From: Actinomycetota bacterium
Lineage (GTDB): Bacteria; Actinomycetota; CADDZG01; WHSQ01
NCBI GenBank assembly: GCA_009380005.1
Contig: WHSQ01000016.1
Location: forward strand, 1 to 37,752
Direction of reading: 5' to 3'
DNA length: 37,752 nt
The translations under genes and the position numbers were made by a program. Positions 1 to 37,752 of the stretch are shown piece by piece. Each line of letters begins with the position of its first letter. The stretch's first letter is position 1. The notes under the pieces were generated by a model, which was given only the letters and a program-made list of their open reading frames with translations, was not told where the DNA came from and searched no databases.

Positions 1-535
1 GATGAACCATGCCGCCCCCGAAACGTTGCTCGTGCACCAGCTCGAGCCGCAAGCGGAGCTTGTCGGGGAGGAACCGTTTGCCGCCTCCCACCACGATGGG
101 CGCCAAGAACAGGTGGCATTCGTCGACCAATCCGGCCTGGAACGCCTGGGCGGAGAGGTCGGGGCCGCCCACGGTGAGGTCACGGTCCGCGGCCGCCTTC
201 ATCTGCCGGACGGCGTCGGGGTCGAAGTCTCGCTCGATCCGCGTTCTGGCGCTGGATACCGTCCCGAGCGTCTTGGAGTAAACGATCTTGTCCGCTCCCC
301 GCCAGATCTCCGCGAAGTCCCGCATGTGGGGCGGCTGGCCGGCGAGGGGCAGCGTCTCCCAGGCGACCATCACCTCGTACAACCGGCGTCCGTAGAGGTA
401 GGTCCCGATCGGCCGTTGGACATCGTTGATGAAGTCGTGCACCTCCTCGTCCGGCTCACCCCAGTCGAATCTGCCGGCCTCGTCCTCTATGTAGCCGTCG
501 AGCGATGAGATCGCCGAGTAGATCAGCTTGGCCAT
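1..535 (-). CDS. Dihydrofolate reductase family protein (RibD C-terminal-like), 3' end beyond window
   Basis: Reading leftward from the ATG at 533-535, an open frame of 178 codons runs off the left edge with no stop. The product begins MAKLIYSAISSLDGYIED, the usual first strand and 'SLDGY' signature of the RibD C-terminal/DHFR-like fold. It continues with TYLYGRRLYEVM (NADPH-site region) and TVGGPDLSAQAF, then LFLAPIVVGGGKRFLPD near the end. These match the single-domain 'dihydrofolate reductase family' proteins common in actinobacteria, usually about 185-195 residues, so only about 10-15 residues should be missing. Such stand-alone proteins are NADPH-type reductases of mostly unknown substrate; true folate or riboflavin function cannot be claimed. 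It lies just downstream of remnants of a second, related gene. Confidence 0.85.
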   Translation of the reverse strand, partial: MAKLIYSAISSLDGYIEDEAGRFDWGEPDEEVHDFINDVQRPIGTYLYGRRLYEVMVAWETLPLAGQPPHMRDFAEIWRGADKIVYSKTLGTVSSARTRIERDFDPDAVRQMKAAADRDLTVGGPDLSAQAFQAGLVDECHLFLAPIVVGGGKRFLPDKLRLRLELVHEQRFGGGMVH

Positions 536-587
536 GGTGAGACGGCATCCTTCGATACCTTCGTCGCGGTCACGAACGTGAGTGATC

Positions 588-916
588 TCATTCGAGGTCC
601 TCTTGTATGAATCGGGGCGACGGGTGGATGCAGGCGATGTCTAGTGAGCCAGGACCCACGTTCTTGAACTTGTGAGGCGTCTCCGCCTGAACCACGAGGA
701 TGTCTCCGGCACCGGCTTCCATCTCCCGACCATCCACTGTGAAGCGGGCGCTGCCTCCCCGAATGATCCAGGTCTCGCTTCGCTCATATCCTCTCCCTCT
801 TCGATCGTGAGTCCGTGCGTCGCTCGTGATCGTCCAAGAGACTGCTCGCGGGACGGAGATCCATCGGTGCCCACATCAGTCAGGCTCTAGTCTTCGAGCT
901 TGTGGCGGCGTCGAAC
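588..916 (-). pseudogene. Decayed cupin gene (internal TAG plus frameshift)
   Basis: The 3' part reads in one frame to the TGA at 588-590. It encodes a clear cupin barrel end: RSETWIIRGGSARFTVDG, then EAGAGDILVVQAETPHKF, then IACIHPSPRFIQEDLE. The N-terminal part (VRRRHKLED, then a TAG at 887-889, then SLTDVGTDGS and THGLTIEEGEDMS) lies in a different frame. It switches into the barrel frame at about 790-800. No start codon with a ribosome site precedes the barrel part. I read this as one cupin gene broken by a nonsense codon and a frameshift. A TAG excludes selenocysteine here. The exact frameshift position is an estimate. Confidence 0.6.
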
Positions 917-988
917 CTCCTCGGGCCCTCCGGGGGCTTGCATGACTCCGTCCCGGGTCAGGAACGTGTTCACGATCAGCTTTCTCAT
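917..988 (-). pseudogene. N-terminal remnant of a second dihydrofolate reductase-like gene
   Basis: Starting at the ATG 986-988, 24 codons encode MRKLIVNTFLTRDGVMQAPG plus GPEE. This is the N-terminus of a second subfamily of DHFR-like proteins ('RKLIV..F.T.DGVMQAPGGPEE'), distinct from the gene at the left edge. The frame then passes directly into cupin-like sequence and a TAG at 887-889. The remaining 150 or so residues of the reductase are absent. This looks like a deletion that joined the start of one gene to another, followed by decay. Confidence 0.55.
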
Positions 989-1211
989 CTCCTGCCCCTT
1001 CTACTCGGTCCCAACTCGGTGTTCGATTACAGCCCGGAGCAAAGCTCTTGCCTTAAGACTGCGCGGTGAGGCAAGACTCATCGATTCTGATGAGTCTGGC
1101 CGGAAAAGGGGCCGCTCCGGGGCACGAGATCAGAGCCATCGGGGGTCTTCGCCCGGGCAGGTTCCCCGGTGCTGCAACCCGAGAGCGCAGTCGTGCGTCT
1201 GTCGGGATGAC

Positions 1212-1727
1212 ATGCGGACGCGTGACGAGCAGTTCAGGACCTTCTTCAACCTCGAGGCCGAGCGCCTACGGCGCCTGGCCATATTCCTGACCGGAGACAC
1301 CGAGGCGGGAGCAGATATGGCTCAGGAGACGCTCGCTCGCCTCTACCGCCACTGGGGCCGGGTCAAGAGCGATGATCCGGGTCCCTACGCCCGCCGGATC
1401 CTCGTGAACCTCGTGCGTTCGTCCCACCGGCGACGTTTCGTGGAGCGCCGCTTCCTGGAGCGCCGCCACCGGGAGCCGCAGCCGGGATCTGAGCCTTCCG
1501 TCGCTTCGCAATCGGGCCACGTCGACGAGTTCCTACGCATCTCTTCCGCCCTGAAGTGTCTGTCCCCGATCGGCCGGGCGGCGATAGTCCTCCGCTTCTA
1601 CGAGGACATGAGCGAAGCCGATATCGCCCGCACGCTCGACCGGCCCGTAGGCACCGTGAAATCAGACATCCACCGAGGACTCGCCAAGCTACGTCCGCTC
1701 CTCGAGGACATCAGGGAGCCCATATGA
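1212..1727 (+). CDS. SigE-family ECF RNA polymerase sigma factor
   Basis: The product is 171 residues, the normal length for an extracytoplasmic-function sigma-70 factor. Region 2 covers about residues 10-75 (AERLRRLAIFLTGDTEAGAD, MAQETLARLYRHW), with the polymerase-binding and -10-recognition helices. Region 4 covers about 110-165 (LSPIGRAAIVLRFYEDMSEA, DIARTLDRPVGTVKSDIHRG), the helix-turn-helix for -35 recognition. The frame is open further upstream to a TTG at 900, but homology starts at the ATG MRTRDEQF, so I chose that; the ribosome site is weak (GGGA at 1204-1207). Its stop overlaps the ATG of the next gene as ATGA, so the two are translationally coupled. The neighbour is therefore a likely membrane regulator or target. 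Confidence 0.9.
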   Translation: MRTRDEQFRTFFNLEAERLRRLAIFLTGDTEAGADMAQETLARLYRHWGRVKSDDPGPYARRILVNLVRSSHRRRFVERRFLERRHREPQPGSEPSVASQSGHVDEFLRISSALKCLSPIGRAAIVLRFYEDMSEADIARTLDRPVGTVKSDIHRGLAKLRPLLEDIREPI

Positions 1728-2698
1728 ACCTCGAAGACACACTCCGCGATCGTTTCGCGCAAGCATCCGAGGGGCTGTCCGGCCGCCCGCTCGACTGGGC
1801 CGAGACTCACGCCCGGGCGCGGCGGGGCCGGACCGTCTATCTCGCCGCGGTCGCTTTCGGGACCATGGTCGTCCTCGCCGCCGGCGGGTTCGCGTGGTCG
1901 ATGCTGGAAGGACGAGACGGTGGCGGCCTTCCCATCCCGCCGGCCTCCACCGAGTCGCCCTCTCCCACGCCCAGTCCCTCCCCATCCGATGAGCTAACAG
2001 GCGAGCAGGAGGTGAGCTACGAGGCTCCCTACCGGGCGGTGGAGAACTTCATCCAGGCGGCCGCCGAGGGCGAGCCCGAGGCCATGTGGGGCGAGATGAC
2101 CGACTTCTCGAAGGCGGCCTACGACCACGACTTCCAACGCTTCCGCGAATCGGCTCTCTCCGAGATCCAGGAGGGGTGGGGGTCGTGGGCCTCGGCCGAC
2201 GACCTGGGCCGGCACTGGCAGGTCATCGCCTCCTCGGGCGACGGCGTGATGGGGGTCGTCACGCTGATGGGCTCGCGCGCACCCGAGGGCAATGAGGAGC
2301 CGTACGCGTCGGCTGCCATCCCGGTACGCGTCGACCGAGAAGGAAACGCCAAGGTCGAGCTGTTCGTGACCCGCGGGGTCTTCGAGTACCAGATCCCGCG
2401 CGACCGGACCGTCGAGCAACCCCCGGCGCTCGACTCGCTGAAGGAACGGAACACTTCGTTCGACGTCTTGGTGCCGGCCGGGTCGACCCAGGTCTCCATG
2501 GTCGTCGCTCCGGTCCCGGACGAGCCCGCTTTCAGTGCGTCCGGAGAGGCCGATCTCGAGAACGCCGGCGAGGATCAGGTGCGGGCGACATGGGTGCACG
2601 AGGGACGACTGTTCGGCGGCGAGTGGTTCCTCACGGTGGTCGCGGTGTACGAGAACGGCTCGATGCAGGCCCAATCCCTCCGGTTCGCGATCGAATGA
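1724..2698 (+). CDS. Single-pass membrane protein coupled to the ECF sigma factor (possible anti-sigma role)
   Basis: The 324-residue product overlaps the sigma gene by ATGA. Residues 1-35 are cytosolic and charged. Residues about 38-60 form one transmembrane helix (YLAAVAFGTMVVLAAGGFAW). A Pro/Ser/Thr-rich linker follows (PPASTESPSPTPSPSPSDE), then an extracytoplasmic domain of about 220 residues. Residues 75-180 resemble an NTF2-like or lipoprotein-type fold (YRAVENFIQAAAEGEPEAMW), and the C-terminal part is an Ig-like beta-sandwich of the germination (GerMN/Gmad2) style (FDVLVPAGSTQVSMVVAPVP, then GEWFLTVVAVYENG). I do not see a zinc-binding ZAS motif (HxxxCxxC), so a classical anti-sigma role is not shown. 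Position and topology suggest it senses envelope conditions for the sigma factor. Confidence 0.8.
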   Translation: MNLEDTLRDRFAQASEGLSGRPLDWAETHARARRGRTVYLAAVAFGTMVVLAAGGFAWSMLEGRDGGGLPIPPASTESPSPTPSPSPSDELTGEQEVSYEAPYRAVENFIQAAAEGEPEAMWGEMTDFSKAAYDHDFQRFRESALSEIQEGWGSWASADDLGRHWQVIASSGDGVMGVVTLMGSRAPEGNEEPYASAAIPVRVDREGNAKVELFVTRGVFEYQIPRDRTVEQPPALDSLKERNTSFDVLVPAGSTQVSMVVAPVPDEPAFSASGEADLENAGEDQVRATWVHEGRLFGGEWFLTVVAVYENGSMQAQSLRFAIE

Positions 2699-2907
2699 CG
2701 CGATCTCTGCAAGATCCCGGGTTCTCACACATCCCGGCCTGCCCTACACCACCGCGAGACCTGTACCCCGGATCCGCGGCGGAACCGCGTTGACCTGCGC
2801 CGGGCCCCGCGGCTGACGGTTCTCGGGAAGCTCCTGCCGGGAGGAGGCGGCCATAGATAGATAGGGGAATCTTCCTGGTTCCTCGAGGGCTCGCTGTGAA
2901 TCTGAAA

Positions 2908-2943
2908 GAGAACCGGCCCCCGGTCTCCCGGGGGCCGGTTCTT
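2908..2943. terminator. Bidirectional hairpin terminator
   Basis: A perfect 14-bp GC-rich stem (2910-2923 with 2928-2941, arms beginning GAACCGGCCCCC and ending GGGGGCCGGTTC) has a 4-nt loop. It sits between the convergent genes ending at 2698 (+) and 2968 (-). There is only a short pyrimidine run after the stem in either direction (TTC on plus; CTCTTT on minus), so it is probably a shared terminator of the L-shaped actinobacterial kind. Confidence 0.8.
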
Positions 2944-2967
2944 CACGAGCCTCGCGCTTGGCTAGAG

Positions 2968-4947
2968 CTACGGTCCTGTGTACGTCGCTAGATACAGGCC
3001 GTAGTCCCGATCGCTGTAGGCGACTACCCGGCGCCCGTCGACGAATTTATCCGTCAGCTGAACGCCCCAGAAGTCGTTGCCCCCCTCGTCGATGAAGGCG
3101 CCGACTTCCTCTATGCCCACCTCGCTGAACCGCGCCACCCGGATGCCTCCGGAGTAATGGGCGAAGTACGCGAGATCCGCATCGGGTCCACGTCCGGTCG
3201 CGACCTCGTGGACGTCGACCGTCCCGAATCCCGTTGCGAAGTTGGGATCAGATGCTTCCGGGATGTAGTACTGGTCGATCTCGGCGAGCGTGTTCGCGTC
3301 GAGCAGGCGCGAGCCTCCCCAGCCGCTGAAGAACGAACTCGCTTCGATCTTCCCGTTGCCAATGTCCCCCGAGTTCGGTTCTAGATCCCCCGGATCGTCC
3401 TCCGGATAAGGCACCGTGTAATCCTCGGCTCTGTCGAACAACAGGTGCATCAACCGGTGTCCGACACACAGCCCCGAGGCCGTCACGGTGAAGTTGTGCC
3501 CTTGACTCCCGCACAGCGTGGCGTCGGGCTGGGCGCCCTCGCCCGCCCCCGAGTGGTGGTTGGCGACGATGACTGCGTCGTATCCCGCGTTCTGTCCCGC
3601 CTCCACCTTTTCCGAGAAGAAGCAGGCTTCACCGGGATTGTTGGGATCCTCAACCGGGCCGCGCTGGAACATGACGATCTGGTCTTCTCCGGCGCCTGTC
3701 ACGGGATCGAGGTCGCTCGCCGGCGGGACCGCGTCGCCGGGACAGCCGTAGCCGCCGAAGATGACCGGCCCGTTGACGCTCTGGTCATCGAGCTCCGAGA
3801 TCGGCACGGTCCACGAGAACTGCTCGGCGACGTACTCGCCCGCCGCCGGTCCGCCGACGACCTCGAAGATCAGGCGGAAAGCGTCGATGTCCTCGTCGGT
3901 TCCGATGAACAGATCGCCGGCCTCATTCCATTCGCCCTGGTGCGCTTCGCCCTCCGGCGGACAGACCGTAGGCATGTGCGCCTCGCAAGCCGCGTAGTCG
4001 AAGTCGCCGACCAGGGTCGGGTTCGCCGGGTCGTCCACGTTCAGCAAGACCCACCCGGCGTCCCAGTACGACACCATCGCCATCCAGTGACCATCGATGA
4101 ACCGGACGTCGAAGTCGTGGCTCGTCGGGAAGTCTCCGAACGCGTTGACGACCACAGAGGGCCAGTCGCCGATACCCGTCTCCGCGATCAGCACCGGGTT
4201 GGTCGGGTCGGTGATGTCGAAGAAGTCCAGATCATTCGGGTCTTCCTCGTTGTCGATCGCGATCGCGTAGAGGTTGTCCCCGTCCTGCCATCCCATGATG
4301 CTGTGCGACGTGTGCGCAACGGCATCCACGTTGTCCGGATCCTCGAACGGGCCGTCGGTGTAGTCACCACCGTCCTCCGACAGCTTCACAGGATCGAGCG
4401 GGTCGGTGACGTCCCACAGCGTCATGCCACCGATGCCACGGCGGCCGCAGTCCTCGTTGCTCACCAACAACAGATCGCCGGTGAAGTCAGCGGTCTCGAC
4501 GTGGATCGCCTGGATCCCTTCGGTAGCATAGGTGTCTTGATGGCTTCGCAGGAAGCCCACCTTCTCGGGATCCGACGGATTCGAGATGTCGACGACGTAT
4601 ACGCCGCCCCGACACCTGGGCGACTGAAGTCCCGCGGACCACACCCCGAGGTACGCATAGTCACCCAGCACGGCAACGTCGGAGATCCGGCCATCGATCT
4701 GGGTCAGCTTCGCCGTGCCGACGACGTCGATCGTACCGTTGTCGAAGGGCGGCAGATGCCCCGATTCGGGGCCGTGCTGGTGACCCTCGTAGTGGCCGTA
4801 GATCTCCTCGTCCGTGTCGCGCGTCCCGTCCTGGAACCGATCGTGCTTCTGCTTCTCGGGGTTGCTGCCCACCGCATCGGCCGCCCCGAGCATGCTGATA
4901 ACCATTCCAAGAACAACGAACAAGATGAGACGTCTTCGTCTCTCCAC
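2968..4947 (-). CDS. Secreted LVIVD-repeat protein with inserted PA domain (copy 1)
   Basis: The product is 659 residues if started at the GTG 4945-4947, which has a strong G-rich Shine-Dalgarno five bases upstream. Residues 1-27 form a signal peptide (RRRRLILFVVLGMVISMLGA). A short His-rich stretch (YGHYEGHQHGPESGHLPP) follows. Then come LVIVD-type beta-propeller repeats (AVLGDYAYLGVW, GGVYVVDISNPSDPEKVGFL, GMTLWDVTDPLDPVKLSE, FFDITDPTNPVLIAETG). A protease-associated-like insert spans about residues 380-490 (QIVMFQRGPV, CFFSEKVEAGQNAGYDAVIV). The propeller closes with DQYYIPEASDP and YSDRDYGLYLATYTGP at the very C-terminus. Such proteins are exported and their ligands are unknown. A closely similar paralogue lies at 23594-25450. 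No partner gene adjoins it. Confidence 0.88.
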   Translation of the reverse strand: MERRRRLILFVVLGMVISMLGAADAVGSNPEKQKHDRFQDGTRDTDEEIYGHYEGHQHGPESGHLPPFDNGTIDVVGTAKLTQIDGRISDVAVLGDYAYLGVWSAGLQSPRCRGGVYVVDISNPSDPEKVGFLRSHQDTYATEGIQAIHVETADFTGDLLLVSNEDCGRRGIGGMTLWDVTDPLDPVKLSEDGGDYTDGPFEDPDNVDAVAHTSHSIMGWQDGDNLYAIAIDNEEDPNDLDFFDITDPTNPVLIAETGIGDWPSVVVNAFGDFPTSHDFDVRFIDGHWMAMVSYWDAGWVLLNVDDPANPTLVGDFDYAACEAHMPTVCPPEGEAHQGEWNEAGDLFIGTDEDIDAFRLIFEVVGGPAAGEYVAEQFSWTVPISELDDQSVNGPVIFGGYGCPGDAVPPASDLDPVTGAGEDQIVMFQRGPVEDPNNPGEACFFSEKVEAGQNAGYDAVIVANHHSGAGEGAQPDATLCGSQGHNFTVTASGLCVGHRLMHLLFDRAEDYTVPYPEDDPGDLEPNSGDIGNGKIEASSFFSGWGGSRLLDANTLAEIDQYYIPEASDPNFATGFGTVDVHEVATGRGPDADLAYFAHYSGGIRVARFSEVGIEEVGAFIDEGGNDFWGVQLTDKFVDGRRVVAYSDRDYGLYLATYTGP

Positions 4948-4952
4948 AGCAA

Positions 4953-4960
4953 CTCCCCCC
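4953..4960 (-). promoter_or_regulatory. Ribosome binding site deciding the GTG start at 4947
   Basis: On the minus strand GGGGGGAG stands five bases before the GTG at 4945-4947. The frame is open 27 codons further upstream, but that stretch lacks a ribosome site and would displace the signal peptide. The GTG is therefore preferred. Confidence 0.7.
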
Positions 4961-5215
4961 TTTTTCCCTTGCTCCCGGGCCGCTACCGGAAGCACCCAGT
5001 AACTAGTGAGAAAGGAGCATAACGCCACGTCAGAAGGAACCGCTCTGTGTAGTTATCCCGGCCTAGGCGGCTATAGCAAAACGGCAATCCGCCGCCATCC
5101 GTCCCACCGGGTCAGATTTTCGATTTCCGTAATAGCCACGCAAGACCATCGCAATACCGCCACGCGATCGTCTCCAGCGTTCGTAGAGATGCTCGCGACA
5201 GCGAGCCGACATCAT

Positions 5216-5220
5216 GGAGG
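5216..5220 (+). promoter_or_regulatory. Ribosome binding site deciding the GTG start at 5226
   Basis: GGAGG lies five bases before the GTG at 5226-5228 and overlaps an in-frame ATG at 5214. The ATG cannot use this site, so the GTG start, which also gives a clean signal peptide (MRKASVICAGACML), is preferred. Confidence 0.7.
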
Positions 5221-5225
5221 TGAGC

Positions 5226-5678
5226 GTGAGGAAGGCATCTGTGATCTGTGCAGGCGCATGCATGTTAGTTCTTGCCGTCACGCCGGTGGCCAACGCGCAA
5301 GGCGCCGGTGGTGTTACCGGTCCGGCATTCTACGTCGATGGGGATCTCTATCGTACGGTGGCGACCCCAACCGATCTCTCGGGTACGGGAGCACCGGAAC
5401 ACTCCTTCGATATCATCTACTCGCTCGGAGGAGCGCAACCGGACGTCGCAGAGTCGGCACCCGGTGACCGCGACTACAACGGCGGTCGTTGGATGGTGCA
5501 CGCGATCTCGTTCAACACGAGTTACGCGACCACGCTTGCAGCCCATGATCTCGACGGCGACGGCGTGTTCGACTCGGATGCCGAGATCCTTTCGGCCTTT
5601 AGCGATGCCGGACCTTCAGGCGCAACCGACGGTGGCGTCGTCGCGATGTTCGTATGTCCGGCCATCCCACTCCACTGA
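5226..5678 (+). CDS. Small secreted protein of unknown function
   Basis: The 150-residue product has a signal peptide (MRKASVICAGACMLVLAVTP, then VANA before the likely cleavage). The mature part has no family I recognise. It contains an aspartate-rich segment, LAAHDLDGDGVFDSDAEIL at about residues 108-126, which has the DxDxDG spacing of a calcium-binding EF-hand or dockerin-like loop. It ends MFVCPAIPLH. A hairpin follows at 5684-5719. It is divergent from the LVIVD gene and precedes a two-component operon on the same strand, but the hairpin suggests separate transcription. Secreted calcium-binding protein is the most I can infer. Confidence 0.7.
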   Translation: MRKASVICAGACMLVLAVTPVANAQGAGGVTGPAFYVDGDLYRTVATPTDLSGTGAPEHSFDIIYSLGGAQPDVAESAPGDRDYNGGRWMVHAISFNTSYATTLAAHDLDGDGVFDSDAEILSAFSDAGPSGATDGGVVAMFVCPAIPLH

Positions 5679-5683
5679 CGCAC

Positions 5684-5719
5684 GGCGACCTGGGGGTGCC
5701 ACGGCATCCCTAGGTCGCC
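5684..5719 (+). terminator. Hairpin terminator after the small secreted protein
   Basis: A 17-bp stem with two G-T wobbles (5684-5700 with 5703-5719, starting GGCGACCT and ending AGGTCGCC) has a very tight apex. It follows the stop at 5678 directly. No T-run follows, so it may act as an intrinsic terminator of the actinobacterial type or as a 3' stabiliser. Confidence 0.55.
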
Positions 5720-5772
5720 CTGCGGAGCTTAGCTTCCTGTCTACAGTGGCATCCAGCCCCATAATCGAGACC

Positions 5773-6456
5773 ATGAGCAAGGAGCGGGTCCTCGTGGTCG
5801 ACGACGAACCGATGGTTCGGGAGGTGCTCGCGCGTTATCTGGAACAGGACGGCTACCGCGTCGAGGTCGCATCGGACGGGGACCAGGCTCTGGAGGCGCT
5901 CCAAACGACAAGCTTTGATCTCCTTCTTCTAGATCTCATGCTCCCCGAACGTGATGGGATCGAGGTATTTCGAACGCTCCAGAAACGAGAGGACCCACCG
6001 GCCGTGATCATGCTGACGGCAAAAGGAGAGGAAGCGGATCGCATACTGGGTTTGGAGCTCGGCGCCGACGACTACATAACCAAACCCTTCTCCCCCCGTG
6101 AGGTTGTGGCGCGAGTGCGAGCCGTCCTGCGCCGCGCGGCGGCACTTCCGAGCTCACAGGAACTCGAATTCGGGAACCTTCGCATCGACGCCGCGCGCCG
6201 CACCGTGCTCATCGATGGGCGACCCGTGAGCCTCACCCGGAAAGAGTTCGACCTCCTCGAGCATCTCGCAACCCATCCGGGCGTCGTGTTCTCCCGAACG
6301 CAGCTGATGGAGCGAGTCTGGGACTTCGCCTGGATCGGTGACTCTTCAACCGTTACCGTGCACATCCGCCGCCTGCGACAGAAGCTCGAAAACGATCCCT
6401 CAGCTCCCCGCCATCTCATGACGGTGTGGGGCGTGGGGTACAAGTTCGAACCATGA
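5773..6456 (+). CDS. OmpR/PhoB-family response regulator
   Basis: The product is 227 residues. The receiver domain (about 5-115) has acidic residues D10-D11, the phosphoacceptor D54 (LLLDLMLPERDG), the switch Thr in MLTAKG and the conserved lysine in ITKPF (about K104). The DNA-binding winged helix (about 130-225) shows LTRKEFDLLEHLATHPGVVF, VTVHIRRLRQKLENDP and GVGYKFEP, typical of the OmpR/PhoB class. The ATG at 5773 is chosen because it starts the receiver domain exactly. The stop overlaps the histidine kinase start (ATGA), so the two genes form one operon and a cognate pair. A DM13 protein 52 bases after the kinase may belong to the same unit. Confidence 0.95.
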   Translation: MSKERVLVVDDEPMVREVLARYLEQDGYRVEVASDGDQALEALQTTSFDLLLLDLMLPERDGIEVFRTLQKREDPPAVIMLTAKGEEADRILGLELGADDYITKPFSPREVVARVRAVLRRAAALPSSQELEFGNLRIDAARRTVLIDGRPVSLTRKEFDLLEHLATHPGVVFSRTQLMERVWDFAWIGDSSTVTVHIRRLRQKLENDPSAPRHLMTVWGVGYKFEP

Positions 6457-7667
6457 GCTCGCTCCGCTCCGCGTTGACCGTGGCGACTGCGGCGGGATGT
6501 GGCGCCGCAGGGGCGTTCGTCGTCGGTTCGATCGCGGGCATGCCGCGGGAAGATCTCGTGGATCTCCTTTTGTTGCTCTCTCTGGCTGCGGCCGTGACAA
6601 CCCTCGTCTCTGTGGGACTTGCTCGGTGGATGCGAGAAGCGGCGCTGCGGCACCGGCTCGTCGCCCTGTCGATCCTCGCAGTTGCCGTGGCAACCGCGAA
6701 TGTGGGCGTGCTCGCGAAGCTCATGTTCGTCAGCGCGCACGACGGACTCGTGGTGATCGCTCTTCTCGTGTTCGCGTCCGGGGCCGGGATCGGCGTCGCG
6801 CTTTCCTTGTCGACTTCGACGATGCGCGCCTTCCGACAGGTGAGGGAGACCGCTCGTGCGCTGGGATCTGGAGACCTCGATGCCAGGATCGGTGTCGTTC
6901 GTGGAGATCCGGAATTGACGGCGATCGCTCGAGTGCTCGACGAGATGGCCGACGACTTGCAGGAGTCGCTCGAACGCGAACGCGTGCTCGAGGCGCGCCG
7001 GCTCGATCTCATCGCGGCCGTCTCGCACGATTTGCGAACGCCGTTAGCCAGTCTTCGCGCCATGATCGAAGCCATAGACGATGGGATCGTCCAGGATCCT
7101 CCCAGTCTTCGACGTTATGCGAGCGAGATGAAGGGATCGGTTGGATCACTGGTCGAACTCGTGGACGACCTCTTCGAGCTCGTGAAGTTGGATGCGAGGG
7201 CGATCGAAAGTGAAACCGAGCGTGCGCGGCTAAAAGATATCGTCGCCGCCGCAGTGACCGCGTGCGGTCCACATGCCGATGCGAAAGCGCTTCGCGTCTC
7301 GGCTCAACTCACCGGCGTCGAAGATGTTGCCTGCTCGCCTCGGATGGTCCGCGTCCTGCAGAATCTTCTCACCAACGCCATCCGCCACACGCCCGCCGAC
7401 GGCAGCGTGACGATAGACGCTTCCCTGCGGGAGGGAGGGTTATCCGTCATCGTTTCCGACACGGGAGAAGGGATCGCCGCGGACGATCTGGATCGTGTAT
7501 TCGAGCCCTTCTGGCGCGGCGACAGAGCGCGCAGTAGCGAAGGGACGGGGCTGGGTCTTGCGCTCGCGCAACGGATCGTTGAGTCGATGAACGGAACGAT
7601 CGAGGCGCGGAGCGAGCTCGGATCGGGTTCACGTTTCCTGGTGTGGGTCCCAGTGCACGAAGCATGA
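6453..7667 (+). CDS. Membrane sensor histidine kinase, partner of the OmpR-type regulator
   Basis: The product is 404 residues. About four hydrophobic segments lie in residues 8-120 (for example LLLLLSLAAAVTTLVSVGL and VVIALLVFASGAGIGVALSL), with very short external loops, so it probably senses within the membrane. A HAMP-like linker (about 125-172) leads to the HisKA helix with phosphoacceptor H192 (AAVSHDLRTPLASL). The ATPase domain has N box NLLTNAIRHTPADG, G1 box DTGEGIAADDLDRVFEPFWR and G2 box GTGLGLALAQRIVESMNG. The start ATG overlaps the regulator's stop. Signal unknown. Confidence 0.93.
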   Translation: MSSLRSALTVATAAGCGAAGAFVVGSIAGMPREDLVDLLLLLSLAAAVTTLVSVGLARWMREAALRHRLVALSILAVAVATANVGVLAKLMFVSAHDGLVVIALLVFASGAGIGVALSLSTSTMRAFRQVRETARALGSGDLDARIGVVRGDPELTAIARVLDEMADDLQESLERERVLEARRLDLIAAVSHDLRTPLASLRAMIEAIDDGIVQDPPSLRRYASEMKGSVGSLVELVDDLFELVKLDARAIESETERARLKDIVAAAVTACGPHADAKALRVSAQLTGVEDVACSPRMVRVLQNLLTNAIRHTPADGSVTIDASLREGGLSVIVSDTGEGIAADDLDRVFEPFWRGDRARSSEGTGLGLALAQRIVESMNGTIEARSELGSGSRFLVWVPVHEA

Positions 7668-7719
7668 GGCTGACCGGGAGAGAAGGAATCCACTTGGTTC
7701 GAGAGGGAGGACCGGAACG

Positions 7720-8310
7720 ATGAGCAGTTCAACGATCGATCACAAGAACGGTGGCGGTCGGATAAGGGCCTATGTCAGATCCCATCGCCGGCTCACGTGG
7801 ATCGCGTCCGGCATAGCTCTTGCCGCTTTAGTATTCGTCCTCGTCTGGTTCCAGCCGCACAAGCTCTTCCTCGAAGATACGGTCGACGAATCCACCCCCA
7901 CTGCCGGGTCGGGGTCACAAGAGTCGGACGGTACAGACACCGCGGATCAGACCAGCGGAGAGGGCGAGCCAAAGACCCTGGCAGGAGGCGGGTTCCAAAG
8001 CCTCGAGCACGCCACGAGCGGCCGCGCATCGATATTGGAACTACCCGATGGCAGTCGCTTCTTACGATTCGATGACCTCGACACTTCGAACGGCCCTGAC
8101 CTACGTGTCTACCTGTCGGAGATCCCGGCTTCGGACGACTGGCACGCGTACGGAGAACGTTTCATCGATCTGGGCGCGCTCAAGGGGAACCGAGGCGATC
8201 AGAACTACGAGCTTCCTGCAGATCTCGATCTGTCGCGCTACAAGAGCGCGGTGATCTGGTGCCGCCGGTTCACGGTCGGCTTCGGAGTCGCCCCGCTCGA
8301 GTCCCCCTGA
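7720..8310 (+). CDS. Membrane-anchored DM13-domain protein
   Basis: The 196-residue product has an N-terminal cytosolic stretch and one transmembrane helix at about 28-46 (LTWIASGIALAALVFVLVWF). An acidic Ser/Thr/Gly linker follows. Residues about 90-193 form a DM13 domain: GGFQSLEHATSGRASILELP, RFDDLDTSNGPDLRVYLS, DLGALKGNRGDQNYELP, and VIWCRRFTVGFGVAPLE with the family's conserved single cysteine. DM13 domains are proposed to be extracytoplasmic redox or adhesion modules. A ribosome site (GGGAGGA at about 7706) precedes the ATG. The gene starts 52 bases after the histidine kinase and may be co-transcribed with it. Confidence 0.85.
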   Translation: MSSSTIDHKNGGGRIRAYVRSHRRLTWIASGIALAALVFVLVWFQPHKLFLEDTVDESTPTAGSGSQESDGTDTADQTSGEGEPKTLAGGGFQSLEHATSGRASILELPDGSRFLRFDDLDTSNGPDLRVYLSEIPASDDWHAYGERFIDLGALKGNRGDQNYELPADLDLSRYKSAVIWCRRFTVGFGVAPLESP

Positions 8311-8678
8311 CAGTCGGAGGACTTCCGCGATCGGCGATCGTTCGGCGATCCCACCCAGTCCGCGGGCCGAAGGTTCCAAAACCCGTTGTTTCCGCTAGAC
8401 GTCATGATTCGATCCTCGGGGAGTGCAAGGAGGTACTCGTGTCGAGCTTCGCCGAGGCTTCGTTGCTGGCGGCTTTCAGGAACTGGAAGGCGGAAGGCTA
8501 GATCGATACCCCGTAGGGAGTGGGCGCAGGATCGCGCGGGCCGGAGGACCATCGCTTCGATCGATCTTTAGCGGCAGACAGATGGATGGCTCGAGCCGCC
8601 TGCGGGGGCGTGAGAGCCGCCGTCCGATGAGAGCAACCAGGTTCTGGCAACCCATCGAGTTCGTGCGAGAGTCTGTGG
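8311..8678 (+). other. 368-base gap without a convincing gene; one tiny ORF with a strong ribosome site
   Basis: No family-level homology is visible here. The only structured item is a 20-codon ORF, GTG at 8439-8441 to TAG at 8499-8501 (VSSFAEASLLAAFRNWKAEG). It is preceded by AAGGAGG with a five-base spacer, which is unusually good for chance. It could be a leader peptide or small protein, or coincidence. Short CGATCG/GCGATC repeats occur around 8329-8350 with no clear fold. Confidence 0.35.
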
Positions 8679-9509
8679 GTGCGCGCTGCCGTCGTGGGAC
8701 ACGTGGAGTGGGTGGAGTTCCTTCGCGTCGACCACGTGCCGACCGCGGGAGAGATCGTCGAGGCAACGGAGTCGTGGCAGGAGCCGGCCGGAGGTGGCGC
8801 GGCGGCGGCAGTGCAGCTTCTGAAGCTTTGCGGTGATGCCGTCTTCTACACCGCTCTGGGCGACGATGAGCTGGGGCACCGGGCCCACGCAGCCCTGACC
8901 ACATGGGGTCTTCGGGTGGAAGCCGCCTTCCGCGACGACGTCACGAGACGCGCCATCACGCACGTCGATACCCAGGGCGAGCGCACGATCACGGTGGTGG
9001 GCGAACGCCTTGCCCCGCATGCGCGGGATGGTCTTGCGTGGGATGGGCTCGCAGGGACGGATGCCGTGTATCTCACGGATGGAGACGTCGGGGCATTGCG
9101 TCACGCCCGCCGAGCGCGCGTACTGGTGGCGACGGCTCGCATCCTTCCGCTCCTGGCTGAGGCCAAGCTTCATGTGGACGCTCTGGTAGGCAGCCGGCGG
9201 GACCCGGCCGAGGAATATCTGGAGGGTGCGCTCGATCCGCCGCCGGAGGTCGTGGTCCGTACTTCGGGGGCCGGCGGCGGAACCGTGGCCGTGAGGGGTG
9301 AGGCGACCCGGTCGTTCTCGGCGCCTCCACTGCCGGGGCCGATCGTCGACAGCTACGGCGCCGGCGATAGCTTCGCTGCAGGCCTGACATATGCGCTTGC
9401 TCGCGACCTGCCCCCGCTCGATGCGGCGCGGTTCGCAGCCCGCTGCGGCGCGGCCGTCCTTACCGGTCGGGGCCCCTACGAAGCCCAGCTGCGCGACCCC
9501 GGCGGCTGA
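8679..9509 (+). CDS. PfkB-family carbohydrate kinase (ribokinase-like)
   Basis: The product is 276 residues from a GTG start. The N-terminal Rossmann-type strand AAVVGHVEWVEFLRVDHVP matches the opening of ribokinase-like kinases. The glycine-rich substrate motif is GGGAAAAVQLLKLCGDAVFY, and the C-terminal signature VDSYGAGDSFAAGLTYALAR carries the anion hole GAGD with the catalytic Asp. The length is slightly short for the family (290-320), with reduced lid strands. The sugar or nucleoside substrate cannot be told from the sequence. It is not obviously in an operon: 369 bases separate it from the upstream gene and 353 from the downstream gene. Confidence 0.85.
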   Translation: MRAAVVGHVEWVEFLRVDHVPTAGEIVEATESWQEPAGGGAAAAVQLLKLCGDAVFYTALGDDELGHRAHAALTTWGLRVEAAFRDDVTRRAITHVDTQGERTITVVGERLAPHARDGLAWDGLAGTDAVYLTDGDVGALRHARRARVLVATARILPLLAEAKLHVDALVGSRRDPAEEYLEGALDPPPEVVVRTSGAGGGTVAVRGEATRSFSAPPLPGPIVDSYGAGDSFAAGLTYALARDLPPLDAARFAARCGAAVLTGRGPYEAQLRDPGG

Positions 9510-9862
9510 GCGCCGGGGACGCAGACCGGGATTATGCCCCCTCTGCCGAGGACTCCACCGTCGGGGCCTGCTCGAGCGGTTCGGCGACTGCGTCGCTCGT
9601 CGGTTCGACGACGAAGCCTTCGGATGCCGGATCGACGGTGGATCCGGCGGGGCCCCCGGCCGGGCGTCGCCTACGTAAACCACGCAACCGATCTTGCGAG
9701 GGTCCCGAAATCCCTCCTAACCATCTTCCAAGCTCAAGCAGAACCGGTCATCCTTCCGATAGGAGAAGAGCCGGTCCCGATCCGCGCGGCGTCAACGTCG
9801 CCGGTGAGGCAGCCGGGTGAATCTTCGAGATCGCACCCGAATCGTCCTTGGAAGGAAGAACG
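9510..9862. other. 353-base intergenic stretch before the subtilisin gene
   Basis: No supported gene. On the minus strand a frame of about 60 codons ends at a TAA near 9535 with an acidic tail-like composition (STVDPASEGFVVEPTSDA), but it has no ribosome site, no clear start and no family. The last 15 bases hold the subtilisin ribosome site (GGAAGGA). A promoter for the subtilisin gene is expected here, but I could not identify one with confidence. Confidence 0.4.
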
Positions 9863-11626
9863 ATGAGACGCTTGATCCCCGCTCTGCTGATCGTCATGAC
9901 GCTCCTGCCGCTCCAGCCTGCGTTCGGTACGCCGTCCACGAGCCGAAGCGGCCGCTACATAGTGGTCCTGAAGGATTCTGTGACGCGACCTCGAGCCATC
10001 GCGAGCGATCATCGCAGGGAGCACTCGCTTCTCGTCGAGCACGTCTACAGTCACGCTCTCAAGGGTTATTCGGCGCGCATGAGCCCGGCCTCAGCGGCTC
10101 GGATCGCGAGTGACCCTCGCGTCGCCTTCGTCGAGGTCGATCAACGCGTCAGGGCGTTCGGCGAGGTGCCCACCGGCGTCGATCGTTCCGAAGCGGACAA
10201 GAAGCAGGGCCTCGGAGATTCGACCTATACGTCGACCAACGTGGACATCGCCGTGCTGGACACGGGGATCCAGCCCGATCATCCCGATCTCAACGTGGTC
10301 GGCGGAGTGAATTGCGTCGGTGGCCTCTTCACTTCCTCCTGCACCTCCGGGAACTTCGCCGACGACAACGAGCACGGCACACACGTCGCAGGGACGGCAG
10401 CGGCGAAGGACAACGGCTTCGGTGTGGTGGGCGTAGCCCCGGGGGCCAGGCTGTGGGCGGTCAAGGTGCTCGACAGGCGGGGCAGCGGCTACCTCTCCTG
10501 GATCGTGGCGGGCATCGATTGGGTGAGGAGCCAGGCTCCCACGATCGAGGTCGCCAACATGAGCCTCGGCTGTGAGTGCACGAGCTCGGCTATGAGCACG
10601 GCCTTGACCAACGCCACCAATGCCGGTGTGGTGTTCGTCGTCGCAGCGGGGAACAGCGGCAAGGACGCATCCACGTTCGCGCCCGCGAACCACAGTCAGG
10701 TGATCGCCGTATCTGCCATGGCCGACTTCAACGGCCGGGCAGGTGGAGGAGCGGCGCCGACGTGCCGGGCCGATGAGGACGACACCCTTGCGAACTTCAG
10801 CAACTTCGGATCCGTCGTCGACCTCGCCGCGCCCGGCGTGTGCATCAGGTCCACCGTGCCGGGAGGTAAGTACGACACGTTCAGCGGGACGTCGATGGCC
10901 AGTCCACACGGGGCCGGCGCGGCGGCACTATACGTGGCGGAGAACGCGGTCCCGCGCTCGTCTTCCAGATGGTCGACCGTACGCGCCGGGCTTCGCGGGG
11001 CGGGATGGTCGGTGCCGCAGAGCGACTCGTGTGGATTCTCCGGCGGCCGGTCCGCGGAACCATTCCTGATGCTGGCACTGCCGTGCGACTCGAACGGGAC
11101 GGAACCCCCAGCGCCGGGCAACGCCGCGCCCACGGCAAGCTTCTCCGGTTCCTGCTCCGCGCTCGCCTGCGACTTCGATGGCACCTCATCGAGCGACCCC
11201 GACGGCGATGCACTCGTTTACGCGTGGAACTTCGGGGACGGGGCAAGCGCGACGGGCCCGACCGCATCGCACACGTACGGTGCCGACGGCTCCTACACGG
11301 TCACCCTCACCGTCACGGATCCCGGCGGCCTCAGCGACATAAAGTCAAGAGTCGTAACGGCCGGTTCCGGAACGGCGGATTACAACTTCACGGCAACCGG
11401 CCGGAAGGTGAAGGGCACCAAGTACGTCGATCTGAGTTGGAACACGGGGGCCTTCGCCTCCTCGACCGTGGACGTGTGGCGCGACGGAGCGCCGGTCGGC
11501 TCGACGGCGAACGACGGCAGCCACACCGATGGACCACTCGGCAAGGGGAAGGGTACCTACTACTACTTCATCTGCGAGACGGGGAACCCGGGCAACTGTT
11601 CCAACCTCGCGGTGGTGAGCTTCTAA
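9863..11626 (+). CDS. Secreted subtilisin-family (S8) serine protease with PKD domain
   Basis: The product is 587 residues. A signal peptide (MRRLIPALLIVMTLLPLQPA, then FG) is followed by an inhibitor-I9 propeptide at about 30-100 (RYIVVLKDSV to VAFVEVDQRVRAF), which folds the enzyme and is then removed. The S8 catalytic domain (about 118-390) has the complete triad: D133 (AVLDTGIQPDHPD), H171 (NEHGTHVAGT) and S344 (FSGTSMASPHGAG). The oxyanion Asn lies in AAGNSGKD. A PKD domain (about 412-495; DPDGDALVYAWNFGDG, HTYGADGSYTVTLTV) and a C-terminal Fn3-like beta module (YVDLSWNTGAFASSTVDVWR) follow; these usually anchor or target secreted proteases. Several Cys pairs fit an exported enzyme. The ATG at 9863 has GGAAGGA seven bases upstream. 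Confidence 0.95.
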   Translation: MRRLIPALLIVMTLLPLQPAFGTPSTSRSGRYIVVLKDSVTRPRAIASDHRREHSLLVEHVYSHALKGYSARMSPASAARIASDPRVAFVEVDQRVRAFGEVPTGVDRSEADKKQGLGDSTYTSTNVDIAVLDTGIQPDHPDLNVVGGVNCVGGLFTSSCTSGNFADDNEHGTHVAGTAAAKDNGFGVVGVAPGARLWAVKVLDRRGSGYLSWIVAGIDWVRSQAPTIEVANMSLGCECTSSAMSTALTNATNAGVVFVVAAGNSGKDASTFAPANHSQVIAVSAMADFNGRAGGGAAPTCRADEDDTLANFSNFGSVVDLAAPGVCIRSTVPGGKYDTFSGTSMASPHGAGAAALYVAENAVPRSSSRWSTVRAGLRGAGWSVPQSDSCGFSGGRSAEPFLMLALPCDSNGTEPPAPGNAAPTASFSGSCSALACDFDGTSSSDPDGDALVYAWNFGDGASATGPTASHTYGADGSYTVTLTVTDPGGLSDIKSRVVTAGSGTADYNFTATGRKVKGTKYVDLSWNTGAFASSTVDVWRDGAPVGSTANDGSHTDGPLGKGKGTYYYFICETGNPGNCSNLAVVSF

Positions 11627-11701
11627 CCACTGCGGCCTAGGTGCAGGTCGAGCCCGGATGGGGTTGGTGTCCGGGATGGCTGAGCGCGCGAACATGACGC
11701 C

Positions 11702-12700
11702 ATGAAGGCTTGGATCGCGGCTCGCCCGGGCCCCCTGGCCACCCGTCCCCTGCGACTCGTGAAACGGGATCCCCCGGTGCCCGGCCCCGGGGAATTGCTC
11801 GTGCGGGTGAACGCTTGCGGAGTCTGCCGAACGGATCTCCACGTGGTCGAGGGAGACCTTCCGCCCCATAAGCCACGAGTGATCCCGGGCCACGAGATCG
11901 TCGGAACCGTCGTGGAGCGAGGGGATCGCGCGAACCGGTACGACACCGGAGCACGGGTAGGGATCCCGTGGCTGAGACACACCTGTGGCAAGTGCCGTTA
12001 CTGCGCCCGCGGTCGGGAGAATCTGTGCGAGAGCCCCGCTTTCACCGGTTACGACGAGGACGGCGGTTACGCCGAGTTGGCCACGGTGCACGAGGATTAC
12101 GCCCTCGAGCTTCCCGGGGGGTTCGATGACCTTCACGCCGCTCCGCTCCTGTGCGCCGGAATCATCGGTTACCGCGCCCTGAAGCGAACGAACCTCCCCG
12201 CGGGGGGGCGTCTGGGGATCTACGGTTTCGGCGGTTCGGCTCACCTGACGGCCCAGGTCGCGCTGCATCACGGCGCCAGGGTTCATGTGATGACCCGGGG
12301 CGACCAAGCGCGTCGGCTGGCTCGTAGCCTCGGCGCCTCGTCCGTCCAGGGCACGACCGACCCTCCGCCCGAACCGCTCGATGCAGCGATCCTCTTCGCG
12401 CCGGTTGGCGACCTCGTTCCCACGGCCCTCGAGGCCCTCGACCGGGGTGGACGTCTCGCGATCGCAGGCATCCATCTCACGCAGATACCTGTTCTAGATC
12501 ACGAGAAGCACCTCTTCCTGGAACGAGAGCTCGTGAGCGTCACCGCCAATACGCGTGCCGATGCGCGCGAGTTCCTTCAGGTCGCGGCGCGGATACCCAT
12601 CCAGGTGAGCGCCAAGTCCTATCCATTGGACCGTGCGATCGAGGCGCTGACCGACCTGTCCGAAGGACGGCTGTCCGGCGCGGCGGTGCTCATCAACTAA
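11702..12700 (+). CDS. Zinc-dependent alcohol dehydrogenase (AdhA-like MDR family)
   Basis: The product is 332 residues. The N-terminal GroES-like domain has catalytic-zinc ligands in [15 protein letters not shown] (Cys) and [14 protein letters not shown] (His-Glu). The structural zinc site is complete: [16 protein letters not shown]. The Rossmann NAD(P) domain has [17 protein letters not shown]. The spacing and the GIPWL segment before the structural site match the 'zinc-binding alcohol dehydrogenase, AdhA' subgroup that oxidises or reduces short-chain alcohols and aldehydes. The physiological substrate is not evident. It is transcribed convergently with the PEP-mutase family gene 38 bases away. 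Confidence 0.9.
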
Positions 12701-12738
12701 GGGATCGCATCGGACGCTCGTGATCCCGCCACTTCGAC

Positions 12739-13539
12739 CTAATCTCGGTCACCGAACCATTCCCCCAGCGGGACGCGCTCTGCCAAGACCGAGAAATCCC
12801 CGGAGCCGCTGATGGTCGAGGCGGCATCAGCCATCGCTTTCACTGCGACCCAAGTCAACCCTCCTCCGACGCTCACCCGCCGGGCCCCGGCAGCGATGAC
12901 GTCTGCGAGAGACAACCCGGGTCGCGCGAGCACGTTCACCGGCTTCGAGACCGACCGGCATACGGTTCTGATCTCATCGGCGCTCGGGAGACCCGGAGCG
13001 TAGAGGACATCGGCCCCAGCCGCATCGAAGGCTTGGAGGCGGGTGATCGTGTCCTGCAGATCCGGTTTGCCTCGGATGTAGTTCTCGGCTCGCGCGGTGA
13101 TGGTGAACGGGAAGTCCAAGGCCCGCGCCGCTTCTACCGCCGCTTCGATCCTCTCGACGGAGTGACCGAGGTCATAGATGTATCCGGCTCGATCGTAGTC
13201 CTCGATCGATCCTCCGACCGCCCCGGCCTCTGCGACGCGCCTGATCGCAAGCGCGGCGCTCTCCGGGTCGGAGCCGTAACCGTTCTCGAGATCGACGGAC
13301 ACGGGCAGCCCCGTGATCCGATCGAGGGCCGCGGCGTGCTCGGCCATCTCGTCCAGCGTTACGGCGCCATCGAGGCGTCCGAGGGTGAAGGCGAATCCAG
13401 AGCTGGTGGTGGCGAGAGCCTTGGATCCGAGCGCCTCGAGCACGCGCGCGCTCCCCGCGTCCCAGGGGTTGGGGATCACGAACGCTTCCCCGGCATGAAG
13501 CGCCCGGAACGCCTCAGCCTTCCTCGCTTGTCTACTCAT
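12739..13539 (-). CDS. Isocitrate lyase/PEP mutase family protein
   Basis: The product is 266 residues, the size of the stand-alone PEP-mutase/methylisocitrate-lyase-like proteins. Family signatures are FVIPNPWDAGSARVLEALGS at the N-terminus, SGFAFTLGRLDG, the Mg-binding VDLENGYGSDPE (D-x-E-x-G-x-G), SIEDYDRAG and ITARAENYIRGKPDL. The isocitrate lyase catalytic KKCGH loop is absent, as in other members of this subgroup, so C-C or P-C bond cleavage of a small 2-oxo acid is likely but the substrate is open. It is followed upstream by a cupin gene on the same strand with a 74-base gap. Confidence 0.88.
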   Translation of the reverse strand: MSRQARKAEAFRALHAGEAFVIPNPWDAGSARVLEALGSKALATTSSGFAFTLGRLDGAVTLDEMAEHAAALDRITGLPVSVDLENGYGSDPESAALAIRRVAEAGAVGGSIEDYDRAGYIYDLGHSVERIEAAVEAARALDFPFTITARAENYIRGKPDLQDTITRLQAFDAAGADVLYAPGLPSADEIRTVCRSVSKPVNVLARPGLSLADVIAAGARRVSVGGGLTWVAVKAMADAASTISGSGDFSVLAERVPLGEWFGDRD

Positions 13540-13613
13540 CGGTCACCCTCGACAACCTAGTCCAGGTGGAGTGGCAGAGGCCCCGACCGGTCGACGGGCC
13601 GGGGGCACCGACC

Positions 13614-14216
13614 TCATCGTGTTCGGGAGGGGGGCCGCCGCGGATCGCGCCTCGACCGAGGAGAGCGCGGCGCCGTCCGGGCATAGCGCAGGTGGAGGCC
13701 TTGCCGCCGAGCCAGCCACGCGAGCGGCGCCATCACCGCGCGCACCGCGGCGGCGGGTACGAAGGGAGCTCGGACCTCGGCATCGAACTCGCGCATGAAC
13801 AGGGCCAGCTCGAGCGGATAGGGCATCCCGCTCGACATCGTCCGGCCCTCGCGAGCGAGCGCGACGGTCGCCTCGAACAGTTCCTCCATCCTCAGTGCGG
13901 GCTGCACCTCGACGCGCACGAGCGCCGGTCCGGTGCCGGCGTTCATGAAGCGATGAACGGTCCCCGCCGGAACCACAACCGTGTCGCCGGCATGGGCGGT
14001 GATCGTTCGCAGGCCCTTGCGGAACTTCATCGTTCCCATCACGACCTCGAAGCGCTCCTCTTGGATGGGATGCACGTGCGCCCCGGGCACGTGACCCTCC
14101 GGAGACAGCTCGAGATCGATGGCCAGCCACTCGCCTCCCGTGTCGGCCGCGGTCTTGCGGAACGTGATCCGCTCGCCGCTGATCGGGTTGTCCAGCACCT
14201 GCCCTGAGTAGGCCAT
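13614..14216 (-). CDS. Cupin-domain protein
   Basis: The 200-residue product has one cupin barrel at about 25-115. The metal-binding His/Glu set is visible in GAHVHPIQEERFEVVMGTMK, and the second motif in AGDTVVVPAGTVHRFMNAGT. The C-terminal 80 residues carry helices (ELFEATVALAREGR, LELALFMREFDAEVRAPFVP) and end in an Arg/Pro-rich tail. Similar 'cupin domain-containing' proteins are of unknown function. A strong ribosome site (AGGAGGA) precedes the ATG at 14216. It diverges from the NarL-type kinase gene. Confidence 0.85.
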   Translation of the reverse strand: MAYSGQVLDNPISGERITFRKTAADTGGEWLAIDLELSPEGHVPGAHVHPIQEERFEVVMGTMKFRKGLRTITAHAGDTVVVPAGTVHRFMNAGTGPALVRVEVQPALRMEELFEATVALAREGRTMSSGMPYPLELALFMREFDAEVRAPFVPAAAVRAVMAPLAWLARRQGLHLRYARTAPRSPRSRRDPRRPPSRTR

Positions 14217-14415
14217 AGCGGTCGTCCTCCTAGCTCGAACATCGCCGTCGCTTCTCCGAAGACGCTAGGGACGTGCGAGCGCGATGTCGTCGGACGAGCG
14301 AGGGCTCTTGTCCTGCGCTCGGTTGAGCAGCGACGGACGACCGGCGCACTCCGAGCGCGGTAGGCGGCAGCACACGTCGGACCGGATCGACCGGGTCGGC
14401 CATCGGTGGTCCGCG

Positions 14416-14431
14416 TACTCCGACCGGAGTA
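14416..14431. promoter_or_regulatory. Perfect inverted repeat upstream of the NarL-type kinase gene
   Basis: TACTCCG-AC-CGGAGTA, two 7-base arms around a 2-base spacer, lies 59 bases before the kinase GTG, in the 273-base divergent region with the cupin gene. The size and symmetry suit a dimeric regulator such as the LuxR-type regulator encoded by the operon. Binding is not shown. Confidence 0.4.
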
Positions 14432-14489
14432 GTGGAGGAGGCTCCCGACGGGCGACGACAGGTCGCCGCTCCCCGCTTACCGTTGGCCC

Positions 14490-15668
14490 GTGACCATCGA
14501 TGGGACCTACGCGCGAGCGCCGCTTCGGCACCGGCAGTTCCGGTCCAGGTACCTCCTGCCCCTGGTCATCGGGGTGATCCAGATCGTCGGGACCCACTTC
14601 GCCGGCCACCGCCAGCCCGAACGGATGGACCTCGACGTCCTCGGCGTCCTCCTCCTCGGAGCGGGGCCGGTGGCGCTCGTGGTCCGGCGCCGTTACCCGG
14701 CGACCGTGCTCGGCGTCGTGCTCGCCACCACGCTCGGCTACACGCTGCTGGACTACCCCCGGGGGCCGATCTTCCTGGCCTTGATCGTCGCGTTCGTCAC
14801 CGCGGTGATGAAAGGGCGCCGCGTCGAGGCACTGGTCGCGCTGGCCCTGGGCTACGTCGGCTTCCTGTGGGCCGGTTACCTCCTAGGCGTCGAGCCCGCG
14901 CCGAGCCTGGGGGAGGCCTTGGGACTCGGTGCGTGGCTGCTGCTGCTCTTCGCGGTGTCGGAGATCGCTCGGGCGAGGCGCGAGCGCGCGATCGAGCTCG
15001 CTCGCACACGGGAGGCAGAGGCCAAGCGTCGGGCCGGCGAGGAGCGCCTCCGCATCGCGCGCGAGCTCCACGACGTGCTCGCCCACAACATCTCGCTCAT
15101 CAACGTCCAGGCCGGCACGGCCCTGCACCTGCTCGACGAGCATCCCGAGCAGGCACGCCCGTCCCTCGCCGCGATCAGGCAAGCGAGCAACGAGGCCCTC
15201 GCCGAGCTGCGATCAGTGCTCGACATCCTCCGTGAAGGCCAGGAATCCGTGCCGCGCTCGCCGACCTCGCGTCTCGCCCACGTCGACGATCTCATCGCCA
15301 AGACCGAGGCTGCGGGCGCCCACGTGACGATGCGGATCGAGGGCGACGCGCGGCCGCTGGCCCCGGGAGTCGATCTCGCCGCCTTCCGCGTCGTGCAGGA
15401 GGCGCTGACCAACGTGACCAAGCACGCGCGCGACGCACGGGTCGCGGTCGAGATCTCCTACGAGGATCGCGAACTGACCGTGCAGATCGACGACGACGGC
15501 GTCGGCGCTCCGGTGGGAGCCCCCTCCGGAGGCGGCAGGGGGATATCGGGCATGCGCGAGCGCGCCGCGGCCCTCGGCGGCGAGCTGGAGGCCGGGCCCC
15601 GCCCCGGCGGCGGGTTCCGCGTCCGGGCGCGCTTCCCGGTCAAGCCCGAGGGGGCCGGCCGCCCATGA
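14490..15668 (+). CDS. NarL/DesK-type sensor histidine kinase
   Basis: The product is 392 residues from a GTG start. The N-terminal 150 residues carry about five hydrophobic segments (LLPLVIGVIQIVGTHF, VLGVLLLGAGPVALVV, IFLALIVAFVTAVM, EALVALALGYVGFLWAGYLL, AWLLLLFAVSEIA). A coiled linker rich in Arg/Glu leads to the HisKA_3 dimerisation helix with H194 (IARELHDVLAHNISLINVQA). The ATPase domain has VVQEALTNVTKHARDA and QIDDDGVGAP, then GGGRGISGMRERAAALGGEL. The stop overlaps the response-regulator ATG (ATGA). Confidence 0.93.
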   Translation: MTIDGTYARAPLRHRQFRSRYLLPLVIGVIQIVGTHFAGHRQPERMDLDVLGVLLLGAGPVALVVRRRYPATVLGVVLATTLGYTLLDYPRGPIFLALIVAFVTAVMKGRRVEALVALALGYVGFLWAGYLLGVEPAPSLGEALGLGAWLLLLFAVSEIARARRERAIELARTREAEAKRRAGEERLRIARELHDVLAHNISLINVQAGTALHLLDEHPEQARPSLAAIRQASNEALAELRSVLDILREGQESVPRSPTSRLAHVDDLIAKTEAAGAHVTMRIEGDARPLAPGVDLAAFRVVQEALTNVTKHARDARVAVEISYEDRELTVQIDDDGVGAPVGAPSGGGRGISGMRERAAALGGELEAGPRPGGGFRVRARFPVKPEGAGRP

Positions 15669-16330
15669 TCCGGGTCCTCTTGGTGGACGATCAGTCCCTG
15701 GTCCGAGCGGGCTTCCGGGCGCTGCTCGACGCGCAGGACGACATCGAGGTCGTGGGCGAAGCCGCCGACGGGGCCGAGGCGGTGGAGCAGACGAGCGCGT
15801 TGAAGCCGGACGTCGTGCTGATGGACATCCGCATGCCGGGGATGGACGGGCTCGAGGCGACGGGTGCCATCGCCGCCGACGACGAGCTGCGCGACGTCCG
15901 CGTCGTCATCCTCACGACGTTCGATCTCGACGAGTACGTGTTCGAGGCCCTCCGCGTCGGCGCCAGCGGCTTCCTCGTCAAGAGCACCGAGCCGGCCGAG
16001 CTCCTGCAGGCCATCCGGGTCGTCGACGCCGGCGACGCGCTCCTGTCCCCCGGCGTGACGAGACGCCTCGTGGCGGAATTCGCCGAGCGGGCGAAGAAGC
16101 CCGGGGCGACGCCGGCCCTCGATGTGCTCACCGACCGGGAGCGAGAGGTCATGGCGCTCGTCGCCGAGGGTCTCTCCAACGAGGAGATCGCCGAGCGTCT
16201 CGTCGTCAGCCCGGCCACGGCCAAGACCCACGTCAGCCGGGCGATGGTCAAGCTCGGGGCGCGCGATCGGGCCCAGCTCGTCGTGTTCGCCTACGAGTCC
16301 CGGCTGGCCCGGCCCGGCTGGCGCGACTGA
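15665..16330 (+). CDS. NarL/LuxR-type response regulator
   Basis: The product is 221 residues. The receiver domain has D8-D9, phosphoacceptor D54 (VVLMDIRMPGMDG), the switch Thr in ILTTFD and the conserved Lys in FLVKSTEP. The LuxR-type HTH (about 148-205) is typical: LTDREREVMALVAEGLSNEE, IAERLVVSPATAKTHVSRAM. It is coupled to the upstream kinase by a 4-base overlap and forms the pair with it. A candidate palindromic operator lies upstream of the operon at 14416-14431. Confidence 0.95.
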   Translation: MIRVLLVDDQSLVRAGFRALLDAQDDIEVVGEAADGAEAVEQTSALKPDVVLMDIRMPGMDGLEATGAIAADDELRDVRVVILTTFDLDEYVFEALRVGASGFLVKSTEPAELLQAIRVVDAGDALLSPGVTRRLVAEFAERAKKPGATPALDVLTDREREVMALVAEGLSNEEIAERLVVSPATAKTHVSRAMVKLGARDRAQLVVFAYESRLARPGWRD

Positions 16331-16490
16331 CCGCTACCCCTCGGGTGGTAGCCGCCCGCCCGGACGCTGCGCCCGGCGCGGTACCGGAAGAGCATCCCCT
16401 GGGCAGACGACTCTTCGACCTGCATCTCCGACGATGGATGTGTCGGAAGGAGAGGCCGGGACCACCCGGCCGAGTCGATGAAGGAGGTCG

Positions 16491-16754
16491 ATGGCGATGT
16501 TGATCACCGCCGCGGAACTGCTGGCCCACGGGTGGGAGCATGGGCACGGAGGATGGTGGCCGATCTTCCCGTTGTTCTGGGTGCTCTTCTGGGGAGTGCT
16601 GATCTTCACGTTGTTCCGCTTCCGGCGGGCCGGACGGTGGCATCACCGTCACTCCGCCGAGGAGATCCTGGCCGAGACCTACGCGCGCGGAGACATCAGC
16701 GTCGAGGAGTACCGGGAGCGCCTGAGCGTCCTGAGGGAGCGCGGCTCTCGATGA
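16491..16754 (+). CDS. Small membrane protein with SHOCT domain
   Basis: The product is 87 residues (85 if started at the second ATG, 16497). AAGGAGG at 16481-16487 is too close to the first ATG (3 bases) and a good 9 bases from the second, so 16497 may be the true start. A His-rich N-terminus (AHGWEHGHGGWWP) precedes one transmembrane helix (IFPLFWVLFWGVLIFTLF). The C-terminus is a SHOCT domain (AEEILAETYARGDISVEEYR), a short helical oligomerisation motif. Function unknown. It ends two bases before the end of the convergent ptsI gene. Confidence 0.85.
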   Translation: MAMLITAAELLAHGWEHGHGGWWPIFPLFWVLFWGVLIFTLFRFRRAGRWHHRHSAEEILAETYARGDISVEEYRERLSVLRERGSR

Positions 16755-16755
16755 C

Positions 16756-18423
16756 TCACCGGATCGGCAGGTGAGCCGCTTCCGCCACCGACGACCGTGC
16801 GAGTTGATGGTCGTCGGAGGTGAGCGCGAGCTCCGCGAGCCTCCTGCAATCGTCGATCGTGTGTCTCGCCAGCGAGGCGCGTACGAGGGGGAGGCTCGCC
16901 GGAGCCATCGACAGGCTCGTGATCCCCAAGCCCGCCAGCACGAGTGCGAACAGGGGATCGCCTGCCGACTCGCCACAGACGCTCGCGGGGATCGAGGCCG
17001 ACCGCGCGGCGTCGGTGATCGTCCGGATCAGCCGGACCAGCGCGGGTTGCCAGTGATCGAGCAGATCGCTGAGCGCCCCGATGGTTCGATCCGCCGCCGT
17101 CACGTACTGGCTCAGGTCGTTGGTCCCGATGCTGAAGAAGTCGACGACCTCGGCGGCGTCGTCGGCGCAGACCGCCAGTGCAGGCACTTCGACCATGACG
17201 CCCGCGCGCGATAGCCCCTGATCGTGAGCCATGGCGACGAACTCTGCAGCTTCGCCGACCGTGGTGATCATCGGCGCCATCACCCACACGTCCGTCTCGG
17301 AAGCCTTCGCGGCTCGCTGCACGGCTTCGAGCTGACGCTCCAGCACGTCGGCGCGCACACGCTGGGTGCGCACACCTCGCACGCCGAGCGCGGGGTTCAT
17401 CTCCTCACCGAGATCGAGCCACCGAAGCGGCTTGTCGGCGCCGGCATCCAGCGTCCTGACCACGACCTTGCGCTCTCCGAATGCATCGAACACGGCGCGA
17501 TAGGCCTGCTCCTGTTCGTCGACGCTGGGCTCCTCGGCTCGGTCGAGGAACAGGAACTCGGTGCGGAAGAGCCCGACCCCCTCCGAGTCCGCGGCCGACA
17601 CCTCCGCGTCCTTGATCCCCCCGACGTTCGCCAGCAGCCCAACGGCGTGACCGTCCGAGGTCCGTCCCGGACCCGTGCTGGAACGCAACGCGTTCGCCAT
17701 CCATTCGGCTCGCCGCGCGACGTCCTCGAGAAGGCCCGGATCGGGAGAGCGCACGACGACTCCCCGATCGCCATCGACCACGACGGGCTCGCCTTCCGAG
17801 ATGCCGGCGGCCCCCGAGCAGGACACGACGGCCGGGATCGCCAGTGAGCGGGCGATGATGGCGGTGTGGCTCGTCGGGCCCCCCTCACGCGTCACGAGAC
17901 CGAGCACCATCGATGGATCCAACCGAGACGTGTCCGCGGGAGCGAGGTCCTTGGCGACCAGGATGAACGGCTCCGACGACTCGGGAAGTCCCGGCATCGG
18001 CGATCCGACGAGGCTGGCGACGACGCGGGTGCGGATGTCGTCAAGATCCGCGGCCCGCTCCGCCATGTAGCCGCCCGCCGCCTCCAGCAGCGTCTTGAAC
18101 GACTCGAAGGCCTGCGTCACCGCGTGCGTAGCCGGCAGTCCCCCGGAGACGGCCGCAGCGATCTTGTCCCACAGCGCGGGGTCCGTCGCCATCATCGCCT
18201 GGGCCGAGAGGATCTCGGCCACATCCTTGTTGGTGGCCTCGGCCGATCTCTTCTCGAGGAGCATCTCGACCTCGGTCAGTGCGTCGCGGGCCGCTTGGAG
18301 CTCGACTTCGGGATCCTCAGGTGGTTCCGCCGGGCCCAGGTCGTTCACGGCGTCGGTCATATGCCGGACCGGACCGGCGACCGCGCCCGGGGCTCCGGGA
18401 ACCCCGGCCAGCTCTTCAGGCAT
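16756..18423 (-). CDS. ptsI: PTS Enzyme I (phosphoenolpyruvate-protein phosphotransferase)
   Basis: The 555-residue product takes phosphate from phosphoenolpyruvate and passes it to HPr. The N-terminal HPr-binding part is followed by the swivelling domain with the phospho-histidine H186 (GGPTSHTAIIARSLAIPAVV). The PEP-binding TIM barrel shows GVGLFRTEFLFLDRAEEPSV, VVVRTLDAGADKPLRW, NPALGVRGVR, FFSIGTNDLSQYVTAADRT and the active-site Cys region ASVCGESAGDP. The length is close to the usual 570. It overlaps ptsH by eight bases and is the last gene of the PTS operon. Confidence 0.97.
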   Translation of the reverse strand: MPEELAGVPGAPGAVAGPVRHMTDAVNDLGPAEPPEDPEVELQAARDALTEVEMLLEKRSAEATNKDVAEILSAQAMMATDPALWDKIAAAVSGGLPATHAVTQAFESFKTLLEAAGGYMAERAADLDDIRTRVVASLVGSPMPGLPESSEPFILVAKDLAPADTSRLDPSMVLGLVTREGGPTSHTAIIARSLAIPAVVSCSGAAGISEGEPVVVDGDRGVVVRSPDPGLLEDVARRAEWMANALRSSTGPGRTSDGHAVGLLANVGGIKDAEVSAADSEGVGLFRTEFLFLDRAEEPSVDEQEQAYRAVFDAFGERKVVVRTLDAGADKPLRWLDLGEEMNPALGVRGVRTQRVRADVLERQLEAVQRAAKASETDVWVMAPMITTVGEAAEFVAMAHDQGLSRAGVMVEVPALAVCADDAAEVVDFFSIGTNDLSQYVTAADRTIGALSDLLDHWQPALVRLIRTITDAARSASIPASVCGESAGDPLFALVLAGLGITSLSMAPASLPLVRASLARHTIDDCRRLAELALTSDDHQLARSSVAEAAHLPIR

Positions 18424-18697
18424 CGTCTTCGTCGAGATCTCTCTCGATCAAGAGAGCGAGCGCGTCGACCGCCGCATCGGCGCCCTCGCCTTCGGCGGTG
18501 ACGATCACCTCATCGCCCTTCTTCGCCCCCAGCGCAAGGATCGATAGGAGACTTCGGGCATCGACGGGGTCTCCGCCGTTCTTGGCGATCTTCACGATCA
18601 CTGACAACTTCCCAGCTTCCTCAGCGACGAGCTTGGCCGGTCGGGAGTGCAATCCGACGCGCGACCCAACTACAACCGTGCGACTCATCTCCGACAT
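18416..18697 (-). CDS. ptsH: PTS phosphocarrier protein HPr
   Basis: The 93-residue product carries phosphate from Enzyme I to Enzyme IIA. The active site is GSRVGLHSRPAKLV with H17 and the following Arg; Ser replaces the usual Ala of GLHARPA. The region around the regulatory serine (ARSLLSILALGAKKGDEVIV) is present. A second in-frame ATG three codons in (MSRTVVV) is an alternative start. It lies 24 bases after the dehydrogenase and overlaps ptsI. Confidence 0.95.
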   Translation of the reverse strand: MSEMSRTVVVGSRVGLHSRPAKLVAEEAGKLSVIVKIAKNGGDPVDARSLLSILALGAKKGDEVIVTAEGEGADAAVDALALLIERDLDEDDA

Positions 18698-18721
18698 CGC
18701 TGCATCCCTTCACATACTTCG

Positions 18722-19762
18722 TTACGGCGTGATCACGACCTTGATGCTGTGACCACTTCGAACAGCTTCGATCGCATCGTGTACCCGGTCCAATGGGTAC
18801 CGGTCGGTGATCAGGTCACTCACGGGGACAGAACCATCCGCTATGAGCGCCAGGGCTTCGGTGTTCTGCGCCGGCGTCGACCCGTTGGCCCCAACGATCC
18901 TCAGCTCTCGGTAATGAACGAGATTGGAATCGAGCCTGATGGAGGGATCGTCCTTGGGCAGACCACCGAAGAAACTGATCCGCCCCCCTCGGGCAGCCAT
19001 CTGCACGGCCTCCTCCTGCGCCGCACCCGATGCCGCCGCCGTGATGACGACGTCCGCCCCTCGACCTTGCGTCAACTTCAGGACCGCGTCGATCGCGTCG
19101 TCCTTGGTCGTATCGATAGCTGCATCGGGCAGGACCCGTTCCGCAGACATCTCGAGCCGGGACGTGCTTCGTTCGACGAGAACGACCCGGCTCGCTCCAC
19201 GAGCGCGCGCCAAACGCACGTGCAGACAACCGATGGGGCCGGCCCCGATCACCACCACGACGTCCCCTTCGGTCACGCCGGCAAGCTGCTGCCCGTTGAG
19301 GACGCACGCGAGAGGCTCGGTGACCGCAGCCTCCTCGAAACTGGTCGCCTCGGGGATCACATTCAGTCCCTTCACCTTCAGGACCTTGGCGGGTACCACC
19401 AACCACTCGGCGAAGCCTCCGTCGTAGTGGTAGCCGATCGATTCTTGATTGGCGCAGATGCTCATGGAGCGATGCGTACATTCGAAGCATTCGCCGTCCG
19501 GGATGGCTGCGATCATCTGCACGCGGTCACCGGGCGAGAAACCCTCCGTACCAGGGCCGAGCTCTTCGATCTCACCCGTGACCTCGTGTCCCAACACGCG
19601 CGGCGGCACGAGGTGGTGATGCCCGAAGCTGAGTATCTTCGCATCGGTACCGCACGTCCCGCAGGCACGAACGCGCATGAGCAATTCACCCGGACCGGCC
19701 TCGGGCCGTGGCGCCTCCTCGAGGCGAAGATCTCCCGGCGCGTAGAACCTTGCGACCTTCAA
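18722..19762 (-). CDS. Zinc-dependent polyol (phosphate) dehydrogenase, MDR family
   Basis: The product is 346 residues from a TTG start that overlaps the IIA stop (TTGA). The GroES-like domain has catalytic-zinc motifs RACGTCGTDAKILSFGHHH and VLGHEVTGEIEELG. The structural zinc lobe is AAIPDGECFECTHRSMSIC, where the first of the usual four Cys is replaced by Asp, so structural zinc may be altered. The Rossmann motif is VVVIGAGPIGCLHVRLARAR. The sorbitol/threonine/galactitol-1-phosphate dehydrogenase branch is the best match. Its place between IIA and HPr, in an operon with a mannitol-type transporter and a 1-phosphofructokinase-type kinase, suggests it oxidises the phosphorylated polyol delivered by the PTS. 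The regiochemistry is unknown. Confidence 0.85.
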   Translation of the reverse strand: MKVARFYAPGDLRLEEAPRPEAGPGELLMRVRACGTCGTDAKILSFGHHHLVPPRVLGHEVTGEIEELGPGTEGFSPGDRVQMIAAIPDGECFECTHRSMSICANQESIGYHYDGGFAEWLVVPAKVLKVKGLNVIPEATSFEEAAVTEPLACVLNGQQLAGVTEGDVVVVIGAGPIGCLHVRLARARGASRVVLVERSTSRLEMSAERVLPDAAIDTTKDDAIDAVLKLTQGRGADVVITAAASGAAQEEAVQMAARGGRISFFGGLPKDDPSIRLDSNLVHYRELRIVGANGSTPAQNTEALALIADGSVPVSDLITDRYPLDRVHDAIEAVRSGHSIKVVITP

Positions 19763-20208
19763 TTCTCCGCCCCGCTCTTCTCCGGTTCGAGCAGATCGAC
19801 GACATCCTGGGGATCCGCGGTGCTCCGCAGCAGTTCCGCCTTCTCCCCATCAAGCAGGATCTGTGCCAGACGCGCCATCACCTCGGTGTGCTCGTCGGAG
19901 CGCGCCGCGATCGCGATGCAGGCGCGTACGTGCTCGCCCTCCCAGTCGATCCCTTCCGGGTACTGGAGGAACGCGACCGCCGGGCGCTTGATGAACTTGC
20001 GACTCACGTCGGTTCCGTGCGGAAGCGCGAATCCTTCGCCGACGAACGACGATAACGACGCCTCCCGCTCGTGCATCGCGTCGACGTACTCGGCTTCGAC
20101 GGCCCCGATCTGAACGAGCAGCTCCCCGGCTTGCTGGACGGCCTCGCTGCGGGAGGCCGCGCGCAGGCCTACGCGCACGGCCTCCATCGTCAGCAACGTT
20201 CCACCCAT
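19759..20208 (-). CDS. PTS Enzyme IIA, mannitol/fructose type
   Basis: The 149-residue product belongs to the PTS EIIA type-2 family. The phospho-histidine lies in FVGEGFALPHGTDVSR (H64), with the following conserved segments VAFLQYPEGIDW and IAIAARSDEHTEVMARLAQI. It receives phosphate from HPr and passes it to the separate IIB. In Escherichia coli MtlA these three domains are one chain; here they are separate. The ATG overlaps the IIB stop (ATGA). Confidence 0.93.
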   Translation of the reverse strand: MGGTLLTMEAVRVGLRAASRSEAVQQAGELLVQIGAVEAEYVDAMHEREASLSSFVGEGFALPHGTDVSRKFIKRPAVAFLQYPEGIDWEGEHVRACIAIAARSDEHTEVMARLAQILLDGEKAELLRSTADPQDVVDLLEPEKSGAEN

Positions 20209-20516
20209 CAGCTCGTCAGCGCCTCGCCGTCCCGGATCGCCTGCTCGAGCCTGTCGAAAGCCGGATCACCCATGAACATGTTGAACGGTAGGACGACGCT
20301 GTCCGGCGCCTGCTGGCGAGCGCGAGCTTCCAGGCCGACGTGGCAGACGATGACGTCGGGTCGACCCTCGATCCGGTTCACCGCGAGGTGTTCGACCTCC
20401 ACACCGTAAGGGGCGAGCCGCTGGCGCAGCTGGGTGGTCAACAGCACGCTGCTACCCATGCCGGCCTCGCATGCGACGATCACCGACTTGATGTCCGAGC
20501 CCTGGATGCTCGCCAT
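20208..20516 (-). CDS. PTS Enzyme IIB, mannitol type
   Basis: The 102-residue product has the phospho-cysteine P-loop SVIVACEAGMGSS (C16) of the mannitol-class IIB fold. Downstream segments VEHLAVNRIEGRPDVIVCHV and LPFNMFMGDPAFDRL fit the same class. It transfers phosphate from IIA to the sugar alcohol bound in IIC. The gene lies nine bases after the IIC gene and overlaps the IIA gene. Confidence 0.92.
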   Translation of the reverse strand: MASIQGSDIKSVIVACEAGMGSSVLLTTQLRQRLAPYGVEVEHLAVNRIEGRPDVIVCHVGLEARARQQAPDSVVLPFNMFMGDPAFDRLEQAIRDGEALTS

Positions 20517-20525
20517 ACCCCGTCC

Positions 20526-21641
20526 TCATGCCCCCTGCGGCGCGGTCGTCATCGGCCCGGATGCCGGAGCGGTCTCCTCGGCCTCGACCGGCGCCTCTTT
20601 GCTCATCCGGAGGATCCCAACTCCGGTCACGAACGATACGCCCGCAGCGATCAAGATCCCCAGGAGGACGCCGAAGTGGCCTCCCCTCGGAGTGACGGCG
20701 AGGTAGGCGAAGATGCTCCCCGGCGACGGCGTCGCGACCAGGCCCGCACCGGTGACAAGGAAGGTCATGACCCCGGCCGCGCCTCCGGCGATCGCCGCGA
20801 GGATCATCTGCGGCTTCATCAGCACGTAGGGGAAGTAGATCTCGTGGATCCCGCCCAGGAAGTGGATGATGGCCGCGCCCGGAACCGTGGGACGCACGGC
20901 GCGGGGACCCGCCACCCAGAAGGCGAGCAAGATACCGAGGCCGGGCCCGGGGTTGGTTTCGAGCATGAACAGGATGGATTGACCGGCCTCCTTGGCCTCG
21001 GCCACTCCGATCGGCCCAAGGACTCCGTGGTTGATCGCGTTGTTCATGAACAGCACCTTCGCCGGCTCGATCACGATCGATGCGATCGGAAGCAGCCGGT
21101 TATCGACCAGGATCTCCACCCCATCGCCCAGGGCGTTGGTGATGGCCTCGACGATCGGGCCTATCGCCAGGTATCCGACGATCGCCATGGCACCGGACAG
21201 GATGCCCAGAGAGAAGTTGCCGACGAGCATCTCGAAGCCCGATCTGACGCGGCCTTCGACGAGACGGTCGAACCATCTCACCAGCAACGCGGTCGGCGGA
21301 CCGATGAGCATCGCCCCCAGGAACATGGGTATCTCGGTGGCGACGATGATGCCCATCGTGGCTACGGCACCGGCCACGGCACCCCGCTGGCCGTGCACCA
21401 GCCTGCCCCCCGTGTACCCGATGAGCAGGGGCAACAACGTCAGGATCATGGGACCGACCAGCTCGGCAAGGTTCTCGTTGGGGATCCATCCCGTGGGGAT
21501 GAATAGGGCCGTGATCAGACCCCATGCGATGAACGCTCCGATGTTCGGCATGATCATCGCGGCGAGGTTCCCCCCGAACCTCTGGATCGCGGCGCGCACA
21601 CCTCCGCCCGGCGACGCGCTCGTTGCAGCAACGCTACTCAT
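20526..21641 (-). CDS. PTS Enzyme IIC, mannitol-type permease
   Basis: The 371-residue membrane protein transports and presents the sugar alcohol for phosphorylation. Mannitol-class signatures are AAMIMPNIGAFIAWGLITAL, IPTGWIPNENL, IGYTGGRLVHGQRGAVAGAV, FMNNAINHGVLGPIG, ETNPGPGLGILLAFW, and the GGIHEIYFPYVLMKP substrate motif (GIHE). About eight hydrophobic segments are visible. The C-terminal tail is short and acidic with no fused IIB or IIA domain. The start ATG overlaps the kinase stop (ATGA). Confidence 0.95.
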   Translation of the reverse strand: MSSVAATSASPGGGVRAAIQRFGGNLAAMIMPNIGAFIAWGLITALFIPTGWIPNENLAELVGPMILTLLPLLIGYTGGRLVHGQRGAVAGAVATMGIIVATEIPMFLGAMLIGPPTALLVRWFDRLVEGRVRSGFEMLVGNFSLGILSGAMAIVGYLAIGPIVEAITNALGDGVEILVDNRLLPIASIVIEPAKVLFMNNAINHGVLGPIGVAEAKEAGQSILFMLETNPGPGLGILLAFWVAGPRAVRPTVPGAAIIHFLGGIHEIYFPYVLMKPQMILAAIAGGAAGVMTFLVTGAGLVATPSPGSIFAYLAVTPRGGHFGVLLGILIAAGVSFVTGVGILRMSKEAPVEAEETAPASGPMTTAPQGA

Positions 21642-22639
21642 AGCCCACTCCCCTTCCCGTCACCTCGAACCTCCGACTTCGCTGTCGCTTCCAACCTCAT
21701 CGCTTGCCCCAGGACACGATCCGCGACGACGTGCTCGTGCAAGGTCACGGACGAAGCGTCCACCTCATCGGGACCCGGCATCCGGGTGCCGGGCAGACCC
21801 ACCGCCGCCGCGGCCCACGCAACCCCGGTCACGAACGCCTCGACGCTCCCACCACCGCTTGCCAGGAACCCGGCGAGGAGCGCGTCTCCCGCCCCGACGG
21901 AGCTGCGAGGGCTCTCCACGGGAGCCTCTGCATGAGCCCTCTCGGACCCGCTTACATACAACGCGCCGTCGCCACCGAGGCTCGCGATAACGGTCCCCGC
22001 GCCGAGATCGCGTAGCGCCTGCGCGGCCTCGACCGCATCGCCCAGGGTCGCGATCTCGATACCGGTGGCCTCGCTCAGCTCGTCGAGATTCGGCTTGACC
22101 ACGTCGGGACTGGTCGTTAGGGCCTTCAGGAGTGCGGGACCACTCGTATCCACCGCGACGCGCGTATCGCTCCCCGAGAGACGATCGACGAGGAGGGCAT
22201 AGAAGTCGTCCGCCACCCCTGGAGGAAGGCTCCCGCATGCCACGACCCACTCGGCCCCTCTGGCCGCCTCGCTGGTGGCCGCTATCAGAGCGTCGATCTC
22301 GGCCGGCTGGAGGCGGGGGCCGAGCTCATTGAGCTTCGTAACGGTGCCATCCGGCTCGACGATGCTGATGTTGGCTCGGGTGGGTCCGGCGATGGGCACC
22401 TGAAGCGACGGGATACCTTCGTCCTGCAACAGCTTCCCTAGCTGCGCGCCTTCCGAGCCCCCACAAGGGAACACCGCGGTCACCGGGAGCCCGTGCGCAG
22501 CCAGGGCGGCGGCGATATTCACGCCCTTCCCTCCGGAATCGACCCGTCCTCCGGTGGCCCTCGAGACGGCCCCCCGCGAGATCGCCTCGACTTCGACCGT
22601 ACGATCGATGCTGGGATTCGGCGTGAGCGTCACGATCAC
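21638..22639 (-). CDS. fruK: 1-phosphofructokinase-family kinase
   Basis: The product is 333 residues from a GTG start at 22637-22639 (VIVTLTPNPSIDRTVEVEAI). Signatures of the FruK/LacC/PfkB-like kinases are TPNPSIDRTV, GGRVDSGGKGVNIAAALAAH, KPNLDELSEATG, and the active-site SVGAGDALLAGFLASGGG. It most likely phosphorylates fructose-1-phosphate to the 1,6-bisphosphate, but tagatose-6-phosphate kinases belong to the same family. The GTG overlaps the regulator's TGA (GTGA), and the stop overlaps the IIC start. The frame is open much further upstream, but that part is antisense-like shadow of the regulator gene. Confidence 0.92.
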   Translation of the reverse strand: MIVTLTPNPSIDRTVEVEAISRGAVSRATGGRVDSGGKGVNIAAALAAHGLPVTAVFPCGGSEGAQLGKLLQDEGIPSLQVPIAGPTRANISIVEPDGTVTKLNELGPRLQPAEIDALIAATSEAARGAEWVVACGSLPPGVADDFYALLVDRLSGSDTRVAVDTSGPALLKALTTSPDVVKPNLDELSEATGIEIATLGDAVEAAQALRDLGAGTVIASLGGDGALYVSGSERAHAEAPVESPRSSVGAGDALLAGFLASGGGSVEAFVTGVAWAAAAVGLPGTRMPGPDEVDASSVTLHEHVVADRVLGQAMRLEATAKSEVRGDGKGSGL

Positions 22640-23397
22640 GCGCGCACCACCTGCACACCGGTGGCTTCGAGGGCCGGGACGAGCGAGGCGTCGAGCCCGG
22701 TGTCCGTTATCAGCAGCTCCAGGTCTTCCAACGACCCGAAGCGGATGAGGTTGTCGTTGCCGAACTTGGTGTGATCGGCGAGCAGGACGGCGCGCCTCGC
22801 CGACCCGATCATCGCCCCCTTGACCGCAGCTTCGGTCGAGTCCGGGGTGGTCAATCCCCGCTCGATGGAGAACCCGTTCGTCCCGATGAACGCGACATCG
22901 ACGAAGGTGTCCTCTAACGCTCGGGTGGCCCAAACGTCGACCGCCGCAAGCGTTCGACCGCGGACCCTGCCGCCGAGAAAGAGCATGGTCAGGTTGGGCC
23001 GGGCGCTCAGCTTCATGGCGATCGGGAGGCTGTTCGTGACGACCGTCAGCTCGCGATCGCTCGGCAGCACGTCGGCCAACCGTGCCGTGGTCGTGCCGGC
23101 ATCGAGCAGGATCGATCCCTCCCCGGGCAGCTCGTCGAGGGCCGCCTTGGCGATCCTCTCCTTCTCGGCCGTCAGCGCCGCGTCCCGCGCCGCGATCCCC
23201 GGCTCGAAACCCAGTCGATCCAGGGGGATGGCCCCGCCGTGGACCCGGCGCAGCAGGCCGTGTCTCTCCAGGGCCGTCAGGTCCCGCCGCACCGTCTCCG
23301 AGGTGACCCCGAGCACCTTGGTGAGGGCGGTCACCTCGACCCTGCCCCGCTCCCGCGCCTGCTGGAGGATCCGCTGCTGGCGCTCCTCGGCGTACAT
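22636..23397 (-). CDS. DeoR-family transcriptional regulator (FruR-like)
   Basis: The product is 253 residues. The N-terminal winged HTH (about 3-57) reads RQQRILQQARERGRVEVTAL, VTSETVRRDLTALERHGLLR, RVHGGAIP, the DeoR signature. The C-terminal sugar-phosphate sensor domain (about 75-235) has LLDAGTTTARLADVLP, VVTNSLPIAMKL, FLGGRVRG and LLADHTKFG. It is the first gene of the PTS operon and should repress it until a sugar phosphate such as fructose-1-phosphate binds. Direct repeats 28-47 bases upstream of its ATG are a likely operator. Confidence 0.93.
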   Translation of the reverse strand: MYAEERQQRILQQARERGRVEVTALTKVLGVTSETVRRDLTALERHGLLRRVHGGAIPLDRLGFEPGIAARDAALTAEKERIAKAALDELPGEGSILLDAGTTTARLADVLPSDRELTVVTNSLPIAMKLSARPNLTMLFLGGRVRGRTLAAVDVWATRALEDTFVDVAFIGTNGFSIERGLTTPDSTEAAVKGAMIGSARRAVLLADHTKFGNDNLIRFGSLEDLELLITDTGLDASLVPALEATGVQVVRA

Positions 23398-23424
23398 GTG
23401 AGCCCCCCAAGAGCATGTTGAGGT

Positions 23425-23444
23425 TTCTGTGTTTCTCTGTGTTT
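23425..23444 (-). promoter_or_regulatory. Tandem direct repeats, candidate DeoR-family operator
   Basis: TCTGTGTTT occurs twice with a 10-base period (23426-23434 and 23436-23444), that is AAACACAGA on the minus strand, just upstream of the regulator's ATG. Helically phased A-rich direct repeats are typical of DeoR-family operators. The location between the PTS operon and the divergent LVIVD gene fits autoregulation. Confidence 0.55.
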
Positions 23445-23578
23445 ACATTGTTCTCGTTGCGATTGCAAGCCCCTCTCTTGGGTGACGGGCCGGAGGCTTC
23501 CCCACCTGATATCTGATCCGTAGCCCCGTGAGCACACAGCGTTGCTACAGTGCGTGCCGTCAGAGGGGGACTAGTCAC

Positions 23579-23586
23579 AAAGGAGG
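23579..23586 (+). promoter_or_regulatory. Ribosome binding site deciding the TTG start at 23594
   Basis: AAAGGAGG lies seven bases before the TTG at 23594-23596. No ATG or GTG nearby in frame has such a site, and the TTG gives a clean signal peptide. Confidence 0.75.
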
Positions 23587-23593
23587 GCGTCAG

Positions 23594-25450
23594 TTGAAGC
23601 GATGGCTGCAAGCCTCGGTCGCCTGTGGAACAGCGGTGTTACTGCTGGCCGGAGCGGCTCTGGCTCACGACCCGGGGGATAACCGGCTCGAGGACGACGG
23701 AGCGATGAACTCCGGGAAAGAGACCCACGCGGCCCACCAGCATGGGGGGGAGGACGGGCATCTTCCTCCGGTCAGCAACAACGTGGACCTGATCGGTAAG
23801 GCGAAGGCGAGTGGCGTCAAGCCCGGTCGCATCGCCGACGTGGGAGTGTTCGGCAACTACGCCTATCTGGGGGCTTTCTGGGAGCCCGACTGCAGGAGGG
23901 GCGGCGTCTACGTCTTCGATATCTCGAACCCGGCGGCCCCCAAGGAAGTTGGTTTCATCAACACCGGGAACGGTAGCTACGTCGGCGAGGGCGTGCACAT
24001 CATCCACGTCGATACGCCTTCCTTCACCGGCGACGTTCTCGCGTTCAACAACGAAGTATGCGTAGACAGGGCGAATGGCGCTACCGTCGGCGGGCTAACG
24101 CTCGTGGACGTCACGGACCCCACTCGTCCTCGCTACCTGACGCAGGGATTCGGCGACTTCACCCCGACCGGGATCAACGGCCCCGGCGTCGCCCACGAGA
24201 TCCACAGCACGTTCATCTGGGACGCGGGTGACAAGGCTTACGCGGTCATGGTCGACAACGAGGAGGGCGCCGACGTCGACATCGTCGACATCACGGACCC
24301 GCGCAGCCCCGAGCTGATCGCGGAGCACGACCTCAACACGAAGTTCCCGCAGATCGTTCAGTCCGACCTGGGCACGGCGGAGTCGTTCCTCCACGACATG
24401 ATCGTCAAGAAGATCGGCAAGAAGTGGATCATGCTGCTGTCGTACTGGGACGGCGGTTACGTCGTACTCGACGTCACCGATCCGACCAAGCCCAAGTACA
24501 AGGCCGACAGCGACTTCCCCAACCCCGACTCGCTCGGGCTCGAGCGTGGCTTGAACGTCCCGCCGGAGGGCAACGCTCACCAGTCGGAGTTCTCGCTCAA
24601 CAACACGCACATCGTCGCGGCGGACGAGGACTTCACGCCGTTCCCGACCGAGATCCTCAACGTGACCGACAACACGAAGTTCCAGTCGACGAGCGGCACC
24701 GGGACCCCTCCGCTCAAGGAAGGTGAAACGATCGAAGGTCAGGCGCGCTACGTGGGTCTGGCCTGCCCCGGAGACAATGTTCCGGCCGGCGACGGCACCC
24801 AGATCGCGGTCGTTGAACGCGGGGTGTGCTTCTTCAGCGAGAAGATCGCCACGGTCGAAGCAGCCGGCGGCTACGACGCGATCGTGGTGTTCAACTCCGA
24901 GAGGCCGGACGGTTGCAGCGATCTGCTGACCATGCTCGCCGAAGGCAACACGCCCTCGTTCTTCGTGGGTCGCGATACCGCCTACGCGATGTTCGACCTG
25001 CCGTACGACGACGAGGCATGCCGCGCGGGGACGGGTACCGCGCCGCTCGAGATCGGTCAGACGGGCGACACGCTGCGCTTCCGGTCCTACTTCGACGGCT
25101 GGGGTTACGTGCGTCTGTTCTCGAACAACGAGGGCAAATTGACCGAACTCGATCAGTACGCGATCCCCGAGGCGCACGACCCCGAGTTCGCAAAGGGGTT
25201 CGGCGACCTTTCGGTGCATGAGGTGGCGATGTCCGAGCGCGACAACTCGCTCGCGTACTTCGCCTACTACTCCGGCGGGTTCCGGGTCGCCCGGATCGAG
25301 AACGACGAGCTGGTGGAGAAGGGCGGCTTCATCGACGAGGGCGGCAACAACTTCTGGGGGGCTCAGGTGTTCCAGAGGGGCGCCAAGGAGTACGTTGCCG
25401 CGAGCGATCGCGACTTCGGCCTCTACATCTTCGAGTACACGGGTCCGTGA
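23594..25450 (+). CDS. Secreted LVIVD-repeat protein with inserted PA domain (copy 2)
   Basis: The product is 618 residues. The signal peptide is MKRWLQASVACGTAVLLLAG, then AALA. It shares the architecture of the copy at 2968-4947: a His-rich stretch (THAAHQHGGEDGHLPP), propeller repeats (GVFGNYAYLGAFWEPDCRRG, VYVFDISNPAAPKEVGFI, LTLVDVTDPTRPRYLTQG, VVLDVTDPTKPKYKAD), a PA-like insert at about 385-490 (QIAVVERGVCFFSEKIATVE, AAGGYDAIVVFNSERPDG), then LDQYAIPEAHDPEFAKGFGD and a C-terminal SDRDFGLYIFEYTGP. It is divergent from the PTS operon and ends at a strong terminator, so it is monocistronic. Function unknown; likely an exported structural or binding protein. Confidence 0.9.
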   Translation: MKRWLQASVACGTAVLLLAGAALAHDPGDNRLEDDGAMNSGKETHAAHQHGGEDGHLPPVSNNVDLIGKAKASGVKPGRIADVGVFGNYAYLGAFWEPDCRRGGVYVFDISNPAAPKEVGFINTGNGSYVGEGVHIIHVDTPSFTGDVLAFNNEVCVDRANGATVGGLTLVDVTDPTRPRYLTQGFGDFTPTGINGPGVAHEIHSTFIWDAGDKAYAVMVDNEEGADVDIVDITDPRSPELIAEHDLNTKFPQIVQSDLGTAESFLHDMIVKKIGKKWIMLLSYWDGGYVVLDVTDPTKPKYKADSDFPNPDSLGLERGLNVPPEGNAHQSEFSLNNTHIVAADEDFTPFPTEILNVTDNTKFQSTSGTGTPPLKEGETIEGQARYVGLACPGDNVPAGDGTQIAVVERGVCFFSEKIATVEAAGGYDAIVVFNSERPDGCSDLLTMLAEGNTPSFFVGRDTAYAMFDLPYDDEACRAGTGTAPLEIGQTGDTLRFRSYFDGWGYVRLFSNNEGKLTELDQYAIPEAHDPEFAKGFGDLSVHEVAMSERDNSLAYFAYYSGGFRVARIENDELVEKGGFIDEGGNNFWGAQVFQRGAKEYVAASDRDFGLYIFEYTGP

Positions 25451-25472
25451 TCGCTACCCATCGCTAGCGACG

Positions 25473-25506
25473 AGAGGGCGGTGCCTCGCACCGCCCTCTT
25501 TCTTTT
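25473..25506 (+). terminator. Rho-independent terminator after LVIVD copy 2
   Basis: A perfect 12-bp stem (AGAGGGCGGTGC, 25473-25484, with 25488-25499), a 3-base loop and a T-rich tail (TTCTTTT) make a textbook intrinsic terminator 22 bases after the stop. Confidence 0.95.
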
Positions 25507-25608
25507 CCGGACATCCTTCGGCGGATCCCGCCGTCCGCTACGAGGTGATCCGAACGGCCGGCCACGCCGACCATCGAGGCAAGATCGGCGCATGCGCGAC
25601 GGGCGAGG

Positions 25609-27213
25609 TCAGGTACCGGTCGCCTTCTCCTCTACTGGGTATCTGTCCCGCCACGCGTCGTAGCCTCCGGCGAGCGCTCTCGCATCCCAACCCCTGACCC
25701 TCAGCGTCAGCGCCGCACGGGCGCTCGTGGCCTCCGAGGGTCAGGTGCAGTAGAGGACGACTAGCTTCTTCTCATCTTGGGACTCCGCCCAACCAGCGAC
25801 ATCATCGGGCATCACCCGAAGGCTCCCGGGTATCGCCGCGGCATCCCGTTCGTACTGGGAACGGGTCCGCACATCCAGCACGACGGGTGGCTCCGATCCC
25901 TGCAACATGGCGTGCAGCTCGTCCACGCTAACCCTCTCGACGTCGTCGGGGTGCGCCACGAATAATCCACTCGCAGAGTTCTCGCGCTCCTCCACGAGCG
26001 TCTCCCCGGACACCTTGCCCGCGTACCAGCCCGTGATGGGAGTCGCCGTGGCCCCGTGCGCGAGGACCGACATCAACACGACCGCCCCAGTGGCGGCGAA
26101 CAGTACGTCGCTGTCCGGGAGATCCGTCAACACGACCAGCAGGGCAAAGAGAAGCGAATTGAGCCCCCGGGGGCCGAACCACGCGATGAAGGCTCGGGCA
26201 TGAGCACTGACCGCCACTCCACGCAGGCTCAATATGCCTCCCACGGCCAGAGGACGCGCGATGAAGATGGTTATCGCGGCGAGCGCCAAGCTTGGGATGA
26301 GGGGCAGGATCCGTAACGAATCCGACAACACGACGCCGAACATGACGAACGCGAGGAGCATCGCCATCTCTGCAGCGGCCTCACCGAACTCGAGGAAGCA
26401 GTCGCACAATTCCCTGTCGAGCACCGTGACGGCGAACCCTGCCGCGAAGGCTGCGAGGAAACCATCTCCGCCGACGCCGACGCCCGCGGCGTATGCGCCC
26501 AGGACGAGCCCGATCCCATAGAGCGCCTGATACTCCCGGCGGATGCCGAAACGCCGGTCGGCGCGCGCCATCAGTTCCGATCCAAGGGCTCCGACGATGA
26601 ATCCGGCGACGGGACCGAAGACGAGCAACTCGAGCGCGAAGAGGATCCAGTCACCGGTTCCCCCCACCTCGCCGTGTCCGACGGCCGTCAGGACCAGGAC
26701 GAGCGGCAGCACCACTATGTCGTTGGTTCCCGCTTCGACCTTGAGAGCTTGGCGCACCGAAGATGGGAGCCGCCGATCGCGGACCACGTCTCGCAGTACG
26801 ACCGGGTCGGTAGAGGCCAGCACCGCGCCCAGCAGGAGGGCGATGACGGGAGGAAGATCGAGTAGCAGTGTGCCGGCCCCCGCCACCAGGAGCACTATCA
26901 ACAGTGTTCCGGGACCCAGCGATAGCGCCGGCACCAGCCACTCCTTCCGCTCGCGTGCGAACTCCAGATTCACGGCGTCGAGGAACAGCACCAGAGCCAG
27001 GGTCACCGTTGCCACGGCCTCGAGAGCGGGCGAATGAAGTTCCAGATGCAGGATCTCGAGTCCGCGCGGCCCGAGCAACAGCCCAAGGCCGAGGAAGATC
27101 ATGGGGAAGGAAAGAGGCGCCCGTTCCACGATCCCGGCGGCGAGCGCCGAAAGTGTCAGCACGAGCGCCATCAGTGCGAAGGCGCCTAGAAGATCCACCG
27201 CCCCAGTATCCAT
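25609..27213 (-). CDS. CPA1-like cation/proton antiporter fused to a rhodanese domain, with in-frame TGA (candidate selenocysteine 491)
   Basis: Residues 1-400 are a 12-13 helix cation/proton antiporter: SFPMIFLGLGLLLGPRGLEI, VLASTDPVVLRDVVRDRRLP and VEAGTNDIVVLPLVLVLTAV carry the DP and ND residues of the CPA1 ion site. Residues about 425-533 are a cytosolic rhodanese domain (VSVDELHAMLQ, PPVVLDVRTRSQYERD, KLVVLYCT). A TGA at 25741-25743 follows YCT. Reading on in the same frame gives PSEATSARAALTLRVRGWDA, RALAGGYDAWRDRYPVE, the intact second half of a rhodanese, ending at the TGA 25609-25611. Related domains have YCTCPNEATSAR, so the TGA replaces the second Cys of a CxC loop; the first Cys remains. 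A SECIS-like hairpin follows. The alternative is a nonsense mutation with a truncated 490-residue product. No good ribosome site precedes the ATG. Confidence 0.75.
25695..25743 (-). promoter_or_regulatory. Candidate bacterial SECIS element of the antiporter-rhodanese gene
   Basis: On the minus strand, 15 bases after the TGA, AGCGCC (25725-25720) pairs perfectly with GGCGCT (25714-25709) around the pentaloop CGTGC (25719-25715). Between the TGA and the loop there are 21 bases, within the known 16-37 range, and the loop has G at its second position as bacterial SECIS loops usually do. An outer 8-base inverted repeat, TGACCCTC (which includes the TGA itself) with GAGGGTCA (25702-25695), closes the structure. 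The loop is identical to that of the second candidate at 28085-28103. Confidence 0.65.
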
Positions 27214-27243
27214 TGCGCCGGCGCAGGGACGCCGTTGGCAGCC

Positions 27244-27531
27244 CTAGCGATAGCTGAAGGACGGTCCGTTCTCGACCTCGAATCCCACCTCGTCCACGTA
27301 ACACCACCACCAGTCCTCGCCGGGCTCGAAGGACTGCACGATGGGATGAGCGTCGCTCGCGGCGTGCTTCGATGCGTGTTTGTTCGGAGAGGAGTCGCAG
27401 CAGCCGACATAGCCGCAGCTCATGCACACACGCAGATGCACCCACCGGTCTCCGACGGCGAGGCAGTCGACGCACCCGTCCCCTGTGGGCGTCACGTCGT
27501 TGATCTGGTCCAGGTGTGTGCAGCTCGCCAT
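27244..27531 (-). CDS. UBP-type (ZnF-UBP) zinc-finger protein
   Basis: The product is 95 residues from the ATG 27529-27531, preceded by GGGAG at a five-base spacing; a TTG five codons upstream is less likely. It consists of one ZnF-UBP domain: ASCTHLDQIND, GCVDCLAVGDRWVHLRVCMS, CGYVGCCDSSPNKHASKHA, AHPIVQSFEPGEDWWWCYVD. Zinc-binding Cys/His residues are all present. Bacterial stand-alone ZnF-UBP proteins are common in actinobacteria, but there is no ubiquitin system in most, and the role is unknown. It sits between the two rhodanese genes in a same-strand run, 30 bases before the antiporter. Confidence 0.88.
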   Translation of the reverse strand: MASCTHLDQINDVTPTGDGCVDCLAVGDRWVHLRVCMSCGYVGCCDSSPNKHASKHAASDAHPIVQSFEPGEDWWWCYVDEVGFEVENGPSFSYR

Positions 27532-27614
27532 CGGAACTCCCTTCAACTGGCGGGTCCACTACCTACCGACGGAGAAGTCGGCTCCAGGATAGGGGGCCCG
27601 GCTCTCGCTGGGGA

Positions 27615-28328
27615 TCAGTGCTCGTGAGCCGCGTGCAGCTCGTGGAGCAGCCGTTCGGCATCGGAGCGCCGCATGATGCCGATGAGCTCCCCTCCGGGCG
27701 TAGTGACCAGGATCTCCGCCACGTCTCGAGCCTGCATCCTGGCCACGAGGTCGGGTAACGGTTCGTCGTAGCGAACGGACGTGGGACCCGGCTCCATGAC
27801 CTCGTCGGCCCGAGCACCCGTACCCGCCGAGAGATCACTCTCCTTCAGCCTGCCGACCACGATCCGGTCGTCGGAGACGACCACGCACGACCCGAAGGCG
27901 GCCACGTCGGGCCGTCCGGCAACCTCGCTCACGAGGTCTTGAGGCGAACACGTCGGGAGGTTCGGATCGGCCACCCGGCCCGGGCGTGGAACCGACGCGT
28001 AGTCACCCTCGGTGGGGAGCCCGGTCGCGGTCCAGTCGCTCTTGCCGGCGGCGTAGTCGTAGACCTCCTCGAAGCCCATCATCTCGAGCCGGCACGCGGC
28101 TCGCGGACTCATGTCTCAGAGGAAATCGTTGCAGTAGACGATGACCGGAGCCCCTCGATCGAGCCCGGCCACGCCCTCCACCGTGAGCTCTTTCAGCGGG
28201 ATGTTGACGGCACCGCTGAGATGTTCCTGCTCGTAGTCCTCGCGAGGCAATACCTCGACGAGTTGCGCGTTCCCACTCGAGACGAACGCCTGCACCTCTT
28301 GCCGGGTGAGGGACTTGACGGGACTCAC
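27615..28328 (-). CDS. Rhodanese-CBS protein with in-frame TGA (candidate selenocysteine 71)
   Basis: From the GTG 28326-28328 the first 70 codons encode half a rhodanese domain (LTRQEVQAFVSSGNAQLVEV, LPREDYEQEHLSGAVNIPLK, APVIVYCNDFL). A TGA at 28116-28118 follows. The same frame continues with DMSPRAACRLEMMGFEEVYD and YAAGKSDWTATGLPTEG, the rest of the domain, then a CBS pair at about 125-237 (CVVVSDDRIVVGRLKESDLS, ADEVMEPGPTSVRYDEPLPD, EILVTTPGGELIGIMRRSDA), ending at 27615. Relatives have YC-x4-C-D-x-SPRAA, so the TGA stands where they have Cys. The start is three bases after the previous stop, so translation is probably coupled. Read without selenocysteine it would be two truncated pieces, the second lacking a good ribosome site. 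Confidence 0.78.
28085..28118 (-). promoter_or_regulatory. Candidate bacterial SECIS element of the rhodanese-CBS gene
   Basis: On the minus strand, 12 bases after the TGA (28118-28116), CGAGCCG (28103-28097) pairs perfectly over 7 bp with CGGCTCG (28091-28085) around the pentaloop CGTGC (28096-28092). The loop begins after 19 bases, within the range known for bacterial SECIS elements, and has the expected G at loop position two. The loop is identical to that of the antiporter-rhodanese candidate, while the stem sequences differ. Confidence 0.65.
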
Positions 28329-28331
28329 CGA

Positions 28332-28568
28332 TCAGGTCCTGTCCTGAAGGTCCTTCTCCCCGGACTGGCGGGCGCAGTGAGCGCAACAATACATAGCACC
28401 ATCGGACTCCAGCCCGTGCCCGATGATCTTGCATCCACAGTGAGTGCACTCCGGAGCCACGACGTGTATCGCGCATTCGAAGCTGTCGAACTGACGGGTC
28501 TGACCGTCAGAGGTGGTGATCTGGAACGACTTGTCGTAGTCGTTGCCACAGTGGTCGCACCGAGCCAT
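28332..28568 (-). CDS. Cys-rich zinc-ribbon/metallothionein-like small protein
   Basis: The 78-residue product begins MARCDHCGNDYDKSFQIT and continues with FDSFECAIHVVAPECTHCGC, KIIGHGLESDGAMYCCAHCA. Nine Cys and several His form CxxC pairs (CDHC, CTHCGC, CCAHC), consistent with one or two zinc sites. Similar actinobacterial proteins are annotated as hypothetical or prokaryotic-metallothionein-like. A ribosome site (AAGGAG) precedes the ATG. Its TGA stop is in the same frame as, and three bases before, the rhodanese-CBS GTG, so the two are probably translated together. Confidence 0.85.
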   Translation of the reverse strand: MARCDHCGNDYDKSFQITTSDGQTRQFDSFECAIHVVAPECTHCGCKIIGHGLESDGAMYCCAHCARQSGEKDLQDRT

Positions 28569-28591
28569 CGGCCATCTACTCCTTCGAGTCG

Positions 28592-28858
28592 TCAGTGATT
28601 ACGCAGAGCACCGATGAGCTCCGACTTGTTCATGTCCGAGTAACCCTCGATGCCGATCTCCTTGGCACGTTCCTGGAGCTCGTCAACGGTGCGCTCCTCG
28701 TAGTTCTCAGCCGTCGCGCCGCGCGTACCGACCTCGGAACGAGAGGAACCGGCCGACTCGTTCGCGATACGAGCGGCCTTCTCCTTGCTCATGCCCTCCC
28801 GACGGAGCGCCTCGTACTGCGCGTCTTCTTTGACCGAAGGTCCGTGATCCTTGGCCAT
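28592..28858 (-). CDS. Small Rho-N/SAP-like domain protein
   Basis: The 88-residue product has an N-terminal charged part ([37 protein letters not shown]) of the kind found in small actinobacterial stress proteins of the DUF7218 type. The C-terminal helix-extension-helix ([33 protein letters not shown]) resembles the Rho termination factor N-terminal domain, which can bind nucleic acid. The ATG has AGGAGG at an ideal spacing. Function unknown. Confidence 0.85.
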
Positions 28859-28893
28859 GACCGCCTCCTGTTCGTCGCTGGTTTGCGAGCTCG

Positions 28894-29385
28894 TCAGGTC
28901 CGGTTCAGGACGTCTTCCTTGTTGGGCGCGGGTGTGTTCGGAAGATGCAGGTAGTTGTGGACGTCCATCACTCCGGTCACCTTCCGAACCTCGTATTCGA
29001 GATCGTTGATCTGATCCTGTGAATCGCAGGTCCCCCGAAGCTCAACGATGCCGTCGGCGGAGTTCACGCTTATCTGACCTTTCGGGTAGTTCCAGCGAGA
29101 CAGCACTTCGCTCTCTACCTTCGCCGTGAGCGTGGCATCGTTCTCGGGCGGGGAGTCGGAACGTCCCAGGTATCGCATCCCTTCAGCCTGGCCCCGCACG
29201 TACTCGGTCTTACGTTCGATCTCTCGCAACCCGCGCCGGAACATGCCGGCGAGCTGGTCCTGCATCTTGGCCCGACGGGTTCGCCCGAGATGGGGATCGA
29301 AGAAGTAAGCGATGGCCGCGACCGCGCCCCCGGTCAGCGCGATCTTGCGACCGTTACGTTTGGTTCCGTGCTTGTGGTGACTCAT
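28894..29385 (-). CDS. BON-domain protein
   Basis: The product is 163 residues from the ATG 29383-29385 ([20 protein letters not shown]). Residues about 17-30 form a weak hydrophobic segment ([20 protein letters not shown]), with the 'YFFDP..G..RR' motif often seen at the head of such proteins. A BON domain lies at about 95-152 ([40 protein letters not shown]), a phospholipid- or envelope-interacting fold seen in stress and osmotic-shock proteins. It is the first gene of the minus-strand run that includes both rhodanese genes. Confidence 0.85.
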
Positions 29386-29562
29386 ATCCACCCGCCCCTC
29401 TCGATCGGATCGCTGGTGCCGCCCCTCCCGGACGGCTAAGGGTCGTTCGGCCCCTTCCGTGAGGGTTACCCGACCGTTTCGTCGGCTAACAACGTGGCGG
29501 TTGCTCTGTTCGCCTCGCAAGATCCGGGATCCCTAACTCGGCGCCCGGCTAGCATCGAGACG

Positions 29563-30075
29563 ATGCAGGAACGTTACGGGGCCCCCGTTGCGGGGGCCGA
29601 GAAGGAAGTCCTCGCCGGTTACATGGACCATTACCGGCGAACGATCGTGGAGATATGCAGCGGGCTCGGCGATGACGACCTGCGACGGGTAGTGGTCCCT
29701 TCGGGCAACTCATTGCTGGGCCTGGTCAAGCATCTGGCCCTCGTCGAGCGATGGTGGTTCCAAGAGCACGTGGCCAACGACCCTTCGGCCCACTACGAGT
29801 GGGATCCCAAGGATCCGAACGCCGACTTCCGGATCGAGCCGCACGAGACGACCCAGCAGATCCTCGACATGTACGAGGAATCGTGCGAGCTGTCCCGCAG
29901 GATCATCGAGGCGGCCTCGTTGGACGATCCCATCGAGCGCCCCGAACGCCGCCAGGATTACAACGTCAGGTGGGTGCTCGTGAACATGATCGTCGAAACG
30001 GCTCGTCACTGCGGCCATGCGGACATCATGCGCGAGCTGATCGACGGGCACACCGGAACCGGCTACGACCTCTAG
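29563..30075 (+). CDS. DinB/DUF664-family protein
   Basis: The 170-residue product is a four-helix-bundle DinB-like protein: EVLAGYMDHYRRTIVEICSG, SLLGLVKHLALVERWWFQEH, and WVLVNMIVETARHCGHADIM. The three metal-binding His positions (HL..ER, ARHCGH) fit the DUF664 branch, which includes thiol-dependent (mycothiol or bacillithiol) transferases. The enzymatic role here is inferred from family only. The ATG at 29563 is chosen at the start of homology. It diverges from the BON gene across about 177 bases that should hold both promoters. Confidence 0.85.
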   Translation: MQERYGAPVAGAEKEVLAGYMDHYRRTIVEICSGLGDDDLRRVVVPSGNSLLGLVKHLALVERWWFQEHVANDPSAHYEWDPKDPNADFRIEPHETTQQILDMYEESCELSRRIIEAASLDDPIERPERRQDYNVRWVLVNMIVETARHCGHADIMRELIDGHTGTGYDL

Positions 30076-30177
30076 CGTCGCCGTCCGACGCCGCTCGGGC
30101 TCGCTTCGCGGTGGCTTCACCAGCGTCCGCTTCTCGAACGCTATCGGGCTGCCTCTCGCCAAGAGGAAGATGAAGGC

Positions 30178-30663
30178 GTGGATGGGTTCGCGATCTTCCT
30201 GCTCGCGATGGCGATGGCCGTCGGTCTGTTGGGAACGCTGTTGCCCTTCCTCCCGGGGCTGCCAATCGTCTGGGCCTCGGCCCTCGTCTATGGAGTGGCG
30301 GCCGGCTTCGGGCCCGTCGGCTGGGTCCTGTTCTCTCTCATCACCCTCGTGGGGATCGCGGGACTCGTCCTGGGAACGGTCCTTCCGCACCGGCGCGTCG
30401 CGGCCCAAGGTGCGCCGGCGTCGACGATCCTCGCGGGCATCCTCCTGGGCCTAGTCGGCTTCTTCGTCATCCCGATCGTCGGACTCCCCGTGGGCGTAGG
30501 GGTAGGGATCATGCTCGCGGAGCGAAGGAGACTCGGTTCCTGGGACCGGGCCTGGGCGGCGACGAAGAGATCCATGGTCGGCTTCGGCATCGGCGCGCTC
30601 GTCCAGTTCGGGGCCGGTGTGGCGATGATCGGCTTGTGGATCGTGTGGGTCGTGGTCGATTAG
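30178..30663 (+). CDS. DUF456-family membrane protein
   Basis: The 161-residue product from a GTG start has about four transmembrane helices: FAIFLLAMAMAVGLLGTLLP, VWASALVYGVAAGF, WVLFSLITLVGIAGLVLGTV, LAGILLGLVGFFVIPIVGLP. The motif LLPFLPGLPIVWA and the Gly-rich repeats are those of DUF456. Function unknown. It ends 13 bases before the convergent pdxH gene. Confidence 0.9.
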   Translation: MDGFAIFLLAMAMAVGLLGTLLPFLPGLPIVWASALVYGVAAGFGPVGWVLFSLITLVGIAGLVLGTVLPHRRVAAQGAPASTILAGILLGLVGFFVIPIVGLPVGVGVGIMLAERRRLGSWDRAWAATKRSMVGFGIGALVQFGAGVAMIGLWIVWVVVD

Positions 30664-30676
30664 GGACGGGCCGACG

Positions 30677-31345
30677 TCACGGAGCGAGGCGCACGATCCT
30701 CCACGGACCATCCTCGGCATCCCGGAGATACTGGAGGCGGTCGTGCAAGCGATTCGGTCTTGCCTGCCAGAACTCGATGCGCATCGGGATCACGCGGAAG
30801 CCACCCCAGTGCGGGGGCCGAGGCACGTCATTGCCGAATCTCCGCCGGGCGTCGGCGACCTCTCGGTCGAGCTCGGCACGGTCCTCGAGGACCTCGCTCT
30901 GCGCCGAGGCCCACGCCGCCAACCGGCTGCCGAGAGAGCGGGTAGCGAAGTAGGCGTCCGACTCCCGGCTCTCCAGGGGTTGCACTCGCCCCTGGACACA
31001 CACCTGCCGCTGCAGGGCCGCCCAATGGAAGACGAGCGCCGCACGCGGGTTCTCCGCCAGCTCACGGCCCTTCCTACTCTGGTAGTTGGTGAAGAAGACG
31101 AACGCCTCGTCGTCGACGCCCTTCAGCAACACGGTGCGCGCCGATGCAGCGCCGGATCGGTCGGCCGTCGCCAGCGTCATCGAATTGGGAACGTGCAGAC
31201 CCGCCGCCAGGGCCTCTTCCAACCAGGTGGCGAACTGCTCGAAGGGGGACTCGGCCAGATCCTCGATCTCGAACGAGCGTTCTGGATGGGGCTGTTCCAG
31301 CCGGGCGATCCGGTCCGAGAGCCGGTCGAGACGTTCCTCGCTCAT
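30677..31345 (-). CDS. pdxH: Pyridoxamine 5'-phosphate oxidase
   Basis: The 222-residue product fits PdxH in length and motifs: PNSMTLATADRSGAASARTV, LLKGVDDEAFVFFTNYQSRK, ENPRAALVFHW and the C-terminal PPHWGGFRVIPMRIEFWQAR, PNRLHDRLQY signature of the FMN-dependent oxidase. It makes pyridoxal 5'-phosphate from pyridoxine or pyridoxamine phosphate in the cytosol. No other vitamin B6 gene adjoins it. It faces DUF456 convergently and the tRNA gene divergently. Confidence 0.96.
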   Translation of the reverse strand: MSEERLDRLSDRIARLEQPHPERSFEIEDLAESPFEQFATWLEEALAAGLHVPNSMTLATADRSGAASARTVLLKGVDDEAFVFFTNYQSRKGRELAENPRAALVFHWAALQRQVCVQGRVQPLESRESDAYFATRSLGSRLAAWASAQSEVLEDRAELDREVADARRRFGNDVPRPPHWGGFRVIPMRIEFWQARPNRLHDRLQYLRDAEDGPWRIVRLAP

Positions 31346-31511
31346 GCTTCGGCGACGCTGTGGTCCGCTCGCCTCCGTGATGCCAAGACCCGCTCCCGAC
31401 TAGGCACGTGGTGGAACCGATGCTCGCACGCACCCAACCGAGGGGCAAGGACTCCGGTAGCCGAGGGAGCGACCCCGGCCCGGGCTCGGCATCGCTACCA
31501 TGCAGGTGCTT

Positions 31512-31595
31512 GCGAGAGTGGCGGAATCCGGCAGACGCGCCAGCCTTAGGAGCTGGTGCCCTTTGGGCGTGGGGGTTCGAATCCCCCCTCTCGCA
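31512..31595 (+). tRNA. tRNA-Leu (anticodon UAG)
   Basis: The 84-base class II tRNA has a 7-bp acceptor stem (GCGAGAG with CTCTCGC) and discriminator A at 31595. The anticodon stem-loop is CCAGC-CTTAGGA-GCTGG, giving anticodon UAG for CUA codons. A long variable arm is visible (TGCCCTTTGGGCG), and the T arm is GGGGG-TTCGAAT-CCCCC. CCA is not encoded. The next gene's ATG starts three bases after the tRNA, so they are probably co-transcribed and processed. Confidence 0.96.
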
Positions 31596-31597
31596 CT

Positions 31598-32230
31598 ATG
31601 CGGGGCGTACTGATCTCCTTGCTCGTCGTGGCAGGTCTTCTCGTCGCGGGCGATCTCTTCGCCAAGAACTTCGCCTCCGAACGGATGGCCGAGCAGGTGA
31701 GGGCCAACCTGGCGTTGGAGGAAGAGCCCGACGTGAGCCTCAGGGGGTTCCCCTTCGCCACGCAGGTGGCGGCGGGTGAGCTGGAGAGCGTCGGCCTCTC
31801 GCTGGATGATCTGTCCCGGCGCGGCGTGACCCTTACCTCGCTGGACGTGACCCTGGACCGGGTCCGGTTCTCGCTCGAGGACCTCCTCGACCAGAACGCA
31901 CGCAGCCTGCGCGTGGGCTCGACCTCGGGAGCAGCCGAGCTCGACGAGGGTGATCTCGAGGCAGCGCTGCAACGCGCCGGTGCTCCCTTCGAGATCCGAT
32001 TCGATCAGGGGCGCATGCTGGCGACCTCGCCGGCCCTGGGGCAAGGAGTACCGATCGATGCCCGGGTCGAGGGAGGCCGCCTGGTCCTCCTCGTCCGAGA
32101 CATCGGGAACACCGAGTTGCCGCTCCCGCGGCCGATGGACGGCATCACCTACGACTCCGTGGAGGTACTCCCGGGCCGGCTGCAACTGCGGTTCAGCTCC
32201 GGGCCCACCACGCTTAGGGCCCCGGGCTGA
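31598..32230 (+). CDS. DUF2993 (LmeA-like) envelope protein
   Basis: The 210-residue product has an N-terminal signal or anchor helix (MRGVLISLLVVAGLLVAGDL). The DUF2993 motif follows (FAKNFASERMAEQVRANL, EEPDVSLRGFPFATQVAAGE), then a beta-rich tubular-lipid-binding-like domain (DVTLDRVRFSLEDL, GAPFEIRFDQGRML). Members include LmeA, involved in mycobacterial lipomannan maturation; the role here is only inferred as envelope-associated. The ATG at 31598 is right after tRNA-Leu; an upstream in-frame extension would read through the tRNA. Confidence 0.85.
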   Translation: MRGVLISLLVVAGLLVAGDLFAKNFASERMAEQVRANLALEEEPDVSLRGFPFATQVAAGELESVGLSLDDLSRRGVTLTSLDVTLDRVRFSLEDLLDQNARSLRVGSTSGAAELDEGDLEAALQRAGAPFEIRFDQGRMLATSPALGQGVPIDARVEGGRLVLLVRDIGNTELPLPRPMDGITYDSVEVLPGRLQLRFSSGPTTLRAPG

Positions 32231-32252
32231 CTCACTCCACTACTGTGGATCC

Positions 32253-33059
32253 ATGAACCTGACGACGGAGCTCGGCTTCGCACGAGAGATCGCCCTGATC
32301 GGCGGTCGGATCGCGCTCGATCATCAGCGTCGCCGGCTTCATCGCCATCGGAAGGAGGACGGCTCGTGGGTCACCGAGGCAGACTGGAAGGTCGAGGCCC
32401 AGTTACGTCTCCGCATCGCGCGCACCTTCCCCGACCACAACGTGCTCGGCGAGGAAGAAGGTCTCACGGGGGCCGGAGGCGGCGACCCCACGCCGGGCGC
32501 CCCGACCTGGGTCCTGGACCCTATCGACGGGACGAACAACTTCATGTCCCGCATCCCGATATGGGGAACGCTCGTCGGCCTGCGCATCGAGGAGCGGAGC
32601 GTGGTCGGCGTCTGCAACCTCCCGGCACTGGACGAGTGCTACGACGCGGCTACCGGGATGGGCGCCCGGATGAACGGCGACACGATCGGCGTGGACCCGG
32701 CCACGGACATCGCCGAGGCGACGATCTCGCACGGAGGGAGCGGATGGTTCCACGAGGGGGGCCTGGCCGGGTTCCTGGATGAAGTGGTGATTCGGGCGTG
32801 GCGCACGCGGGGATTCGGCGACTGTTGGGGCCATGCGTTGGTCGCTCGTGGGGCGGTGCATGCCATGATCGAGCCCGCCCTGCGGCTGTGGGACTACTGC
32901 GCCCTGGAACCGATAGTGACCGAAGCAGGCGGTCGCATGACCCGCATCGACGGCAGCGAGCTTACGGATGGAGGCTCGGTACTGTCGACGAACGCGGGCC
33001 TGCACGACGAGCTCGTACGCCTGGCGAAGGCCACGACTCCTGGTTGGGTGGAAGGCTAG
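32253..33059 (+). CDS. Inositol-monophosphatase family phosphatase (HisN-like)
   Basis: The 268-residue product shows the Mg-dependent phosphatase motifs DHNVLGEEEGLTG, WVLDPIDGTNNFM, and RLWDYCALEPIVTEAGG. These match inositol-monophosphatase relatives, among them the histidinol-phosphatase HisN of actinobacteria; substrate cannot be told. Start ATG 32253, 23 bases after the DUF2993 stop, so co-transcription is likely. The convergent RHS reading frame on the other strand remains open through all but its first 150 bases, which is a sequence oddity of that frame, not of this one. Confidence 0.93.
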   Translation: MNLTTELGFAREIALIGGRIALDHQRRRLHRHRKEDGSWVTEADWKVEAQLRLRIARTFPDHNVLGEEEGLTGAGGGDPTPGAPTWVLDPIDGTNNFMSRIPIWGTLVGLRIEERSVVGVCNLPALDECYDAATGMGARMNGDTIGVDPATDIAEATISHGGSGWFHEGGLAGFLDEVVIRAWRTRGFGDCWGHALVARGAVHAMIEPALRLWDYCALEPIVTEAGGRMTRIDGSELTDGGSVLSTNAGLHDELVRLAKATTPGWVEG

Positions 33060-36000
33060 CCAACGCCGGACCGGGCCGACTACAGATTGACCCCCACAGG
33101 GCTCATAGCGGTTGCCGGTGATCGGGTCGGATGAGAGAGCGAGGTTGTCCAGCGCTCCCTTGAAGAGGTCGGGCTGGAGGAAGCGGGTGGTATCGGGACC
33201 GAAGCGCCGGGCGCCCATGTCGAGGGTGTCGGATCCGGAGTCGAAACGCTTGGCGGTATAGCGGTAGGCGTTGAGCGGATCGTCGGTCCCGCCCGGCCCG
33301 GTCACCTCCTCCGGGTCGGAGGTCAACGCCTGGTCCTCCTCGCCGTAGGCGTCGTAGCCGTAGGACGCCTTCACCGTCGAGTTGTCGGTCGAGTCTCCGG
33401 CGGCGTTCTCGAGCAGCAGCGAGACCGAACCGTGCACGTCGTAGGCATAGGTGTAGGTCTTGGTATCGCCCTCCACCGGGGCGTCGGTCAGCGACATCCG
33501 GTTGCCCGAGGCGTCGTAGGTGTAGGACTTGGACTCCGAGTTGCGGTCGCCGGCGAAGGTCTCCGACGTCACCAGGTTGGTGAGGCCGAGATAGTTCAGA
33601 TCCGTGGTGCGGTTCTTCGGCGTCCCATTGAGCGAGTGCCCTTCGACCTCCTTGATGACCCGGTCTAGGGCGTCGTAGTCGTAGCTGGTGTCGTCCGTCG
33701 GCGTCGTCCCCGCGTAGGCCACGAAGCGCTCGAGCCGGAAGAGGTCGTCGTAGTGGTAGTCCTTGACGAGCTCGCCGGAAGCCGCCTCCGGACAGCTGGC
33801 GCCGGGAAAGTCGCCGGTCGTCACACAGTCGAGGTTGCCGCCGTCGTCGTAGAAGTGCCGGGCCACGACGTCGTCGTCCTCGGAGCCGGTGGCGATGGTC
33901 TCGAGGCGCTGGCCGGCGTAGGTGAAGAACTTCGTCGACGAGCCGGTGACCTCCTCGATCACGTTGCCGGCCGGGTCGAGGGTGTAGTCGGTGGCCTCGG
34001 TGGCCGGGCCGTGCCCCTTGAACTCACGGGTGAGGCGGTCGAGGCCGTCGTAGCTGTAGGTGGCGGTGCACTGCGTCTCCTGGGTCCGGCACGGGGCGCC
34101 GGTCTCGGGGGCTTGTTTGAAGAAGGTATCCGAGACCCGGTGGCCGTTCATGTAGACGCCCGCGGCGGTGTAGTCGACGCGGTGTGATTCGACGATCGGC
34201 GCGCTGTCGAGGGTTCCCGAATGCGTCGCCATCTTCTTCAGCTTCGCGTTCCTGAAATAGTCCCAGCGGGTCGATTGCTTGGGCGCGAAGTTGGGATCTT
34301 CGTTACACCCCTGCGGCGCCCGGGAGATCTGGCGGGTCTGCTCGAGTCCGAGCGGGGTGTAGGTATTGACGACCTTCTCACAGCCGGAGTCGAGCTCGCT
34401 GACCTGGGAAGTGAGCCAGTCGCCGGCGTCGTAGCCGAAGGTGCGGGTCTTGCCGTCCGTTTCCTGCGAGCCTTCGCGTGTCTCGGTGCCATCCTCCTCG
34501 CGCGTCTCCACGTTGGAGTTGAGGTCGTATGTGAAGCGGGTGAAGGTGTACTCGGTCGTCTCGGCGTCGTCGGTCTGCTTACGGTGGCGGACCTTTTCCA
34601 CCCGATCCAAGGTGTCGTAGGCGACGTCGGTCCGGACCGGCTTCTCACCCGCCTGGGTGATGCCGGAGAAGTCACGCGCAACCGTCAGCTGGTTGTTGGC
34701 GTTGTAGTCGTAGACCGTCTTGTCGTCACGCTTGTCACCGTGCTCGATCAGCGGGCCATCCGAGGCATAGGCCCAGCTCTCGGTGCGCTGGAGGGCTCCC
34801 TCCGCGAAGGTACGCGACAGCTGTTGGCCGCGCGCGTTGTAGTCGTAGGCAGATTCCGGGTTCACGTTATCGTCCTGCGACCGGATCCAACCGGTGTCGA
34901 AGTACGTCAGATCGGTTCGGCTGGACTCCGGGACCCCCTCGAGGGTCATCGCCGGGTCCGGCAACGTTGTCGTCTTCAGATTGCCGTTGGCGTCGTAAGC
35001 ACGACGGAGGTAGAACTTTTCTCCCGTCCCCTCCGAAGGAAGCTCGACGGTTTTGAGCCGCCCGAGCGGGTCGTAGAAGTACCTCGTGGCCAGGGACTCG
35101 CTGGCGGCGTCGACGGCACGCGGCGATATCTGCTTGGCGAGCCGTCCCAGGGCATCGTACTCGTAGCGCGTGGTGACATCGCGGAGCTCGTTGAACGGCT
35201 CCTCCGTGGTGGTCAGCAGATCGCGCTGGTCATAGCTGAATGTCGTCATGTTGCCGGCCGGGTCCGTCGAGGTCTCGACGTTGCCGTTCGCGTCGTACTT
35301 CACCACGCTGGGAGGATGCCCCTGAGGATCGAACACCTTGATGCGCCGATGAGCGTCGTCGTATTCGAACCGAGTGGTGAATCGAGGTGGCGCGGCACAG
35401 ACGACCGACGCAACCGCGGCCTTGGGGGCGGTGGACGAGATCAGGTTCCCCGCGACGTCGTAGCAGAGGTGGGTGATGACGGCCACGGCGGGACTCTCGT
35501 CGGTGTCGTAACGAGTCCGACGAATGACGCGGTCTAGGGAGTCATAGTCGAAGAAGAGGGCGTGATCTTGATCCCCGGGACTCGCGACTCCTTCGGGCGA
35601 AGTGATGGTGGTCACGCGACCGGCGGCGTCGTACGCCAGCCTCGTCTCCTCGTCCTGTGGATTCTTGCTGGTCTCGACACGGTCCATCGGGTCATATGTC
35701 ATCTCGGTCTTGGGTCCCTCGACGAAGTCGAAACCGTATTCGGGTGCGAGCTGCACCGTCACGTTGTCGTTGGCGTCGTAGTTCGCCGCGCTCCAGACCA
35801 ACGGCTTGTTTTCCGAGGTCAGCTTCGGGGTGCTCTGTCGCCCCAGCCGATGGAAGCTGTCGTAGTCGAAATAGGTGCGGTAGCTGCGGGGATTTCCGCC
35901 CGTGTCGTCGGCATGCAGCGGATCCTGGATCCACTCCATGAGCCCATCGTCGTCGAAACCGAATTGCGTCACCTCGCCGGCGGCATCGGTGACCTTGGTC

Positions 36001-37752
36001 ACGAGCCCGTTGGCGTCATAGCCGTCGAACCTGGTCATCTTGGCGTTCGCATCCGTGATGGTTGCGAGCGTGCCGTCCGGGTTGTAGTCGTATCGGGTCG
36101 TGTAGCGGGGATCGCCTTCCGGCTCGGTCACCGTGACGAGGTTGCCCTCGACGTCGTGGTCGAACGTCCATTGGAAATCGTCGGGGTCAGCGGTCTCGGT
36201 CCCCCGGGGAGACGTCTTCGTCCTGAGTTGACTGATATGCGGGATGATGCGTCCGCTCTTCCATTTGACGGCAACGTCGTTGATATCGACTGCCTTGTTC
36301 TCATATGTCAGAGCCGTGTGGTTGCGCAGTTGGTCGTGGACATCCGTGACGTAGCCGTTGTCGTTGTAGGCGTATTCGACGAAGTCGCCAGGAGGACTCC
36401 CGGCAGCACGCAGGTCGTAGATCTTCGTCACGTGCCGGTCCGCGTTCCAGACCAGCGTTCTGATCTCGTTCTTGGCGTTGGTGATCTCGTCGACCTTGCC
36501 GTCGGTGTCGTAATGATGCTTCGTCTCTCTCGATGTCCCTCCCGGAGCCGGAGGCGTGACCGTGGTCGTCTGAGCCGCGAGGTCATAGGCGAAGGTGGTG
36601 GTGTCTTCGTTTCGGTTGGTCCGCGCCTTGAGCTTCCAGCGCCTCTGGGACGACCCGGGACCGAAATAGGAAAAGGTCGTCTCGTTGCCCCGCGGGTCAC
36701 GGATGCTGAACAATCGCGACGATTGGGGGGAAGTCCTGGGGTTCGGATCGACGCGATCGTTGACGTTCGGGATCGCCGGTCCCGAACCGTCCGAGGTCGT
36801 GTAGGTGAACACGAAATTGCGACTCGCCAGGACACTCCCGTCGGCCTTGGTGCCGCCCTTCTGCGTGATGCGAAGGAGATTGCCGTCCTCGTAATAGTCG
36901 AAGCTCAGTTCCGACCCGTTGTGGTCGACGATCTTTTCGATCTTGCCACGGACCTGGGGCTTGGCGACCTCATTCTTGGAGTAATAGTCGATCGTGAACT
37001 TGCGGTTGGGGGCGGGATTCGAGCCGAGGCCGGCGGCGTCGGTGATCGTCGTGATGCGCTTTTTCACCCCACCGGGATCCTCTGCGGGAGGGACGTCTTC
37101 GAGCTTGAAGTCCAGGCGATTGCCGTTCTTGTCCTGGACCCCCGTTGGAAAGCCTTGGTCGTCGTAGAAGAACGTGACCCGGTCAGGTCGGGTCAACGCC
37201 CACTTCTTCGACGCGTCGGGCGTTGAACGCAGATAGAGATGGACCCCCGGGGGTTCGTCCCACCCGCCGTTGTCGTTGGCGGTGAAGCGATGAGTGGTGC
37301 CGTCGCCATCTGTGAACTCGATCCATTTGGACGCCCGCGAGGGTGACGCCAGTTCATCCGCCTTGTTGGGATGGATGTCCAGCGGGAGCCCGAAACGCGT
37401 CAGGCTCGAAACGGAAAGCGAGAAGTTGTTTCCCACCGGGGACTCCGAGTGGTCTTCGAGGGAGTTGTAGCCGAGGCTGACCACGGTGGAGAGGCCTCGT
37501 CCCGGGGAGGAGAATGGCACCCACTGCAGCAATGAGTTGCCGCTTGCCACGTTGGTGAGGTGGACCATGCCCGCCCCTACCGGCTCACCTTCGTAGCCGT
37601 AGTAGCGCTCCAGCCCGAGCGCGGTCGCCGTGATCGCCTTGTTCACGATCACGGGATTGTCCAGGGGCGGGTTCCCCTGGGCCGCGAACCAGCTGGCCGA
37701 AGGCTTGTCGAAGAGATCGAAGCGCAGCCTGTACTGAGCCTTGTCCACGCCA
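32403..37752 (-). CDS. Giant RHS/YD-repeat protein, N-terminus beyond window; C-terminal end aberrant
   Basis: The frame is open from the right edge, so the start is outside the window. About 1,565 residues are RHS/YD-repeat sequence: dozens of 'YDxxGN' type units (for example TTFAYDLAAQTTTVTPP, YDANGNVETSTDPAGNMTTF), preceded by an RHS N-terminal domain (GLERYYGYEGEPVGAGMVHL). RHS proteins are secreted, shell-forming carriers of C-terminal toxins in inter-bacterial competition or adhesion. The RHS core is cut short: ARRFGPDTTRFLQPDLFKGA is followed by DPITGNRYEPCGG where the core normally continues 'NRYAYAGG.P'. The frame then runs 657 bases antisense through the phosphatase gene to a TGA at 32403. 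Real coding therefore probably ends near 33060; the true stop or a frameshift is unclear. No toxin domain and no immunity gene are visible. Confidence 0.8.
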   Translation of the reverse strand, partial: GVDKAQYRLRFDLFDKPSASWFAAQGNPPLDNPVIVNKAITATALGLERYYGYEGEPVGAGMVHLTNVASGNSLLQWVPFSSPGRGLSTVVSLGYNSLEDHSESPVGNNFSLSVSSLTRFGLPLDIHPNKADELASPSRASKWIEFTDGDGTTHRFTANDNGGWDEPPGVHLYLRSTPDASKKWALTRPDRVTFFYDDQGFPTGVQDKNGNRLDFKLEDVPPAEDPGGVKKRITTITDAAGLGSNPAPNRKFTIDYYSKNEVAKPQVRGKIEKIVDHNGSELSFDYYEDGNLLRITQKGGTKADGSVLASRNFVFTYTTSDGSGPAIPNVNDRVDPNPRTSPQSSRLFSIRDPRGNETTFSYFGPGSSQRRWKLKARTNRNEDTTTFAYDLAAQTTTVTPPAPGGTSRETKHHYDTDGKVDEITNAKNEIRTLVWNADRHVTKIYDLRAAGSPPGDFVEYAYNDNGYVTDVHDQLRNHTALTYENKAVDINDVAVKWKSGRIIPHISQLRTKTSPRGTETADPDDFQWTFDHDVEGNLVTVTEPEGDPRYTTRYDYNPDGTLATITDANAKMTRFDGYDANGLVTKVTDAAGEVTQFGFDDDGLMEWIQDPLHADDTGGNPRSYRTYFDYDSFHRLGRQSTPKLTSENKPLVWSAANYDANDNVTVQLAPEYGFDFVEGPKTEMTYDPMDRVETSKNPQDEETRLAYDAAGRVTTITSPEGVASPGDQDHALFFDYDSLDRVIRRTRYDTDESPAVAVITHLCYDVAGNLISSTAPKAAVASVVCAAPPRFTTRFEYDDAHRRIKVFDPQGHPPSVVKYDANGNVETSTDPAGNMTTFSYDQRDLLTTTEEPFNELRDVTTRYEYDALGRLAKQISPRAVDAASESLATRYFYDPLGRLKTVELPSEGTGEKFYLRRAYDANGNLKTTTLPDPAMTLEGVPESSRTDLTYFDTGWIRSQDDNVNPESAYDYNARGQQLSRTFAEGALQRTESWAYASDGPLIEHGDKRDDKTVYDYNANNQLTVARDFSGITQAGEKPVRTDVAYDTLDRVEKVRHRKQTDDAETTEYTFTRFTYDLNSNVETREEDGTETREGSQETDGKTRTFGYDAGDWLTSQVSELDSGCEKVVNTYTPLGLEQTRQISRAPQGCNEDPNFAPKQSTRWDYFRNAKLKKMATHSGTLDSAPIVESHRVDYTAAGVYMNGHRVSDTFFKQAPETGAPCRTQETQCTATYSYDGLDRLTREFKGHGPATEATDYTLDPAGNVIEEVTGSSTKFFTYAGQRLETIATGSEDDDVVARHFYDDGGNLDCVTTGDFPGASCPEAASGELVKDYHYDDLFRLERFVAYAGTTPTDDTSYDYDALDRVIKEVEGHSLNGTPKNRTTDLNYLGLTNLVTSETFAGDRNSESKSYTYDASGNRMSLTDAPVEGDTKTYTYAYDVHGSVSLLLENAAGDSTDNSTVKASYGYDAYGEEDQALTSDPEEVTGPGGTDDPLNAYRYTAKRFDSGSDTLDMGARRFGPDTTRFLQPDLFKGALDNLALSSDPITGNRYEPCGGQSVVGPVRRWLAFHPTRSRGLRQAYELVVQARVRRQYRASIRKLAAVDAGHATACFGHYRFQGAVVPQPQGGLDHGMHRPTSDQRMAPTVAESPRAPRPNHHFIQEPGQAPLVEPSAPSVRDRRLGDVRGRVHADRVAVHPGAHPGSRVVALVQCREVADADHAPLLDAQADERSPYRDAGHEVVRPVDRVQDPGRGARRGVAASGPRETFFLAEHVVVGEGARDAET

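Follow-up and report, generated by a model that had tools for sequence, protein, structure and literature searches.

Rhodanese domains that carry selenocysteine (Sec) have been described in several forms. A 2026 review counts 119 prokaryotic selenoprotein families and subfamilies, and its rhodanese forms have the motifs UxxS, UxxG (two), CxU and UxxxxU, the last of these being TsoB; the UxxS and UxxG motifs belong to the rhodanese-like forms 1, 2 and 4 (PMC13188914). TsoB (NF045694) resembles a rhodanese/DsbD fusion, spans 572 profile positions and has two Sec in U-x4-U spacing (motif: PMC13188914). Form 3, the rhodanese-related (seleno)protein NF041203 (LYCAU, CxU), has a Cys ahead of its Sec. 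In forms 1, 2 and 4 (PF00581), Sec probably stands in place of the catalytic Cys.

How does the rhodanese-CBS protein described here compare with these? With forms 1, 2 and 4 it shares a rhodanese fold bearing Sec; where Sec in them probably replaces the catalytic Cys, it keeps the Cys (Cys66) and places Sec five residues further on. With TsoB it shares a Sec-bearing rhodanese domain and the spacing of the motif, here C-x4-U, but it has one Sec and a pair of CBS domains instead of two Sec and the DsbD-like fusion. The match to the TsoB profile is weak (33 bits, E 1.8e-8, against a cut-off of 805), which places the protein outside that family. It also falls outside NF041203 (24 bits, cut-off 115), in which Sec lies two residues past the Cys, not five, and which lacks CBS domains.

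The window, by which we mean the whole stretch of 37,752 nucleotides analysed from an Actinomycetota bacterium, yields two pieces at this locus under ordinary gene calling, 28328–28116 and 28112–27615 on the minus strand. With the TGA between them read as Sec, they form a single uninterrupted frame of 237 codons (27615–28328, minus strand), from a GTG start (28328–28326) to a terminal TGA (27617–27615). There is just one internal TGA, at 28116–28118, and it would specify Sec at residue 71. The minus-strand codons around it are GTC TAC TGC AAC GAT TTC CTC TGA GAC ATG AGT CCG CGA GCC GCG, in which TGC (28131–28133) encodes Cys66, at the site of the rhodanese catalytic cysteine. The Pfam profile PF00581 extends across the TGA (48.4 bits, cut-off 22.2, E 1.4e-12), and profile, AlphaFold2 and fold search all support a rhodanese domain at residues 9–101 (28026–28304). 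Behind it lies a tandem CBS pair, at approximate limits of residues 124–230 (27639–27959). The second repeat is matched by PF00571 (30.3 bits, E 5.5e-7), the first repeat is recognised in the Nonomuraea homologue, and the pair is matched by fold search. A preliminary description of this DNA had taken the two short frames for one gene, a rhodanese followed by a CBS pair; the read-through frame and the Pfam domains bear this out, and its coordinates and its numbering of residue 71 were correct.

How widely is the internal TGA shared? When the genomes of the source's order were searched with the protein, we obtained full-length relatives at 42–59% identity, almost every one of which has a single internal TGA. 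Across the phylum, full-length relatives at 40–59% identity have TGA at the same codon. Counting places at E <= 1e-30 in the class search and in a sample of 397 genomes of Actinomycetota, we found the internal TGA in 48 of 49 places, distributed over 40 genomes and 35 genera. Most of these sequences come from metagenome-like draft assemblies. A tblastn search of plasmid records added the named species Rubrobacter marinus, Pseudonocardia autotrophica and P. broussonetiae, all with the TGA form. The TGA aligns to an identical column in 38 distinct sequences, within the motif YC-x4-U-D-[MLI]-S-[PA]-R-A-A, and Cys66 is invariant in the alignment. Judged from these 38 homologous sequences, such sharing of one codon lies far beyond chance. 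Searches of phage records with the protein gave no match, and a scan of a contig database with the single protein returned only a distant gammaproteobacterial rhodanese.

Which residues replace Sec where the codon differs? The full-length relative in Nonomuraea gerenzanensis, also found by tblastn of plasmid records, has TGC (Cys) at this column, within YCHDWLCDLSPRAA. One paralogue (locus L029) has Ser, and the genome that contains it (G001) has a Sec form as well. Single-domain rhodaneses with the same lengthened active-site loop have Cys where the rhodanese-CBS protein has Sec (YCRGPYC, YCSNLAC); they are 30–38% identical to it over a stretch without the CBS pair. The preliminary description had stated that relatives have Cys at the TGA position, and had looked to an exchange of Cys and TGA among homologues as a check. 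The exchange is found in N. gerenzanensis, and the statement holds there and for the single-domain YC-x4-C proteins; among the rhodanese-CBS relatives, however, Sec strongly predominates over Cys.

Might there nevertheless be two genes here, a short rhodanese that stops at the TGA, followed by a CBS protein that restarts at the ATG two codons on? RefSeq shows this split in P. autotrophica and P. broussonetiae and has the CBS part only in R. marinus, and an ATG stands at this point in 25 of the 38 sequences. A separate CBS start is disfavoured because nine of the 38 relatives have CTC (8) or ATC (1) at that codon. This bears on the separately translated CBS product of 165 residues that the preliminary description had named as evidence against a single gene: its start is not conserved. 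In addition, a cut at the TGA would strip the rhodanese of the remainder of its active-site loop and of the next helix, and where relatives encode Cys or Ser in place of Sec, the gene is a single frame. A mere terminal stop would also drift to TAA or TAG, and the aligned sequences show neither at this column. We consider the existence of two genes very improbable.

Is the source genome equipped to read UGA as Sec? It contains selA (538.8 bits) and selB (340.7 bits), both above cut-off and on a shared contig, a tRNA-Sec with a TCA anticodon (84.5 bits), and selD (386.4 bits) at 44690–45610 on the window's own contig (C77). The Sec pathway, the absence of which would have spoken against the proposal, is present. 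The same genome also encodes, on another contig (C155, locus L122), a formate-dehydrogenase-like protein with the known VUHGP motif at an in-frame TGA, in a gene that also has a similar SECIS-like hairpin. In the phylum sample, selA was found in 33 of 40 carriers of the gene and in 196 of 357 non-carriers (Fisher p = 0.0006). Of the seven selA-negative carriers, one has a full-length selB, another has selA and selB fragments on one contig, and several of the others are incomplete assemblies; a clear selA or selB was not found in four or five carriers, some of them incomplete. As to location, selD lies some 16 kb from the rhodanese-CBS gene on the same contig, and in one other genome (G012) selA is 2.8 kb from it.

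A SECIS-like hairpin, absent from the preliminary description, begins 12 nt past the UGA (28085–28103, minus strand). Counted from the U of UGA it occupies nt 16–34, with nt 16–22 pairing with nt 28–34 in a stem of 7 bp. The loop contains G24-U25-G26, unchanged in 38 of 38 sequences. Across 30 distinct sequences the stem pairs in 99% of cells, against 18–53% when the partner is slid by one to three columns. One compensatory pair, C-G to U-A, occurs in six sequences, in which a silent GCC to GCT change is matched by CGG to CAG. The covariation score was reached by none of 500 shuffles, in a test that ignores relatedness and with a score that rests on one base pair and possibly one or two events. 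Codon choice is constrained as well: GAC72, GCG78, CGG80 and CTC81 are fixed wherever the residue is kept, despite other codons being open, and synonymous codon identity, 0.50 gene-wide, rises to its maximum of 0.85 at residues 77–82. The folding energy of the single sequence is unexceptional for such GC-rich DNA (z –1.1); since this measure is uninformative in DNA of that composition, the case for the hairpin is built on conservation and covariation. The Ser paralogue is unable to form the hairpin; in the Nonomuraea Cys form the stem is preserved and the GUG loop is not. On this comparative evidence the element fits a bacterial SECIS.

Could the UGA be translated as some other amino acid, through read-through by a near-cognate tRNA or in a reassigned code? 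Bacteria do read through some UGA codons. Here, however, it is Cys and Ser that exchange with the UGA-encoded residue, and not Trp; the genome has the Sec machinery, and the hairpin is kept with the TGA and lost in the Ser paralogue. Moreover, because the rhodanese-CBS gene and many others terminate with TGA, there is no general reassignment of the codon. The chance that another amino acid is inserted seems to us slight. A further reading is that a Cys codon has been turned into a stop, by nonsense mutation in a pseudogene or through sequencing error. The TGA is one base away from TGC or TGT, but this reading is refuted by conservation: 38 distinct sequences share the identical TGA, they come from many genera, and RefSeq plasmids that are described as complete are among them. 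Purifying selection acts on both flanks of the UGA, where third-position changes exceed those at the first and second positions.

We conclude from the comparison of sequences that residue 71 is almost certainly selenocysteine, since the UGA and the hairpin are conserved, the Sec machinery is present, Cys and Ser exchange with it and the whole is one coding frame; the support is about as strong as sequence data can provide. Very probably, the locus is one gene for one selenoprotein, in which the UGA at 28116–28118 is decoded by SelB and tRNA-Sec under the direction of the hairpin, giving a rhodanese and CBS-pair protein of 237 residues.

What might such a protein do? AlphaFold2, given an alignment of 35 sequences, predicts the whole read-through protein with a mean pLDDT of 93. 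Foldseek against the PDB matches it to the rhodanese-like 3nhv and to CBS pairs, among them 2ef7, OpuCA and AcuB. In the model Cys66 occupies the site of the rhodanese nucleophile, at the end of a strand, and Sec71 lies five residues later in the lengthened active-site loop. Cys66 would act as the sulfur-carrying nucleophile, picking up sulfane sulfur or attacking a disulfide. Sec71 would form a redox pair with it, and a selenenylsulfide between the two would speed release. The pair might accept or release sulfane sulfur, or reduce a thiol, metal or metalloid substrate, while the CBS pair probably tunes activity to adenine nucleotides. This scheme of sulfur and thiol-redox chemistry draws on what is known of rhodaneses and selenoenzymes; we regard it as plausible, at somewhat less than an even chance.

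Gene context adds little to this picture. No gene neighbourhood was conserved across the 22 regions compared; only a few of them have MerR, ArsR, MerB or a small protein of thioredoxin-like type upstream of the gene. Such neighbours hint at a role in thiol, metal or metalloid stress, a hint that is weak because the neighbourhood is otherwise not conserved. On a plasmid of P. autotrophica (L099:3487–5669), MerR, a MerB-like alkylmercury lyase and a small thioredoxin-like protein lie directly upstream of the rhodanese-CBS gene. In the window itself, the upstream neighbour (28332–28566, minus strand) encodes a small cysteine-rich protein, CDHCGN...CTHCGCKIIGHG...CCAHCAR, for which searches of Pfam and NCBIfam profiles gave no match.

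Is the protein new? The 2026 inventory of selenoproteins makes no mention of a CBS fusion (PMC13188914), the open-licence literature yielded no joint mention of selenoprotein, rhodanese and CBS domain, and every NCBIfam match to the protein is far below cut-off. Because of these three results, with the literature taken as that under open licence, the rhodanese-CBS protein is a new selenoprotein family within a known kind. Automatic annotation cuts the gene at the UGA, as the RefSeq entries illustrate, so that the protein is halved in databases or missing from them. A wider proposal, which we put forward tentatively as less likely than not, is that of an unreported, phylum-wide actinobacterial family of C-x4-U rhodanese-CBS proteins whose gene is often annotated wrongly as two and is in some cases carried on a plasmid. 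In these proteins a CBS pair that senses adenine nucleotides would control a Cys–Sec sulfur-transfer or redox centre and so tie a selenium enzyme to the energy state. If the Sec reading is right, this selenoprotein family occurs in many actinobacterial genera, named species included, and has Sec as its usual residue, with Cys as the exception. It would then offer Cys, Sec and Ser forms from nature, with which one could ask what selenium gives to rhodanese chemistry, and a case in which Sec may be under nucleotide control through CBS domains.

A second candidate lies on the same strand. This gene (25609–27213, minus strand) encodes a Na+/H+ antiporter with a C-terminal rhodanese domain and has an in-frame UGA at 25741–25743 (LYCTUP). 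Its rhodanese domain scores 87.9 bits against NF041203 (LYCAU; cut-off 115), and it looks like a new fusion of that known Sec-rhodanese domain. The preliminary description had put the two TGAs about 2.4 kb apart and judged a chance origin of both very unlikely. The measured distance is 2,375 bp, and the judgement stands: beside the 38 sequences that share the rhodanese-CBS TGA, the antiporter-rhodanese TGA occurs at the same codon in five of the five class sequences compared, at 58–61% identity.
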